DNA of 64,000 nucleotides. It comes from Gammaproteobacteria bacterium. GTDB lineage: Bacteria > Pseudomonadota > Gammaproteobacteria > Enterobacterales > Kangiellaceae. The translations under genes were made by a program, and so were the position numbers. Below the pieces are notes generated by a model, which worked only from the letters and a program-made list of their open reading frames with translations, searched no databases and was not told the origin of the DNA. The stretch is taken from contig JABXHY010000023.1 in NCBI GenBank assembly GCA_013373375.1, forward strand, positions 124,001-188,000, written 5' to 3'. Positions within the stretch are counted from its first letter, which is position 1. Each line of letters opens with the position of its first letter. Below, piece by piece: positions 1-64,000 of the stretch.

Positions 1-767
1 GAAAGCAACAGGGAAGGAATTTGCGCAACTAATCCATCACCAATAGTCAATAGCGCGTAAAATTGCATTGCGGTTCCAAAATCAAGACCGTGCTGCCCCA
101 TCCCAACAGCGACGCCGCCAAGAATGTTAATAAGTAGAATCAATAAGCCAGCGACGGCATCTCCACGGACGAATTTTGACGCACCATCCATTGCCCCATA
201 AAAATCAGCTTCACTTGACACTTCTGTTCGTCGTTCTCGCGCCTCTTCCTGTGTTAATAGTCCTGCATTTAAATCTGCATCGATTGCCATTTGTTTACCG
301 GGCATAGCATCTAATGTAAAACGAGCGCTTACTTCAGAAATTCGTCCAGCGCCTTTAGTAACAACAACAAAGTTGATAATGACTAATATGGCAAAAACCA
401 CCAAGCCGACTGCGTAGTTTCCACCAACGACTACCGCTCCAAATGATTCAATTACACTACCCGCGGCGCCAGGGCCTGTATGACCATTAAGTAAAACAAC
501 ACGCGTTGAGGCGACATTCAATGCCAGACGCAACAAAGTAGCCACTAGCAATACCGTAGGAAACGCCGCAAATTCTAAAGGTCTTAAGGTGTAAACTGTT
601 GCAAGCAAAACGACCAATGCCAATGTGATATTAAAAGTAAAAAATACATCCAGCATTATTGGTGGCAACGGCAAGGTCATCATTGCCAATATCATTAGCA
701 CTAATATGGGCGTGCCCGCTCCACTTGCTGATAAAAGTCTTAATCGTTTCGTTGTTGCTTCTGCCAC
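1..767 (-). CDS. flhA: FlhA, flagellar export gate protein (partial, N-terminal part)
   Basis: FlhA forms the nonameric inner-membrane ring of the flagellar type III export gate, which couples proton flow to secretion. Only about the first 255 residues are here, because the gene leaves the left edge (full FlhA is near 700 residues). The translated part has paired hydrophobic helices, a [13 protein letters not shown] stretch and the conserved cytoplasmic FHIPEP-type loop with [20 protein letters not shown]. The likely start is GTG at 767 (protein begins VAEATTKR), 10 bases after the flhB stop, with AGG upstream. It is the last visible gene of the operon that starts at fliL. Confidence 0.95.
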
Positions 768-777
768 AGTGGTATAC

Positions 778-1905
778 CTAATATTTCATATGTTCTGGAA
801 TGGGGTAGTTTTTAATGGGCTTTGGTTTCACCGCTTTCCCTTTTTGGTATTCATTCAACTGCATGACATAAGCCAGTACTTGTGCAACAGCCAAATATAA
901 GTCTTCTGGAATTTCTTGATCCAATTTTGTAGTGTGATAAATCGCTCGCGCCAATGGCGGCGCTTCCATAATTGGCACGTGATGAGCTTTTGCGACTTTC
1001 CGAATATTAAACGCTATTAAGTCTGCACCTTTCGCAACAACTACAGGCGCAGTTCCAGCAAATTGATCGTATTTTAAAGCGACAGAGTAATGCTCTGGAT
1101 TGGTCACAACAACATCTGCATCAGGAATGGCTTCCATCATTCTGCGGTGAGTCAACTCGCGTTGCGTTTGTCTAATCTTACCTTTAACTTCTGGCTTACC
1201 TTCAGTTTCTTTATATTCGTCTTTGGTTTCCTGCTTGGTCATCTTGAGTTGTTTGGCGTGATTCCATAATTGAAACGGTACATCAATGAGTGCAATCAAG
1301 ACCAAAGGAGCACTTATCATTAATAATGCAGCTAACAAAGAGTTGATAGCTTCGATGGTTTCTAACTGAGGAGAAGAGCGGCCTAATTGTAAGTAAAAAT
1401 CAAATTTAGCCTGTAAAACCAGCCAAGCAAATATTGCAATCAATAAAAACTTTCCTATAGCTTTCAGTAACTCCATTGCCGCGTTAGTCCCAAACATTCT
1501 TTTAAAACCAGCTTTGGGCGAAAGTTTATTCATTTTTGGAGCAATCGCTTGAGCACTAATAGTTAATCCCCCAATCAATACCGGTGTAAGTAAAGACAAA
1601 ACAAATAATGTTCCGAAAAATATTCCCAAGCTGGCAAATACAGAATAAATAGAATGCTGCAAACTTTTCATCATAAAGCTCACATCCAATACTTGAGCCC
1701 TATCAACAGAAAAGGTAAACGACTTTATTTCGTTAAATGCATGGCCGACTGAAGAAGCACTCGCCAACAGTGCGAGAGGACTGGCCAATAAAACAAATGC
1801 TGTGGTGAGTTCTCGAGATCGGGGTACCTGGCCTTTTTCCTTCGCCTTTTGAATCTTTCTGGGCGTGGCCTGTTCGGAACGTTCACCACTGTCTTGCTCT
1901 GCCAT
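778..1905 (-). CDS. flhB: FlhB, export apparatus substrate-specificity switch
   Basis: FlhB is the inner-membrane export component that switches the secretion system from rod/hook to filament substrates after autocleavage. The 375-residue protein has the basic cytosolic start ([20 protein letters not shown]), four membrane helices within about residues 35-215, and the cytosolic domain from about 216. The cleavage site reads NPEH at residues 269-272 where most family members have NPTH; the scissile Asn-Pro and the His are kept. It starts immediately after the fliR stop and lies 10 bases from flhA, so it is co-transcribed with both. Confidence 0.98.
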
Positions 1906-2685
1906 TTAACACTCCACCATAATAAGTTCGCATGCCAGAGTTTCGCCGCGTTGAATTTGATCGATAAAGTGAGGCAAAAAGCTTTTTAGTAACAGCCAAA
2001 TAATTGTCATACCAACAACTGTCATTATTGGAAATCCAACAGCAAAAATATTCAGCTGAGGTGCTGAACGAGTCATAACACCTAAACTCAAATTCATAAC
2101 TAACAGAGCAACAATTGCAGACAGCACCATCATAAATCCAGTGGTAAACATCAGTTGAGCCCAATAAATAAGTTTATCGAGCTGCACGAAAAACATGCCC
2201 GACTCATTGATCGGAAGTGTTTCAAAACTCGTTACTACAATATTTATCATACTCAGGTGACCATCAATCGATAAAAAGATCAGCGTTGCCATCATCACAA
2301 ACATTTGACCCAGTGTCGGAACACTGACGCCTGTGCTCTGATCAATTAAAGATGCAAACCCCAAGCCAGTTTGCATCGCAACGACTTGACCCGCGATAAC
2401 AAAAGTTTCAAAAACCACTCGAGTAATAAAACCGATACCAACACCTATTAGAGTTTGAACAACAGCTTGGACAACAACTTCTAAACTGAATAAATCAATG
2501 GCAACAGTCGGCTGTATAAGAGGCGCACTGCAAACGGAAACCGAAAGCGCCAATATAAGTCGTGTTCGAGTATTGACGGTTCGAGAGCCTATGACGATCA
2601 TCGCAATAAATAATCCACCAAACCGACAAAAAGGCAGAAAGTAGCTGGCGATCCATTGATTAATTGCGGCAAACTCGACTTCCAT
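1906..2685 (-). CDS. fliR: FliR, flagellar export gate membrane protein
   Basis: FliR joins FliP and FliQ in the export-gate core at the centre of the MS ring. The 259-residue product has about six hydrophobic segments and family features such as the RTRLILALSVS and TQTGLGFASLIDQSTG-like regions (the latter reads MQTGLGFASLIDQ). The ATG at 2685 sits directly after a GGAG, which is too close for a normal ribosome site. fliQ ends with TAG only 12 bases upstream and in the same frame, so fliR is probably translated by coupling to fliQ. Confidence 0.97.
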   Translation of the reverse strand: MEVEFAAINQWIASYFLPFCRFGGLFIAMIVIGSRTVNTRTRLILALSVSVCSAPLIQPTVAIDLFSLEVVVQAVVQTLIGVGIGFITRVVFETFVIAGQVVAMQTGLGFASLIDQSTGVSVPTLGQMFVMMATLIFLSIDGHLSMINIVVTSFETLPINESGMFFVQLDKLIYWAQLMFTTGFMMVLSAIVALLVMNLSLGVMTRSAPQLNIFAVGFPIMTVVGMTIIWLLLKSFLPHFIDQIQRGETLACELIMVEC

Positions 2686-2697
2686 CTCCGCAATGCC

Positions 2698-2967
2698 CTA
2701 ACCGATAAGCTCTGGAATGCTGTTATATAAGTTTGTTGCAAAGTCCACGAGATTTCCAACCATCCAGTGGCCAAGAAACGACAAGGTTAAAAGAGTCAGT
2801 AATAATCGAGGTAAAAATGTGAGAGTTTGTTCGTTAATACTGGTCGCGGCTTGAAAAATCGCAATAATTAACCCAACAACTAATCCAGGCAATAAAATAA
2901 CGCCTGCAATCATGATCACCAGACCAAAAGCTTGAGAAAAAATATCAACAACGACTTCAGGCGTCAT
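2698..2967 (-). CDS. fliQ: FliQ, flagellar export gate membrane protein
   Basis: This is an 89-residue protein with two membrane helices, the usual size and shape of FliQ, four copies of which pack around the FliP5R1 core. The helix pair is at about residues 15-38 and 50-75 and carries the family text PGLVVGLIIAIFQAATSINEQTLTF. It begins 3 bases after the fliP stop. The stop codon is in frame with fliR downstream. Confidence 0.97.
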   Translation of the reverse strand: MTPEVVVDIFSQAFGLVIMIAGVILLPGLVVGLIIAIFQAATSINEQTLTFLPRLLLTLLTLSFLGHWMVGNLVDFATNLYNSIPELIG

Positions 2968-2970
2968 ACA

Positions 2971-3726
2971 TCACCCAAAACTGTTTGCCAACGTGCCGAC
3001 CACAAGTGCCCAGCCGTCAATAAGAACAAACAACATTATTTTGAAGGGTAAAGATACAATCATCGGAGACAACATCATCATCCCCATCGCCATTAAAATA
3101 CTGGCGATAACTAAATCGATGACGAGAAATGGAATAAAAATCAAAAAACCAATCTGGAAAGCAGTCTTTAGTTCGCTTGTTATAAAAGCGGGAACAAGAA
3201 CCGTAAATGGCACTTGGTCGTATCTCTGCCCTTCGATTGCAACTTCGGCAATACTGGCGAACATCATCAAATCATTTTCTCTTACCTGACCGAGCATAAA
3301 GTCACGAAAAGGTTCCTTTGCGATGTCCAAAGCTTGAGTCGACGTCAGTTCCTCATTCATGTATGGCTGAACGGCCTCATCATAAACTTGAGAAATTACT
3401 GGAGCCATTATAAAAAAGGTTAAAAATAATGTGAGCCCAACTAATATCTGATTTGAAGGAGTTTGCTGTAAGCCCAAAGCTTGACGCAATATGGCAAATA
3501 CTACAGATATCCGAATAAAGCTGGTCATCATAATGACAATTGCAGGTAAGAATGTCAGCAATGTCATTAAAATTAAAATTTGTAAAGTAACGCTGTATTC
3601 CTGCGCGCCCTCTGGCGTAGTGGTCATTTTTATTGCAGGCAATATTCCACCCGCTTCTTGAGCAAACGCTGGCATAGTCAATAAAGCTATACCAATCAGT
3701 ATTAAACGGATGACTCTATTGCTCAT
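2971..3726 (-). CDS. fliP: FliP, flagellar export gate protein with signal peptide
   Basis: FliP makes the pentameric core of the export gate. The 251-residue protein starts with a signal peptide (cleavage expected after MPAFA, about residue 22). It then shows the conserved [19 protein letters not shown] and [14 protein letters not shown] segments and the C-terminal hairpin [19 protein letters not shown]. It overlaps the end of fliO by 11 bases, indicating translational coupling. Confidence 0.98.
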
Positions 3727-4150
3727 CTTTTTTTCCTAACGCCTTTTTTAGTTGAGCTTTAAACGCTTCTTGAAAGTTAGGTAAGGTTTTTTTGTCGGTA
3801 ACAGGGATACAATTATCTGACAATTGTTCGATTTTGTTGATTGCGTTAGGCGTTACGCCCAATAATAAATGCTTGCCATCGACTTCTACAATAACCAGCC
3901 GTTCTTTTGCGCCTAGCATGTGAGCTGACTTGATTTTAATTGCACCACTTGAGAAAGATGACTGACCGGAAATTTTCTTTAACACCCAAGCACAGGCGAA
4001 AATGACCAGTATGATAAACACCAAAGCGATGACAACGGATATAACACTTGTACCCAGCGAATATTGAGAGACTGCTTTCTCAGCAACGGCCTCTTTCGCC
4101 AGTAAAGGTGTCAAATTTAAAATCAATAATATTGCAATAAAATAACGCAT
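3716..4150 (-). CDS. fliO: FliO, flagellar export gate assembly factor
   Basis: FliO helps assemble the FliP ring and is poorly conserved. The 144-residue product has an N-terminal hydrophobic leader (about residues 1-18) and a single long membrane helix at about 35-58. A small cytosolic domain follows with the family pattern [26 protein letters not shown]. Position between fliN and fliP and 1-base overlap with fliN support the call. Confidence 0.93.
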
Positions 4151-4536
4151 TATTTTAGTTTCTTAATTCGCTCACTCGGGCTCATAACATCGGTTAAACG
4201 AATACCGTATTTTTCGTTTACCACCACTACTTCACCATGGGCGATTAAAGTACCGTTGACTAAAACATCAAGGGGTTCACCTGCTAGTCGATCAAGCTCA
4301 ACTACGGAACCTTGATTGAGTTGCAATAAATTACGAATCGCAATATTTGTTCGGCCAACTTCCATTGACAGCGTTACCGGAATCTCTAGAATCACATCAA
4401 GATTTTCGTTTTTAATCGACTTGCCTTCATCTTTAAGATTTTCTAATTGTGCTTTTTCGGTATCATCCTGTTCAGCCATTGCTGCCGCCCACTCGTCTGC
4501 CATTTCATCTTGATTTTTATCGTTGTCTTCACTCAT
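4150..4536 (-). CDS. fliN: FliN, flagellar motor switch C-ring protein
   Basis: FliN forms the base of the C-ring with FliM and docks the FliH-FliI ATPase. The C-terminal SpoA domain (about residues 50-128) carries IPVTLSMEVGRTNIAIRNLLQLNQGSVVELD-type sequence and ends in LTDVMSPSERIKKLK. Three in-frame ATGs lie close together; 4536 (MSEDNDKN, 128 residues) is preferred because a GAGG stands about 9 bases before it. That start overlaps the 3' end of fliM by 8 bases. Confidence 0.96.
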   Translation of the reverse strand: MSEDNDKNQDEMADEWAAAMAEQDDTEKAQLENLKDEGKSIKNENLDVILEIPVTLSMEVGRTNIAIRNLLQLNQGSVVELDRLAGEPLDVLVNGTLIAHGEVVVVNEKYGIRLTDVMSPSERIKKLK

Positions 4537-5539
4537 TATCATGATCCTCAATTAACACGCGTGTAATATGCTCTCGAGAAATTTGTTCACTTATTTTCAA
4601 CGCGACCTTATCTTTTGATTTACCGTATGTTGCTCTAAAAGTTGGCAGTCCGCCCACATCCACAACAACCTTTTGAGGCATTTCAATCGGAATGATGTCG
4701 CCTTTTTTATATTTCATCACATCTTTAAGAGAGACTTTTTTCTCTAACAAAGTTGACGATAATTCAACTTCAGCACTCATAACTTCGTCTTTTAAAGCCT
4801 GAGTCCAGCGAGTATCAACATCATCCCTATCACTCTGCACACCGGCGTCTAATTTCTCACGAATTGGCTCAATCATTGAGTAAGGCATAGTGACATGAAA
4901 GTTACCACCACCACCGTCGAGCTCAATATGAAAGCTACACACGACAACTACTTCAGAGGGACTGACAATAGTTGCAAGTGCGGGGTTAACTTCTGAATCC
5001 ATATATTCAAAGTCGACTTTCATAACTGGCGACCAGGCTTCTTTTAAATCTATAAAAGACTGTTCTAAAAGAATTTGAATGATCCGTCTTTCAGTTGGTG
5101 TGAATTCACGACCTTCGATTTTTGCGTGAAATCGGCCATCCCCGCCAAAAAAATTATCCACTAAAATAAATACCAATTTTGCTTCAAGTGTGAATAAACA
5201 GGTTCCTCTCAAAGGACGTATGCGAACCATATTCAAAGATGTTGGAACGAAAAGACTATGAACGTATTCACCAAATTTGATCATTTGAATTCCGTTGATC
5301 GAAATGTCCGCAGAACGCCTCATTAAGTTAAACAAACTGATTCGCATATGACGAGCGAACCGTTCATTTATCATTTCCAACGTGGGCATTCGCCCACGCA
5401 CAATTCGATCTTGAGAAGTAAAGTCGTAAGGCAGCGCTTCCCCTGGCGCAGCATCTGTCTCATCGACTTCAATATCACCATCATCGACCCCGTGTAACAG
5501 GGCATCGATTTCGTCTTGGCTTAATAAGTCAGTAACCAT
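4529..5539 (-). CDS. fliM: FliM, flagellar motor switch protein (CheY-P receptor)
   Basis: FliM is the middle C-ring protein that binds CheY-P and changes rotation direction. The 336-residue protein begins with the CheY-binding segment LLSQDEIDALLHGV (residues 5-18). The CheC-like middle domain holds GTCLFTLEAKLVFILVDNFFGG, and a SpoA domain ends the protein. It begins 3 bases after the fliL stop with only a weak ribosome site, so translation is likely coupled to fliL. Confidence 0.98.
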   Translation of the reverse strand: MVTDLLSQDEIDALLHGVDDGDIEVDETDAAPGEALPYDFTSQDRIVRGRMPTLEMINERFARHMRISLFNLMRRSADISINGIQMIKFGEYVHSLFVPTSLNMVRIRPLRGTCLFTLEAKLVFILVDNFFGGDGRFHAKIEGREFTPTERRIIQILLEQSFIDLKEAWSPVMKVDFEYMDSEVNPALATIVSPSEVVVVCSFHIELDGGGGNFHVTMPYSMIEPIREKLDAGVQSDRDDVDTRWTQALKDEVMSAEVELSSTLLEKKVSLKDVMKYKKGDIIPIEMPQKVVVDVGGLPTFRATYGKSKDKVALKISEQISREHITRVLIEDHDNE

Positions 5540-5542
5540 AGA

Positions 5543-6061
5543 TCATTGCATCACAAAACTAACAAAAAGAACTTTTTCGACATGTTCAGCACCTTCTAAT
5601 TGCTTCATTGTTTGCTGAACAACCTCAAGACATTTGGTTTGTAACTCATTGCGCCCTTCAGGCGTAATGATTCGGTCTGCGCTTGATGCACTAACCAACA
5701 TAAGCAGATCATTTTTCAAACGAGGCATGTGCTTCTTAACCAGATCTTCAGACTCAGGACTTCTCACCACAAAGCTCATTTTAATTTGGACGATTCTGTC
5801 CTTGGACTCACCAGCGACCGGAGAAACGATTGCCTCTGGCACACCAATGTAAATCGCAGGAGCCTTCACTTCATCAACTTGCTCTGTCGTCTCAGTTGAG
5901 TCTGGACTGTCTCCAGAATCGTCTTCACCACTTAAGAAAAACCAAGCTGCACCCGCACCAATCAATAAAACGGCAACCGCTCCAATAATGATTAAAAGCA
6001 TTTTGCTTTTACCACCACCGCCTTCTACTTCCAATTCTAATTCTTGTTCTTCGTCTGCCAT
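5543..6061 (-). CDS. fliL: FliL, stator-associated basal-body protein
   Basis: FliL is a single-pass inner-membrane protein that surrounds the stators. The preferred start is ATG 6061 (MADEEQELELE, 172 residues), 5 bases after AGGAG; longer in-frame starts at 6064 and 6091 are less likely. A short acidic cytosolic tail and a glycine run precede one membrane helix (about residues 20-42), followed by a periplasmic stomatin-like domain ending VLFVSFVMQ. It is the first gene of the operon running through flhA, with a sigma54-type promoter at 6128-6143. Confidence 0.96.
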   Translation of the reverse strand: MADEEQELELEVEGGGGKSKMLLIIIGAVAVLLIGAGAAWFFLSGEDDSGDSPDSTETTEQVDEVKAPAIYIGVPEAIVSPVAGESKDRIVQIKMSFVVRSPESEDLVKKHMPRLKNDLLMLVSASSADRIITPEGRNELQTKCLEVVQQTMKQLEGAEHVEKVLFVSFVMQ

Positions 6062-6127
6062 CATCACTCCTATTTGAGTATTACAAGGCATTAATAAAGA
6101 CTAGTGCTCAACTACTGAACGATAGTT

Positions 6128-6143
6128 AGCAAAGTTAATGCCA
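6128..6143 (-). promoter_or_regulatory. sigma54-type promoter of the fliL operon
   Basis: On the minus strand the sequence reads TGGCATTAACTTTGCT, with GG and GC separated by exactly 10 bases, matching the -24/-12 consensus TGGCAC-N5-TTGC. The expected start site is near 6117, about 55 bases before fliL. An enhancer-binding activator such as FlrC or FlrA would be needed. Confidence 0.8.
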
Positions 6144-6160
6144 TAAATAATTACATTGAA

Positions 6161-6181
6161 TAATTGATTAATAATCAATTA
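6161..6181. repeat. Perfect inverted repeat upstream of the fliL promoter
   Basis: The arms TAATTGATT and AATCAATTA (9 bases each, 3-base spacer) form a perfect dyad about 45-65 bases upstream of the predicted fliL start site. Its place fits an IHF-like or activator site. It is AT-only apart from one G/C per arm, so it could also be chance. Confidence 0.4.
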
Positions 6182-6332
6182 GTTAGATTAGCAGTCGTTT
6201 TTTTGACAGGCGATTTTCAATCAGCTAGAAAGCCAAATTAAATCCCCTGCCAAATATATGACGACCGACTGACTCAATAAGTATAGATGGCAATCGGCCG
6301 GATTGAGTTAGGAATCAGAAACTGAATTTACT

Positions 6333-7766
6333 TTACGCAAAAACATCAAGTCCGTTTATAGAAATATTGATCGCCTGACTGGCTTCACGAGCTGAACTAT
6401 CTTCGCTTTCTGATATATCAGAACGACCAAACTCTTCTCCTTTCGCGTCAGAAAATCCTTTACTCTCTCCACTTGATGTTTGAGCACTGTCTTGCTTTAC
6501 CTCGAATTGAGTCAAGTTAAGACCATGCTCTGCAAGTTGCTCCTTGAGTTTTTCGTAATTAACTTCAAATAACTCTCGTGTTTGTTGATGATGTGCAGCG
6601 ACGGTTACCTGAAGCTCTCCATTTGCCTGATGCATACGGATAGTCAGTGGTCCAAGTTCTTTAGGTTCAAGTTGAATTTCAGCTTGATGTGAGCCATTCA
6701 TTTTCATCACAGCAAGCTTTTGAGCGAAGTTCGACTGCCATTTTTGGCTATGCAGAACCAATGGGGAAGTCAGCAACGCGCTGTCTTTTATACCATTTGC
6801 ATTCGCACTAACGCTTTGCGAACTCAATGTAGATGGTGAGTTAACAGTTGTTGCCTCAGCAGCTGGCGTTAACCAACCTGAAGTCTTATCGGATGAGGTA
6901 CTTGATAAGGTTGAGCTAAATGCAGCAAGGCGTTCTGATTTAAGCACATTATCTTGGGCCTTCTTTGCTAAAAGCAGCTCTGAGTTACCACCATTCTCTT
7001 GCAGCAATTTTAAGTTATCACCCAAATCCAGTTTGAGCTGTTTCAAATCATCACCTTTAAGAGATATCAATTCAGCCTTATCAAACTTTGATTGACCTGA
7101 GTCTGCTAGTAGCTTTTCCAGGTAACTTAGTTTACTACCAATTTTATCTTCGTAAGCAACAGAACTAAGCGATGGTGAGTCACCATTATTAAAAGGAGAG
7201 TTACTATTCACACCAGATAAAAACACACTTCCTAGAGCTGTTTTTTGCCATGGCGAGATCTGAGTCGCTTGCCCGTCTTTTTCTTGATTATTTAATACTT
7301 CAACGTCAGACAAAATCGCTGTTGGGTTGAGCTTTTTATTATCACTTTGGTTCTGTGCTGCTTTGGCACTTATTTCAGAGCTCCAATTAAGTTGCTTCAG
7401 TTGCTCTAAAACTTCCGGGCTTAACTCTGCATTTTTTGCAGTTGAAATGTCGCTTTCTTTAACCTCGATAGGAAAGGCTGCTTGTTCTAGCTCGTCCGAA
7501 TTAGCCTGCATTAACACCTCAAAGTTCTGTAGTTGAGTGTCAAAGTTGTCTTCGAGCGGCAGAGCTTTGCCGCCTTTTTCAGACTTACTCGTATCTAATG
7601 AAGATGAAATTGAACTAAAGGTCAAACTTTCTAAGTTGCCACTTTTCTCAAAATATTGTTTGAATTTCAGTGCGTTAGAGTCAGTTGAGGTTGTGCTCGA
7701 CAGCGAATCAGACGGACCGGATTTCGAACCAGCTTCGAATAATAGTGCTTTTGTTTGATTAATCAC
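6333..7766 (-). CDS. fliK: FliK, flagellar hook-length control protein
   Basis: FliK is a secreted ruler that measures the hook and triggers the FlhB switch. The 477-residue product is low-complexity and rich in Ser, Asn, Gln and Leu over its first 340 residues. The conserved C-terminal domain follows at about 345-430 (AEIQLEPKELGPLTIRM, then TRELFEVNYEKLKEQLAEHGL). The start is a GTG (7766) giving MINQTKALLF. A sigma54-type promoter lies 43 bases upstream. Unlike most relatives it is not beside fliJ, from which it is separated by about 11.5 kb. Confidence 0.95.
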   Translation of the reverse strand: MINQTKALLFEAGSKSGPSDSLSSTTSTDSNALKFKQYFEKSGNLESLTFSSISSSLDTSKSEKGGKALPLEDNFDTQLQNFEVLMQANSDELEQAAFPIEVKESDISTAKNAELSPEVLEQLKQLNWSSEISAKAAQNQSDNKKLNPTAILSDVEVLNNQEKDGQATQISPWQKTALGSVFLSGVNSNSPFNNGDSPSLSSVAYEDKIGSKLSYLEKLLADSGQSKFDKAELISLKGDDLKQLKLDLGDNLKLLQENGGNSELLLAKKAQDNVLKSERLAAFSSTLSSTSSDKTSGWLTPAAEATTVNSPSTLSSQSVSANANGIKDSALLTSPLVLHSQKWQSNFAQKLAVMKMNGSHQAEIQLEPKELGPLTIRMHQANGELQVTVAAHHQQTRELFEVNYEKLKEQLAEHGLNLTQFEVKQDSAQTSSGESKGFSDAKGEEFGRSDISESEDSSAREASQAINISINGLDVFA

Positions 7767-7808
7767 CTGGATAATTGCTCTCGGTTAATAACAACTATCT
7801 CTGACTGA

Positions 7809-7825
7809 AGCAAACTAAATGCCAA
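7809..7825 (-). promoter_or_regulatory. sigma54-type promoter of fliK
   Basis: The minus strand reads TTGGCATTTAGTTTGCT, with GG-N10-GC spacing. The -24 box TGGCAT and the TTTGCT -12 box are nearly the same as those of the fliL promoter. The predicted start site falls about 30 bases before the fliK GTG. Confidence 0.8.
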
Positions 7826-7931
7826 CTCGCACCTATCAATCGATGTTTTGAGGATACCGGTTTCTTAGAATGACTTTTTTGAAATGACTGCTTTCTGTGA
7901 AAAACAATCCTTGTTGAAAATCATTCGGTGT

Positions 7932-8255
7932 TTATGATCTCTCAGCTTTCAAAATCTCAACCGCTTGCTCAAATAGTCCCTTAGCTTTTTCAAAATCACT
8001 GGCGGCCGTCGACAGGTCTTTTTCCTTACCTGCACTTTCGAGTTTTTGACACACCGATGCTAATTCAATCGCCCCAAGGTTAGAACTTGCTCCTTTTATA
8101 CTGTGAGCAGCGTGAGTGAGTTGTTCAAAATCTTTATCATCTATGGCGCTTTGGATATGAGCTAAATGTTCACGATTGTCATTATCGAAAGCATCGACTA
8201 ACAAATTAAAGTCAGCTCCCAAAAGTTCCTTTAGCTGTTCCACCGTTTCTTTCAT
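7932..8255 (-). CDS. hptB: HptB-like histidine phosphotransfer protein
   Basis: This 107-residue single-domain Hpt protein carries the phospho-accepting motif HAAHSIKGASSNLG with His51 as the likely phosphorylation site. It would relay phosphate from hybrid sensor kinases to a response regulator. In Pseudomonas aeruginosa HptB feeds HsbR, whose gene is adjacent, and here the next upstream gene is an HsbR-like protein. The name rests on this shared context as well as the domain. It begins 104 bases after hsbR, so it may belong to the same transcript. Confidence 0.85.
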   Translation of the reverse strand: MKETVEQLKELLGADFNLLVDAFDNDNREHLAHIQSAIDDKDFEQLTHAAHSIKGASSNLGAIELASVCQKLESAGKEKDLSTAASDFEKAKGLFEQAVEILKAERS

Positions 8256-8359
8256 AATTTTTCTCTAATCCTTCCAAAACTCAAAAATGAAATACATGAG
8301 CAACGTTTCCAAAATTTATTATTTACTAACTAAATCTTAGTATTATTATACAACAAAAC

Positions 8360-10078
8360 CTATTCACTTACTTGCCATTGATAGACAACTGTTACAGAAC
8401 TGCCTTGATTTGAAAAGGTTATTGAGTCGGCAAGTTCAGCAATCAATGGAAAGCCCCTGCCGCTCAAATAGTTATCTTCAAGAGAACTTCCGTTTGTCTG
8501 TTTCTTGTATATTTCTTCTTCAAGCTGCAGATAATCAAATCCCGAACCGCTATCGTCGATGCGTATTGTGAGAACGCCGCCGTTATTTTTATTTTCATGC
8601 TTAATAAAAATAACGATAGATCCTTCTTTTAAAGCCGCAATTCTAGCTTCTCGTTGACGATAATACTCGGCAAAACCGTCAGCTGACTTCTTCAAACTCG
8701 AGCTCAACTGTAACACGCCATGCTCTAACGCATTAGAATAAATCTCTGTCAGTATGGTTAGAACTTGAGTTCGGAAACTTCGAAGATTTCCAATATCCAT
8801 GAGATATTGGGTAAGCATTGGCAAAGGATTAAATTGTCGAATTGAATCAGGCCCCAGAGTAATACTAATTTCACTATCACTTGGGCCGCTTTTTGTATAA
8901 GTAACATTAACGGGTTCTTGTTGATGTTCGAAGATTTCTCGATGATTTTTAATTTCAATATACGAAATATCATCGGCTTGAGTTTCATCAATCTGAAAGC
9001 GCTCAATTGCTTCCGCGAGCCGGTCAAATGCATCTCCACTTACCGCGCCTTCACATAGCTCAATTAATAAGCGATCTCGTCCAAACATTTCGCCATCTGC
9101 ATTTTCAGCTTCTATCACACCATCTGAGTAAATGAATAAACTATCGCCATCGTTAAAGCTTCTTATGTCCATTTCTGAATTAAAACGATCAGAACTTAAT
9201 ATACCAAGGGGTAAGTGGTTTGAAGGAATCTCAGCAACAGTCCCCTCATCTCTATTTAAAATAAAGGCTTCTGGCAATCCTCCATTCCATACTTTTAGAC
9301 TATTGGCATCAAAATGAATCTCCGCCGCCACTGCACAACAAAAAAAGCCAACTGGTAAAATCGAGTGTAACCTAGAGTTGATTTCTTTAATAATTTCGAA
9401 GAGGTCGAAACCTTTTGCCGTCATCCCAAAAAAGATATCGCTTGTCGGCATAGCACCAATTGAAGCTGGTAGACCATGTCCGGTAAAGTCACCTGCTAAA
9501 ATATTGATGCCTCCGAGAGGACGTTTTGCTGCTAAAAGAATGTCACCATTAAAAATAGACATAGGCGAAACGTAATGTCGAATATAAGGTTCGTTTAACG
9601 CTCCACCATGTGCAATATTATCAAAGATCCGTTTAGCAATTTTTTGTTCCTGAATTAAATGTTCAGTATGAAATTCAATTTTTTTCTTCTGTTCTGTTAC
9701 GGTATCGTAAAGTTGACGAGTTCTTCCAAATGCTGAAATCTTTGCATTCAGCACAACTCGATTAAATGGCTTCGAAAAAAAATCATCTCCGCCAGCTTCA
9801 ATGCATTTTACAATTGAGTCGGTATCAGTTAACGAGGTGATGAAAATTATTGGCAGATATCGATCAGAAAACTCTTCTCGAAGTTTCTGTGCGACTTCAA
9901 AGCCATCAACGGTCGGCATCATGGCGTCTAGAAAAACCAGGTCAGGGACCTCTCTAGATACCAACTCTAAGGCTTGGGCGCCATCGTGCGCTTCAACAAC
10001 CTGATGTCCCTCAGCTTCAACAATTTTTTTGAGTATGAGCCTGTCAGTAAAGTTATCTTCAGCGATTAAAATGCGCAT
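8360..10078 (-). CDS. hsbR: HsbR-like response regulator: receiver, PP2C phosphatase and anti-sigma-kinase domains
   Basis: The 572-residue protein has three domains. A receiver spans residues 1-120 (acceptor Asp51 in DLVFLDAMMP). A SpoIIE/PP2C-type phosphatase spans about 160-375 (LAGDFTGHG and LFIYSDGVIEA metal-binding motifs). A GHKL ATPase domain lies near 410-570 (EIYSNALEHGV, DDSGSGFD). This matches Pseudomonas HsbR, which phosphorylates or dephosphorylates the STAS protein HsbA depending on input from HptB. The partner gene lies 34 bases upstream. The intergenic gap holds an inverted repeat that contains a possible ribosome site. Confidence 0.9.
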   Translation of the reverse strand: MRILIAEDNFTDRLILKKIVEAEGHQVVEAHDGAQALELVSREVPDLVFLDAMMPTVDGFEVAQKLREEFSDRYLPIIFITSLTDTDSIVKCIEAGGDDFFSKPFNRVVLNAKISAFGRTRQLYDTVTEQKKKIEFHTEHLIQEQKIAKRIFDNIAHGGALNEPYIRHYVSPMSIFNGDILLAAKRPLGGINILAGDFTGHGLPASIGAMPTSDIFFGMTAKGFDLFEIIKEINSRLHSILPVGFFCCAVAAEIHFDANSLKVWNGGLPEAFILNRDEGTVAEIPSNHLPLGILSSDRFNSEMDIRSFNDGDSLFIYSDGVIEAENADGEMFGRDRLLIELCEGAVSGDAFDRLAEAIERFQIDETQADDISYIEIKNHREIFEHQQEPVNVTYTKSGPSDSEISITLGPDSIRQFNPLPMLTQYLMDIGNLRSFRTQVLTILTEIYSNALEHGVLQLSSSLKKSADGFAEYYRQREARIAALKEGSIVIFIKHENKNNGGVLTIRIDDSGSGFDYLQLEEEIYKKQTNGSSLEDNYLSGRGFPLIAELADSITFSNQGSSVTVVYQWQVSE

Positions 10079-10084
10079 AGGGGT

Positions 10085-10099
10085 ACGAGGTCACCTCGT
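10085..10099. repeat. 15-base inverted repeat between hsbA and hsbR
   Basis: ACGAGGTCACCTCGT is a perfect 7-base dyad around one central base, in the 34-base gap before hsbR. On the transcribed strand the GAGG that could serve as a ribosome site is inside the hairpin, so it could lower hsbR translation relative to hsbA. This effect is inferred. Confidence 0.4.
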
Positions 10100-10112
10100 C
10101 TCAGGTAAGCGA

Positions 10113-10412
10113 TTATTTAATTTCAAATAGTTGTTCAAAATTTGAGATAGAGAGGATTTTCTTAATATCTGCGCTCGCTCCAGAAATGGTAACTTTTGCG
10201 TTATCACCACCAGCGTAGTCTCGTAACAGCAATAACATTCCCAACGCAGATGAGTCCAAATAGCTTGTTTCAGCTAAATCTATTGTATATTTATTCGGCT
10301 TTTCAGTCAGATCTTCATAGGTTGCTCGGAAATCCTGATGACAACTAAAGTCAAACTTCCCCGACACTTTTACTGTCAATTCGCTTCCTGAGACTGAACT
10401 CTCTACTGCCAT
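10113..10412 (-). CDS. hsbA: HsbA-like STAS anti-sigma-factor antagonist
   Basis: This 99-residue STAS-domain protein has the switch loop YLDSSALGMLLLLRD, with Ser54 as the expected phosphorylation site. It should be the substrate of the neighbouring HsbR. In P. aeruginosa HsbA binds the anti-sigma28 factor FlgM and, in its other state, a diguanylate cyclase, tying surface signals to flagellar gene expression. flgM is present in this window. A good GGAG ribosome site lies 9 bases before ATG 10412. Confidence 0.88.
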   Translation of the reverse strand: MAVESSVSGSELTVKVSGKFDFSCHQDFRATYEDLTEKPNKYTIDLAETSYLDSSALGMLLLLRDYAGGDNAKVTISGASADIKKILSISNFEQLFEIK

Positions 10413-10559
10413 AGTAATTACTCCAAAAGGTTTCCCGTGCTAGTAGTCTCTAAAACTGTCACTTACACTTCATCTATCCTAATAATAGAATAAGAAAGCT
10501 CATCTGCAAGTAATAGTCATGAAATTTCGCTACTTGAATCACAATAAATTTAATCGGAT

Positions 10560-11597
10560 TTAGCTTAAAGACACCGAACGTACGAGAGTTGATGCGATTT
10601 TATTTAGAGGCAATACTTTATTAACCGCATCGATGGCGACTGCTTTGCCTGGCATTCCCCATACCACGCTTGACTCTCGATCTTGTGCAAAAGTCAGAGC
10701 GCCAGCTTGTTTCATCATCAAGAGTCCTCTCGCACCGTCACTCCCCATTCCTGTTAAAAGTATTCCTATAGCTTTTCTCCCCACTTCCCGAGCGACAGAC
10801 TCGAACAGCACATCCACACTTGGCCGATGACGATTAATCGGTTCTGTTTTTTTTATTTTGCCAACTAATTCTTGACCAACAGATTTGATATAGAGATGAT
10901 CATCCCCGGGAGCAATATAAACATTATTCGATTTTAGAATTTGTGATTCACGTAATTCACTTACTGTTAATTCTGTTAGGCTATTCAGTCGTTTCGCATA
11001 TGAAGTCGAAAATACATCGGGAATGTGTTGCGCAATAACAATTGGTGGCATGCCAAGAGGCAGTCGTGTAATCACTTCTTTTATCGCTTCTGTGCCTCCA
11101 GTCGATGCACCGATTGCAATTATATCAATTGAAGACATCTCAATTTTTCGAGGTAAATCAACTTTCCCGACTGTAGAGCTCACTCGTTCCTGAGGTCGAG
11201 ATTCAGCTGCAGCTTTAACTTTTCGACAAATTTCTTCTCCATATTCACTAAGATTTTCTTTGACATCTTTTGATGGCTTACACACAAAATCAAATGCACC
11301 CAGCTCTAATGCTTGCAAAGTTACATCGGCTCCTTTTTGTGTCAAAGTGGATATCATGACTACAGGCATTGGGCGGAGTCGCATTAGATTTTTTAGAAAT
11401 GTGAGCCCATCCATTTTGGGCATTTCGATGTCGAGGGTAATAACGTCAGGTGAAGTTCTTTTAATTTTCTCTCTAGCTTCAAATGGATCCGACGCAACTC
11501 CTACGACTTCTATTTCATTATCATTCGATAGTATTTCCGATAAAAGCAATCGAATCAATGCCGAATCATCGACTATTAGCACTTTAGTTTTCTTCAT
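10560..11597 (-). CDS. cheB: CheB, chemoreceptor methylesterase/deamidase
   Basis: CheB removes methyl groups from chemoreceptors when phosphorylated by CheA. The 345-residue protein has a receiver domain (Asp56 in DVITLDIEMP) and a C-terminal methylesterase domain. The catalytic serine lies in IGASTGGTEAI, the histidine in AQHIP and the aspartate in TGMGSDGARG. It is the last gene of the cheY-to-cheB run, 2 bases after cheD. Confidence 0.97.
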   Translation of the reverse strand: MKKTKVLIVDDSALIRLLLSEILSNDNEIEVVGVASDPFEAREKIKRTSPDVITLDIEMPKMDGLTFLKNLMRLRPMPVVMISTLTQKGADVTLQALELGAFDFVCKPSKDVKENLSEYGEEICRKVKAAAESRPQERVSSTVGKVDLPRKIEMSSIDIIAIGASTGGTEAIKEVITRLPLGMPPIVIAQHIPDVFSTSYAKRLNSLTELTVSELRESQILKSNNVYIAPGDDHLYIKSVGQELVGKIKKTEPINRHRPSVDVLFESVAREVGRKAIGILLTGMGSDGARGLLMMKQAGALTFAQDRESSVVWGMPGKAVAIDAVNKVLPLNKIASTLVRSVSLS

Positions 11598-11599
11598 AA

Positions 11600-12241
11600 T
11601 TAATCGAAAAGCTCAATGTCGCCAGATGGTTGTTTATCTTCTTCAATTTGATGAAGATATCCTTCTTCTCGCCTTACAATAGTATCGTTGTGAAGGTTCT
11701 TAAGCTTTTTAATTCGAACAACTCCTGTGAGCGGGTTATAAACAACTTTTCTCGGATTCTCACCTCCCAAATCCTTTGCCAGTACTTTCAATGCTTCTGA
11801 TTGGACGTATTGTAAAATGAATTGAATGTTTTTCTCACCGATGTCCGACATGCGCTTTATAACTTTGGAACCGCCAAAAAGTTTTACTTCTAAATATCGT
11901 CTCTCACCACCATTGCGAAGAATGTTATTAATCAGGAACTCCATCGCATAATTTCCATATCGAGCCGATTCACTTGTTGCGCTGGTCGATACATTCAGCT
12001 GTCCAGGTGTAATCGGCAACATGAAATGATTCATCCCACCAATTCCATTAACACGATCAGTAATACTGGCTGCAACGCAACTTCCTAAAACGGTCACAAT
12101 TAGCTCATTTTCCTTCGATACATAAAACTCACCGGGCTTTATTTTAGCGGCATACATTTGAGCGGCACGGTCGTAATAACGAGTAATGTGCTCAAAACCT
12201 GGTATAACGCCAGGATCAGGCTTTCTTTGGAAAGGCAGCAC
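11600..12241 (-). CDS. cheD: CheD, receptor glutamine deamidase
   Basis: CheD deamidates specific glutamines in chemoreceptors. The 213-residue product contains the catalytic Cys in GSCVAASITD and the His in GGMNHFMLP. The start is a GTG at 12241 that overlaps the cheR stop (TAGTG), so the two are translationally coupled. The N-terminal 35 residues before the core are longer than in the smallest CheD proteins. Confidence 0.95.
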   Translation of the reverse strand: MLPFQRKPDPGVIPGFEHITRYYDRAAQMYAAKIKPGEFYVSKENELIVTVLGSCVAASITDRVNGIGGMNHFMLPITPGQLNVSTSATSESARYGNYAMEFLINNILRNGGERRYLEVKLFGGSKVIKRMSDIGEKNIQFILQYVQSEALKVLAKDLGGENPRKVVYNPLTGVVRIKKLKNLHNDTIVRREEGYLHQIEEDKQPSGDIELFD

Positions 12242-13056
12242 TAGACTTTTCTCCTGAAAATGGTTTTACCTAGAGGTTCAAAATGTTGAGCTTGAGCCCC
12301 AATGGACTCTGAATGACCAAGAATTAACAAACCTTTAGGTTGCAGTACCTGTCTAAATTTATCAATTAATGCTTGTTGAACACTACGCTCAAAATATATC
12401 AATACATTACGACAAAAGATAACATCAAACTTTCCTTTCATTGGCCAGGAATGCATTAAATTGAGTTGTTTAAAAAAAATGGTTTTACGGTGTCTATCCT
12501 TTACTCGAAATCCATTTTTTGTCATCTCAAATAGATTTTTTTTTACGTCGCCAGAAAGACTTTGTACCCTTTCGTCATTGTACAAACCAACTCGAGCTTT
12601 TTCTAAAACCTGCGTATCGAGATCAGTTGCCAGTATTTTTGTATCCCACGTGGCATATTTTCTTAAGAACTCGTCTAAAGTAAGGGCTATCGAATAGGGC
12701 TCTTCTCCAGTACTGCATCCAGCTGACCAAATGCGTACCCTTTTGTCATTGGTGTGTTTCGATACTAACTCAGGAATAACTGTTTTTCTCAGAAATTCAA
12801 AGTGGTGGTTTTCACGAAAAAAATAGGTGAGGTTCGTCGTAATAGCATTAATAAACTGAATATTCTCAAGGTTATTATTTTCAATTAAAGATAAATAATC
12901 CTTAACCGTTCTCAACCCTGTTGCTCGAAGTCTTCTCGCGATACGGCCATACACCATTTCAAACTTGTGATCCCCCAGGTTAATTCCAGAGGATGCAGCG
13001 ACGACTTTTTGAATCTCTTTAAAATCATCGCGAGTGAAAACAAATTCTTTGGCCAT
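12241..13056 (-). CDS. cheR: CheR, chemoreceptor glutamate methyltransferase (cluster copy)
   Basis: CheR uses S-adenosylmethionine to methylate receptor glutamates. The 271-residue protein has the helical N-terminal domain and the SAM-binding core RVRIWSAGCSTGEEPYSIA, followed by FDVIFCRNVLIYF. It follows the receptor gene by 20 bases. The receptor ends in an EWEEF pentapeptide of the type that tethers a matching CheR. A second cheR is present at 55499-56332. Confidence 0.96.
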   Translation of the reverse strand: MAKEFVFTRDDFKEIQKVVAASSGINLGDHKFEMVYGRIARRLRATGLRTVKDYLSLIENNNLENIQFINAITTNLTYFFRENHHFEFLRKTVIPELVSKHTNDKRVRIWSAGCSTGEEPYSIALTLDEFLRKYATWDTKILATDLDTQVLEKARVGLYNDERVQSLSGDVKKNLFEMTKNGFRVKDRHRKTIFFKQLNLMHSWPMKGKFDVIFCRNVLIYFERSVQQALIDKFRQVLQPKGLLILGHSESIGAQAQHFEPLGKTIFRRKV

Positions 13057-13075
13057 CTAAAAATTAACCAAGCCG

Positions 13076-15232
13076 TTAAAATTCTTCCCACTCATCGTCG
13101 TCAACCATTTTTCCTTTTCCAGGCGCTGGGATATTGTTCCGCTTTACAGGCGACTTCAAACCTTTTCGACCGACATTGTCATCTCCCGTCGTAAAAAACT
13201 TCATCATTTCAAGTAAGTTTGCCGATTGCTCTTCTAATGACTCTGCTGATGCTGCAGCTTCCTCAACAAGTGCTGCATTTTGCTGAGTCATTTCATCCAT
13301 TTGAGTAATCGCTTCATTAACTTGCTCGATACCCGAAGCTTGCTCTTGTGAAGCATTATCAATATCGTTAATAATTTTGGTTACGTCGCTTACGGAAGCG
13401 ACTATGTCTTCCAAAGTTTTGCCCGACTCCGATACCAAACGACTGCCATCCGCTACTTTGGCTGAGCTGTCCTGTATTAAATCTTTAATCTCTTTTGCTG
13501 CATCGGCACTGCGCTGTGCCAAGTTTCGAACTTCCGCAGCTACAACTGCAAATCCACGACCTTGATCGCCTGCTCGTGCCGCCTCTACTGATGCATTAAG
13601 AGCTAATAAGTTTGTTTGGAATGCAATTTCATCGATAACGCCAATGATATCGGAAATCTTCTTAGAAGAGGCTTCAATTTCCTGCATAGCTTCAACCGCA
13701 TTTCCGACAACATCCCCACCTTTCACAGCAAGATCTTTTGCATTATCCGCTAACGTCGATGCATTTTTTGCGTTTGAAGCATTTTCTCTGACGGTACCAG
13801 TAAACTCTTCCATACTTGAAGCGGTTTCTTCTAGGCTCGAAGCTTGCTCTTCAGTTCGTTGACTTAAATCTGCATTGCCAAGAGAGATTTCCTTTGCAGA
13901 GCTCGACACATGACTGCTTGCTTCAACAATGGACTCCACCATCGAACTCAAACGCTCTATCGTTGTGTTCATGGCTTTTTTCAGTGACTCAAAATCAGGA
14001 TCAATTGCTTCAGTAATAGGTTTCGTTAAATCACCACTGGACAAGGATTGCAATGCATCTCTTACCAAAGAAACGGCTTTCACTCTTGGCGTAACATCGC
14101 TTGCGTACTTAACCACTTTAAACGGTTTGCCATCCATATCTAAAATCGGATTGTAGGATGCTGAAATCCATATTTCACTACCACCGTTGCCCAACCTTTT
14201 ATATTCACCGGTTTGAAACTCACCTCGACCCAATTTCTCCCAAAACTGCTGGTACTCTCGTGAACTTGCGTATTCAGGCTCAACAAACATTCTGTGATGC
14301 TTTCCTTTAATATCCTCTAATCGATATCCCATTGCATTGCAAAAGTTGTCATTAGCGGTGATGATTGTCCCGTCCATATGGAATTCGATTACGGCATTAG
14401 ACTTTCCAATAGCATTGATTTGGCCTGCAAAGTTTGCAAACTCTTCATCGGACATTAAGTCTTCCCATTGAACACAACTGCCAATACGCTTTCCATATTC
14501 ATCTTTCAAAGCAAATGCTGTTAGTCGAAATTTAATTCCAGCGACCACAATATCCGACTGGAAGGGTAATCTTGATTCATCAGACAACAAGCCTCTTTGA
14601 TGGGCTGGATTTTTATGAAATTCGTCAATACTTCGGCCAATCAGTTTATCCACTTCAAAGCTCGGCAAATCACGACGAATCTGAGACTCTCGCCGTTTCA
14701 AAGTTTTAATCAAAGAAGGATTCATGTAGGTGATGTTGAATTGGTTATCCGCCATCATGATGTTCACAGTCGCGTTTTCGACTGTCGATGTTAATTGTCC
14801 TATTTTTTCTTTTGCTTGCTTCTCTTCAGTGATATCTGTCCATTGAACCGCGTTACCGACATGATTACCTGCAGGATCTCTCAACGCAAACGCATTCAAA
14901 CGAAAATATAATCCAGCAACAGAGATTTCGCTCTCATACGGCAGATTATTCGGGTTCGATAACAAATTCTGTTGGTGCGAAGGATTTTTGTGATATTCAC
15001 CAAAATTACTGCCAACTATTCTATCCACGGAAAAATTCGGTAGTGCTTCTTTTAGCGTTGCCTCACGAGCTTTCAGCATAACTTCAACCGATTTATTCAT
15101 GTAGATAATTTTTCCACTAAGATCGGCAATCATTAAGTTAACCGTCGTCAAGTCAACCAGCGACGACTTCATGCTATCTAACATCCCATGAGAACTTTGT
15201 CCCTGATGGTTACCAAATAATTTTGCCAACAT
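13076..15232 (-). CDS. Soluble PAS-containing methyl-accepting chemotaxis protein
   Basis: The 718-residue receptor has no membrane helix, so it should act in the cytosol. Two closely related PAS domains (about residues 20-135 and 148-262, each with an EYHKNP/EFHKNP signature) are followed by a third, different PAS (about 275-385), a HAMP-like linker and an MCP signalling domain with the tip [20 protein letters not shown]. It ends in EWEEF, similar to the GWEEF tail of P. aeruginosa Aer2/McpB that binds its dedicated CheR. The ligand is unknown; PAS repeats suggest redox, oxygen or a small cofactor. Confidence 0.95.
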
Positions 15233-15251
15233 AGCGCATCTCCAATTATAA

Positions 15252-15740
15252 TTAGCCGGTCACACTGACATTACCGGCAGGTAATGCCGACTCGATTTCT
15301 TTAAAATTAAATACTTGGTCCAAATCAATTATCGTCACCATTGCTTCTCCAATGGTTGCAATGCCAGAGACAAAACGATTATCAATATTTTCAACTATTG
15401 ATGTACAGTCTTGTATATCAGTTTCTTTTACTTCATAAACTTCTTTGACGGAATCGACGATTAAACCAACTTTCCGATATCGATTTTGGACTTTTATATG
15501 CACCACAATGACAACAGTGGTGGGAGTATATTCTTTCTTTGAAAGTCCAAACCTTATTCTCAAATCAATTACAGGTATAACTGAACCACGTAAATTAATG
15601 ACACCTACAACGTAGCCAGGAGCATTTGGTAAAGATTTGGTTTTCTCATAGCCTCTTATTTCTTGAATACGAAGAATATGGATTGCGAATTCATTATCGT
15701 CTAATAAAAAAGATAAATATTGTAGTGCCGCGTTACTCAC
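15252..15740 (-). CDS. cheW: CheW coupling protein (second copy)
   Basis: CheW links receptors to CheA. The preferred start is GTG 15740 (protein begins [20 protein letters not shown], 162 residues), because it overlaps the stop of the preceding cheW (GGTGAGTAA) and has GAGG six bases upstream. The longer open frame up to 15797 would overlap that gene by 65 bases. The CheW fold is seen in [25 protein letters not shown]. Confidence 0.93.
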
Positions 15741-16296
15741 CAACAGCCTCCAAGTCAAATTGACGACTGTAATATTGCTTAATTTCTGATAGATCAAGCA
15801 GTGATTCTACATTTAAAAGAATATAGACTTTATTATTATGGTTATAGAGGCCTAATACATTTTCATCATTCAGACGATTACCGTTTTTTGGCGCTTCTTT
15901 TATTTTTTCTTGCTTTATATTCAAAACATCACTTACCGCATCCACAACAATTCCCATGACCCGGGATTTATTACCTGACGTTACGCTCAGAATAATAATT
16001 ACTGTTGTTTTTGAGTAAGTAGATTCGGATAATTGATATCGTTCGCGTATATCAACTATGGGAACAATATCGCCGCGGATATTAATAATGCCCTTCACAT
16101 AAGAAGGCGCGTTAGGCAGTACCGTTGGTTCAGACCATCCTCGAATTTCTTTTACTGACAATATATCAACACAGTAGGTTTCTCCTTCAAGTGCGAATCC
16201 AAGATACTCATCGCCAAGATCTTCTGGTTCAGAATTCTCATTGTACTCAATCTCCATGAGGTAGGCGCTAGTCAAGTCTTCGTCGACGTCTATCAT
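15733..16296 (-). CDS. cheW: CheW coupling protein (first copy)
   Basis: This 187-residue CheW has an acidic N-terminal extension of about 30 residues before the CheW core (LPNAPSYVKGIINIRGDIVPIVDIR). It overlaps cheA by the classic ATGA and the second cheW at its end. Tandem, non-identical CheW genes behind cheA are typical of this class of chemosensory cluster. Confidence 0.94.
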   Translation of the reverse strand: MIDVDEDLTSAYLMEIEYNENSEPEDLGDEYLGFALEGETYCVDILSVKEIRGWSEPTVLPNAPSYVKGIINIRGDIVPIVDIRERYQLSESTYSKTTVIIILSVTSGNKSRVMGIVVDAVSDVLNIKQEKIKEAPKNGNRLNDENVLGLYNHNNKVYILLNVESLLDLSEIKQYYSRQFDLEAVGE

Positions 16297-18464
16297 GCTG
16301 CTCTCTCACGTTGATTTTTATTTTTCGTGCTTAACCTTTTAAGCATTCCTAAGACATCAAGGATAAGCGCAACTCTTCCGTCGCCCAAAATAGTCGCTCC
16401 CGAAATTCCTTCTATGGCAATAAAATTGGTCTCCAAACTTTTAATGACCACTTGTTGTTGAGACAAAAGCTCATCAACCATGAAGCCTATTTTTTTTCCG
16501 CCGGTTTCAACAACGACCAAAATGCTGTTGTGGTAATCTTTATTCTTAGTATCGATATTGAATGTGTCGTACAATTTCAAAATGGGGACGTGATCATCTC
16601 GCAATTTATAAATATCGAGCCCACCTGCAATTTTGAGAACATCGGGTGATTTTATTTGAATAGATTCAACAATAGATGTGAGTGGCACTACGTAAGTCTG
16701 CGACCCAACGCGAATTAATTGGCCATCTAAAATAGCCAAAGTCAGAGGTAACCGAATACTAAAGGTACTGCCAACACCTGGAGTCGACTCAACATATACC
16801 GAGCCGCCCAAAGCATTAATATTTTTCTTCACAACATCCATTCCGACACCGCGGCCAGAAACATCTGAAACAACGTCTGCAGTCGAAAACCCTGGCTCAA
16901 AGATCAACTGATCGATTTCTGCCTCGCTTAACTCTTGATTTTCTTGGACTAATCCACGTTCAATTGCTTTACTTAAGACTTTTTCGCGATTAATACCGGC
17001 TCCATCATCAACAATTTCAATAACAATATTACCGCCCTGATGAAATGCATTTAACTCAACCTTTCCGGTTGCTGATTTTCCAGCAGCTTCTCGTATTTCT
17101 GGAGTCTCGATTCCATGGTCCAATGAATTTCTAACTAAATGTACGAGTGGATCACCAATTTGTTCCATAACCGTTTTATCAAGTTCGGTGTTCTCACCTG
17201 TAATAATCAAATCAACTTTTTTATCGAATCTTCCACATAGATCTCGAACCATTCTTGGGAAACGATTAAACACAAATGAAATCGGTAACATCCTTATTTG
17301 CATCACACTTTCCTGCAACTCTCGAGTATTTTGCTCGAGTTGCATTAAACCTTCCTTTAAACGTTCTAGTTTAGTGATATCAAACTCTTCACCCATCTGC
17401 CCTAACATCGACTGAGTGATGACAAGTTCACCGACGAGATTAATTAACGAATCAACTTTATCAATACCAACACGAATTGAACTCGAAGTAGCACTGGCAA
17501 CTGTTGATGTTGATTTTTCTTCAGATGACTCAGCGGTATTCGAGAGCTGTTTTTCAACACTTGCGCTACTGCCTGCTGATAACTTAGGCGCAGTTTTAAT
17601 TGTCGACTTGGTATCAACGGATATCTTCGTTTCAGAGCTGTTTTTTGAGTCCGCATGAACATTGTCTTCCGATTGATTCGGCTTACTCGATTCAGCTTTC
17701 CGCTCATTCTCTTCAGTCGCACTTTTGCTTTCAACTATTTCAATCGATAACTGGCAGTCCTCTACTACCCACTCAAAGACTTCTTCGATTGCTGACTTCT
17801 CGATATCTCCGACCAGCGTCATACTCCAACTTAAATAGCAGGAATCTTCTTCGAGCTCTTCTAGATAAGGAACCTTCGAGGTATTAGCTTCCACAGTTAA
17901 CTCACCTAACGATTCCAACTCACGAAACATTCGTATAGGCTCATTTCCTGTTCGCACTATGTAAGATTCAGGAATAAACTCAATTTGCCAAATTGTTTCG
18001 CCAGCCTTGCTAGGCATTGATTTTTTATCATTTAACTCGGGATCGGAATCTAAAGAAATTGAATCGGAGTTAGTTTCATTTTCAATGAGTGCGGTTAGTT
18101 CATCTTCAATCGGTTTGTAATCCGATTTGTTAACCGGCTTTTTCGCTTGTAGCTTTGATAAAATAGTTCTTAAGCAATCCACTGACTTAAGTAACAAGTC
18201 AATCATTTGTGAAGTGACCGCTCTGTCACCATTTCTAACTTCGTCGAGAAGGGTTTCCAATACGTGAGTAAATTCAGCAACAACCGTAAAATGGAAAGTC
18301 GCACTGCCACCTTTTATGGAATGCGCAGCACGAAAAATCGAATTGATTGTTTCACTGTCAGGCTGGTCAGTCGACAAGTTAAGCAAGCCTTGCTCCATAA
18401 TGTCGAGGCCATCGAAGCTTTCTTCAAAAAAAACTTGGTGAAATTGACTTAAATCGATACTCAT
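16293..18464 (-). CDS. cheA: CheA, chemotaxis histidine kinase
   Basis: CheA phosphorylates CheY and CheB under receptor control. The 723-residue protein has an N-terminal Hpt domain (His48 in AAHSIKGGSATF) and a second alpha/beta domain at about 145-235 that may bind regulators. A Ser/Glu-rich linker follows, then dimerisation and ATPase domains (HLVRNSLDHGIE, DDGAGIN, GRGVGMDVV) and a C-terminal CheW-like domain. It lies between cheY and two cheW genes. Confidence 0.97.
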   Translation of the reverse strand: MSIDLSQFHQVFFEESFDGLDIMEQGLLNLSTDQPDSETINSIFRAAHSIKGGSATFHFTVVAEFTHVLETLLDEVRNGDRAVTSQMIDLLLKSVDCLRTILSKLQAKKPVNKSDYKPIEDELTALIENETNSDSISLDSDPELNDKKSMPSKAGETIWQIEFIPESYIVRTGNEPIRMFRELESLGELTVEANTSKVPYLEELEEDSCYLSWSMTLVGDIEKSAIEEVFEWVVEDCQLSIEIVESKSATEENERKAESSKPNQSEDNVHADSKNSSETKISVDTKSTIKTAPKLSAGSSASVEKQLSNTAESSEEKSTSTVASATSSSIRVGIDKVDSLINLVGELVITQSMLGQMGEEFDITKLERLKEGLMQLEQNTRELQESVMQIRMLPISFVFNRFPRMVRDLCGRFDKKVDLIITGENTELDKTVMEQIGDPLVHLVRNSLDHGIETPEIREAAGKSATGKVELNAFHQGGNIVIEIVDDGAGINREKVLSKAIERGLVQENQELSEAEIDQLIFEPGFSTADVVSDVSGRGVGMDVVKKNINALGGSVYVESTPGVGSTFSIRLPLTLAILDGQLIRVGSQTYVVPLTSIVESIQIKSPDVLKIAGGLDIYKLRDDHVPILKLYDTFNIDTKNKDYHNSILVVVETGGKKIGFMVDELLSQQQVVIKSLETNFIAIEGISGATILGDGRVALILDVLGMLKRLSTKNKNQRERAA

Positions 18465-18499
18465 AAAGAATAACTCGACCTTTTAATCAAAAAAGTCAC

Positions 18500-18862
18500 T
18501 TATCCAATGACTTTTTTCACGGTTGCTACAAGTTGGTCCGGATTAAATGGTTTAACAATCCAACCCGTTGCACCTGCTTGCTTACCTTCCATTTTTTTAT
18601 CGCCCGCCGACTCAGTCGTGAGCATCAAAATGGGCGTAAATTTATAGTTCGATAGTTGGCGAAGATTTTTAACCAAGCTAATACCATCCATCACTGGCAT
18701 ATTGACATCGGATATCACCACATCATATTGATTTGATTGCGCCAGCTTCAAAGCTTTCTCACCATCTTCCGCATCATCGACATCAAAACCAGCGCTTTTC
18801 AAAGTAAAGGTCACCATCTGTCTCATTGAGCTTGAATCATCAACCGCCAAAATTTTTGTCAT
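18500..18862 (-). CDS. cheY: CheY-type response regulator
   Basis: This is a 120-residue stand-alone receiver with acidic pocket Asp8/Asp9, acceptor Asp52 in VISDVNMPVMDG and the invariant Lys104 in WIVKPF. It would be phosphorylated by the adjacent CheA. Whether it binds FliM or serves another output cannot be decided here; in many polar flagellates the motor CheY is encoded by another cluster beyond flhA. Confidence 0.93.
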   Translation of the reverse strand: MTKILAVDDSSSMRQMVTFTLKSAGFDVDDAEDGEKALKLAQSNQYDVVISDVNMPVMDGISLVKNLRQLSNYKFTPILMLTTESAGDKKMEGKQAGATGWIVKPFNPDQLVATVKKVIG

Positions 18863-18879
18863 TCGTTATCCCCCACAAA

Positions 18880-19170
18880 CTAATCTAATTGAAGGTTGTC
18901 TACCATTCCTAACAATCGACAACCCGACAGAAATGCTTCTGTTGGCTGTTGAAAGCTATAAGAGTGGCCTTGTTCAGAAATGCTTTTAATGAAAGAACAA
19001 AGAAGTTGTACACCAGTGGAATCGACTTTCTCTACCTTACTAACGTTGATAATGTAGAGTTTTGCATCTTTTTCAAGCGCAGCAATGAGCCGGGTTTTTA
19101 ATCCCTCGACGTGTTGAATGGTCAGATCAGTACCACAACTTATGGATGAGCGTTCCTGCATATTTTCCAC
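18880..19170 (-). CDS. STAS-domain protein of the chemotaxis cluster
   Basis: This 96-residue single STAS domain has the switch sequence VEKVDSTGVQLLCSF (Ser51/Thr52 as possible phosphorylation site). It is the first gene of the run towards cheB, 17 bases before cheY. STAS genes at this position occur in related chemosensory clusters, but their role is not well defined. It is distinct in sequence from the HsbA-like protein at 10113-10412. Confidence 0.88.
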   Translation of the reverse strand: MENMQERSSISCGTDLTIQHVEGLKTRLIAALEKDAKLYIINVSKVEKVDSTGVQLLCSFIKSISEQGHSYSFQQPTEAFLSGCRLLGMVDNLQLD

Positions 19171-19291
19171 TAAGCGCTTTTTCTTTTAGTTACTAATGGG
19201 TATAGCAGAAATAATTTTTTTTGCTAAAAAAGATTCGATAAATAATTATTTTGTAAGGTTTTTTCAGAAAGTGTTCGAGATTGGTTTGAAT

Positions 19292-19738
19292 TTACTGTTT
19301 AACAGAATTGTTCAAATTATTTAAATCGTCTTCAAGACGCCGTGCTTCTTTTCTATCGCGATCTGCAATTTCTTTTTGTTTGAGTTTTTGTTGATACTTG
19401 TCGACCGCTTGTGAGCGCTGGTTTCTGGACTGCCATTCTTTTCTTTGCTGAGATACTTGTCCTTGTAGCAATTCTATTTGGCGTTGCTGCGTTTCGATGG
19501 CCTTTTCCAGTTGCAGTAAGAATGATTTATAGTGTTGCAGTTGGCTGCCAGACATCCCTTTTTTGGCGCGATACTGAAACTCAGCAAGATAATCGGTTCG
19601 GTATTGAACCAGTTCGTGAAGTTTTGCCTGAGCCTGACCATAGCTCGCCTGCACCTTGCTCAAGGTTTCAGCAGCGTTCTGCTCGCGCTGCTGAGCAACG
19701 CGCTTCACCGGATCAATTCGTTGTGAGTTCGATTTCAT
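19292..19738 (-). CDS. fliJ: FliJ, flagellar export ATPase stalk protein
   Basis: FliJ is the coiled-coil stalk inside the FliI hexamer. The 148-residue product is almost entirely helical and charged (QQREQNAAETLSKVQASYGQAQ through KEARRLEDDLNN), the usual FliJ length and pattern. It follows fliI by 19 bases and closes the fliE-to-fliJ run. fliK, the usual next gene, is absent here. Confidence 0.93.
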   Translation of the reverse strand: MKSNSQRIDPVKRVAQQREQNAAETLSKVQASYGQAQAKLHELVQYRTDYLAEFQYRAKKGMSGSQLQHYKSFLLQLEKAIETQQRQIELLQGQVSQQRKEWQSRNQRSQAVDKYQQKLKQKEIADRDRKEARRLEDDLNNLNNSVKQ

Positions 19739-19757
19739 AGTGAAAGCTCTTCTCTAG

Positions 19758-21149
19758 TCAGGTTCGCATCATGCCGCCAGGAGGGACATTCGCAGGCATT
19801 TGATTTGTCGATACTTGAGTAAGTATAGCGTCTAATTCCGCCAAACTCTCTTCCATTGGCCGACTTTCGTTTACACTCTGTTGTAAAAACTCTCGAATAA
19901 TGGGCATTAATTCGATAGCTTCATCTATCGCCTGATCGCTGCCCCTTTCATACGCACCTATATTAATTAAGTCTCGATTACGATTATAGGTCGAATAAAT
20001 ACGCTTAAATGCTTTTACGTTGTTCATCTGGTGTTCGGAGCTTATTTGATTAATTGCTCGGCTAACCGATTGCTCAATATCTATTGCTGGGTAATGACCT
20101 TCATCAGCTAAATCACGCGACAACACTATGTGACCATCTAAAATTGCTCTTGCTGCATCCGCTATCGGATCTTGCTGATCATCACCCTCAGCCAATACGG
20201 TGTAAAAAGCAGTAATCGAGCCGGAGCCTTTTTCAGTATTGCCTGCTCTTTCTACCAATTGTGGGAGTTTTGCGAAAACGGATGGCGGGTAGCCTTTTGT
20301 TGCCGGAGGTTCTCCAATCGCTAGTGCAATTTCACGTTGAGCCTGGCAAAACCGAGTGAGAGAATCCATAAGTAGTAATACATTTTTCCCTGTATCTCTG
20401 AAATACTCAGCAATGCTGGTTGCGACCATCGCGCCTTGTAGTCTCATTAATGGTGAGTTATCCGCAGGAACAGCAACGACAACTGCTCGCTTTCGACCTT
20501 CTTCTCCTAAAATATGCTCGATAAACTCTTGTACCTCTCGACCACGCTCACCGATAAGTCCAACAACGATCACATCTGCCGATGTGTAACGCGTCATCAT
20601 TCCAAGCAACACCGACTTACCAACACCACTGCCCGCAAAAAGTCCCATACGTTGACCGCGTCCAACCGTGAGTAACGCATTAATAGCAGCGACTCCAACA
20701 TCTAACGGTTGTTCAATGGGATGGCGTGATAACGGGTTAATCGGTTTGCCTTGCAACGAATATTGATACTGCGCATGCAAAGGTCCCAAACTGTCCAATG
20801 GGTTTCCATACCCATCAAGGACTCGCCCCAATAAATGTTCACCGACGGCTACACTCGCCGTTTTTCCTGTGGGCACCACACTCGCACCGGGACCTAGTCC
20901 TTCGATGTTTCCGGTCGGCATTAAAAATACTTTATCATCGGAAAAGCCAACCACTTCAGCGGGTTCAGTTTTTCCTTGTTTAGTTGTCACCAGACAACGT
21001 TCGCCAATATTAACTTCACAACCGATAGCTTCTAAAGTCATACCGACCATTCGAGTAAGCTTTCCTTCAACTTGTAACGAAGGAGCATCATCAACTCTTT
21101 GTTGAAACTGTTGCATTTTTTTTGAAAAATTAAAATCAGTGACCGCCAT
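19758..21149 (-). CDS. fliI: FliI, flagellar export ATPase
   Basis: FliI is the hexameric ATPase of the export apparatus, related to F1-beta. The Walker A sequence is [15 protein letters not shown], followed by [15 protein letters not shown] and [11 protein letters not shown]. The start chosen is ATG 21149 (MAVTDFNFS, 463 residues), 7 bases after AGGGGAG; ATG 21152 and 21173 are alternatives. It overlaps the 3' end of fliH. Confidence 0.97.
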
Positions 21150-21927
21150 CATCCGACTCCCCTGACGGATCATTGGTCGAAGAATTTTTTAATGTAGAAC
21201 TTTTTGTCGCGGTACTTTTTGTCGCAGTATCTTTTATTAGACTATTTTCTGACGAGTTATCCTGCTCGCGTTGATCGCCAAATACATGGCTGAATAAATC
21301 AGCAATTCTTTTCTCAACTGTCGCGTCGACTTTTGATGTGTCCGTTGATACAAAACATCCGCCTCTGGTGATAGAAGGATCATCGGCCAGTATCCAACTG
21401 GAATCTTGTTTTTCATTAACTGAGAATATTTTGCGAACTAGATTTGCATCGTCAGGATGCAAGTGAATCATCACTTGTCGTCGATAAGAAGGTAACAGTT
21501 TAATTGCCTCTCTTATAACAGCAATTATCTGCTCTGGATCTTGTTGCAACTCTCTTCGAATAATATGACGAGTAACACTACTGGCAAGTTTTGCAAGGTC
21601 CTCAGTAAGCTGCTCTTCTTCTCGCTCGAACGGCTCTGCGAGTTGTCCCATCAAAAAGTTGAATTGCTGCTGCATTGTTAGCAGTTCTTGCTGAGCATTT
21701 TTTATGCCTTCTTCATATCCCTCTTGTCGTCCGTCGTCAAAAGCAGACTGTCGAATTTGGGCAATCTCTTCCGCGGTCGGAGGGGCAACAACGTCTTCGC
21801 CTACTTGATTTCGCCTTCCTTTTCCAGGCTCAGAATCAAACTCAGGCATTTCCCAAGGTTCAGATTGCTCTTTTTCTGACTCGTTAAAGGCTTCGTATTG
21901 CTTGTGTTGTTCGTCAGTATCAATCAA
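21136..21927 (-). CDS. fliH: FliH, export ATPase regulator
   Basis: FliH dimers tether FliI to the C-ring. The 263-residue protein has an acidic N-terminal part, the glycine-spaced region [18 protein letters not shown], a long helix and the C-terminal V1/FliH domain ([27 protein letters not shown]). A 30-residue Ser/Thr/Lys-rich tail contains a short repeat. The start is a TTG at 21927 with AGGA seven bases upstream. Confidence 0.94.
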
Positions 21928-21936
21928 GGTCTATTC

Positions 21937-22989
21937 CTAAATCATATCTTCGCCAACACCACCGAGAACTATTTCGCCAGCATCGGCCATACGTCTCGCA
22001 ACACTCAAGATTTCTTTTTGTGCATTTTCAACTTCACTGACTTTCACAGGCCCCATGGCTTCTAAATCATCTTTCATTAATTCAGCGGCACGTTTCGACA
22101 TGTTACTGAATATTTTATCTTTTATCCCTTCATCGGAACCTTTCAGAGCAAGCACTAATGTATCAGTTGAAATTTCGCGCAGTAACGATTGAATACCACG
22201 GTCGTCAACATCGACTAAGTTATCGAACACAAACATCATGTCCTGGATTTGTTGTCCGAGATCTTCATCAACTTCCTTTATATTTTCAATCAGCAAACTT
22301 TCAACACTGGTGTCTAAAAAGTTCATGATATCGGCAACTTTTTTAACACCGCCAATTTGTGCCGCTTTTGACGATGTTGATCCGGAAAATTGTTTTTCCA
22401 TAATCGTGTTAAGTTCTTGAAGAGCGGAAGGTTGAACCGACTCTAAAGCAGAAATTCTCAAAGCTAGATCAAGACGAACCTTTTCTGGAAACAGCGCCAT
22501 AATTTCGGCGCTTTGGTCAGGGTCAAGATAAGACATAACAATTGATTGAATTTGAGGGTGCTCATAACGAATGATATCCGCCACGGCTCTTGGATCCATC
22601 CACTTTAAAGTATCCAAACCCTTGGTATTCGCGCCAAGCAAAATACGATCGATCAGTGCGTCGGCTTTATCATCCCCTAGTGCAGACTTTAACGTATTCT
22701 TTATATATTCTTCGGTACCAATACCGATACCCGTTTGGTCTTCTACTTTTTCTAAAAATTCGTCCAGCACACCATCAACAGAAACTTTTTCGACATTTTT
22801 TAATGAAGCCATTGCAAGACCAATACGTTGAACTTCTTTTGGTCCCATATGTTTTAATACTTGCGCAGCATTTTCTTCGCCAAGCGACATTAATAAAACG
22901 GCAGCCTTTTCGGTACCTGAAAAGGCTGGACGTTTCTCCTTTTTCTCATCTTTTGCTTTGGCATCATTTGCCTGAGCTTGCTCACTCAT
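21937..22989 (-). CDS. fliG: FliG, motor switch protein
   Basis: FliG is the top C-ring protein that contacts the stator. The 350-residue product shows the EHPQ motif (YEHPQIQSIVMSYL) in the middle domain. The C-terminal charged ridge DEGIKDKIFSNMSKRA includes the torque residues. The first 20 residues are a charged linker. It starts within the last codons of fliF (8-base overlap). Confidence 0.98.
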   Translation of the reverse strand: MSEQAQANDAKAKDEKKEKRPAFSGTEKAAVLLMSLGEENAAQVLKHMGPKEVQRIGLAMASLKNVEKVSVDGVLDEFLEKVEDQTGIGIGTEEYIKNTLKSALGDDKADALIDRILLGANTKGLDTLKWMDPRAVADIIRYEHPQIQSIVMSYLDPDQSAEIMALFPEKVRLDLALRISALESVQPSALQELNTIMEKQFSGSTSSKAAQIGGVKKVADIMNFLDTSVESLLIENIKEVDEDLGQQIQDMMFVFDNLVDVDDRGIQSLLREISTDTLVLALKGSDEGIKDKIFSNMSKRAAELMKDDLEAMGPVKVSEVENAQKEILSVARRMADAGEIVLGGVGEDMI

Positions 22990-24619
22990 CTTCTTCTACC
23001 CAATTTCTAACTAACTGAGCGACCATTGTTGGATCATTCCCCGCGATGTTTTTTGCCTTTTCACTTTTTGGCGAACCCGCCAAGGAAGGTCCCGGTAATT
23101 CAAGCGAATTATCCACCCCCAACCCAAGTGCAGCAGCGTTGTCTCCTAATGATAGATCATCATCATCTCTTATGGCGACTGGCATATCAGGTTGTTGCGT
23201 CAATTTTCTCAATAAAGGACGGAAAAACCCAAAAATCGCAAAAATGCCGATTAAAATAGCCGTTATAGGCTTCCACAGTGATTGAAACAAAGGCTGTTCA
23301 TAAAAAGCTAATGGCTCTGGATCCGGTAAACGTTGCGGACGAACAAATTGAAAACTCTCGATTTCGACTCGGTCACCACGCGCCACGTTATAACCAACCG
23401 CTCCTTGAATGAGACGGGTTATATTAGCAATTTGTTCCGGTGTTCTAGCAATTCTCTCGCCACTGTTTTGAGGATCATTAATATAATCCAGCCCGACAGA
23501 AACACTTACCCTATTAACTTTGCCGACCTGCTGTTTAATATGGTTAATGGTGGTATCCAGATCATAATTTCTTTCCGCTTCTAACCGTTTCGAACCTTGA
23601 TCTGAAGACGCTGTTGCTTGTCCGTTTTCACCAGCTTGTTCAGGGATGTTGGCTGCCGCTGGCGGCTGGTTCGATAGCGCACCGGGAACGCCAGCTGCTC
23701 CGCCGATCGACGAAATATCCTCAAGCTTTCGCTCACTTCTTATCGCAGGTTGCTCAGGATTAAATAACTGTTGTGTTTGTTCCTTTTTGGTAAAGTCCAT
23801 ATCCACATTAACTTGTACCGTAAAGTTACCGTCGCCAACAATTGGCGTAAGAATTTGTTCAACTTTTGATTGTAAGTCCGCTTGCTTTTCTCGAGTTAAT
23901 TTTAGTTCTCGATTGGTTTCACGCTCTTCATCAGTTTGACTACCTGAGTGTAGTAACCGCCCTAAATGATCAGTAACCGTAACTCGTGACGATTCCATAT
24001 TAGGAACACTACCGGTGACCAAATCAACAATCGCTCTAACTTGCTCTTGGTCCAGCGAACGACTGCCATAAAGATTAACTAAAACAGAAGCACTCGGCTT
24101 GCGCCTGTGCTTTAAAAATGCCGTTTCTTTAGGAAGAGCCAAATGAACTTTCGCAGCGCGAATTCCATTAAACTCACCAATAGTCTTAGCTAAACTCATT
24201 TCTTGAGAGCGTTGAAGTCGCGCTTGCTCCAACCTTTGAGAAACGCCAAAGCCAGATTCTTGAGATAAAATTTGATCAGCATCGCCCGCTAAGGTGACAC
24301 CTTGTCCTGCCAGCTCCATTTTGACGCGTTGATAAGAGTCTTGTGGGACTAAAATATTTCCCGAAGAATCGATTTTATATTTCAGCTCACTCTGATCCAA
24401 ATAACTCACTACATCGAGTGATGTCGCTGCGTCTAGTCGTCCAAGCGGTCTCATATCTGGCTCTGAACCCCACAGCGCCACAAGCACACCTAAGGCAACA
24501 CTGGCGGCAATTCCGACCATTAAACCGATTTGCTTAAACACACCTAAATTGTTCATCCCGGGAAGCATATTGGATCCCGATGAAAAGTTACTTAGTTGAT
24601 TAGATGTTGCTTCTGCCAC
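22982..24619 (-). CDS. fliF: FliF, flagellar MS-ring protein
   Basis: FliF builds the inner-membrane MS ring on which the motor assembles. The 545-residue protein has membrane helices near residues 33-53 and 445-465 and YscJ-like ring-building domains between them. Its C-terminal tail (VAQLVRNWVEEDE) binds FliG. The start is GTG 24619 preceded by GGAG. The first 15 bases from this GTG are the same as those of flhA. Confidence 0.97.
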   Translation of the reverse strand: MAEATSNQLSNFSSGSNMLPGMNNLGVFKQIGLMVGIAASVALGVLVALWGSEPDMRPLGRLDAATSLDVVSYLDQSELKYKIDSSGNILVPQDSYQRVKMELAGQGVTLAGDADQILSQESGFGVSQRLEQARLQRSQEMSLAKTIGEFNGIRAAKVHLALPKETAFLKHRRKPSASVLVNLYGSRSLDQEQVRAIVDLVTGSVPNMESSRVTVTDHLGRLLHSGSQTDEERETNRELKLTREKQADLQSKVEQILTPIVGDGNFTVQVNVDMDFTKKEQTQQLFNPEQPAIRSERKLEDISSIGGAAGVPGALSNQPPAAANIPEQAGENGQATASSDQGSKRLEAERNYDLDTTINHIKQQVGKVNRVSVSVGLDYINDPQNSGERIARTPEQIANITRLIQGAVGYNVARGDRVEIESFQFVRPQRLPDPEPLAFYEQPLFQSLWKPITAILIGIFAIFGFFRPLLRKLTQQPDMPVAIRDDDDLSLGDNAAALGLGVDNSLELPGPSLAGSPKSEKAKNIAGNDPTMVAQLVRNWVEEDE

Positions 24620-24693
24620 TGTAAACTCCGTAAATCACCTAGCATTTGTTGCCAGTTAAAAACAAATATAATTCATTCGTAAAACAAGCTCAT

Positions 24694-25014
24694 TTAAATC
24701 GGCATGTTCATGATGTCTTGATAAGCGCTAACTACTCGATTTCTAACTTGCACTGCAGCTTCGAAAGCGACACTCGATTTTTGAGAAGCAATCATTGCTT
24801 TAACTAAACTGACGCCTCCATCTCCGCTTTCAATCGAACGAGCCGCTTGTGAAGCTTCAGATTGGTATTGATTAACTGTATTAATTGCCTTTGACATAGC
24901 CGATGTAAAGTCAGCATTCGGCGTTGCCTGGGTTGATTTTATTGGATTGTTTTGCGCAGCTTCTGACATTTGGCGCATCTGCGCCAATATTGTTTCTGGT
25001 GTAATTTTATTCAT
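24694..25014 (-). CDS. fliE: FliE, MS-ring/rod junction protein
   Basis: FliE is a small secreted protein joining the MS ring to the rod. The 106-residue product has the family C-terminal half (SLVKAMIASQKSSVAFEAAVQVRNRVVSAYQDIMNMPI). It starts 22 bases after flrC, so it is likely read from the flrB promoter; I could not find a clear sigma54 site directly upstream. Confidence 0.96.
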   Translation of the reverse strand: MNKITPETILAQMRQMSEAAQNNPIKSTQATPNADFTSAMSKAINTVNQYQSEASQAARSIESGDGGVSLVKAMIASQKSSVAFEAAVQVRNRVVSAYQDIMNMPI

Positions 25015-25036
25015 AAATAAAGCCCCTTATTAATCC

Positions 25037-26368
25037 CTAGATCGACATGTCGTAACCAAGCTCACGCATTTTCGCAAGCTTATATCGTAGAGTTCTTGGA
25101 CTTATGCCTAACTCTTCTGCAACATCTTTCTTTTTACCTTTACACTGTTTTAATGTGTCTAAAATAATTTGAAACTCGTGTTGACGAACACCAGCTCCAA
25201 GCGCCGATACATCATCATCTTGATTAAGGTTCGCCTCTAACACTTCATTGGAATTTTCAAATAACAAATGTTCAGTTTCGATGCTTTGTCCACCACATAA
25301 AATCAAAGCTCTTTGGATAACATTATCCAACTCTCTTACATTACCCGGCCAGCTATAACTTATAAGTCTTGCACGAGCGTCCGATGATATGTCCGGTACT
25401 GCCAATTTATTCTGTTTCGCATATTTTTTTAACAATGCTTCCGATAAAGGCAAAACATCCCCAGTTCTATCGGCTAAAGGTAAACAGCTTAAAGGAAATA
25501 CGTTTAATCTGAAGTACAAGTCTTCTCGGAATGCTTTCTCTTTAACTTCTGTTTTTAAATCACGGTTTGTGGTGGCAATGACGCGAACATCTAATTTTAT
25601 TGATTTACGACTGCCAAGTCGCTCAACCTCTCGTTCCTGTAATACGCGCAGCAATTTTGCTTGCAGCGCAAGATCCATTTCCGATATTTCATCGAGTAAA
25701 ATTGTACCGCCTTGCGCTTGTTCAAATTTTCCGGGACAAGATTGGTACGCACCAGTAAACGCTCCTTTCTCATAACCAAACAAAGTAGCCTCGAGCATAT
25801 TTTCTGGTATCGCGGCACAATTTAATGCGACAAATGGACTCTCTGCACGGTTAGAATGGTCATGAATAAATCGAGCCATAACTTCTTTACCTGCACCACT
25901 TGGGCCATTCAACAGCACAGTCGAATCGGTTTGTGCAATTCTCTCTGCCAATTTATACAATTGCTTGCTTTTAGGATCAGAAATAATTGGACCACTTGAA
26001 TGATGTCGACATTGATAACGTTCAATAATTTCAATTAACGCTTGCGGTTTAAATGGCTTTTGAATGAACTCATTGGCGCCCTTTTGCATAGCCGAAACTG
26101 CCATATCGATCGTGCCGTAAGCCGTCATAAAAATAAACGGCGTACTAACGTCTTTTGAGCGGATGTAGTTTAGTAACTCAGTACCATTTCTTTCGCCTAA
26201 ATTAACATCCGACACCACAATATCAGGGCTGGATGATGACCAAGCTAAAATTGCCGAATCTATGTCAGATGCTTGCTCAATTTGAAAACCCGACAATTCC
26301 AATGTATCAATTATGGCTTCCCTCAATACATCATCATCTTCGACAATTAAGATTTTAACTTTGCTCAT
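25037..26368 (-). CDS. flrC: FlrC/FleR, sigma54-dependent flagellar response regulator
   Basis: FlrC activates the mid-class (hook and basal body) sigma54 operons when phosphorylated by FlrB. The 443-residue protein has a receiver (Asp54 in DIVVSDVNLGE), an AAA+ domain with Walker A GPSGAGKE and the sigma54-contact loop GAFTGA, and a C-terminal Fis-type helix-turn-helix (KKDVAEELGISPRTLRYKL). Its start overlaps the flrB stop by 4 bases. Confidence 0.96.
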   Translation of the reverse strand: MSKVKILIVEDDDVLREAIIDTLELSGFQIEQASDIDSAILAWSSSSPDIVVSDVNLGERNGTELLNYIRSKDVSTPFIFMTAYGTIDMAVSAMQKGANEFIQKPFKPQALIEIIERYQCRHHSSGPIISDPKSKQLYKLAERIAQTDSTVLLNGPSGAGKEVMARFIHDHSNRAESPFVALNCAAIPENMLEATLFGYEKGAFTGAYQSCPGKFEQAQGGTILLDEISEMDLALQAKLLRVLQEREVERLGSRKSIKLDVRVIATTNRDLKTEVKEKAFREDLYFRLNVFPLSCLPLADRTGDVLPLSEALLKKYAKQNKLAVPDISSDARARLISYSWPGNVRELDNVIQRALILCGGQSIETEHLLFENSNEVLEANLNQDDDVSALGAGVRQHEFQIILDTLKQCKGKKKDVAEELGISPRTLRYKLAKMRELGYDMSI

Positions 26369-27711
26369 TTTTCACTCCCAAAGTTCGATGCTGGTGATCG
26401 ACCTTTTTCAATGGCAACTGAATATGGAATTTCAATTTTTACGGTAGTACCTTGATTTGGCTTCGACTTGACGTTAATTTTTCCATCATGCGCTTTAACC
26501 ACACCGTGAACAACCGCCAGACCTAATCCAGTACCACCCGATTTAGTGGTGTAAAAGGGATCAAATATTTTTTCGAGTGCTTTTTCAGTCATACCGCAAC
26601 CAGAATCAGTAACAGACACAATCCACTTTTTATTGTTCGATTCAATTTTTAACTCAACGCTATTCTTTTCTGATTGATTACAAGCCTGATAAGCATTTTC
26701 TATTAAATTTGCCAAGCCACTTTTTATCGCATCACAATTAACATTCAGATACTTGTTTTTGGGACTATTGTTGTTGAGACTGTTGTCGCGGCTGTTGTTA
26801 TTGAGACTGTTGTTATTGGAATTATGGTTGTTGGTCTTGTGGTTGTGTGGATAGTAATTTTGCTTAACAACTTCCAGGTTAGGATAAAGATTTTGTAAGT
26901 GCTCTATTAGCTGACTATCAAAAGTCTCGCTATTAACCATCGAACGTTTTAGTCCACCGCTTTTTGCAAACTGCAACATGTCATTAATATGTCGTTCTAA
27001 ATGGCCTAAACAATTTACCAACTTGTCACCAAATTGCTGACGCTTATCTATCGGTAAACCATCTCTTGTTAATGATTCGGCGTAAAGTGTTGCTGAGGCC
27101 AGTGGTGTTCTTATTTGATGAGCTAATGAAGCCATCATTCGCCCCATGCTGGAAAGCCGCTTATCTTGATTGACCTGGTCTTGCAACTTACGTGTTTCGG
27201 TTAAATCGGTTAGTACTATAAGTTGACCTGGCTCAGTTTCAAGTGCTCGAGTTTCGATATGAATTCGTCGCCCATCTTTTAACGAAATCTCGTAACCATC
27301 ATCAAACCGAGGACTGAAGCAACGATTGATTATGGCAAGCCAAGGTTCACCAAGTAATGGTCGACCTAATATGTCGATGGCGACACGATTGCAATCTTGT
27401 ACTCTGCCATAACCATCTAACACCACAACGCCGCTTGGTAAAATCGAAAGTAAGCCTTGAAGACGAGACGCTACCTGCTCTTTTTCTTTTAACTGTTGCT
27501 TCTTTTTTGCTACTTCACTCGACAGCCGAGAAGCGAGATCTTCGACTTGGTCTTCTAAGTCTTGATACGAATGGACAAAACTTTCCGACATACGAGTGAA
27601 CTGCTCGAACGCTTCCTGCAAGTGATCAGCTTTAATGTTGTTAGCAGAGTTGGCTGACTGTTCAACCAGTTCTGGAAACTCCGACCGCAACATGCTTTGT
27701 GTATCTGGCAT
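26365..27711 (-). CDS. flrB: FlrB/FleS, flagellar sensor histidine kinase
   Basis: FlrB is the soluble kinase for FlrC. The 448-residue protein has an N-terminal coiled coil, a PAS domain (about 80-175), the phospho-acceptor segment SLAHQIRTPLASA and an ATPase domain (NLIENAYQA, DSGCGM, GGTGLGLAVVHGV). An asparagine-rich repeat with HNSNNNSLNNNS-type text is inserted near residues 290-325, between the dimerisation helices and the N box. AAAGGTGG precedes the ATG, and a sigma54-type promoter lies about 43 bases upstream. Confidence 0.95.
   Translation of the reverse strand: MPDTQSMLRSEFPELVEQSANSANNIKADHLQEAFEQFTRMSESFVHSYQDLEDQVEDLASRLSSEVAKKKQQLKEKEQVASRLQGLLSILPSGVVVLDGYGRVQDCNRVAIDILGRPLLGEPWLAIINRCFSPRFDDGYEISLKDGRRIHIETRALETEPGQLIVLTDLTETRKLQDQVNQDKRLSSMGRMMASLAHQIRTPLASATLYAESLTRDGLPIDKRQQFGDKLVNCLGHLERHINDMLQFAKSGGLKRSMVNSETFDSQLIEHLQNLYPNLEVVKQNYYPHNHKTNNHNSNNNSLNNNSRDNSLNNNSPKNKYLNVNCDAIKSGLANLIENAYQACNQSEKNSVELKIESNNKKWIVSVTDSGCGMTEKALEKIFDPFYTTKSGGTGLGLAVVHGVVKAHDGKINVKSKPNQGTTVKIEIPYSVAIEKGRSPASNFGSEK
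26757..26850. repeat. Asn-codon-rich tandem repeat inside flrB
   Basis: Imperfect repeats of TTGTTATTGAGACTGTTG and shorter TTG/TTA units (minus strand AAC/AAT codons) encode an Asn/Ser-rich tract in the sensor kinase. Such simple repeats can change in copy number by slippage; most changes here would be in steps of whole codons. Confidence 0.75.
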
Positions 27712-27753
27712 AAGCCACCTTTCAAGCCATTAAAAAACATCTAGATTCGATAC

Positions 27754-27769
27754 AGCAATAAGTGTGCCC
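27754..27769 (-). promoter_or_regulatory. sigma54-type promoter of flrBC
   Basis: The minus strand reads GGGCACACTTATTGCT, with GG and GC separated by 10 bases and close to TGGCAC-N5-TTGC. The expected start lies near 27743, about 32 bases before flrB. FlrA is the expected activator, as in Vibrio and Pseudomonas. Confidence 0.8.
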
Positions 27770-27944
27770 AGTATAAATTAGTTATATTTTACAAAGAGTT
27801 ACAACATGAGAAAAATTCATAGAAAGGATAAAGTCAAAATTTCGTCATCGCACGGAGAGAACAATTATTGGCTTAACTCGCAATGTTTAGATTTAGCAAA
27901 CGATAAAAAACTATTTTAGATAAACGTTAAAGATATAAGCTTTT

Positions 27945-27982
27945 AAAGGAGATTAAACTCTCCTTTTATGCCTTAAAAAGGC
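27945..27982 (-). terminator. Putative flrA terminator (two hairpins)
   Basis: AAAGGAGA and TCTCCTTT (27945-27966) form an 8-base stem, and GCCTT/AAGGC around AAA (27970-27982) forms a second. Both lie about 75-110 bases downstream of the flrA stop. U-runs after the stems are short, so efficiency is uncertain. Confidence 0.45.
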
Positions 27983-28057
27983 TTAATGGATAGTGGTTGA
28001 GTATTCATAAAATTAGTTTATTACGTAAACTTCATCCAGAATAATTTTCAACCAGAG

Positions 28058-29596
28058 TTATGCGGAGGTGTTTTCCTTAGAGATTTGATACTTTTTCATT
28101 TTTTCAACCAAAGTTGTTCGACGCATTCCCAATAATTGTGCTGCCTGAGCAACAACCCAGTCGTGGTGATCGAGAGCTTTTATAATGTAGTCGACTTCAA
28201 GCTTTGCCATAAACTCTTTTAAGTTTAATCCTTCTTCAGGCAAGCTTGTGAGCTCACTGTTCAAAGACGTATCAAGCGATGCATTTTCCTCAGTTACGTT
28301 TTTAACGGCTGTGCTGCTGGAGCTTGTATCATTTGATGCTGGAGCAAAAGTCGGTGCTTCTAGATAACCGTTTTCCTCTATATGTTGTTTTAACTTCGGC
28401 GGCTCGTAAGGTTTGAGACCTTCCAAATACTGGTATTTCTCAGGCAATTCATTTACGTCGACAACACCGTAAGGAAACAAAATGCACATTCTTTCGACCA
28501 AGTTGGCTAACTCTCTAACATTACCCGGCCATTCATGGCGCATCAAAGACGCCAATGCATTCGCGCTAAATCTCACGGAATCTCGACCATGTTTTTCCAG
28601 TCGAGTAGTCAATTCGTTAATAAGGAGAGGAATATCGCCTGTTCGTTCACGCAAAGCGGGCATTTCAAGCGGAAAAACATTTAAACGGTAGAAAAGATCT
28701 TCTCGAAAATCACCTTTTGCAACAGCATCTTCTAAGTGTCGGTGAGTTGCCGCAACAATTCTCACATCGGCATAAATGGTTTTGTTACCACCAACGCGTT
28801 CAAATTGTTTTTCTTGTAACACACGCAAAATTTTCACTTGCATAGCGAGCGGCATATCCCCTATTTCGTCAAGAAATAAGGTTCCACCTTGTGCCATTTC
28901 AAACCGTCCTTGTCTTGCAGATAAGGCACCTGTAAATGCGCCTTTTTCATGACCAAATAACTCTGACTCTAGCAACTCACCAGGTATGGCACCACAATTG
29001 ACTGGTACGAATGGCCCTTCGGATCGATCCGAAAGAAAATGAATATTTCGTGCTGCAACTTCTTTACCGGTACCCGACTCGCCCAGAATCAGAACGTTGG
29101 CATCACTCTTTGCCACTTGCTCGATCAATTTTCGAATGTTCTGAATCGGATCGCTAGCACCAACCATACTCCGGAACAATTCCAGGGGTTTTGGAGAGTC
29201 GCTAATAATATGCTGATTACCTCGACACTCCTGACAAGCGTGTAGAAGTTCTAATAAATCATTATATTTGGGTGGAGTATTAATTCGTCCGACAATTTGA
29301 ACGGCTAGATCATCTGGAATTTTACCGCTGTACTGGGTGTCACCGATCAACACTATTGGCAAATGCTTCGAGCGCGCCTGAATGGATTTAAGTAAGCTAG
29401 CGATATCAGCTGATGTCGATACTTCACCAATCGCAACTGCAAGATACTCGTTAGGATTCGTTAAATGCGACTCCCAATTATCCGAGTTCGATACCACGCA
29501 TTGTTCACCGATAAAATTCAACACAACACAAATGTCGTGACAACGTTCTTGATTGTCATCAATCAGCAGTACTTTAAGTTCGGCGAACACTGACAA
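28058..29596 (-). CDS. flrA: FlrA/FleQ, master sigma54 activator of flagellar genes
   Basis: FlrA sits at the top of the polar-flagellar cascade. The 512-residue protein has a FleQ-type N-terminal receiver-like domain lacking a clear acceptor Asp. It has an AAA+ domain with GESGTGKE and HEKGAFTGA, and a Fis-type helix-turn-helix at the C-terminus ([19 protein letters not shown]). A Ser/Thr/Ala-rich linker of about 60 residues precedes the DNA-binding part. The start may be TTG 29596 or GTG 29590, the latter with GGGG seven bases upstream. FleQ proteins can respond to c-di-GMP. Confidence 0.95.
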
Positions 29597-29763
29597 ACCC
29601 CAGAATAAGAAAAATTGAATTAAAATAATAAGATATAAATATTAATAGCTGTGTATTTGGGATCTGTCAATTTATTGGCAACATAATTATAAACTCACTG
29701 AATCGCCAGAACACTGAAGCCCTCTCAATAAACTTCCAACTGACGTCAACGGTATTCTACAGA

Positions 29764-30867
29764 TTAAGACATTAGCGAATCTGAGCGTCTCAAATACAAT
29801 GTATCACCAAGGCAAAAAGAACAGTCAAAAAGCGATGTTTCCATAATCAACTGATCACCAAGCTCTTTTGGACCATCACCAAACTTCCAACAGTAATCAT
29901 CAAGTAGCACCCAACCACCTGGCAATACAAAAGGTAACCATTGTTCAATGTCATTTTTCACCATGTCGTAGCGATGGTTGCCATCAATGTGCAACACAGC
30001 TATTTTCCCCTTAACATCAATCTGGGGTAGTTCTAGAGCTTTCAGATAGCCTTTTTGAGATGCATGTTCATATATTGGCACGGCCGTTGTCGATGTTTCT
30101 TTCAAGTAAGAAAGGTTGCTAAACAGAGCTGCATTGGTAAGAAATATTTTGTAGATCTTTTCAAAATCGACCTGAAAAGCCAGCCTATTTAGAATATTTG
30201 CGGCTTCTCCTTGATCATCTATTCCTGACTGACACCAAGGATCAATCGCAACTACTGAGCCAATATTATACTTGTCAGCTAACCAAGCCATGGTACATGC
30301 AGAACGCCCATACAAAACTCCAATTTCAACAATATCTCCGGCTGGAGCAACTCTAAAAATATCGCAAAGCCCATCTAACTTAGCTCTATCACATTGACCC
30401 GGAATAGATTCAAATAAATGGATCAGAGCACTTTTTTGAAAATGAGTTAATCGCGCTTTTGGTTGAAAAGTTTGAAAGCAATCTAAATGTTCAATATCAG
30501 GTTTTGTCTCTGTTGATCCATTATTGAAAATTGAAGATTGGTAACGAATGGCATTAAATTCAAAAGGGAAATTCTTCGAAAGCTTAAATTCAAACCGGGA
30601 CGGTTCGTTATTTAACAATTCAGCAAGCTTTGTCCAGACACCCACATGTGGAGAAAAAATATGCGTAATCTCTTGCTGATCAATAATCTGCTCCAAATGT
30701 TCAGAAAAATCACTTTCTGATATATATGGCAAAGCCAATACATCATCTTTTTTGCTGTTGAAGTCAGGATCTGAGGATCCCCTTAATACATTTATACCAA
30801 GCTCTTGAGCAAATATTGCCATTTCTTTTGCAGTATCCATTTCGAATGGAAAGATCAACAGTTTCAT
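29764..30867 (-). CDS. Two-domain protein with a TylF/Methyltransf_24-like SAM methyltransferase
   Basis: The 367-residue protein has a C-terminal Rossmann methyltransferase domain (about 165-360) with the SAM motif DIVEIGVLYGRSACTMAWLA, AIDPWCQ, and the metal-site pattern VLHIDGNHRYDMVKNDIEQW followed by LPGGWVLLDDY. The first 150 residues (MKLLIFPFEMDTAKEMAIFA) look like a separate alpha/beta domain that I do not recognise. AGAGG stands 5 bases before ATG 30867. Its place between flrA and sugar-modification genes suggests it methylates a flagellin glycan; that is inference. Confidence 0.75.
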   Translation of the reverse strand: MKLLIFPFEMDTAKEMAIFAQELGINVLRGSSDPDFNSKKDDVLALPYISESDFSEHLEQIIDQQEITHIFSPHVGVWTKLAELLNNEPSRFEFKLSKNFPFEFNAIRYQSSIFNNGSTETKPDIEHLDCFQTFQPKARLTHFQKSALIHLFESIPGQCDRAKLDGLCDIFRVAPAGDIVEIGVLYGRSACTMAWLADKYNIGSVVAIDPWCQSGIDDQGEAANILNRLAFQVDFEKIYKIFLTNAALFSNLSYLKETSTTAVPIYEHASQKGYLKALELPQIDVKGKIAVLHIDGNHRYDMVKNDIEQWLPFVLPGGWVLLDDYCWKFGDGPKELGDQLIMETSLFDCSFCLGDTLYLRRSDSLMS

Positions 30868-31403
30868 TTAAACCTCTATAGGTTACACCACTCGGTTTAC
30901 TTCGAAAAATAGCACCCTTTAACCGTTGCGTATAGCTGCACTTTACAGAGTTTTAAACTCAATAAAATACTGCGGGCTGTTCCAAGATCGGCTCTGTACT
31001 AATTCATTAAGAGATTTTTTGATTAAGTACATGAAAGATTGTGCTCAGCTTTCTACACCCAGTTCACTACGCCCAATTTTATCTTTCTTAAATTAAAAAG
31101 AGTTTGTCTCAATTTTTATATTGTGGAATATTTAAAAGTAATATTTATTCTACAACTAATTGAATTATGTCAATTTTTTGGCAATACTCTGATTGTAAGA
31201 AGTTAGAAAGTCAACTTCTAAACTCGGTATTGTCGCCGATACGTACGAGTGAGGAATGATAACGAGATAATTATTCAATAGATGTGTTTAAAATAATTCA
31301 AATTCCATTAATTCTGGAATAGATATTGCTGAAAACTTAATAAATAACAAAATCGTCGATATTGAAAAATGTCGACTCCCAATAAACGTTAGGTTGAAAC
31401 TAT
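30868..31403. other. Divergent intergenic region before the aminotransferase operon
   Basis: This 536-base AT-rich gap separates two divergent transcripts. It contains nested inverted repeats at 31222-31250 (ACTCG/CGAGT outside, GTAT/ATAC inside) overlapping a perfect GCCGATAC sigma28-type -10 box at 31235-31242, but no -35 box at correct spacing. No convincing sigma54 site or open frame was found. Confidence 0.6.
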
Positions 31404-32507
31404 ATGATTCCAGTGTTAGTCCCAGATCTTCCTACTGCCGACAAGCTACTGCCGTTCTTCAAAGAAATCGATCACTCAAAACACTACACTAATTTTGGTC
31501 AATTTGAACAAAAGTTAACCGCTGATCTCGAGCGACATTATTTCAACCTACATAACACCAGCGCGAAGGCAACATTAACAAACTCTGGAACCAGTGCATT
31601 ACAGTTAGCCTTACTCTCATTAAATGCGGGACCTGGTACACGCGTGCTCGTTCCAAACTTTACTTTTCCAGCAACGGTAACCGCGGCTTTAACGCTTGGA
31701 TGTGAGATTGTACTCGGTGACGTTGATGATAAGACCGGATTTCTCGATATTGAGGATGCCCTAAGCCACAGTTCTGATTTCGATATTATGATCCCCGTGG
31801 CTTGCATGGGAAAAGTTTTACCCTGTAATGATTTCATTAAAATCGCAAACGAGCAAAACAAAGCATTAATCAGTGACTGTGCTCCTGCCTTTCCATATCA
31901 TCCTCTTTGCGGGCTCACTACATTTAGTTTTCATGCAACTAAGCCTTTTGGCATCGGTGAAGGCGGACTTCTATTAAATGAGCAAGAAATTCGTTCAGCT
32001 AAGCAAATTACAAACTTTGGCTTTCTTGAGCATCAAGTGAATAGCATAGGCAATAACTTCAAGCTAAATGAATACTCTGCAGCTATTGGACTTGCACAAT
32101 TGACTCGATTAACCGAGATAGGTCAACAGCGAAAAACTATTTATCAAAAACTAAAAGACTCTTTAAGTTATCTCGATGAAACTTGTTTCTTTTATTCTGA
32201 TGACGAAACAATATTGGAAAATTTTTCTTATCCTTATTTTATTTTAAGATTCGACGATCCAACTATTATCGAAGCAATAACGACTCAGTTCCAACAGGCG
32301 AAAATTGGGTTAAGACGATGGTATTACCCCACTATAATTGAACACCCCTATTTCTCTAATCATGAACGAATCAGGTCATTGAACGATCTTAAGACTTCCA
32401 AAAAGCTGGCCAGTCAACTTATCGGAATTCCAATGCATAACTTTTTGACCGATAGCGATATCAAACTTATCAGCAAGAACATAAAAAAAGTGATAAGTCA
32501 TGTTTGA
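31404..32507 (+). CDS. DegT/DnrJ/EryC1/StrS-family PLP aminotransferase
   Basis: Members of this family transaminate nucleotide-linked keto-sugars. The 367-residue protein has the PLP-binding lysine at residue 180 (TFSFHATKPFGIGEGG), the pyridine-nitrogen Asp158 (LISDCAPAF) and the phosphate-cup serines in TNSGTSALQLAL. It starts a four-gene operon with an acyl ligase, a NeuD-like acyltransferase and a cupin protein. A reasonable inference is that it forms an amino-sugar that is then N-acylated for flagellin glycosylation. The exact sugar cannot be told from sequence. Confidence 0.88.
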   Translation: MIPVLVPDLPTADKLLPFFKEIDHSKHYTNFGQFEQKLTADLERHYFNLHNTSAKATLTNSGTSALQLALLSLNAGPGTRVLVPNFTFPATVTAALTLGCEIVLGDVDDKTGFLDIEDALSHSSDFDIMIPVACMGKVLPCNDFIKIANEQNKALISDCAPAFPYHPLCGLTTFSFHATKPFGIGEGGLLLNEQEIRSAKQITNFGFLEHQVNSIGNNFKLNEYSAAIGLAQLTRLTEIGQQRKTIYQKLKDSLSYLDETCFFYSDDETILENFSYPYFILRFDDPTIIEAITTQFQQAKIGLRRWYYPTIIEHPYFSNHERIRSLNDLKTSKKLASQLIGIPMHNFLTDSDIKLISKNIKKVISHV

Positions 32508-34326
32508 GCTAATAGCTTATCATTCAGAAAAAGGCCGAAGAAATTCAACACTTGCATCAAACATCCTCGGTCATATAAAGCCTAACCATCGTTACATCGT
32601 CTTACTTAGTAATAGCTTAGAGCTGGCGATGATATTACTGGAGATTTATAAGCATAATGCGGTCGCAATTCCACTCTCTCCGCAAATTTCCAAAAGCCAT
32701 TTAGACCATATAAAATCGCACAGTAATGCTCACGGCATGTTCATTCAGAAAGTGGGATGCGTCAAATTTGAGAAACTAGATAAAGAAGAACTTGCAGCTT
32801 CGGACCAAAGATTCATTATTTACACCTCGGGCTCAACGGGTAACCCTAAAGGTGTCGTGCATAACAAAGAAAGTGTCGAAGCAAATGCCAAATCAGTCGC
32901 TATGCATCATAACTTCTCCTCAAACTCTCCACATGCAACCTGTCTTCCTCTTTTTCACTGTAACGCTTTAATGATGTCACTACTTGGATGCTACCTTTTT
33001 GATACTCCATTAATAATACTCGAAGATTTTTGCGCGGAGACTTACTTTAAAGCTATTAAACATCATAAAGTAGTAACCGCTTCGATTGTACCTGCATTGT
33101 TACATAAGTTACTTGAAAGCCCTCCCGAATGGCCAACCACGTTAAAGTACCTCATCACTGCAGCAGCGCCTTTATCAAAAGCTCTGGCGAAGAAGTTTTA
33201 TGACCAATATCAAAATAAATTAGTGCAAGGTTATGGATTATCAGAAGCGGTTAACTTTTCATTTATTATGCCTGCTCTATCAAAAAGAGAATTTATAAAA
33301 GAGTACATTTGGAATCACCCTCCAGTGGGTTTACCCGTCGAGGGTACTAAGTTTCGCTTAAATAGCGATCAGGAAGTTGAAGTATCTGGTGCTAATAACA
33401 TGATTGGATATTTGAATAACCCTGAAGCTAACCAAGAAGTATTCACCCAAGATGGCTGGTTAAAAACTGGCGATCTAGGTTATATGAGAAACAACTATCT
33501 TGTCCTCTCAGGGCGTAAAAAGGAAATTATTAATCGAGGAGGTGAAAGTTTACATCCAAATGAACTCGATGAAGTTTTCTCAGAGTTAATAGTCGATAGC
33601 AACTATTTCATCGTTCCCGTTCACGACGATGAGCTTGATTCTGAAATTGGCCTGATAATCGATGTGATGGACACTACACCTAACTTGAAAAGTATGGATT
33701 ATTACTTAGAACAAATCTATCGTGAGTCCTCCATCATTCCAGTTAATATCAGTTATCAACCTGCTCTTCGCACTTCAACTCGAAAGCCGCAAAGACTAAA
33801 AATGGGACAATCGCTAATTTCTCAGCCAGTTAGTTGGTGGGAGCTTCTCAAGATCTTTTGGAGTGAATCTCAATCAAACACTTTGTCATCAGATGAGCAA
33901 AAAGATCTTACACAATGTTTGAGAGCTATTATTCCTAATAAGCATGTAATAAAACTGAAGTCTTTAAAGTTAACAAACCAAAATCATTCTTTTACTCAGC
34001 TAATGAGAAAACTTGCAAATACAGGAATAGAGAGTTCGATTAATAGAAACCAACTAAACAACAATGAAGAAAGTTTATTTAATTATGACATAGATGCTAT
34101 TGAACCAAACTCAACGTTTTCTTGTTTAGTTATTCCTCCATCAATTCGTGATCACTTAAGCAATCCATTTTATCGTCTCGCGAAAACATACGGACATAAA
34201 TCACCATTAGCACAGCTTGCCGAACTTCCTGGTGAGCAGTTAAAAAACTTTAATCGTGTTCAGTGCTTACCTATTCACTACAAACAATACATATTTGCAA
34301 CTTTAATAATCATGGATAACTTATGA
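32500..34326 (+). CDS. AMP-forming acyl-CoA synthetase/ligase with extra C-terminal domain
   Basis: The 608-residue protein contains the ANL-family ATP loop YTSGSTGNPKGVV (108-120), QGYGLSEA, WLKTGDLGY and the hinge/Lys region SGRKKEIINRGGESLHPNE. It should activate a carboxylic acid as an acyl adenylate and pass it to CoA or a carrier. After about residue 440 it has a further 165 residues (from SWWELLKIFW) that I do not recognise; this part lacks an obvious carrier-protein DSL motif. It overlaps the aminotransferase gene by 8 bases and the next gene by 4. Confidence 0.85.
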   Translation: MFELIAYHSEKGRRNSTLASNILGHIKPNHRYIVLLSNSLELAMILLEIYKHNAVAIPLSPQISKSHLDHIKSHSNAHGMFIQKVGCVKFEKLDKEELAASDQRFIIYTSGSTGNPKGVVHNKESVEANAKSVAMHHNFSSNSPHATCLPLFHCNALMMSLLGCYLFDTPLIILEDFCAETYFKAIKHHKVVTASIVPALLHKLLESPPEWPTTLKYLITAAAPLSKALAKKFYDQYQNKLVQGYGLSEAVNFSFIMPALSKREFIKEYIWNHPPVGLPVEGTKFRLNSDQEVEVSGANNMIGYLNNPEANQEVFTQDGWLKTGDLGYMRNNYLVLSGRKKEIINRGGESLHPNELDEVFSELIVDSNYFIVPVHDDELDSEIGLIIDVMDTTPNLKSMDYYLEQIYRESSIIPVNISYQPALRTSTRKPQRLKMGQSLISQPVSWWELLKIFWSESQSNTLSSDEQKDLTQCLRAIIPNKHVIKLKSLKLTNQNHSFTQLMRKLANTGIESSINRNQLNNNEESLFNYDIDAIEPNSTFSCLVIPPSIRDHLSNPFYRLAKTYGHKSPLAQLAELPGEQLKNFNRVQCLPIHYKQYIFATLIIMDNL

Positions 34327-34985
34327 AAAATATATTGCTGATAGGTTCAGGTAGAAGTGCACAGTTTATTTTGGATATTGCACTGTTAAATGGATATCAG
34401 CTCGTTGGCTTTCTTGATGATACTAAAGACATTGGATCAATGGTTAGTGGAGCCCCTGTATTAGGAAGTTTATCCGATCTCATAAAGGTTCAGGAAAATT
34501 TGAACTGTGAATTGTTTATTTGTATTCAGCACCAAAGAGTTAAAGCACAGATATATGAAAGAATAAATCAACATCGACTTCCTCTTGCGACACTGATCCA
34601 CCCTCAAAGCTGTATTAGTCCATCAGCAAAGATTGAGCAAGGAGTGGCTATCAATGCTTACTCGACTGTTCAGTCAGGTGCCATTGTGAAATCTAATACA
34701 GTTATTGAAGATCTTTGCTCAATTGGCGTCAATGTCACTATCGACAACAGTTGCACGATAGCACCACAAACAGTCATCGCAGGTGGCTCTAAGTTAGAAA
34801 CCTCCTGTTTTCTTGGTGCAGGCGTCAAAGTTATTCCAGAAGTCACGCTTAAGCAGTTTACTAAAGTAGGCGCCGGTGCAGTTGTCATCAATGATACAGA
34901 GTCTCACAGCGTCGTAGCCGGAGTACCAGCAAAAAAAATCCGAAAGCTAAGTAAAGATGAGTATTTCACAGCCGATAACACTTAA
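34323..34985 (+). CDS. NeuD/PglD-family sugar acyltransferase
   Basis: The 220-residue protein starts with a Rossmann-like sugar-nucleotide-binding domain (MKNILLIGSGRSAQFILDIA). It continues as a left-handed beta helix with hexapeptide repeats (CISPSAKIEQGVAINAYSTV, GAIVKSNTVIEDLC, GAGVKVIPEV) and ends with the family VVAGVPAKKIRKL. Relatives acylate the amino group of UDP- or dTDP-amino-sugars. In this operon it probably uses the acyl group activated by the upstream ligase. ATG overlaps the ligase stop. Confidence 0.88.
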   Translation: MKNILLIGSGRSAQFILDIALLNGYQLVGFLDDTKDIGSMVSGAPVLGSLSDLIKVQENLNCELFICIQHQRVKAQIYERINQHRLPLATLIHPQSCISPSAKIEQGVAINAYSTVQSGAIVKSNTVIEDLCSIGVNVTIDNSCTIAPQTVIAGGSKLETSCFLGAGVKVIPEVTLKQFTKVGAGAVVINDTESHSVVAGVPAKKIRKLSKDEYFTADNT

Positions 34986-35004
34986 AATTGCGTAGGAGAA
35001 TATT

Positions 35005-35682
35005 ATGGATCTCGTAAATAACAAAATTGAAGATGTCTCGACCATAGAAAGCTTAAAAGAGCTATTTGGTGTGCAATATCTTGATCCTGGTCAGAGAGCT
35101 ATTGTGTCAGCTAACGAAAATGACCTCTACTTCTACACAGTTTACGCAGGTAAACATCAAGTAAAAGTGGAACTTGGTGATTGTTGTTATTTTTTAAGTG
35201 ACGACAAAAAAACAGCATTATTGCAAAGAGGCCCTTGTGAAGTTACATCGAGTCACTTAGCGACGGTTATCCGTGGTTACATGCCAGAGAATAAAACGTC
35301 CGAGATCAGAACTAAAACCAACCTCCCCTACGTAAACGGCTGTTCAACTAAACAAGTTTTCGCTCCCGATCGACTCGGAGATCCTACTTTACAGATATTG
35401 GATATTCCACCTTACTCTTCAGAACAAGCTCATCATATTCACTCTACCGTAAGAGTTGCTTACATTTTATCGGGAACAGGGCGAAGTATTGTCGGCATGA
35501 ACGATAAAAATATAGTAGAGTCTTTGTACCCAGGAAAAATTGTTGTGCTGGAAAAAATGTGCCCCCATCACTTCGAAACCGATGGCGAACATCTTATTGT
35601 GTTACCGCTGCATGTATTCAGTTCAGTTGGCGCGCTAGAAAACAATCATCCTATGTTTAACGGCACTCACATGACTGAGTAG
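35005..35682 (+). CDS. Cupin-domain protein of unknown function
   Basis: The 225-residue protein has a C-terminal cupin at about 125-215 with metal-type histidines in SEQAHHIHSTVRVAYILSGTG and CPHHFETDGEHLIVLPLHVF. The first 110 residues may be a second, degenerate cupin (RAIVSANENDLYFYTVYAG). It is the last gene of the amino-sugar operon, 19 bases after the acyltransferase with GGAG before ATG. It could be a sugar isomerase or epimerase, as cupins often are in such operons, but it does not look like the short FdtA/QdtA type. Confidence 0.7.
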   Translation: MDLVNNKIEDVSTIESLKELFGVQYLDPGQRAIVSANENDLYFYTVYAGKHQVKVELGDCCYFLSDDKKTALLQRGPCEVTSSHLATVIRGYMPENKTSEIRTKTNLPYVNGCSTKQVFAPDRLGDPTLQILDIPPYSSEQAHHIHSTVRVAYILSGTGRSIVGMNDKNIVESLYPGKIVVLEKMCPHHFETDGEHLIVLPLHVFSSVGALENNHPMFNGTHMTE

Positions 35683-35683
35683 G

Positions 35684-35701
35684 ACTATCTTTCGCGATAG
35701 T
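35684..35701 (+). terminator. Weak hairpin after the amino-sugar operon
   Basis: ACTATC and GATAGT pair around TTTCGC directly after the cupin gene stop. The stem is short and only ATTCTT follows, so terminator function is tentative. Confidence 0.35.
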
Positions 35702-35706
35702 ATTCT

Positions 35707-35753
35707 TCGATGGTGCAGCTCCTCGATGGTGCAGCTCTTCCACGATGCAGATC
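35707..35753. repeat. Tandem direct repeat of TCGATGGTGCAGCTC
   Basis: Two perfect 15-base copies start 16 bases apart (35707 and 35723), and a degenerate third copy (CGATGCAGATC) follows at 35743. The repeat lies in the 115-base gap between two convergent genes. No function is evident. Confidence 0.8.
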
Positions 35754-35797
35754 TTTTAAGAGCTCTGTGTTCGACGATCCAGCGCTGAACAAAGTAT

Positions 35798-36835
35798 TTA
35801 GAAATGAAACGGAATCTTATTTTCAGCGCTAGCTAAGGCTTTAGACCAAATATTAATTCTCTCCTGATCGGAAACTACACTTGGCTCAAAAGACTCTTTG
35901 ATAACATAGTCCGACCTTAAATTAAAATGCATCAAAGCCTCTCTAATTTGTTTTTCAGGTTCACGACATAATTCCTGATAATTAATGACTTTATACCGCG
36001 CTTCTGGCAGTTGATGTTGCGCATATCGACAAGCTTTATCAATTGATAACCATTGGGCAGCAATTTGCTCATTGTTATCTTCAAGGTTTTTAATTGCTTC
36101 GTATTCAGGTGGTTTAAAAGACCACCATGTTGACTCATCCTTATAAATTTTCCTACGTGCAGTTAAAATCGATTCACAATTATCAACCGGCTCTCTTTGA
36201 GTGAATAAAAACACGATGTTATTAGATAGCTTACTTAATTCAACTAAATTCCAATTCAACACCATTGCCTTTAATACAACCGGTGTATTATGGTAGTTCT
36301 GTAAAATCGCCAACTCATTATTAAATCGCTTTAAACTCGATTTTTGCCACTGTTGCTTCGAAAGAAAATGTGTCTGACCAAAGTTAAAATGAGTGTACCA
36401 AAAGTACCAAAAGACATTAGGTGCAAGTGGACCTTTTGATTTGCCAAACTCTGATTGAAAAGGTTCAATTACACCCGAACTACTTGATAATAGTTCGCCT
36501 CTATAATCAAACTCTGGGTTGAAAATCATGTCTTGAACTCGGCATCCTAGGCCGATACTCCGATAAAAGCGAGATAGAAAATTTGTTGGATAACAAAATA
36601 ATCCAGAGTGCGCTAGCAACTGCAATAATAAGGTAGAGCCTGAACGCGGTGGCCCAACTATCATGACGACAGGCTGGTTTAGATTAATGCTCTCGTCTTT
36701 AAAATAATATTGCTCCGCTAACTCAGTAGAAGCATTGATATCAGACAGTAGCTCTTCAAGTAGAAGATTCTTTTTGAAGGTTGCTAACTTTTGATTATTC
36801 GATGGCTTGCCCTTCACGAAATACCTTTCCGTCAT
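35798..36835 (-). CDS. PAPS-dependent sulfotransferase family protein
   Basis: The 345-residue protein has the 5'-phosphosulfate loop VGPPRSGSTLLLQLLA (residues 60-75) and a second PAPS-binding segment VFLFTQREPVDNCESILTARR. It also has KVINYQELCREPEKQI, typical of bacterial sulfotransferases. It overlaps the upstream glycosyltransferase-like gene by 41 bases, so the two are co-expressed. In this setting it may sulfate a glycan or tyrosine on flagellin. That target is inferred from the neighbourhood only. Confidence 0.85.
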   Translation of the reverse strand: MTERYFVKGKPSNNQKLATFKKNLLLEELLSDINASTELAEQYYFKDESINLNQPVVMIVGPPRSGSTLLLQLLAHSGLFCYPTNFLSRFYRSIGLGCRVQDMIFNPEFDYRGELLSSSSGVIEPFQSEFGKSKGPLAPNVFWYFWYTHFNFGQTHFLSKQQWQKSSLKRFNNELAILQNYHNTPVVLKAMVLNWNLVELSKLSNNIVFLFTQREPVDNCESILTARRKIYKDESTWWSFKPPEYEAIKNLEDNNEQIAAQWLSIDKACRYAQHQLPEARYKVINYQELCREPEKQIREALMHFNLRSDYVIKESFEPSVVSDQERINIWSKALASAENKIPFHF

Positions 36836-38669
36836 TTTCTTGAATTACTTGAGCATTCTGAAGTGTCCAAAGCAAAGTATGGTTGGTAACGCCACTCTCG
36901 CCCTGTTCTGGAGATTCAAACAAAATGTTCGAATTAAATACATCAACTAACTTTTTCGAATACTCTTCTCTGTAAGGTAAGTCTTCAATAAGTTTCAGCG
37001 ATTTAGAAAAATACTCGTCTAAGTCGTTAGCGACTTGTTCTGTAGCTAATCCAGCCCTTTCTAACATTGCTACATCGATATGACTAAATGCTTCCGGCCC
37101 GTCCATCACTACATAGGGAATTCCCAGCGCAAAACAGTCAATATTCGAGTTAGTGCCTCCAAACGGAAATGTGCCTAATCGAATATCACAATGACTGAGT
37201 TTTTCCATATACTCGTCATAGGGCATGACATTATATATTTCAAAATTATCAAAATACTGCTCTAAATGCCTTTTAAAATAATGTTTAAATATGCCTTGTG
37301 CGTGCGGAAAAAAGTGAAACTTCACCTGAATTGAGGATTGCTTATTAAGTTCTTGGCAAACTGACAGGAAAAATGAATTAATTTTCATGAACGAAGAAAT
37401 TATCGCGATATGACAAATACCATCATCGTTGACTTTTTTTGAGTAATTCACATTCGGCTTCTGATATCGAGTCCCAATCACTTTGGGTACTATAACTTTC
37501 TCAGTAAAGCACTCAGGATCATTAATCGATCCATTTAATACGAAATCAATTTCTTTCGATGCACTGGTAGCAGGATGGCCAACGCCCATGCATTGAACCG
37601 GCGCCAGTCTAAAATTGGCTAAAACGATACTCCAAGGCGCCATACCAATGCTTGGATAAAAAACCATATCAGGACGTTTACGTGCGAGTTTTTTTGCAAG
37701 ATCGGTATACAAATTACCATTAATAACTTCGTTGGTAACTTCATAAAACTCATCACACAAGGTTATTACATCATCATCAACTGCCGTTCTGTGAGCAACA
37801 AATATGACTTTGAAACTCTGCTTTAAACTAGCAATCATGGTTTTATGACAGCGATACATCGCATGACCCGTGGTAAACATTTCCAACATAACCATAATGG
37901 TTGGTTTGTTATTTATTTGTTTTAAGGAGGCGTCCTTATCGTCCGACGCTCCATCGCTTTTCGCATCTAGTAAATATTGCGTCTCATAGCGATTTTCTAT
38001 CATTCGATTTAACGACATTTTGATAACATGGCGTAAATCAGATACGAGATAACTGCAGTTCATCCAGGGATAGGTCACACGTTTCAACAACTCATTTGAT
38101 ATTTTTGCTTGCTGAGCCTTCATTGAAAATATCTCTATCAACTTGTCACGCAGTGGCTCATGAATCTCAGGCTTATGACCGGGCTCAATTGTCATTTGAA
38201 CGAGCGTGTGCGGTAAAATGTCAGTATTACTTAAAATTGCACCGATTAATTCAGGATTACTTTCAAGTGACAAAAATACTTGATAGCGCAACACCTTCTC
38301 TGCTTCGCTTGAGTACTGAAAATTTGATATCAAGGAAATAACATAATCCGGATTCGCAAATGAACTTCGCCATATCAGATAACTCAATTGCTGCTTATAT
38401 TGCAGAAGTCGCTCTAACAGTTCTTCGGTAAGTACCCAATGATTGTTGACTAAAAATGCAATTGCCGCAGCCACAAATCGATCGAGGGCTGAGTCTACTC
38501 TGGCAAAATAATCTTTCGCCGGCTCTCGTTCTAAAGGTATCAAATCTAATTTTTGATGGTGATGGAGTATTGTTTGGAGTTCATTAAAAGCGCGAGTGTA
38601 ATCTAGAGAGTAAACGGATTGCTCAAAGGATTCGAGTACCACATCTTGTTCGGCAACGTCCAGCGTCAT
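36795..38669 (-). CDS. HMW1C/OGT-like (GT41) soluble protein glycosyltransferase
   Basis: The 624-residue protein has an all-helical N-terminal half (about 1-235) and a GT-B catalytic part from about 240. The catalytic part includes VQCMGVGHPATSASKEIDF and LGTFPFGGTNSNIDCFALG followed by DGPEAFSHIDVAML. This last segment closely resembles HMW1C-type N-glucosyltransferases and SPINDLY/OGT enzymes, which glycosylate proteins directly in the cytosol. It is encoded 758 bases from, and divergently to, the first flagellin. AGGA stands 7 bases before the ATG. Flagellin is the likely substrate, but this is not shown. Confidence 0.82.
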   Translation of the reverse strand: MTLDVAEQDVVLESFEQSVYSLDYTRAFNELQTILHHHQKLDLIPLEREPAKDYFARVDSALDRFVAAAIAFLVNNHWVLTEELLERLLQYKQQLSYLIWRSSFANPDYVISLISNFQYSSEAEKVLRYQVFLSLESNPELIGAILSNTDILPHTLVQMTIEPGHKPEIHEPLRDKLIEIFSMKAQQAKISNELLKRVTYPWMNCSYLVSDLRHVIKMSLNRMIENRYETQYLLDAKSDGASDDKDASLKQINNKPTIMVMLEMFTTGHAMYRCHKTMIASLKQSFKVIFVAHRTAVDDDVITLCDEFYEVTNEVINGNLYTDLAKKLARKRPDMVFYPSIGMAPWSIVLANFRLAPVQCMGVGHPATSASKEIDFVLNGSINDPECFTEKVIVPKVIGTRYQKPNVNYSKKVNDDGICHIAIISSFMKINSFFLSVCQELNKQSSIQVKFHFFPHAQGIFKHYFKRHLEQYFDNFEIYNVMPYDEYMEKLSHCDIRLGTFPFGGTNSNIDCFALGIPYVVMDGPEAFSHIDVAMLERAGLATEQVANDLDEYFSKSLKLIEDLPYREEYSKKLVDVFNSNILFESPEQGESGVTNHTLLWTLQNAQVIQENDGKVFREGQAIE

Positions 38670-38733
38670 ATAGGATCCTGAATGTTATGAGTGATTATTC
38701 TTCTTGTTGCACCTAATAGTATAAGAAACTTAT

Positions 38734-38761
38734 TAAAGTTACACCTGTCGCTTGCCCTTAA
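38734..38761 (+). promoter_or_regulatory. Weak sigma28-like promoter upstream of the hairpin array
   Basis: TAAAGTTA is followed after 12 bases by GCCCTTAA, against the consensus TAAAGTTT-N11-GCCGATAA (two mismatches in the -10 and one extra base of spacing). Transcription would begin near the GC-rich hairpin at 38769. Confidence 0.35.
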
Positions 38762-38807
38762 AAGAGAAAGGGGGCTTTACAGCCCCCTACCATACGACCG
38801 AAGATTT

Positions 38808-38961
38808 TCTAATCAAGTGTTCTCAGCAATTGATAAGAAAGTGTCTTCAATATTGGCATTTTCCTAAACGATTGTTCTCAGCAATCATTTGGCGTAGCCA
38901 ACTGATGAGATTTAATAATCCAATGTTCTCAGCAAAGGATTCACTCATCGATTGGACAATC
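38808..38961 (+). repeat. TTCTCAG-loop hairpins, group A (upstream of the fliC1 promoter)
   Basis: Three exact TTCTCAG loops lie at 38820, 38875 and 38926, each inside an inverted repeat: 38808-38838 (10 of 12 pairs), 38866-38890 (8 of 9) and 38917-38941 (7 of 9, with an outer GATGAG/CTCATC stem). All three continue as TTCTCAGCAA. At 38950-38961 GATTG-GA-CAATC looks like the copy at 40459 without its loop. Loop starts are 55 and 51 bases apart. Confidence 0.75.
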
Positions 38962-39182
38962 ATCACACGATCTATCATGGGTATTTAAGATGAGTTCAAA
39001 TTGTTCCATTTCAGATAAAGCAACCTGCGTGCCAACTTTTAAAATACGCCTTTCTTAGCAATAAAAATGGAATTGAAGCATCGAGAACAGTGGTTTTGAG
39101 ATAAAACGCGGCGTGAATATCGATTTGGCAACGAGTAAAAGAGCCTGAGAGCGGCAACCAAAGGAAAAAATATTAAATTTAT

Positions 39183-39204
39183 CGGAAATTTTTTTCCGCT
39201 TTTT
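39183..39204 (+). terminator. Intrinsic terminator-like hairpin just upstream of the fliC1 promoter
   Basis: CGGAAA and TTTCCG pair around TTTT and are followed by CTTTTT. It would separate upstream transcription from the flagellin promoter that begins 2 bases later. Confidence 0.5.
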
Positions 39205-39205
39205 C

Positions 39206-39232
39206 TAAAGTCGACCTTTTCGCGGGCGATAA
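39206..39232 (+). promoter_or_regulatory. sigma28 (FliA) promoter of the first flagellin gene
   Basis: TAAAGTCG, an 11-base spacer and GGCGATAA closely match the FliA consensus TAAAGTTT-N11-GCCGATAA. The expected start is near 39240, giving a structured leader of about 190 bases before fliC. Confidence 0.85.
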
Positions 39233-39240
39233 CCCTATTG

Positions 39241-39357
39241 AACGAAGACATTCTCATCTTCGTTATGCCGTTCGGATGTTCTCAGTATCCCCGGTACATC
39301 GCTAAAACAGATTCTGGTTTAACGATGTATGAAAGAAATATTCTCAGTATTACTTTC
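39241..39357 (+). repeat. TTCTCAG-loop hairpins, group B (fliC1 leader)
   Basis: The leader starts with AACGAAGA/TCTTCGTT around a TTCTCA-containing loop (39241-39264). Then comes GGATG-TTCTCAG-TATCC (39274-39290), a different long hairpin (TACATCG/CGATGTA, 39295-39329) and GAAAGAAATA-TTCTCAG-TATTACTTTC (39331-39357, 9 of 10 pairs). Stem sequences differ while the loop is kept. A further variant, TTTG-TTCTCAA-CAAA, falls inside the flagellin codons at 39477-39491. Confidence 0.75.
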
Positions 39358-39426
39358 CATTTAATCACTTGGTTATCTTTGTAAACGTCGGGCTCAGCCT
39401 GTATCGAAGTAATTTAGGAGTTTAAA

Positions 39427-40248
39427 ATGGGAAATGTTATCTCAACTAATGTTGCATCCCTTAACGCTCAGCGTAATTTGTTCTCAACAAACAATGGACT
39501 GAGTACTACATTTCAACGCTTATCATCCGGGTTTCGTATTAATAGTGCGAAAGACGATGCGTCTGGTTTATTTATCTCAAACCAGTTGACTTCGCAGATC
39601 ATAGGCTTAAACACTGCAGGTCGAAATGCTTCTGATGGTATTTCAATTGCTCAAACAGCTGAAGGCGCTTTGCAAGAAGTGACCAACCTTTTGCAACGTA
39701 TGAGAGAAATCTCACTACAAGCAGCAAATGGTATTACTACAGATGGTGGCCCAGAGAAAAATGCTCTTGATGCCGAGTACCAACAACTATCTGCAGAAAT
39801 TACTCGAATTGCCACACAAACCAGATTTGGTAGTACTCTAATACTCGATGGTTCCGTGACCACTATCAATATTCAGGTTGGTGTAAATGCTGGCGAGCAA
39901 GTCTCTCTAACGTTATCCAATATCGCAGGTTTAACAGCCACCGCAGGCGCGATAAATACTGAAGCCGGCGCTACAGCCGCATTAGCCTTGATTGATGCCG
40001 ACATTATCAGCGTTGATAACGCTCGTGCAGGACTCGGTGCTGTGCAAAATCGCTTAACGTCAACGATTTCGAATTTGAACAGTGTCGTCGAGAACGCATC
40101 TGCTTCTCGATCAAGGATCAGAGACACAGACTTTGCCCTGGAAACATCCAATCTCTCTAAGTTCCAGGTACTGCAACAAGCCGGTTTAAGTGTTTTGAGT
40201 CAGGCCAATGCCAGTTCTCAGAACGTTTTAAGCCTACTTCAAGGATAA
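39427..40248 (+). CDS. fliC: Flagellin (first copy)
   Basis: Flagellin is the secreted filament subunit. The 273-residue protein has the conserved N-terminal D0/D1 domain (STTFQRLSSGFRINSAKDDASGL) and C-terminal D1/D0 (ASRSRIRDTDFALETSNLSKFQVLQQAG through SLLQG), joined by only a short variable centre, so it is a small flagellin. AGGAG lies 7 bases before ATG. It has its own sigma28 promoter and a terminator at 40301-40335. The two glycosylation-type gene groups nearby suggest it is modified. Confidence 0.98.
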   Translation: MGNVISTNVASLNAQRNLFSTNNGLSTTFQRLSSGFRINSAKDDASGLFISNQLTSQIIGLNTAGRNASDGISIAQTAEGALQEVTNLLQRMREISLQAANGITTDGGPEKNALDAEYQQLSAEITRIATQTRFGSTLILDGSVTTINIQVGVNAGEQVSLTLSNIAGLTATAGAINTEAGATAALALIDADIISVDNARAGLGAVQNRLTSTISNLNSVVENASASRSRIRDTDFALETSNLSKFQVLQQAGLSVLSQANASSQNVLSLLQG

Positions 40249-40300
40249 GACCATGAATCTCGCAAAGCCCCTACCCTACGACCGGTAAACGCTGTGCGTC

Positions 40301-40335
40301 AAAATCAATAGGATAGCCTCTATCCTATTGATTTT
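40301..40335 (+). terminator. Terminator after the first flagellin
   Basis: AAAATCAATAGGATA and TATCCTATTGATTTT form a perfect 15-base stem with loop GCCTC, ending in a T-rich arm. It lies 52 bases after the stop codon and should isolate the two flagellin transcripts. Confidence 0.8.
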
Positions 40336-40366
40336 ATTGTGGTTGTAAAAAAAGTTAAAAAAAATT

Positions 40367-40394
40367 TAAAGTCGCTATCCTAGATCGCCGATAC
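40367..40394 (+). promoter_or_regulatory. sigma28 (FliA) promoter of the second flagellin gene
   Basis: TAAAGTCG is followed after 12 bases by GCCGATAC. The -35 box is identical to those of fliC1 and fliD. The expected start is near 40400, giving a leader of about 100 bases. Confidence 0.8.
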
Positions 40395-40396
40395 CT

Positions 40397-40477
40397 AGTG
40401 TGAGGCAACTGATGTTCTCAGCTTCAGATGCCGGGCTTAATGTTCACACTTTGTAGATGATTGTTTCTCAGACAATC
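40397..40477 (+). repeat. TTCTCAG-loop hairpins, group C (second flagellin leader)
   Basis: An outer stem AGTGTGA/TCACACT (40397-40403 and 40444-40450) encloses GGCAACTGATG-TTCTCAG-CTTCAGATGCC (40404-40432, 9 of 11 pairs). A second hairpin GATTGT-TTCTCAG-ACAATC follows at 40459-40477 with a perfect 6-base stem, ending 15 bases before the GGAG ribosome site. The loops are 50 bases apart. The structure occupies most of the leader. Confidence 0.78.
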
Positions 40478-40502
40478 CATCAAAGGTAACTGGAGATCTA
40501 TC

Positions 40503-41276
40503 ATGGGTAGTGTAATTCAAACTAACGTTGCGTCTTTAGGCGCGCAAAAATCATTATTTAAAACTAACAACGAACTCTCAACGACCTTCAACCGATTGTC
40601 GTCTGGATTTCGTATTAACAGCGCGAAAGACGATGCGTCAGGCCTGGTCATCTCAAACCAGTTGTCGTCTGAAATCGGCGGTTACCAAGTAGCGTTAAGA
40701 AACGCTAACGACGGTATCTCATTTGCACAGGTTGCAGAAGGTGCTTTGCAAGAAGTTACCAACATCCTACTTCGGATGCGTGACCTTTCTTTACAAGCGT
40801 CTTCAGGTCAGGTACCTGCAGCCGGTGTAACAGCAATCGAAGCAGAATTTACAGCTTTGAACTCTGAAATCACTCGTATCACTGGAAATACAACTTTCGG
40901 TGGTTCCACTGTATTCGGCGCAACTATCAACGTTGTGGTTGAAGCAGATGGTGGCTCAGTAGCAGTTGCAGTTGGCACAGTAACAGCTCCTGGTGGCACT
41001 GCAGCGAATGGTCCAGCAGGTCTGGATACAGCTATCGCAGCGGTTGATACTTTGCGTGGTAACTTAGGTGCATCGCAAAGCCGATTAACGTCTGCAGCGA
41101 ATAACCTGTTAGCTGGTATCGAGAACTCTTCAGCAGCTCGTTCACGAATTCGAGATACTGATTTCGCTAGCGAATCCGCTAACTTGGCGAAGTTGCAGGT
41201 ATTGCAGCAGGCATCTTTCTCAGTGCTTGCGCAGGCTAATGCCTCTTCACAGTCAGTGTTATCACTGCTTCAGTAA
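40503..41276 (+). CDS. fliC: Flagellin (second copy)
   Basis: This is a 257-residue flagellin with the same D0/D1 ends as the first copy (STTFNRLSSGFRINSAKDDASGL; SSAARSRIRDTDFASESANLAKLQVLQQAS) and a different short centre rich in Ala, Gly, Val and Thr. ATG 40503 is chosen because GGAG stands 7 bases upstream and the protein then begins MGSVIQTNVASLGAQ like the first copy; the frame is open back to 40461. It has its own sigma28 promoter. Confidence 0.97.
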   Translation: MGSVIQTNVASLGAQKSLFKTNNELSTTFNRLSSGFRINSAKDDASGLVISNQLSSEIGGYQVALRNANDGISFAQVAEGALQEVTNILLRMRDLSLQASSGQVPAAGVTAIEAEFTALNSEITRITGNTTFGGSTVFGATINVVVEADGGSVAVAVGTVTAPGGTAANGPAGLDTAIAAVDTLRGNLGASQSRLTSAANNLLAGIENSSAARSRIRDTDFASESANLAKLQVLQQASFSVLAQANASSQSVLSLLQ

Positions 41277-41320
41277 CTACTGGCGGCTAATTAATATGCT
41301 TAGCTTATTAATTATCATAG

Positions 41321-41341
41321 GAAGCGAGCTCTGCTCGCTTC
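41321..41341 (+). terminator. Hairpin between the second flagellin and flaG
   Basis: GAAGCGAGC and GCTCGCTTC form a perfect 9-base stem with loop TCT, 44 bases after the flagellin stop. No T-run follows, so it may attenuate or protect the mRNA end and allow some read-through into flaG. Confidence 0.5.
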
Positions 41342-41366
41342 TCGCCGTTGCGAAAGGAATGTGACT

Positions 41367-41789
41367 ATGGCTATTTCACCATTGTCCAACAACTTTCAGC
41401 TGACCAGTTCAGATCGCTCAGCAACATCGAGTCCAAACTCTGGTCAAGCTATCAACAGTAGAAATGCTGTAGAAGCCGTTGTGGAACCGAAAAAGATTGC
41501 AAAAGCAGATGCGAGCACAACCAAAGCTCAACCTGATGCACAATCGCTCATCGAACTTAAAGCTGAACTAGACAGATTCACTGAGTCGAGCCCAGCTATT
41601 CAACGTAGCTTACGTTTTAAGATAGATGATGCTACCGGTCGAAATGTTATAAGTGTTGTGGATCGTCAGACCAATGAAACGATTCGCCAAATTCCTCCTG
41701 AAGAATTGTTAACACTTTCTCGTCGGCTGAAAGAAATAAATGACGCAAGAGATTCCTCGAGCGGAGTAATAATCAAAGCCGAAGCTTAG
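41367..41789 (+). CDS. flaG: FlaG, filament-length-related protein
   Basis: FlaG-family proteins are encoded next to flagellins in polar flagellates and affect filament length. The 140-residue product has the conserved C-terminal domain (SLRFKIDDATGRNVISVVDRQTNETIRQIPPEELLTLSRRL) after a Ser/Ala-rich N-terminal half. AAGGA precedes the chosen ATG; a GTG at 41361 is also in frame. Confidence 0.92.
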   Translation: MAISPLSNNFQLTSSDRSATSSPNSGQAINSRNAVEAVVEPKKIAKADASTTKAQPDAQSLIELKAELDRFTESSPAIQRSLRFKIDDATGRNVISVVDRQTNETIRQIPPEELLTLSRRLKEINDARDSSSGVIIKAEA

Positions 41790-41825
41790 CAAAAGCAGTA
41801 ACGCTAGGCTTCGGCCTGATTTTTG
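41778..41825 (+). terminator. Terminator overlapping the flaG stop codon
   Basis: GCCGAAGCTTAGC pairs with GCTAGGCTTCGGC (12 pairs plus a G-T) around a 12-base loop, followed by CTGATTTTT. The left arm contains the last codons and stop of flaG. Confidence 0.65.
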
Positions 41826-41891
41826 CAGTCTTATCGCTGCAAAAGAATGAATAACCAACGTGCGTTATAGTAAATTCGGCTCAATTCTTTT

Positions 41892-41918
41892 TAAAGTCGT
41901 CGATTTGAATGCCGATAT
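41892..41918 (+). promoter_or_regulatory. sigma28 (FliA) promoter of fliDST
   Basis: TAAAGTCG, 11 bases and GCCGATAT match the FliA consensus at the correct spacing. The expected start is about 45 bases before fliD. Confidence 0.85.
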
Positions 41919-41969
41919 TACTAGCAATGACAGTGCACAGTTGCACACAGTAAATTTAAAGAGAAGATT

Positions 41970-43331
41970 ATGGGTTTAATTACATCAGCAGGTATTGGTT
42001 CAGGCATCGACCTGGAATCAATTATCGAGGCGTTAGTCACCGCTGAAAGACGCCCAAAAGAAATTTCGCTTAACCGACTCGAGCAGCGTACCAATACAAC
42101 GCTCTCTGGTTTAGGCAAATTACAATCAGCGTTGTCCAATTTAGAAGATTCGTTAGCTAATTTAACCGAAGCTAACTTTAGAACTCGAACAGCAACATCG
42201 TCTAATGAATCGCAACTGACTGCGTCAGCTAATTATTTAGCCTCTGAAACCAATTTCGCAGTCACCATCAATCAAACGGCAACGTATACCGAGTTAAGTA
42301 CTAATGTCATTGCAGGTGATGCGACCACTCAACTTGGTGCTGGAAACCTTACGTTCAACTCTACTGGCGGTGAAACTTTTTCAGTTGCCGTTGGCGCAAC
42401 CGATTCGTTAGCTGACATTGTTTATGCCATCAATAATAAAAGCGACAATTTTGGTATTAGCGCAACATTAGTCAATGGTGACTCAGGAACCAAAATTATT
42501 TATCGCGGAATCGATACCGGTGACAATGCTGACTTCACTGTCACCAATGACAATGCCAATTTAGCACAAATTTCTGATGGAAATGGTGGTGCACTGAATG
42601 TTGACTCGACCGCACAAAACGCCTCCATTACTGTGTCAGGATTAACGATAAGCAGCGAAACCAATACTTTTAACAATCCGGTTCAGGGAGTTGACTTAAC
42701 CTTAGCCGATGATGCAGTGGCAGGAACCGTTAACGTCAATGTCACTAAAGATAAGCAAGCGGTAAAAGACAATATTCAAGAGTTTGTCGATAACTATAAT
42801 GCGTTTATCCAAATCGCTAATCAGCTGGGTTCTGCTCAGGACGGTGCTGAAGGTGAATTACTAGGTGACTCAACTTTACGAAATATTGTTCGCCAGGTAA
42901 CCAGTCAAATATCCAATACCGTTGGCAGCGCAAATCCAGATTTTAATACACTTTCTCGAATAGGTATTACCACAGAAAGAGATGGTACTTTATCGATTGA
43001 TTCAACTGAACTTGATTCAATTCTTAACTCAAACTTTGATGCTGTCGGGACTGTATTTTATGCGACCGATGGAATAGGCACGTCAATTAGCACAGCGATC
43101 ACACCTTATGAACAATTAGCTGGTTTGATTGATAAACGAGAAGAGTCTTTACAGTCGATTCTTAGTCAAATTCAAACCGATCGTGATAACCTTGATTATC
43201 GTATTAATGCGTTAGAAGAATCATTACGTTCAAAGTTTGCGGCAGTTGACTCGCTAGTGTCACAGTTTAATTTTACAGGTACTTACCTGGAGCAACAATT
43301 TGCTGCATTAAGTGCAAAACAATCGGGTTAA
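41970..43331 (+). CDS. fliD: FliD, filament cap protein
   Basis: FliD forms the cap under which flagellin folds. The 453-residue protein has the N-terminal domain (ITSAGIGSGIDLESIIEALVTAERRP) and C-terminal coiled region (QLAGLIDKREESLQSILSQI through LSAKQSG) typical of the family. It begins the fliD-fliS-fliT run with AGAAG before ATG, behind a sigma28 promoter. Confidence 0.97.
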   Translation: MGLITSAGIGSGIDLESIIEALVTAERRPKEISLNRLEQRTNTTLSGLGKLQSALSNLEDSLANLTEANFRTRTATSSNESQLTASANYLASETNFAVTINQTATYTELSTNVIAGDATTQLGAGNLTFNSTGGETFSVAVGATDSLADIVYAINNKSDNFGISATLVNGDSGTKIIYRGIDTGDNADFTVTNDNANLAQISDGNGGALNVDSTAQNASITVSGLTISSETNTFNNPVQGVDLTLADDAVAGTVNVNVTKDKQAVKDNIQEFVDNYNAFIQIANQLGSAQDGAEGELLGDSTLRNIVRQVTSQISNTVGSANPDFNTLSRIGITTERDGTLSIDSTELDSILNSNFDAVGTVFYATDGIGTSISTAITPYEQLAGLIDKREESLQSILSQIQTDRDNLDYRINALEESLRSKFAAVDSLVSQFNFTGTYLEQQFAALSAKQSG

Positions 43332-43344
43332 TAGAGGTTTGTAA

Positions 43345-43776
43345 ATGAGTATCAAGCAGTTAAAGCAATATGAAAATATGGCAACTCAAAGTGGAGTCGT
43401 TGACGCAAACCCACATCGCTTAATTCAAATGTTAATGGAAGGCGCCTTAGAAAAAATTGCAAAAGCAAAAGGCTTTCTGCAACGAGAAAATGTTGAAGCT
43501 AAAGGTGCGCACATCACTTGGGCCATAAGAATCATTCAAGGTCTGAGAGATTCCTTAGACATGGATAAAGGCGCTGACTTATCTGAACGGCTCGACGGTT
43601 TGTATGAATACATGATTTTTCGTCTTGTGGAAGCTAACGCAGAAAACTCCATTGAAAAACTGGACGAAGTAACATCCTTAATGGCAAACGTCAAAGAAGG
43701 CTGGGATGGTATTGCTGACGAAGCTAAACAAATATTTTCCAATAGCCAACCAAGACAAGCATTTGCGAGCGTTTAA
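43345..43776 (+). CDS. fliS: FliS, flagellin export chaperone
   Basis: FliS binds the C-terminus of flagellin in the cytosol and keeps it unfolded for export. The 143-residue helical protein has the family start (YENMATQSGVVDANPHRLIQMLMEGALEKI) and the segment GLRDSLDMDKGADLSERLDGLYEYM. It follows fliD by 13 bases with GAGG before the ATG. Confidence 0.96.
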   Translation: MSIKQLKQYENMATQSGVVDANPHRLIQMLMEGALEKIAKAKGFLQRENVEAKGAHITWAIRIIQGLRDSLDMDKGADLSERLDGLYEYMIFRLVEANAENSIEKLDEVTSLMANVKEGWDGIADEAKQIFSNSQPRQAFASV

Positions 43777-43783
43777 TTAAATT

Positions 43784-44113
43784 ATGGCACCACGTCAATC
43801 TACATTAGAGAAGCTCGACAGCATTATTGATGAAACCAAGCAGTATGATGCTATGGTTGAACAGCAGCAATGGAGCGAGCTAAACGATCTTGCAAACAAA
43901 CGCCAGAAAACATTAGAGGAAGTTTTCCAAGAGCCAATAGATGCAACTGTTCGTCAGCTTATTTTGGATCGTGTAGAAGCCTTAATAAAACTTGATAAAG
44001 CTATACGTGCCAAGATTTCGCAAGTACAAAAATCACTTTCTGCTGAAGTTATCGATTTTGCAAGTCGATCAAAAGCCGCAAAAAAGTATCAGCAAGTCGA
44101 AAATGGACGTTAA
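43784..44113 (+). CDS. fliT: FliT-like flagellar chaperone
   Basis: The 109-residue, highly charged helical protein lies in the position of FliT (FlaI in some polar flagellates), which chaperones FliD. Sequence conservation is low in this family, so the call rests mainly on size, helix content and position 7 bases after fliS. Confidence 0.75.
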   Translation: MAPRQSTLEKLDSIIDETKQYDAMVEQQQWSELNDLANKRQKTLEEVFQEPIDATVRQLILDRVEALIKLDKAIRAKISQVQKSLSAEVIDFASRSKAAKKYQQVENGR

Positions 44114-44594
44114 CTTTTCGCAAGCCACAATTTCTGATATCGAATACCTGACCAATAAAACAGTTGAATTGCAAACCTATGAAAGTAAGGGTCAATCTTT
44201 TCAAGAGACATTAAGTCAGCAGTTTCATGACTTGATTAAACATTGGCTTACTCAAGAATTATCCTCCAGCAACGCCCTTCTCTTTCTAATTCACTCAAAA
44301 AAAGAGCTTCTTGGTTTTGCGCATATTCGCATATCGTCGGTTCCAAACGAGTTTACTGATGACAAAATTATGGGCGAAGTACAAAGCTTGTTTATCGAAA
44401 AAAAATCGCGCTCAAAGGGTGTGGGTAAAACAGCGGTCGAGTTCATTGAAAAGCTATTTGCCGAGTTTAATGTCGACTTCTATGAAGTTCACTATGTCAG
44501 CAGTAATCAATCTGCTGAACATTTTTGGCGAGATTGCGGATTAACAGTTCACTCTGTAAGTGCAAGAAAGCGCTTAAAAGCTAAAGAAAATTAA
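44103..44594 (+). CDS. GNAT-family N-acetyltransferase
   Basis: The 163-residue product (start ATG 44103, MDVNFSQATISDIEYL) has the GNAT fold pattern. A beta-strand segment (LLFLIHSKKELLGFAHIRI) precedes the acetyl-CoA loop LFIEKKSRSKGVGKTAVEFIEKLF and the final SNQSAEHFWRDCGL. It overlaps the fliT-like gene by 11 bases and flgL (convergent) by 14, so it is tightly held in the flagellar locus. Its substrate is unknown; flagellar protein N- or lysine acetylation is possible. Confidence 0.85.
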   Translation: MDVNFSQATISDIEYLTNKTVELQTYESKGQSFQETLSQQFHDLIKHWLTQELSSSNALLFLIHSKKELLGFAHIRISSVPNEFTDDKIMGEVQSLFIEKKSRSKGVGKTAVEFIEKLFAEFNVDFYEVHYVSSNQSAEHFWRDCGLTVHSVSARKRLKAKEN

Positions 44595-45783
44595 ATATTG
44601 ATAAGTTTTGTACTCTTACAAAGCTATTTTGAGCTGCCTGTAAAACTGTCGTTTGTCTTGTTAAATCACTGGCGGCTTGAACAAGATCCAAATCTTTTAA
44701 CTTTGACAGCAATGTTTGGCTACTTAGGATAAGGCCATCATTGGAGTCCTTACCAGCATCAATCGCGTTCAATCGACTTCCCACTTTTGCCCTTATAGTG
44801 TCTATTTGAGTAAATGAAGAATCGATTTCACTCAATGCATTATTATATTGAGTTAAATAAATTGCGCGCCCTGCGTCGTTATCAACAAAATTATCAACCG
44901 AGTCAATAACGCTTTGAATGGTCGTAAAAATACTTCTACGAGTACTCGGGTTAACAATAAATTCGTCATTAATCGCTGGCGTTCCTTGAGTCTCTAAAGT
45001 CACCCCATTAAATGAAATAGTATCACCAGGATTGTAGGTCGTTGCTGGCACTATGGTTGAACCCGAATTAACGCCTATCACCTCATACGATGTTGGTGAC
45101 AAAAATCTAACTTGATAGGGTTCTGCTAAAAACTGTGGCGGCGCTTGATATCCTGTTGCTCCAATCGATACAGAACCGGTATTCGCAGTATTCACATCGA
45201 CTGCAAATTTACCATTGCCGGACAAAACATCTTCAAAAACATCGAAGCCTGAATCACTAATCTCAACCAAATTTGCGCTCGTAATTCTTAGTTCACGCTG
45301 ACCTTGATCGCCTTGATAAAAGACATTGCCAGAGGCATCTTTCACGAATGGTTGAATGTCGGTTTTAAAGCCACTAAAAAGATAATCTCCTGCTGCATTT
45401 TTGGTATTCGCGTAAGATAAAATTTCTTCAAACCTCTCCTGCATTTCAGCTTTTATTGCGCCGAGCTCTTCATTTGAATAGATCCCATTACCCAAGCTAA
45501 TCATTAATTCTTTTACACGAAAAAGAGAGTTTTCTACGTTTGTTAACACGGTTTCTTCAAGCTGGTTAGCGCCCTTTGCCAAATCGATATTACGATTGTA
45601 CTGGGTGAGCAAACTAATATCTGTTTCAATATTTAATACGGTTGTCGCAGCAACAGGGTCATCAGAGGGCGTTAAGAATCGTCTTTGTGTTGCGATTTTC
45701 AACTGCGTCTCTTGAAGTTCAGCTTGTCGGTTTAATATTTCACGTAAACCTGAAGTACTGAGTTGATTCGATGAAATTCTCAT
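44581..45783 (-). CDS. flgL: FlgL, hook-filament junction protein
   Basis: FlgL (HAP3) joins FlgK to the filament. The 400-residue protein has a flagellin-like N-terminus (MRISSNQLSTSGLREILNRQAEL) and C-terminus (AASDLTRQTTVLQAAQNSFVRVQNLSIFNFL). ATG 45783 is chosen over an in-frame start at 45807, which would overlap flgK. The 3' end overlaps that of the convergent acetyltransferase gene. Confidence 0.96.
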   Translation of the reverse strand: MRISSNQLSTSGLREILNRQAELQETQLKIATQRRFLTPSDDPVAATTVLNIETDISLLTQYNRNIDLAKGANQLEETVLTNVENSLFRVKELMISLGNGIYSNEELGAIKAEMQERFEEILSYANTKNAAGDYLFSGFKTDIQPFVKDASGNVFYQGDQGQRELRITSANLVEISDSGFDVFEDVLSGNGKFAVDVNTANTGSVSIGATGYQAPPQFLAEPYQVRFLSPTSYEVIGVNSGSTIVPATTYNPGDTISFNGVTLETQGTPAINDEFIVNPSTRRSIFTTIQSVIDSVDNFVDNDAGRAIYLTQYNNALSEIDSSFTQIDTIRAKVGSRLNAIDAGKDSNDGLILSSQTLLSKLKDLDLVQAASDLTRQTTVLQAAQNSFVRVQNLSIFNFL

Positions 45784-45790
45784 TGCCTGA

Positions 45791-47776
45791 TTACCTCGTC
45801 GAATCAATTATGGTTTGGAAAATAGAACGGGCAACTGAAATCACCTGTGCAGACGCTTGATAGGCTTGCTCAAATTTAATAAGTTTTGCGGCTTCTTCAT
45901 CTAGATTAACCCCAGATATTGACTCTCTACGATTCGTCACCTGAGCCACTAGAGCATCAGCAGCTTGTTTATTTATTTCAGCTTCTTTTGTTTTTGTGCC
46001 GACATCTGCCACTAAGCGACCAAATGCTTGTTGAAAATTTGAACTCGCATTATCCATGGTGTTGGCTTGTTGTAAGTCACCCAATAACAACATATTTCGG
46101 TTATCACCAGTTCCATTTGTATTATAAGCAACATTAAACGTATCACCTGGCTGTGGACTTCCGGAAATGGATATTTCATAACCATAATTCAGTCCAGCGA
46201 GTGCTAACATGTCGTTGCTTTGATCGGGAACAAATCCTCCAACGGGTCCTGTAATGATTGCGTTGGTATTCGCATCACGCACATTAAAGGTCGTCGCATT
46301 CGTGAACTCAAAAACTAAAGGCGGATCCAGATCATTGGCTACATTGGTAAATTGTGGTGTCGTCGTATCGGTTACCGAAACACCTGCAATCGATCCACTT
46401 CCGATATTTGCACTACTGGTCGAGGCATTCACTGGCAGAGCAGCTGCAATTTGCGATGGGTTCGTTAATTGCATTTGAATATCGGCACCGGCTGTTCTTG
46501 TGGGGAAAACAGAAAAGCGATCACCGGCTGCTGCCGCACCAGAGTTTAAGACAACACTAAAACCTTCCGAAGGGATTGATACCGTTGCTGGAGTTGCTCC
46601 GGGCGGTGGAAAGGATGCAACTGTCGCATTGGTTGTTGTATTGGTTAAAATATAATTTCCACCTTGAAATCGGAGTTCATAATTAGCATCGGTTAACAAA
46701 TTAGGGTCGTCAATTTGGATACCTAAACTCGCAGTTCCTGTATTACTCGAATCATTAATAACTCGACGCTGCATCAAGGTTGCATCATTTATGTCGGTAA
46801 AAAATAACCCGCCTAGATCATTATTTAAATCCATGCCCAATTGATGTTGTCGATTTATTTCATCGGAAACCGCAAGCGCGACTCGCCCAATCACATTAAA
46901 ACCCGGCTCAAGGATTTCGTCTCTAAATCTTAAATATCCACCAAGTTTTCCACCTGACACAGTTTCTGTAATTGGCACATTACCAGCGCCGGTTTGCAAA
47001 ACAAGATCAACATTTTTAGGATCATTGGTGTCACGCTGCGCAACCACTTGACTGGCTGTTGCTCCCACTACCAATGCCTGGCCGTTACCGATAAATACGT
47101 TGATACTGCCATCATCTTGTTGCAGTGTTTTAATATCAACTAATTCTGCAAGTTGTGTTATTTGTCGATCACGTTGATCAAGTAAATCGTTAGGTTGCCC
47201 TAAACCTCCGCCCGTTGCCGCAGCAATTTTTATATTAAGATCGGCAATACTTTGCCCCAAAGCGGTAATTTCTTTCGCGGATGCCTCAATACCGCTATTG
47301 ACAGCACGTCGCTGCGACTCCAATTGTTCCGTTAATGTATTGAATCGACCCGCCAGTAACCCACCTTGACTCAGTAACACTTGTCGAGCGGCAATTGACG
47401 TTGGCTCATCAGCTACAGTTTGAACGGCCGAGAAAAAAGCCTGCAAACCTTCATTTAAACCCGTTGAGGCATCAGCGACTAAATTATCAACTCGAGATGC
47501 CTGATCAAGATAAACTTCTAACTCATTGAAATTACTTATATTTGACTGAAGCTCTAATAAAGTAGTGGCATCAAAAACACGACTTATCGCCCCCACTTCG
47601 GCACCCGTTCCTATGTAAATGCCACCAAGAAATTGTGGATTACGAGTGTCGATTTGCGTTATCTGTCGGTTATACCCTTCAGTGTTTGCATTGGCGATAT
47701 TATGAGAAACGGTATTAATGGCCGATTGTGTCGACAATAAACCGGAAACGCCGATATTTAAAAAATTACCCGACAT
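45791..47776 (-). CDS. flgK: FlgK, hook-associated protein 1
   Basis: FlgK (HAP1) caps the hook and links it to FlgL. The 661-residue protein has the rod/hook N-terminal motif (GVSGLLSTQSAINTVSHNIANANTEGYNRQ) and the C-terminal helix (LIKFEQAYQASAQVISVARSIFQTIIDSTR). A sigma54-type promoter overlapping the flgJ stop lies 50-64 bases upstream. Confidence 0.97.
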   Translation of the reverse strand: MSGNFLNIGVSGLLSTQSAINTVSHNIANANTEGYNRQITQIDTRNPQFLGGIYIGTGAEVGAISRVFDATTLLELQSNISNFNELEVYLDQASRVDNLVADASTGLNEGLQAFFSAVQTVADEPTSIAARQVLLSQGGLLAGRFNTLTEQLESQRRAVNSGIEASAKEITALGQSIADLNIKIAAATGGGLGQPNDLLDQRDRQITQLAELVDIKTLQQDDGSINVFIGNGQALVVGATASQVVAQRDTNDPKNVDLVLQTGAGNVPITETVSGGKLGGYLRFRDEILEPGFNVIGRVALAVSDEINRQHQLGMDLNNDLGGLFFTDINDATLMQRRVINDSSNTGTASLGIQIDDPNLLTDANYELRFQGGNYILTNTTTNATVASFPPPGATPATVSIPSEGFSVVLNSGAAAAGDRFSVFPTRTAGADIQMQLTNPSQIAAALPVNASTSSANIGSGSIAGVSVTDTTTPQFTNVANDLDPPLVFEFTNATTFNVRDANTNAIITGPVGGFVPDQSNDMLALAGLNYGYEISISGSPQPGDTFNVAYNTNGTGDNRNMLLLGDLQQANTMDNASSNFQQAFGRLVADVGTKTKEAEINKQAADALVAQVTNRRESISGVNLDEEAAKLIKFEQAYQASAQVISVARSIFQTIIDSTR

Positions 47777-47825
47777 ACAGACTCCCTACTCGCCGTGAAA
47801 TCGGTTATTACTTAAACAGAGAATT

Positions 47826-47840
47826 TGCAAAATGTGTGCC
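47826..47840 (-). promoter_or_regulatory. sigma54-type promoter of flgKL
   Basis: The minus strand reads GGCACACATTTTGCA, with GG-N10-GC spacing and full agreement at GGCAC and TTGCA. The -24 box overlaps the flgJ stop codon. The expected start is near 47815, about 40 bases before flgK. Confidence 0.75.
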
Positions 47841-48949
47841 TAATCTGTTAATTGAAATAACGACTCACGAACAAATATTCCATGAATTTTTTCGGCGTAA
47901 TTAGGGTCGGTAGCGTAACCAGAGGTTTGGATATTTTCAAGATAGGCTTTGGGATCGGAACTACTTTCAACAGCTTTTTGGTACCTCGGATTTTCCGTTA
48001 TTAAGTCCACATAATCAGTAAAGCTTTGCTCTAATGAATCATAAGCTTTAAAAGTTTGCTTTAACTTTTCTGGCAACCCTTTAACAAACTCAATGGTCAT
48101 AGTTCGAGAAACCTTACCATCCCATTGTGCATTCGACTTAATACCAAATAGGTTTAAAGAAGACGAACCATCTTCCGCTTTTGATAAAAATTTTCCCCAC
48201 CCGGTTTCTAAGGCGGCCTGAGCAATTAATACTCCAGGATGGACACCAATTTTCGAAGCGGCTTTCTTGGCAAGAGGAACTAACCTTTCAATGAAATCTT
48301 TTTTTGTTTCAAACTTTGAATCAGCAGGCGCAGCACTCTGCATAGGATTTACATTATTATTTGAATTATCACCTGGACCAAAAACCTTCAGGTCTAGATG
48401 TTTCAGAAAATCAATATTGGCTGTAGTTGTTTTCGATTTATTGTCAATTACAAAATTTGTTTTAGGTTGGTAATCAAATTTAGTATTCGCTAGCTCATCT
48501 GCAGCACTCTTAGATGTTGAGTTTAATAAAGACGATTGCTCATTAGTATTTGACCGTGTGCGTATATAGTCTTTGATTGAGAAATTTTGATTGTTTTCAG
48601 ATTGACCATCTTTACTGCTATCGTTTGGTAAAGCAGCAGCTAGTTGGTTAAACAACATATCGCCAATACCGAACTTACTTGAACGAGATAATTCAACTGC
48701 AAGCTGTTGATCATGCATTTCATTATAAAACGAAACATCATCATTAGTGAGCGGACTGTCTTCACCAATCAGTTTATTGGCAGAACGCATATTTTTTAAC
48801 ATTAAATTTAAAAAATAAGCTTCAAATTCTTTTACAGCAGCGCGTAACGTTTCTCGTTGATCAGTCTTGGCCGACTCTCTTAATTGATTAAGCGATGATA
48901 AGTCATGAAAAACGGACTTTGCGGCGATATCTGGTTTATTAAATTCCAT
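47840..48949 (-). CDS. flgJ: FlgJ, rod cap with peptidoglycan hydrolase domain
   Basis: FlgJ caps the growing rod and cuts peptidoglycan. The 369-residue protein has the rod-cap domain at about 30-115 (KEFEAYFLNLMLKNMRSAN), a Ser/Asn-rich linker, and a C-terminal glucosaminidase domain (GVLIAQAALETGWGKF with the catalytic Glu, and NLFGIKSNAQWDG). This is the two-domain form common in gammaproteobacteria. Confidence 0.96.
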   Translation of the reverse strand: MEFNKPDIAAKSVFHDLSSLNQLRESAKTDQRETLRAAVKEFEAYFLNLMLKNMRSANKLIGEDSPLTNDDVSFYNEMHDQQLAVELSRSSKFGIGDMLFNQLAAALPNDSSKDGQSENNQNFSIKDYIRTRSNTNEQSSLLNSTSKSAADELANTKFDYQPKTNFVIDNKSKTTTANIDFLKHLDLKVFGPGDNSNNNVNPMQSAAPADSKFETKKDFIERLVPLAKKAASKIGVHPGVLIAQAALETGWGKFLSKAEDGSSSLNLFGIKSNAQWDGKVSRTMTIEFVKGLPEKLKQTFKAYDSLEQSFTDYVDLITENPRYQKAVESSSDPKAYLENIQTSGYATDPNYAEKIHGIFVRESLFQLTD

Positions 48950-48964
48950 AATCGTTTTACCAGA

Positions 48965-50059
48965 CTAAATGACGATCAATTCGCCCTGAATCGCACCAGC
49001 TTGTTTTAGCGCTTCTAAAATCGCCATAAGATCACCCGGCGCAGCGCCAACAGCATTAACCGCTCGAACCAATTCATCTAAAGAAACACCGGGATTAAAA
49101 CGAAACATTTTTCCTTCTTGCTGAGTTAAGGTGACGTTTGAATCTTCTGTTACTTCGGTTGTTCCTAATGCTAATGGATTGGGTTGGCTAACTCTTTGAT
49201 TTTCATTAATCGAGACGATTAACGATCCATGTGCAACTGCCGCTTCTTTTAAGCGAACATTTTTTCCGACGACAATAGTGCCGGTTCGAGAATTAATAAT
49301 AATACGTGAGTTAATATCGGCAGGTTCCACTTCAACATTTTCAAGTGCTGACATAAAAGCAACACGATGAGATATATCTCTTGGCGCACTAACTTGAACT
49401 GACGTTGCATCGAGTGGTTTTGCTGTATTAGGCCCAACAAACTCGTTGATCGCTTTTGCTAAACGTCGAGCAGTTGTAAAGTCAGACTGATGCAAATTAA
49501 AGACGAAATGATCACCTTCGCCAAAACTTGAGTTAACCATACGCTCAACAGTTGCACCATTTGGAATTCTACCTGCAGTTGGAATATTCACTGTCACTCT
49601 TGAGCCATCAGCACCCTCCGCGCCAAATCCACCCACCACTAAATTGCCCTGTGCCAAAGCGTATATTTGACCATCGACTGCTTTCATTGGGGTCAACAGT
49701 AATGCACCACCGCGTAAACTTTTTGCATTACCTAGACTGGATACGGTTATATCAATATTTTGACCAGGCTTGGCAAACGCTGGTAACTCAGCGTGTACGG
49801 CAACTGCGGCAACATTTTTCATTTTAGGTGTTAAACCAGGCGGCAAAGTTATGCCGAAACGGCTTAGCATTGTTTTAAAGGCTTGTGCTGTGTAGGCGGT
49901 TTGTTCGCCTGTACCATCAAGCCCCACTACCAAGCCATAGCCTACCAGGTGATTACTTCTAACACCTTGAATTGACGCAATATCTTTCACTCGATCTGCA
50001 TTGCAATAGGTTGTGAAAAACACCGAAATCAGCAGCAGTAACTTGGTTAATTTATACAT
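48965..50059 (-). CDS. flgI: FlgI, flagellar P-ring protein
   Basis: FlgI is the periplasmic P-ring subunit. ATG 50059 is chosen (364 residues) because it gives a normal signal peptide ([21 protein letters not shown]) directly before [15 protein letters not shown]. The frame is open further to 50293 but that would overlap flgH. The C-terminus [19 protein letters not shown] is family-typical. Confidence 0.96.
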
Positions 50060-50075
50060 CTTCAATACTCGTAAT

Positions 50076-50765
50076 TTAGAAAGGCCACCAAGGACTATTA
50101 AAGAATCGTGCCAACCAGCCTTGAGCATTAACATCGGCAACGGCACCTTTGCCACTGTACTGAATACGAGCATTCGCAAGCCGCGAAGATGGTGCGGTAT
50201 TTTGTGAAGAAATATCATCAGGACGTAAAATACCAGAGAGTCGAATAAACTCGTCACCTTGATTAAGCGTGATCCACTTTTCCCCTCTGACAATTAAGTT
50301 TCCGTTAGGTAATACACTTTGTACGGTAACGGATATCGTTCCGTTTAAACTGTTACTTTGTTTTGACTCAGCCTCACCTCGAAATTCATTTTCTGATTCA
50401 ATGTCCGTCTCAAAGCTCGCCTGGCCTGAATTGAAAACATAGTTGCGTCCTGCTAACAAAGGATTCGCTAAGGAAACATCGGATTCTTTCTTGGTTTTTG
50501 TATCCGCTTTCTTCGAAGCGTCTGTAACCTCTGTCAACTCAATCGTAATGATGTCGCCAATTTGATTGGCTTTTTTATCTTGATACAACAATAAATCATT
50601 CGAAGTTGAAAACAAGGAACCACCACTGACCATTTGCTTTTGTTCAGGTAGAGGGTACTTAGGTGCAAAATAAGGATCATCGGGCGATGGAGGAACAAAT
50701 GACTGGCATCCGCTTAGAACGACAATCATTCCAAACAAAGCACTTACAAATCGTATCGACTTCAC
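50076..50765 (-). CDS. flgH: FlgH, flagellar L-ring lipoprotein
   Basis: FlgH is the outer-membrane L-ring lipoprotein. The 229-residue protein starts with a lipoprotein signal (MIVVLSGC, lipidated Cys about residue 20). It shows [20 protein letters not shown] and [28 protein letters not shown]. The start is GTG 50765 with AAGGAG seven bases upstream. Confidence 0.97.
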
Positions 50766-50780
50766 GTCATCACTCCTTCA

Positions 50781-51569
50781 CTAAAGCGTCTGGTTAACAT
50801 ATTGAAGCATTTGATCAACGCCCGAAATAACCTTTGCATTAATTTCGTAAGCACGCTGGGTTTCAATAAGACCAATAAGTTCTTCAACTACCGATACGTT
50901 ACTCGCTTCTAATTGACCTCCACGTAAGTTGCCTAATCCGTTCTCTGAAGGATTTCCAACAATTGGAGCGCCGCTCGCACCAGTTTCAAGAAATAAATTT
51001 TGACCAATAGGCTGTAAGCCACCAGTATTGATAAAGTCTGCGGTTTGAATTTGCCCAATATTCACCGGTGCTGCCGTACCAGGAACACGCACAGTCACTA
51101 TGCCATCAATACTCACATCTAAACTTTGCGCATCTTGTGGAACCGTAAGACCTGGCTGTAAAACATAACCAGAACCGGAAGTCACAATTTGTCCTGTATC
51201 ATCCAACGCAAAGTTACCCGCACGGGTATACGCTGTCTGTCCATCGGGTAACAACACTTGAAAAAATCCTGGGCCTTCAAGCGCCATATCCAATTGATTT
51301 TGAGTCAATTGAAATGAACCTTGAGTAAAATCTTTTTGAGTAGCCACCGTTTTAACACCGGTACCCAACATTAAGCCGGATGGTAATGTTGTGTTTTGCG
51401 ACGATTGACTGCCAGGCGCTCTTACTGTTTGATAGAACAAGTCTTCAAAAACAGCGCGACTTTTCTTGTACCCAACAGTGCTCGCGTTTGCCAAGTTGTT
51501 CGACGTAATTTGTAAGTCGGTGCTTTGCGCATCGAGACCAGTTTTACTGATCCATAAAGCCGGATGCAT
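50781..51569 (-). CDS. flgG: FlgG, distal rod protein
   Basis: The 262-residue protein has the rod/hook start (LWISKTGLDAQSTDLQITSNNLANASTVGYKKSRAVFEDL split over residues 6-46) and end (VEELIGLIETQRAYEINAKVISG). Length and text are those of the distal rod protein FlgG. It follows flgF by 47 bases. Confidence 0.97.
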   Translation of the reverse strand: MHPALWISKTGLDAQSTDLQITSNNLANASTVGYKKSRAVFEDLFYQTVRAPGSQSSQNTTLPSGLMLGTGVKTVATQKDFTQGSFQLTQNQLDMALEGPGFFQVLLPDGQTAYTRAGNFALDDTGQIVTSGSGYVLQPGLTVPQDAQSLDVSIDGIVTVRVPGTAAPVNIGQIQTADFINTGGLQPIGQNLFLETGASGAPIVGNPSENGLGNLRGGQLEASNVSVVEELIGLIETQRAYEINAKVISGVDQMLQYVNQTL

Positions 51570-51616
51570 GATGTACTCCTATTAACGTTTGTTAATTCTC
51601 AAGCAAATTAGTCGTA

Positions 51617-52357
51617 TTAAGAAACACGAACCAACTGTTCAAGAGATTGATCATTTTGCTCTGCGGTTTTCATCATCTTGACTTGCAACTCAAACTGACG
51701 AGACAAACTAATCATATTCACCATCTCTTCGATAGCGTTGACATTACTTCCCTCAAGAGCTCCACTGGTTAATGAAATGGCTGCGTCAGGAGGTTCAATT
51801 CCGCCATCTTTTCGCTCGAAAAGACCGAATTCGTTTTTTGTAAGGTCGGCATTGTTTGGGTTAACCAATTTTATTCGATCAAGAATAAGTGTTTCATTCG
51901 CCGCACCACCTTGTGGACGAATGGTAATAGTGCCGTCATTACCAATATCTATTTTTTCAAACGGAGGAATTGCAATTGGACCACCATTTCCAAGTACTAA
52001 ATGACCAGCTCCATTTTCCAATAAACCGTTTGCATTTATTTTTAAATCACCGCGTCGAGTGTAGCTTTCAGAACCGGTTGGACCTTGCACGGCAATCCAA
52101 CCTTTTTCAGTTAATGCAACATCAAAGTCATTGCCAGTTGTCATAATCGTTCCAGCATCAAACCTGTAGCCTGGACGTTCTGACATGGAAAAAACTCGTG
52201 ACGGAAGACCGTCGCCAAACGCTTGCATTGCACGCGCCTGTTGCAAGTCGGCCTTAAAACCCAAGGTGCTAACGTTTGCTAAATTATTTGCTGATTTAGC
52301 TTGTGCCAGCATATTTTCTTTCGCGCCGGTCATTGCTAAATACACCATTTTATCCAT
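51617..52357 (-). CDS. flgF: FlgF, proximal rod protein
   Basis: The 246-residue protein begins MDKMVYLAMTGAKENMLAQA and ends with the rod motif NAIEEMVNMISLSRQFELQVKMMKTAEQ, as in FlgF. It lies between flgE and flgG, the standard order. Confidence 0.96.
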   Translation of the reverse strand: MDKMVYLAMTGAKENMLAQAKSANNLANVSTLGFKADLQQARAMQAFGDGLPSRVFSMSERPGYRFDAGTIMTTGNDFDVALTEKGWIAVQGPTGSESYTRRGDLKINANGLLENGAGHLVLGNGGPIAIPPFEKIDIGNDGTITIRPQGGAANETLILDRIKLVNPNNADLTKNEFGLFERKDGGIEPPDAAISLTSGALEGSNVNAIEEMVNMISLSRQFELQVKMMKTAEQNDQSLEQLVRVS

Positions 52358-52427
52358 TCGATTTCACCTTAAACTGCTTTTAATTAACTTCTTAATTACT
52401 TGCCTACACTCAACGAAATGTTAGCGA

Positions 52428-53708
52428 TTACCGAATCTGAATAATGGTTTGAGTCACCTGATTATTCGTTTCAATTGTTCTCGCGTTAGCCTGGAAGTTT
52501 CTTTGCGCCGTTATTAGATTGACTAACTCTGACGTCAAATCAACATTGGAAGTTTCCAATGCGCCAGAACGTATTTGCCCAAAACTTGATGTTAACGCTT
52601 CGCCTGCTAATGGTTGACCAGAATCAATGGTGTCGCCCCAAGAGTTGTTACCCAACTGAGACAAACCTTGTGGATTTGGAAAGCGAACCAATGCGATTTT
52701 TCCAATTGAGTTGGATTGTCCATTGGTAAAGTTTGCTCGAACAACACCGGTTTCGCTAATTTCTATCCCAGCTAGTCGACCAATGGTTGCGCCATTTTGA
52801 TCAAGAGTATTTACCGTAAACGGTGAAGCAAATTGAGTCGGCGCATTATTTACGTAATCGATAGCGATGGTTTGACCAGGATTTGAACCATTAGTAAAAC
52901 CAAGCGCCTGAGTTGTTGGGTTTGCTGGATTAGTTTGCTGGAAAGTACCAGCCGCATCAAATTCTACAGTGTGATACAACTGTCCGTTTGCTCCCGCAGT
53001 ACCACCAGTAATGTCAAGTGGGTTGCCGTCGACATAGTAATAGGATGCCCATGTATTGGGTGCCGATGCATCTTTTACATAGTAGATCGTTGCAATGTGA
53101 CTTTCACCAAGCGAATCAAAAATAGTCGATGAAGTTGATGCACTGTAGGTTGATGGAGACGTTGGATCGAACAAGTTAACATCTAGTCCAGTAGCGTTAG
53201 CTGGCAAGTTCACGCCAATATCAATTTCAGTCGTTGCTGTCGGAGAGCCTGCCGACTGTGGAATTTGCAAAGCAACTGTACTTGAAAGAGCCGTTGCAGT
53301 TACCGTTCCATCAGTATTGGTCGGAAAAACCTGTAACCTTGCTCCCGAACTGTTGACCACAAATCCGTTTGAATCAACACCAAACTCACCTGCTCGAGTG
53401 AAAATTTGATTCTCATTATTTTGACTCGGCTCTAGCACAAAAAAACCTTGACCAGAAACAGCAAGGTCAAGCGAGTTAGAAGTAAACTCAAGATTACCCT
53501 GGTTAAACTGTTGTGCAACATTGCTCAAAATAACACCGTTACCAATCGCTGTTTTTGAGCTACCCAATGTTGAAGTCGCAAAGATGTCTCCAAACTCAGC
53601 ACGAGAAAACTTAAAGCCGGTTGTTGAAACATTTGCAATGTTATTACTGGTGACATTTAAGTCAGCTTGCGCTGCGTTCAAACCACTCAGTGCCGTGTTG
53701 AAAGACAT
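52428..53708 (-). CDS. flgE: FlgE, hook protein
   Basis: FlgE builds the hook. The 426-residue protein has the hook start (LSGLNAAQADLNVTSNNIAN), the central FlgE D2 region with TASTSSTIFDSLGESHIATIYY-like text, and the end LTSELVNLITAQRNFQANA. Its length is ordinary for a short hook protein. Confidence 0.97.
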   Translation of the reverse strand: MSFNTALSGLNAAQADLNVTSNNIANVSTTGFKFSRAEFGDIFATSTLGSSKTAIGNGVILSNVAQQFNQGNLEFTSNSLDLAVSGQGFFVLEPSQNNENQIFTRAGEFGVDSNGFVVNSSGARLQVFPTNTDGTVTATALSSTVALQIPQSAGSPTATTEIDIGVNLPANATGLDVNLFDPTSPSTYSASTSSTIFDSLGESHIATIYYVKDASAPNTWASYYYVDGNPLDITGGTAGANGQLYHTVEFDAAGTFQQTNPANPTTQALGFTNGSNPGQTIAIDYVNNAPTQFASPFTVNTLDQNGATIGRLAGIEISETGVVRANFTNGQSNSIGKIALVRFPNPQGLSQLGNNSWGDTIDSGQPLAGEALTSSFGQIRSGALETSNVDLTSELVNLITAQRNFQANARTIETNNQVTQTIIQIR

Positions 53709-53738
53709 ATTGACTACTCCTACCGCTTGTCGTTAAAA

Positions 53739-54425
53739 CTAAATACCAATTTCACTAATATCGCTTAAATTAACCGAACCAAGTCCAGTTAAATTTAAAA
53801 CCACCTGGCCATTAGCACCGGCCAAATTGACACTGTTGACCTGTGCTTTCATAACCGTACCAATTTGTTCAGTTGTGCCACCGACCTGACCGTAAATATT
53901 TATTGAGTAAGCACCTTCAGGCATGCGCTCACCATTTTCACCTAAACCATCCCAACTAAACTCAAGATCACCGGAGCTGTAACTGCCTAACTCGAAACGT
54001 CGAACTACTTGACCCGAAGCGTCTTTCACTTCGCCCCAAACATTTTGTGTTGATTGGTTTAAAGTCACTCGACCTTCCACTTCACCGGTTTCCCCTAAAT
54101 AGCCAATGCTGGTAGGAACCATTACTGAGCGTCCTACTAATGCAGAAGCTTGCAGTGCTTGATTAGAAGTGAGTGATGTCGCCAATGCGTTAAAGTTTTG
54201 ATTCAACTCTTGCATGCCAGACAAACTCGAAAATTCAGCCATTTGTGAAATAAATTCTTTATTGTCCATTGGATCAAATGGATCTTGATTGGCTAATTGC
54301 GTCGTTAACAACGCAAGAAAATCCGATTGCCCAAGGGACTCTTTACGACCATTGTCTAAAGTCTCTTGTTGGCTTAACCCTAAGTCGCCATAAATGCTTG
54401 ATTGATCGTTATTAATGGTCGTCAT
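53739..54425 (-). CDS. flgD: FlgD, hook cap/assembly protein
   Basis: FlgD caps the growing hook. The product (228 residues from ATG 54425; a TTG at 54437 is in frame) has the conserved LGQSDFLALLTTQLANQDPFDPMDN followed by the FlgD Ig-like domain (GDLEFSWDGLGENGERMPEG). It lies between flgC and flgE. Confidence 0.96.
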   Translation of the reverse strand: MTTINNDQSSIYGDLGLSQQETLDNGRKESLGQSDFLALLTTQLANQDPFDPMDNKEFISQMAEFSSLSGMQELNQNFNALATSLTSNQALQASALVGRSVMVPTSIGYLGETGEVEGRVTLNQSTQNVWGEVKDASGQVVRRFELGSYSSGDLEFSWDGLGENGERMPEGAYSINIYGQVGGTTEQIGTVMKAQVNSVNLAGANGQVVLNLTGLGSVNLSDISEIGI

Positions 54426-54466
54426 CTTAATGTCCAAACTTAATATTTAAATGTCTACGGATTAAA

Positions 54467-54883
54467 TTACTGCCCCAAACTAAGTGTGCGTTGCATGAGT
54501 GTTTTTGCGGTATTAGCAATTTGCACATTAGCTTGATAGTTTCTTGAAGCCGAAATCATATTTGCCATTTCTTCAACAATATTTATATTGGGTAAATACA
54601 CATTACCTTGCTCGTCTGCTAACGGATTTTCGGGTTGATATTTCACTCTGGGAGCGGCTTCACTTTCCACTACACCTAAAACATTCACACCAGCTCCACC
54701 AAACTGACTGCCTCTTAACCCTTGATACACAGCGCTAAAAACCGGGTGTCTCGCCTTGTAGGTTTCGTCATAATTACTGGAAGCACTTTCTGCATTCGCC
54801 ATGTTACTTGCTGTCGTGTTCAAGCGAACACTTTGAGCGCTCATAGCAGAACCCGAAATATCGAAAATGTTATACAAACTCAT
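54467..54883 (-). CDS. flgC: FlgC, proximal rod protein
   Basis: The 138-residue protein has the rod start (NIFDISGSAMSAQSVRLNTTASNMANAES in the first 33 residues) and the end NIVEEMANMISASRNYQANVQIANTAKTLM. It follows flgB by 2 bases. Confidence 0.97.
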   Translation of the reverse strand: MSLYNIFDISGSAMSAQSVRLNTTASNMANAESASSNYDETYKARHPVFSAVYQGLRGSQFGGAGVNVLGVVESEAAPRVKYQPENPLADEQGNVYLPNINIVEEMANMISASRNYQANVQIANTAKTLMQRTLSLGQ

Positions 54884-54885
54884 GG

Positions 54886-55287
54886 TTATTCACCCTTCAA
54901 GGCTTTACGAATGCCTTTAAATTTGTTACTTAAAAACTGCAGTGTTGTTTGATATTCAAGCGCATTACGTCCGTAAGCAGCCATTTCTTTTTGAGCATCA
55001 ACCGTATTACCATCGCCAGTGTCTGGTTGCGTCGGTATTTGATACTTCACATCACCAGAGCTGAGACCATCACTGTTATTTCTATAATGCTTCTCATGCG
55101 TTGTGCGAAGATTAAATCCATTACCACTGAGCGCATTGCTCAACGCTTTATCAAAATCCAACGACTTTGCTTTAAATCCAGGGGTATCTGCATTGGCGAG
55201 ATTATTGGCAATGATTTCTGCACGCTTGGCACGAAGCTCAAGTGTCTGCTCCTGAATCCCGAGTGCTTTATCAAAATTAATCGCCAT
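54886..55287 (-). CDS. flgB: FlgB, proximal rod protein
   Basis: The 133-residue protein has the FlgB start (MAINFDKALGIQEQTLELRA, then NNLANADTPGFKAKSLDF). It is the first gene of flgBCDEFGHIJ, 44 bases after a strong sigma54-type promoter. Confidence 0.97.
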   Translation of the reverse strand: MAINFDKALGIQEQTLELRAKRAEIIANNLANADTPGFKAKSLDFDKALSNALSGNGFNLRTTHEKHYRNNSDGLSSGDVKYQIPTQPDTGDGNTVDAQKEMAAYGRNALEYQTTLQFLSNKFKGIRKALKGE

Positions 55288-55329
55288 GTCCGAACCTGTT
55301 AGTTACAAAATTTATTCAGATGTAAAAAT

Positions 55330-55346
55330 AGCAAGCGGCGTGCCAA
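55330..55346 (-). promoter_or_regulatory. sigma54-type promoter of the flgB operon
   Basis: The minus strand reads TTGGCACGCCGCTTGCT, a complete match to the TTGGCACG-N4-TTGCW consensus. It is the best sigma54 site in the window. The start site is expected about 30 bases before flgB. Confidence 0.92.
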
Positions 55347-55498
55347 TAATGGAAACACTGGATATTTTTCATTCAGTCGAAGATGAATCAAGGCCTGAAG
55401 TGCCTTAGAAAAGGTTTTCAAGAGAGCTTTTAGCGGTAGCAGAATTAGTCAGTCAGGAGAAAAGCGGCAACTCACTACCGCACATGCGGCAATGCTTA

Positions 55499-56332
55499 TT
55501 AAGGTCGTTTACGGTAAACAAGTCCAGGATTACAGCGAACCATTTCAAATCGCTCAATACTCGAAGGCATTGATTCAGAGGCGCCCAAAAAAAGATAGCC
55601 TCCTGGCTTTAAACAGTCTGCAATACTATTAATGACTTTAATTTTTAAATCGCTGGCAAAATAAATTAAAACGTTCCGACAAAATACAACATCATACTGA
55701 CCACCTAACCGATAAGGCGTCTGCATTAGATTTAATGTCGAAAACCGAACGTTCTTTTTTAAATGCGGTTTTAGCTGATAAGTGCCATCCGCTTGTAGGT
55801 CAAAATGAGCGGATTGCCGTTGCGGGGTTAAACCTCTGGTTATTTCGAGCGACTGATACTCAGCGTTTCTTGCCTGCTCTAATATTCGACTGGAAATATC
55901 GGTTGCCACAATATCAACAGACATTGGCATTTTATGGCGATTCGCCGAGCGACTCGCTTCATCCAAAGCAATGGTTATCGAATAGGGTTCTTGTCCAGAG
56001 GAACAAGCTGCACACCATATATTAATATTGTTTTTATTATTCGCCTTCTGTTCTGGAAGAATCGTATTAATTAGAAAGTCGAATGGAAAGCCATCTCTAA
56101 ACCACAAAGTTTCGTTAGTGGTCATACGGTCGATAACCTGTTGCAATAATTTATCATTGCCGGGGCGAGTTAAAGCCTTTAGTAAGGCAGAAAGATCAGT
56201 TAGGTTTTGTTCTTTTAAAAAACTCGATAACCTGCTCGAAACCAGATACTGCTTATTCTCACCCAGCAAAATACCGGATTTTTCGTGCAGCAACTTTTGA
56301 AAGGCCTGATAGTCATCGGCTGAAATCACCAT
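55499..56332 (-). CDS. cheR: CheR, chemoreceptor methyltransferase (flgA-linked copy)
   Basis: The 277-residue CheR has the SAM motif IWCAACSSGQEPYSITIALDEA and YDVVFCRNVLIYF. It is clearly different from the CheR at 12241-13056. The flgA-cheV-cheR-flgB order is shared with Vibrio and Pseudomonas, where this CheR serves the main motility chemotaxis system. Confidence 0.96.
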   Translation of the reverse strand: MVISADDYQAFQKLLHEKSGILLGENKQYLVSSRLSSFLKEQNLTDLSALLKALTRPGNDKLLQQVIDRMTTNETLWFRDGFPFDFLINTILPEQKANNKNNINIWCAACSSGQEPYSITIALDEASRSANRHKMPMSVDIVATDISSRILEQARNAEYQSLEITRGLTPQRQSAHFDLQADGTYQLKPHLKKNVRFSTLNLMQTPYRLGGQYDVVFCRNVLIYFASDLKIKVINSIADCLKPGGYLFLGASESMPSSIERFEMVRCNPGLVYRKRP

Positions 56333-56354
56333 AGTGTTTTAACCTAAGACCTAA

Positions 56355-57281
56355 TTAATGTTCAGCTTCGATACGTTTTTGTACGGCTTGAGCCAACTCG
56401 TCGGGATTAAACTTAGGAATGAAGTCATTCGCCCCAACCTTTTGCACCATCGCCTGATTAAACACGCCACTCAAAGAGGTGTGCAGTAACACCCACAAAG
56501 GTTTAAGGCTTTCATTCGCCCTAATTTCTGCGGTCAGGGTATAGCCATCCATTTCAGGCATTTCAATATCCGAAATAAGCATTAAAACCTCATCTGCGAC
56601 TGATTTTCCATCGTCAACTAACCCTTTCAAATAGTCCAAAGCTTCTCGACCATCTTTTGTGGTTACCACTTTCATTCCGAGTTGCTCAACTGTTCGCTTA
56701 ATCTGATTTCGTGCGACTGTCGAATCGTCGGCAACCAGCACCAGCTTGTCCTCAGGCTCTTTTCCAGCAGATTTTTGTAATACTTCTGCGCTAACGGTTT
56801 CATTGGTCGGAGTAATTTCTGCGAGAATTTTTTCAACATCGATAATTTCGACCAATTGCTTATCAATTTCAGTCACCGCTGTTAAATAATGATCTCTCCC
56901 GCTACCTTTGGGCGGTGGATGAATGTCTCCCCAATTCATATTAACAATACGTTCAACAGACCTTACTAAAAAGCCCTGAACCGCACGATTGTATTCCGCA
57001 ATAATAACGAAACATTTACTAATGTCTTCCAGAGCGGGCCCACCAGTCGCCAGACTTAAGTCCATTACTGAGATAGTTTGACCACGAATATGAGCAACGC
57101 CTCTTACTACCGCGTGTCGTCTTGGCAATTCGGTTAACTCTGGACACTGAAGCACTTCTCGAACTTTAAAAACATTAATTCCATAAACTTGCTTGCCACG
57201 TAATTTAAACAACAAAAGCTCCAGCCGGTTCTGGCCGACCATTTGTGTCCGTTGATTTACGCTGTCTAAAATACTCGACAT
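56355..57281 (-). CDS. cheV: CheV, CheW-receiver coupling protein
   Basis: The 308-residue protein has an N-terminal CheW-like domain (about 20-160, LPRRHAVVRGVAHIRGQTISVMDL) and a C-terminal receiver (acceptor Asp in LMLISDIEMPEMDGYTL). CheV couples receptors to CheA and can act as a phosphate sink. AGGAG precedes ATG 57281. It lies 22 bases upstream of cheR. Confidence 0.97.
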   Translation of the reverse strand: MSSILDSVNQRTQMVGQNRLELLLFKLRGKQVYGINVFKVREVLQCPELTELPRRHAVVRGVAHIRGQTISVMDLSLATGGPALEDISKCFVIIAEYNRAVQGFLVRSVERIVNMNWGDIHPPPKGSGRDHYLTAVTEIDKQLVEIIDVEKILAEITPTNETVSAEVLQKSAGKEPEDKLVLVADDSTVARNQIKRTVEQLGMKVVTTKDGREALDYLKGLVDDGKSVADEVLMLISDIEMPEMDGYTLTAEIRANESLKPLWVLLHTSLSGVFNQAMVQKVGANDFIPKFNPDELAQAVQKRIEAEH

Positions 57282-57409
57282 CTAGCTCTCCTACTCAGAG
57301 TATGTCTTTTGCTCTTTAATTTAATGCTGCTATTTCGTGTCATTACCAATTCTGATTTAACGCATTTCTGTGCGCACCTCAATAACTCAACTCTCTGTTC
57401 AAAATTAGT

Positions 57410-57425
57410 CGGCACACTGCTTGCA
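57410..57425 (+). promoter_or_regulatory. sigma54-type promoter upstream of flgA
   Basis: CGGCACACTGCTTGCA has GG-N10-GC spacing and matches GGCAC and TTGCA. It points towards flgA but lies 146 bases before its ATG. The leader would contain a hairpin (GGAAGAT/ATCTTCC, 57449-57479). Confidence 0.7.
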
Positions 57426-57570
57426 TATTTCAAAGTATTCGATGGTTTGGAAGATTCAATAGCACTAAAACTATCTTCCTGACACTTTATATTTAAAAGA
57501 ATAGTTCATTTTGATTGATTTGCAGCAATTTAATGCGACAACTTGAAAACATGGTAAATAGTACAACCCT

Positions 57571-58269
57571 ATGAATTTACGAAATATTTTTAAAATTATT
57601 GTCTTCTCTCTAGCCTCTGCCTATGCTTTACATAGCGCGGCGGCAACTCAAAGTGTGCAAGAGATAAAAGCAACGGCAAAATCTTTCCTCAACAATCATT
57701 TTGCCAACTCAGATTCGAGAGTGAAGATCACCATTGGTGGTATTGATCCCAGACTGCGTTTAAAGCCTTGTGATAACAATTTGTCAGCATTTATACCCCA
57801 AGGCAGTAACTTGAGTGGCAATACCGTCGTCGGTATAAGGTGTGTCGGCGAACAGTCCTGGCATATATACGTTCCAGTAAAAATTGCTATTTATCAAGAA
57901 GTCGTGGTGTTCAAAAAGAACATGGTTAAAGGTGAGGTAATTTCTGCTAAAGATCTGGAAGTGAAGCCGATAGAGATAAGTAGTGTCCGGATTAATCCGA
58001 TCACAGCAAAAGAGCAATTACTGGGCTCGGTAATGAAGCAAAATGCTATGGCAGGTGACCCAGCGGCAAGAAAAGTAGCTTGCATGGTATGTAAAGGTGA
58101 CAAGTTAACGGTGCTTGCTGGAAACGAGCAATTTACTGTCACGATTGAAGGTGAAGCAATGGAAGACGGCCATTATGGCGAGCAAGTGGCGATTAAAAAC
58201 CCCTCTTCCAGCCGTGTCGTTTCTGGAACGGTAATTGCGAGTAAAAGAGTGTCAGTAGGACTCCAATAA
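57571..58269 (+). CDS. flgA: FlgA, P-ring assembly chaperone
   Basis: FlgA is a periplasmic chaperone for FlgI. The 232-residue protein has a signal peptide (about residues 1-24, cleavage after HSAAA) and a C-terminal SAF domain (VVFKKNMVKGEVISAKDLE, then IKNPSSSRVVSGTVIASKRV). It is divergent from cheV and followed by flgM and flgN. Confidence 0.95.
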   Translation: MNLRNIFKIIVFSLASAYALHSAAATQSVQEIKATAKSFLNNHFANSDSRVKITIGGIDPRLRLKPCDNNLSAFIPQGSNLSGNTVVGIRCVGEQSWHIYVPVKIAIYQEVVVFKKNMVKGEVISAKDLEVKPIEISSVRINPITAKEQLLGSVMKQNAMAGDPAARKVACMVCKGDKLTVLAGNEQFTVTIEGEAMEDGHYGEQVAIKNPSSSRVVSGTVIASKRVSVGLQ

Positions 58270-58331
58270 TGATTCGGAACCTCGACATAGGCATTGCGAA
58301 CGTTAACAGAACTCAATAGAGACTAAATCCT

Positions 58332-58646
58332 ATGGCAATTGATATTAAAAATGTCAGCTCAGGAAAAATTTCAACCGGCGCTACCAGCAGTAGCAAAAAA
58401 ATTAAAAATAGTTCCATTGCTGACAGCGATTCAGACGGTGACAGTTCAACTGACTCAGTAGAACTTACTGGAAAAGCGGCTCAAATCGGATCATTAATTC
58501 AAAAAATGATGGCTATGCCTGCAGTAGACTACAGCAGAGTCGAGCCTGTAAAAGAAAAAGTAGATAATGGCAGTTACGAAGTTGAAGCAGAACGTGTAGC
58601 AGACAAAATGCTCGACTTTGAAGCCGGTTACAGTAGAGTGAGATAA
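58332..58646 (+). CDS. flgM: FlgM, anti-sigma28 factor
   Basis: FlgM holds FliA inactive until it is exported through the finished hook. The 104-residue product has the usual disordered, Ser/Asp-rich N-terminus and the sigma-binding C-terminal half (PVKEKVDNGSYEVEAERVADKMLDFE). It lies 62 bases after flgA and 3 bases before flgN. HsbA, encoded at 10113-10412, is a possible FlgM partner. Confidence 0.93.
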   Translation: MAIDIKNVSSGKISTGATSSSKKIKNSSIADSDSDGDSSTDSVELTGKAAQIGSLIQKMMAMPAVDYSRVEPVKEKVDNGSYEVEAERVADKMLDFEAGYSRVR

Positions 58647-58649
58647 CTT

Positions 58650-59129
58650 ATGGAAGCGAATGTTAAAAGTTTTTTATTAACGGCGTTGAATAACGAGATC
58701 AATATCACAGGGCAATTATTTGAGCTCATGTCAGAAGAACAAAGTTGTTACGAAAGACAAGACGTTGATCACCTTCAGGTAATATTGAAAGATAAAAATG
58801 ATCTACTGAACCAAATCGAAAGTTCGGCGAATAACCGCCTGAGTTTGTTCAATATCCGTCCCATTCAAAAAAATCATCATCAGCTATTTGAACAACAGAT
58901 AAGTGGACAAGCGGAGCTGCTAGCGCGATGGAATGAATTGAAAGAGCGCATGGAAAAGTGTCGTACACAAAACGAAATTAACGGCAAAATAATTTCTCTT
59001 TCTCAAAGAAGCTTGGAACGCACGCTCAATTTATTTAAACAAGCTATGCGTCCAGACTCACTAACCACATATACACAAAAGGGAATGGCAAACCGTACGT
59101 CTTTATCAATGAGCAGTGCGAAGGCTTAA
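58650..59129 (+). CDS. flgN: FlgN, chaperone for FlgK and FlgL
   Basis: The 159-residue helical protein (ALNNEINITGQLFELMSEEQSCYERQDVDHL at the start, IISLSQRSLERTLNLFKQAM near the end) matches FlgN in size and pattern. It follows flgM as in other gammaproteobacteria and ends the flagellar part of the window. Confidence 0.9.
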   Translation: MEANVKSFLLTALNNEINITGQLFELMSEEQSCYERQDVDHLQVILKDKNDLLNQIESSANNRLSLFNIRPIQKNHHQLFEQQISGQAELLARWNELKERMEKCRTQNEINGKIISLSQRSLERTLNLFKQAMRPDSLTTYTQKGMANRTSLSMSSAKA

Positions 59130-59167
59130 CTGTTACCCCCACACATTTACCTTAAGCTTATCATTAT

Positions 59168-59195
59168 CGAGCTCATGATTAATAAAATGAGCTCG
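59168..59195. terminator. Hairpin between convergent flgN and the next gene
   Basis: CGAGCTCAT and ATGAGCTCG form a perfect 9-base stem with a 10-base loop between two convergent stop codons. It may act in both directions, although T-runs are absent. Confidence 0.4.
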
Positions 59196-59197
59196 AA

Positions 59198-59650
59198 CTA
59201 ACTTTCTCCTTTTGTTAAATGTAAGAACACTCCAAGTGCAATCAATAATAAAGCCGTACTGGCAATAATCGCGACCGGATAGTAGAGGTTTCCTGCCAAC
59301 TCTAACTGACTATACTTAATAACCATTATTAGCCCCTCTAGAGAGAGAGCAATACAAACTGTTCCGATAAACCTAGGGATTGTACGCCTTAAGTTTTTAA
59401 CCGCATCTTCACTCTCTGTTATTTCTGAATATTCCCTATTTATTACAAGCGCTAATTCAAACACCGCTAATGCAATAATGCCGGTGTTTATTCCACCTAA
59501 AAACATCTGCATAATATCTTCGCCATTAAATAGGCCGGTAAAGAATGATTTTCCCAAGGAAAAAATCATAGCTAGTGCTAATGCAAAAAATATAACCGTG
59601 AACATTTTTGCAATAACAAATCTTAATATATGGCTAAAATCTTTGTTCAT
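59198..59650 (-). CDS. Four-helix membrane protein of unknown function
   Basis: The product (150 residues from ATG 59650; a GTG at 59668 is also in frame) has four hydrophobic segments and polar loops (NREYSEITESEDAVKNLRR). I do not recognise the family with certainty. It resembles general small integral-membrane proteins, and nothing ties it to the flagellum. No strong ribosome site precedes either start. Confidence 0.65.
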   Translation of the reverse strand: MNKDFSHILRFVIAKMFTVIFFALALAMIFSLGKSFFTGLFNGEDIMQMFLGGINTGIIALAVFELALVINREYSEITESEDAVKNLRRTIPRFIGTVCIALSLEGLIMVIKYSQLELAGNLYYPVAIIASTALLLIALGVFLHLTKGES

Positions 59651-59900
59651 ATAATGGCCCGTATACACTTAAGTGGTTTGTACTCAGATAGTATTTAAGC
59701 GAAAATTTAAAACTGTATCTACTCAAAATGTGATCTTAAGAGTAGTATAGTTAATCAATCTAGCGACCTGTAAAAGCTAAATTGAATCAAGAATTGGTAC
59801 TTATGTTTATTCTAAGTTCTTTACACTTACTCAGTCAAAGCCCGGTATTTTAAATAACCAATATTTTCTTAAAAATGAGAACGATTTAATAAAACCAAAA

Positions 59901-60233
59901 CTAACGTCGGTACTTAAAGAACAGATAGGTACCTCGAACTAACACATATGGAATAATAAGAATAATTAATTCCATACCTTGTGATAGTTGGTTAACAAAC
60001 TTTTTATCTTGATAAATTACCGTTTGCGAAACAAACATAAACCAAAGTCCAATAACAAGACTTATTATCGATATTACTTTAACTGTATGTGACAGTAGTT
60101 GAAATGGCATATTATCAAATAAAAATGGACTCAGTAGAGCGCTAGGAATTACGATGCATAACAAAAGAGCAATTAGGTAACAAATACGTCTGTAGCGATG
60201 CTTTGTTTGAATAAAACGGTTATCGTTTCTCAT
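59901..60233 (-). CDS. Small membrane protein of unknown function
   Basis: The 110-residue protein has a basic N-terminus (RNDNRFIQTKHRYRR) and three hydrophobic segments, ending in a basic tail. It lies 33 bases after the next upstream gene, an isoprenylcysteine-methyltransferase-like protein, and may be co-transcribed. No family was recognised. The 230 bases downstream of it show no feature. Confidence 0.55.
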   Translation of the reverse strand: MRNDNRFIQTKHRYRRICYLIALLLCIVIPSALLSPFLFDNMPFQLLSHTVKVISIISLVIGLWFMFVSQTVIYQDKKFVNQLSQGMELIILIIPYVLVRGTYLFFKYRR

Positions 60234-60266
60234 GAGAGTTCAGATGCACATTACACTTTAATAATT

Positions 60267-60893
60267 CTAAACCCAACGACGCACTTGAGATAGATAATTT
60301 TCGTACTCAAGTGGAAATACTTGTAACAAGTGCTTTTCTTCTTCTATGGCCTGACTATTGAGAGTATATAAACCAATAAGCAAGCAAACTAAAGTAAACA
60401 TAGAAGGTACTGCTAGAAAGAAACCGACCTGGGAGATAGCGACAAAAACAAACATTGGATTACGCGAAAATCGATAAAGTCCATTTGTGATAATCGTTTT
60501 TGGTCCATCAGGATCTATCCCGGAGCGCCATTCTCTTCCAAGCTTAAAGTTAATCATTACTGTTAAGAAGAAGCCAACGGTTAACAAAAGATTGCCGAAT
60601 ATAATCAGCCAAGTATTTTGCATAAGATTTATCATAACTAGATATTGATCGATTGAAGGAAAAATCCAGCGAAACAAACACACCATCCATATCGCGACTC
60701 TAAAAATCCTAAACGTCAAATGATTCCACCAAGATTTACAAAATCGCTCTCCTGGAAATATAAGCTCCTTCGATATTTTCCGCTTCATGAATATAACGCG
60801 AGAACTGTAAAATAATGCAACTAATGAATAAAACACGGCTAAGTAGATGCGTGTAAATTCGATTATTTCCTGCGTAGTTATGGCTATGATCAT
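60267..60893 (-). CDS. ICMT/PEMT-like membrane methyltransferase family protein
   Basis: The 208-residue membrane protein has about five hydrophobic segments and the C-terminal signature of the isoprenylcysteine carboxyl methyltransferase fold. This signature reads GLYRFSRNPMFVFVAISQVGFFL, followed by EEEKHLLQVFPLEYENYLSQVRRW. Bacterial members methylate lipids or unknown substrates. No start with a good ribosome site was found, but ATG 60893 gives a full domain. Confidence 0.8.
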   Translation of the reverse strand: MIIAITTQEIIEFTRIYLAVFYSLVALFYSSRVIFMKRKISKELIFPGERFCKSWWNHLTFRIFRVAIWMVCLFRWIFPSIDQYLVMINLMQNTWLIIFGNLLLTVGFFLTVMINFKLGREWRSGIDPDGPKTIITNGLYRFSRNPMFVFVAISQVGFFLAVPSMFTLVCLLIGLYTLNSQAIEEEKHLLQVFPLEYENYLSQVRRWV

Positions 60894-61067
60894 GAATTAT
60901 ATACAGATTATCAGGAGCAACCTGTTATTAGTCTTATTGGTTGTACACCCACATTAGAGAGGTCTAAATAAATAGTCAAGCGACAGATGAAACTGCCTAA
61001 CTAATCGACGATGTTTGACTCAGAATAAATCGCAAGGGAATTTAACAATATTAATCGGCCAGTTTCA

Positions 61068-61421
61068 TTAACCTTTTATTTCAGCGTTACCAATATTATA
61101 AAAAGATCGTATGCGCTTTATTTTATTGTCTTCAATTTCATACCATTCGCATACCGTCATCTCAAGACCTGTATTTTTATTTTTCTGTTCAAACTGAACA
61201 CACACATCACCCTCTTGTTTAATTTGCTTGGTCACTTTAAGTGAATTACCAAGAAAGTCTTTTTTATTCTTATTAACAATCTCCAAATAACGCAACTTTG
61301 TCTTTATCGTGCCAAAAGGACTGGTATGCTCAAAATCGTCGCTTATCGGAAGATCGTCTGTATCCCCTCTTTCCCAACAGGCAAACCATTTAGCTACCAC
61401 TGGATCAATATTTTCTATCAT
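61068..61421 (-). CDS. NTF2/SnoaL-like small protein
   Basis: The 117-residue protein has the cone-shaped NTF2-like pattern. An N-terminal helix (VVAKWFACWERGDTDDLPISDDFEHTSPFG) is followed by strands ending CEWYEIEDNKIKRIRSFYNIG. Such proteins are enzymes or binding proteins of diverse function, so no role is assigned. Confidence 0.75.
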   Translation of the reverse strand: MIENIDPVVAKWFACWERGDTDDLPISDDFEHTSPFGTIKTKLRYLEIVNKNKKDFLGNSLKVTKQIKQEGDVCVQFEQKNKNTGLEMTVCEWYEIEDNKIKRIRSFYNIGNAEIKG

Positions 61422-61521
61422 AACTGACTCAATAAGGTGTTTTCAAAAAAGACTTCTTGGGTATTAACATTAGTCCCCGATAGCTTTCTTTAAAACTGAT
61501 AAAAACAACTTTAAATTTAAT

Positions 61522-62910
61522 CTAATTCATATCCCAGGCTTCTTTATCCAAATTTAACTCTGGATGATCTTTTGCATTGAAAACCGGGGTATCTTTGCCA
61601 CTGGCAATCTGGTTATCATAATCACGTAACACGGCAAATCCCTTTTTCGCTAAAAACGCTAATGCAATTAAATTACTCAATGCAAGTAAACCGACTGCAA
61701 GATCACCTAAGGCGAAAATTTCGTTTAGCTCCTGACCCGATCCCCAAATAATTTGCACAATGACAACAATACGAAAAATATTAAAAAGCCATTTATTCTC
61801 GTTGCTAAAAAAGTTTAACGCATTCTCACCGAGATAATACAAATATAAAATCGTTGTAAATGCAAATAAGGTTAATGCTACTGTCACAAATACGCCTGAC
61901 CAATCACCAATATGCTCCGATAAAGCTAACTGCGTCAGTGTTACGCCTCCCATTTCCGGATCCGACGTAACACCCGAAAGCAATATAATTAATGCGGTAA
62001 CCGTACATAAAATCATAGTGTCGACAAATACACTAAACGACTGAACGATCCCCTGCTCTGCTGGATGCTTTACATAAGCAACCGCTGCAACATTAGCAGC
62101 ATGTCCGAGCCCTGCTTCATTAGAAAACAAACCTCGTTGTGCTCCAACTAAGATTGCCGTTCCCAAGCCACCACCAATAGCTTGTTCAATTCCAAAAGCG
62201 CTTTTCACAATGTGCCAAAGTGCACTCGGTACATTTTCGATATTCATACCAATAACAATTAAACCAAGCAAGCAATAACCAAGCGCCATAAATGGAACAA
62301 CCCACTCAGCAACCTCTGCAATTCGCTTAATACCACCAAAAATTATCACTCCGGTTACAACGGCTAATGTTATTCCAGTATACAAAGGATCAATTTCAAA
62401 GCTTTGAGTAAACGAAGACGCAACGGTAAAGGACTGGAGTGCAATTAACGCAATGCCGACACTCACCACCAACAAACCTGAATAAACAAATCCCATCCAT
62501 TTTTGGTTATTCCCTTTGTCCATATAGTAGGCAGGACCGCCACGGAAAGTGCCTTCTGGTTCGGAGCGCTTGTAAACTTGAGCCAATGAGCATTCAAAGA
62601 AACTGGTTGCCATACCGATTAGTGCAATCACCCACATCCAAAATATCGCGCCTGCGCCGCCTAAAGTAATTGCTACTGCAACACCTGCAATATTTCCTGC
62701 ACCAACCCGGCCTGCAACTGTCACTGCCAGTGCCTGAAATGAACTGACTCGATTTTTTTGATGGTGCATGCCTTTGCGAATTAGACCAAACATTCGACCA
62801 AAATATCGAAATTGAACAAAGCGAGATGCTACGGTAAACCACACTCCAACAAGAATGAGCAATCCGACTAATAGCTTTCCCCACAAAAAACCGTTCAACA
62901 TATCGACCAT
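61522..62910 (-). CDS. Sodium:alanine/glycine symporter (AGCS family)
   Basis: The 462-residue transporter has the AGCS signature (VTVAGRVGAGNIAGVAVAI, then MATSFFECSLAQVYKR) and about ten membrane helices. It should import alanine or glycine with Na+. AGGAAG stands before ATG 62910. The 60 bases at its C-terminus encode a polar cytosolic tail. Confidence 0.93.
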   Translation of the reverse strand: MVDMLNGFLWGKLLVGLLILVGVWFTVASRFVQFRYFGRMFGLIRKGMHHQKNRVSSFQALAVTVAGRVGAGNIAGVAVAITLGGAGAIFWMWVIALIGMATSFFECSLAQVYKRSEPEGTFRGGPAYYMDKGNNQKWMGFVYSGLLVVSVGIALIALQSFTVASSFTQSFEIDPLYTGITLAVVTGVIIFGGIKRIAEVAEWVVPFMALGYCLLGLIVIGMNIENVPSALWHIVKSAFGIEQAIGGGLGTAILVGAQRGLFSNEAGLGHAANVAAVAYVKHPAEQGIVQSFSVFVDTMILCTVTALIILLSGVTSDPEMGGVTLTQLALSEHIGDWSGVFVTVALTLFAFTTILYLYYLGENALNFFSNENKWLFNIFRIVVIVQIIWGSGQELNEIFALGDLAVGLLALSNLIALAFLAKKGFAVLRDYDNQIASGKDTPVFNAKDHPELNLDKEAWDMN

Positions 62911-63069
62911 GACTTCTTCCTAATTTTATTTTTTTAGACGTCTAGAAGTGTTTAATTTACAGCAGTTGTATACGTCATTCCAGAGGTAATATTGTGGTTT
63001 ATGATGCGATGTTGATAACAAGTTATTCTAACTTGCTACAAAGATAGGAATAAGTTTTTTGACCTTAAA

Positions 63070-63100
63070 AAATAAAGGGCTTTTGAAAAGCCCTTTATTT
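63070..63100 (-). terminator. Intrinsic terminator of the AbgT-family gene
   Basis: AAATAAAGGGCTTTT and AAAAGCCCTTTATTT form a perfect 15-base dyad around one G. On the minus strand it continues into a T-run, 45 bases after the transporter stop codon. Confidence 0.85.
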
Positions 63101-63144
63101 GATTGATGCACAATAATTCTACATATTGAAATCGATATTAATCA

Positions 63145-64000
63145 CTAAGGTGTATAGTAAGTTTCAGCACCTGGTCCAACCGGCATACCTAATAAAAACA
63201 CCCAAATGTAGAACAGCAATGTCCAGATAACGAAAAAGATCATCGAATAAGGAAGCATCATAGCAATCAGAGTTCCCATCCCCAGATTTTTTTGGTACCG
63301 AGCAGCAATTGCTAAGATAAGCCCAAAATAGCTCATCATGGGCGTAATAACATTCGAGACAGAATCCCCTATTCGATAAGCAGCCTGAATTACTTCTGGT
63401 GCGAATCCGATAAGCATTAACATGGGTACAAAAATAGGCGCAGTTACTGCCCATTGAGCCGATGCACTGCCCAGACTTAGGTTTATCATCGCACACATAA
63501 TAATGAAGAGTATAAATACTTCTGGACCATCCAGTCCTAAAAACTGCAACAAGGCTGCGCCTTTAACAGCTAAAACAGTTCCTAAATTAGTCCATTTAAA
63601 AAAGGCCACAAACTGAGCAGCAAAGAAAACAAGCGTAATGTACAAACCTAAGCTACCGATGCTCTTCGCCATGGCATCAATAACATCACGATCATTTTTC
63701 ATTGTTCCCGCCACTCGGCCATAAACAAAACCGGTTAACGCAAATGAAATAAAAATAAAAACGACAATTCCTTTCAAAAATGGCGAGCCAGATACTTCAC
63801 CCGTGTCTGGATTTAATAAAATGCCGAAGCCAGGAAGATCGACATCGGGAATAATCGTAATGGCTAAAACGCCAATGACTAAAAGAAAAGTTAATCCAGC
63901 GGCTTTAAGTGCTTTCATTTCTTGATCGGTTGGCTTATCCATGGACTGCTCGCCCAAATCAATTGAAGCTTCATCGTTGCTGTAGGTTCCGAGTCTTGGT
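63145..64000 (-). CDS. AbgT-family transporter (partial, C-terminal part)
   Basis: The reading frame is open to the right edge, so the N-terminal part is missing; about 284 residues remain of a protein usually near 510. It has several membrane helices. Family features include NLSLGSASAQWAVTAPIFVPM, YRIGDSVSNVITPMMSYFGL and the C-terminal GMPVGPGAETYY. AbgT proteins export sulfa drugs or import p-aminobenzoyl-glutamate; the substrate here is unknown. A first in-window ATG at 63942 is internal to the gene. Confidence 0.9.
   Translation of the reverse strand, partial: PRLGTYSNDEASIDLGEQSMDKPTDQEMKALKAAGLTFLLVIGVLAITIIPDVDLPGFGILLNPDTGEVSGSPFLKGIVVFIFISFALTGFVYGRVAGTMKNDRDVIDAMAKSIGSLGLYITLVFFAAQFVAFFKWTNLGTVLAVKGAALLQFLGLDGPEVFILFIIMCAMINLSLGSASAQWAVTAPIFVPMLMLIGFAPEVIQAAYRIGDSVSNVITPMMSYFGLILAIAARYQKNLGMGTLIAMMLPYSMIFFVIWTLLFYIWVFLLGMPVGPGAETYYTP

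Follow-up and report, generated by a model that had tools for sequence, protein, structure and literature searches.

A predicted small RNA with repeated loops complementary to flagellin leader hairpins in Kangiellaceae

The recurrence of one 7-nt loop in hairpins around both flagellin genes of a member of the Kangiellaceae raises the question of what partner these hairpins have in the cell. The window analyzed here is a stretch of 64,000 nt, part of a 4.53-Mb genome (G000), for which a sequence-only reading had described seven exact TTCTCAG copies (38820, 38875, 38926, 39279, 39341, 40415, and 40465), each in the loop of an inverted repeat. All seven are found at these positions, in 7-nt hairpin loops with 6 to 8 of the 9 flanking positions paired and with stems unrelated to one another. 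The remaining nine copies in the window, including the two in flagellin codons (40215 and 41217), have only 2 to 5 of 9 pairs, in line with the description of such copies as lacking clear stems. The total of 16 against 9.7 expected is a mild excess that is reached in 5 of 100 shuffles, so the signal lies in the clustering and the stems and not in the count. Among the irregular copies, TTCTCAT at 39251 is a genuine hairpin (stem AACGAAGA/TCTTCGTT); TTCTCAA at 39481 is present but lies inside the fliC1 coding sequence and has a short stem, and the supposed loop-less copy at 38950 is located within a small RNA (sRNA) predicted on the minus strand. The treatment of all copies as one hairpin set did not hold. 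There are two facing sets: four sense-strand copies (39279 to 40465) in the flagellin leaders, and a trio (38820 to 38926) that is the reverse strand of the sRNA gene and does not consist of leader elements (Table 1).

The proposal that fold and loop are selected as a multicopy element of flagellin leaders was borne out, as each flagellated Kangiellaceae genome in the comparison has the hairpins at its flagellin loci. A lack of conservation before the flagellin genes of relatives had been named in advance as the result that would sink the idea; the comparison was run, and the idea survived it. At 21 flagellin loci from the window and its relatives, TTCTCAG occurs 174 times on the sense strand, in 125 cases with 6 or more of the 9 positions paired; at 76 flagellin loci elsewhere, the figure is 12 of 123 copies (both strands, with a maximum of 6). 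TTCTCAG is also the commonest 7-nt loop on a strong stem in the 21 pooled loci, with 95 cases against 12 for the runner-up. The leader stems use all pair types and change in sequence from hairpin to hairpin, and sliding the partner by 1 to 3 columns lowers pairing from 79% to 37 to 47%, although the rows of this test were picked for pairing and the unselected counts (125/174 versus 12/123) are the fairer test. A search of 94 other flagellin loci for comparable repeated-loop systems with loops of 5 to 8 nt found none, and few repeated loops (mainly at L154 and L142). Beyond the flagellin locus, the hairpin model gave only chance-level matches in the window's genome (E of at least 0.2), with no other leader target. 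Taken alone, the fliC2 leader is no more stably folded than its shuffles (z = -0.40), and its second hairpin is outside the minimum free energy (MFE) structure. The structural case is weakest here; cotranscriptional folding or contact with a partner may be what best allows these hairpins to form.

Tandem TTCTCAG copies about 49 to 56 nt apart recur among the relatives, in several genomes away from flagellin genes. A tandem pair of this kind had suggested a sponge for a CsrA-like protein, an idea that was dropped given the minus-strand terminator and sigma54 promoter in the alignment. When aligned, the tandem copies resolve into a minus-strand gene with a sigma54 promoter, a segment complementary to a flagellin start (the anti-start segment), two or three CTGAGAA hairpins, and a terminator; GTCGTACGGTA is found in the gene in most of the 19 aligned genomes. 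The loop of the resulting RNA, CUGAGAA, is the exact complement of the leader loop UUCUCAG. The strands can be told apart because a G.U pair, when read on the opposite strand, becomes an A.C mismatch. In the leaders (88 hairpins, picked without strand preference), the sense strand has 110 G.U pairs versus 30 A.C mismatches, and the 41 sRNA hairpins read on the plus strand have 7 G.U versus 52 A.C, so the RNA of this gene is the minus strand. The binomial P values for the asymmetry, 6e-12 for the leaders and 1e-9 for the sRNA, are overstated because the genomes are related. Across 18 aligned sRNA cores, 20 of 29 pairs have changed on both sides with 90% of the cells paired, and RNAalifold without an input structure recovers the same hairpins along with the outer GAAG/CTTC helix. 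The window's own sRNA folds at -71.4 kcal/mol (z = -4.07), in a structure that exposes its three CUGAGAA loops and leaves most of the anti-start segment unpaired. No ORF is conserved in it by length or frame, which indicates a noncoding RNA, and the gene has a promoter and a terminator independent of its target, as expected of a trans-encoded sRNA. We regard the existence of a selected minus-strand sRNA gene as nearly certain. In one genome (G009, L175:5227-5291), an extra CTGAGAA lies between the sRNA hairpins and the terminator, and the 3' part is longer.

Table 1. Predicted and annotated features of the flagellin locus and the facing sRNA gene (window coordinates)
Feature	Coordinates	Strand	Basis
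Intrinsic terminator of sRNA	38760..38788	-	prediction; conserved in 19-genome alignment
Predicted sRNA gene, ~250 nt (5' ~39008, 3' ~38760, both ends predicted)	38760..39008	-	19-genome alignment, fold, model
Conserved 3' segment CGGTCGTATGGTAGGGG, complementary to fliC1 3'UTR element	38784..38800	-	19-genome alignment
First sRNA hairpin, CTGAGAA loop, outer GAAG/CTTC helix	38809..38837	-	alignment pairing, RNAalifold, fold
Second sRNA hairpin, CTGAGAA loop	38866..38890	-	alignment pairing, RNAalifold, fold
Third sRNA hairpin, CTGAGAA loop	38917..38941	-	stem pairing, fold
Anti-start segment (plus strand GATCTATCATGGGTA)	38969..38983	-	same sequence as fliC2 start 40495-40509
sigma54-type promoter TTGGCACGCAGGTTGC (-24/-12)	39020..39035	-	TGGCAC-N5-TGC in 19/19 aligned genomes
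fliC1 promoter, sigma28-type, TAAAGTCG-N11-GGCGATAA	39206..39232	+	sequence
fliC1 leader hairpin, variant loop TTCTCAT	39242..39265	+	sequence, fold
fliC1 leader hairpin, TTCTCAG loop (copy 39279)	39274..39290	+	stem pairing, fold
fliC1 leader hairpin, TTCTCAG loop (copy 39341)	39331..39357	+	stem pairing
fliC1, flagellin	39427..40248	+	Flagellin_N + Flagellin_C
fliC1 3'UTR element CCCCTACCCTACGACCG	40268..40284	+	complementary to sRNA 3' segment
fliC2 promoter, sigma28-type	40367..40394	+	sequence
fliC2 leader hairpin, TTCTCAG loop (copy 40415)	40404..40432	+	stem pairing, fold
fliC2 leader hairpin, TTCTCAG loop (copy 40465)	40459..40477	+	stem pairing; absent from isolated leader's MFE
fliC2 start region, complementary to sRNA	40495..40509	+	exact match, duplex energy, cross-species comparison
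fliC2, flagellin	40503..41276	+	Flagellin_N + Flagellin_C

The unpaired 5' segment of the sRNA is antisense to the Shine-Dalgarno/AUG region of fliC2. In the whole genome, the 15-mer GATCTATCATGGGTA has just two exact occurrences, one in the sRNA gene and one at the fliC2 start. An exact-match search established this and replaced a ranking of the genes in the window by the total energy of duplexes over 120-nt stretches. The ranking was uninformative because a long site adds up the energies of several helices; it gave -44.7 to an unrelated start at 22989, below the -41.4 of fliC2. Between the sRNA and the fliC2 start, duplex energies are -27 to -48 kcal/mol and fall below the lowest of 200 shuffles in 19 of 19 genomes; with the fliC1 starts, they are near the shuffle level in most of the 19. 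The start and the sRNA change together, with GGTTCAGGAGATCTACAAA in both in G009, GGAGATTTATCATGGGTAATG in most Aliikangiella-type genomes, and GGAGACCTATCATGGG in family f14. In the duplex core (positions -9 to +4, 20 genomes), there are 12 differences. Six of them preserve pairing as G.U and none would produce C.A; the other six are transversions, all located at the outer edge or in G013, an indel carrier. Target complementarity is thus kept despite sequence change, as is typical of trans-encoded sRNAs.

A further contact involves the other end of the sRNA, whose conserved, unpaired 3' segment is complementary to CCCCTACCGTACGAC, which most relatives have, in this or a near form, downstream of their first flagellin gene. 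In G006, the 3'UTR element and the sRNA 3' segment have both changed to CCGCACA; the element was not found in G003, G004, and G049. In relatives, the 3'UTR motif (window positions 40268 to 40284; for example, L039, reverse strand, 5371) extends as CAACTTTAGGTG, and its conservation runs beyond the part that is complementary to the sRNA. The contacts follow one another in the same order on the mRNA region as on the sRNA. A gene derived from a backwards-read copy of the fliC1-fliC2 intergenic region would be expected to show this, and the sRNA gene may have had such an origin.

The distribution of the sRNA follows that of flagellin within the family. A covariance model found one strong copy in each of 19 out of 19 flagellin-bearing Kangiellaceae (E of 1e-10 to 1e-33; 7e-21 at the window locus with model R2), and the Kangiellaceae that have no flagellin gave some weak matches only (E of 0.03 to 0.07), none of them convincing. 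When 395 genomes were drawn evenly from the order, matches came from Kangiellaceae, three genomes of family f14 (E of 1e-14 to 1e-22), and one doubtful case. A class-wide draw under strict filters, in which few Kangiellaceae relatives were included, gave a match to the window's own genome only. A genome of a third family (G039) has leader hairpins together with a diverged sRNA locus, which carries a sigma54-like TTGGCAT-N5-TTGC, an anti-start segment, one CTGAGAA hairpin, and a terminator. Rfam 15 had nothing at or near the gathering score on either strand of window positions 38000 to 42000. In three genomes, G011, G013, and G022, the sRNA gene is located just upstream of and in line with a gene for a FleQ/FlrA-like sigma54 regulator (L173:4684-6502, L174:2881-5150, and L183:4870-8673), with a PAS histidine kinase next in L174 and L183.

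Sequence comparison thus gives an sRNA gene together with its strand and fold, and three kinds of site to which the RNA is complementary. In these swimming marine bacteria, the sRNA most likely pairs with flagellin mRNAs during flagellar assembly and so restrains the synthesis of flagellin. The sRNA would be made by sigma54 RNA polymerase with the sigma54-dependent genes of the hook and basal body, probably under flagellar activators given its place upstream of the FleQ/FlrA-like gene in those three genomes. Its 7-nt loops would kiss those of the leaders, also 7 nt long, which would align the anti-start segment with the fliC2 Shine-Dalgarno/AUG and block ribosome binding, and the FliC2 protein would be withheld until the sigma28-driven flagellin mRNA outnumbers the sRNA. 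As fliC1 has the loops and the 3'UTR element without an anti-start match, it would be regulated more weakly or act as a decoy, and this different treatment may order the two flagellins in time. Complementary sequences do lie in hairpin loops of both partners, as in known kissing pairs; since both loops are invariant, the loop-loop pairing itself has no covariation support. That kissing contacts anchor the sRNA on the flagellin mRNAs and block fliC2 translation is a reading to which we assign a probability of about 0.83. We give even odds to a broader one, in which the repeated loop (CUGAGAA/UUCUCAG) is a shared address on interchangeable stems, with kissing picking the mRNAs and a separate antisense segment silencing one of them so that the two flagellins are ordered in assembly.

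The partner of the leaders had been left open as a protein or a small RNA. A trans-acting partner is probably right, and the evidence points to a small RNA, with an FlbT-like protein unneeded to account for the loop. An invariant loop on a variable stem is nevertheless typical of protein sites, the leader hairpins are rightly placed for such a role by the logic of FlbT, CsrA, or FliW, and a protein could also assist the sRNA. We find it rather improbable, however, that the UUCUCAG hairpins are primarily the sites of an RNA-binding protein, with the upstream copies as more sites or a sponge. Selection on the upstream set acts on the opposite strand, with the complementary loop, and one protein would not bind both alike; the anti-start and 3' segments would be left without a role; and GGA, which would mark a CsrA/RsmA site or a CsrB-type sponge, is absent from the UUCUCAG and CUGAGAA loops, so that this is not a CsrA system. 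The sequence-only reading had also allowed a role at the DNA level, but the G.U/A.C asymmetry runs in opposite directions in the two sets and points to RNA on opposite strands. The same asymmetry makes it very improbable that the copies are a cruciform, a recombination or transcription factor site, or a functionless, decayed inverted duplicate of the flagellin control region. The plus strand of the sRNA region is ordered like the fliC1-fliC2 intergenic region and may stem from a duplication, but promoter, fold, and terminator are conserved even where the gene is far from flagellin, and the sRNA co-occurs with flagellin.

The direction of the effect is a separate matter. With the same sRNA and contacts, the flagellin mRNA could be activated or stabilized, or the flagellin mRNAs could titrate the sRNA away from another target. 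Sponge mRNAs are known, and fliC1, with its loops and 3'UTR element but no anti-start match, would fit such a role. We consider this unlikely, as the pairing spans the Shine-Dalgarno sequence and AUG of fliC2, which is normally repressive, and the window's genome has no other leader target; it is from this position that we infer repression and not activation. A cis-antisense RNA of the RNA I/II type was rejected, since the sRNA gene is outside the flagellin transcription units and, in several genomes, far from flagellin.

Several known systems share parts of this arrangement. RNA I and RNA II of ColE1 kiss through fully complementary hairpin loops of about 7 nt but are cis-antisense and complementary throughout, whereas the Kangiellaceae sRNA would act in trans and matches its targets only in loops and short segments. 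In Caulobacter, the protein FlbT acts posttranscriptionally on the fljK leader in a manner tied to assembly. The regulon is treated in PMC3930126. The likeness is in the control through a flagellin leader, the partner being a protein there and a matching RNA here. In Escherichia coli, OxyS is a trans-acting sRNA that blocks fhlA translation via loop contacts (PMC8383071). This trans-acting block through loop contacts is what it has in common with the mechanism proposed here. OxyS/fhlA has two unlike contacts and no repeated loop cassette, and its promoter and pathway differ from those of the Kangiellaceae sRNA. RNAIII of Staphylococcus aureus comes close, with several loops that kiss hairpins in the 5' region of rot and, for coa, a duplex at the start together with a loop contact close to the 3' end (PMC8383071). 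The sequence, loops, and regulon of RNAIII are unrelated, however, and only the Kangiellaceae pair has one 7-nt loop repeated in both partners and target hairpins that are a multicopy element of their own. In Campylobacter, CJnc230/FlmE and CJnc170/FlmR are sRNAs inside the flagellar hierarchy, and CJnc230 is RpoN dependent, is processed from the flgE mRNA, and represses flgM and Cj1387c (PMC11187230). The regulon logic is thus common to both, but the targets differ, and CJnc230 has neither leader hairpins nor a flagellin start duplex.

To our knowledge, few sRNAs are known inside the flagellar hierarchy. Our searches of the open-access literature found no account of the motif with flagellin, of flagellin sRNAs with kissing or RpoN, or of Kangiellaceae sRNAs like this one, and no sRNA that acts directly on flagellin translation via a dedicated series of target hairpins. 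The present case most plausibly represents a new family of sRNAs, one that has target hairpins of its own, and a new variant of kissing-loop regulation. If confirmed, it would be a sigma54-to-sigma28 checkpoint made of RNA and a compact natural example of repeated loop-loop recognition in which address (the loops) and action (the anti-start duplex) can be mutated separately. A further suggestion is that sRNAs may originate from a flipped copy of the target's own control region.

Adjoining the flagellin genes, window positions 32500 to 38669 hold genes for acyl-CoA-ligase-like, acetyltransferase-like, cupin-like, sulfotransferase-like, and GT41/NGT-like proteins, possibly a flagellin modification island; the names come from reading the sequences, and the GT41/NGT-like protein, the only one searched, gave weak matches. 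A small genome of family f3 (G038, 2.2 Mb) has 22 flagellin matches on many contigs. Repeats of other kinds were seen at G000:C8:7618-7696, where TTCTCAG recurs every 36 nt (perhaps a protein repeat), and at G013:C11:9599-9650, which holds a tandem TTCTCAGTACTTTTT array.
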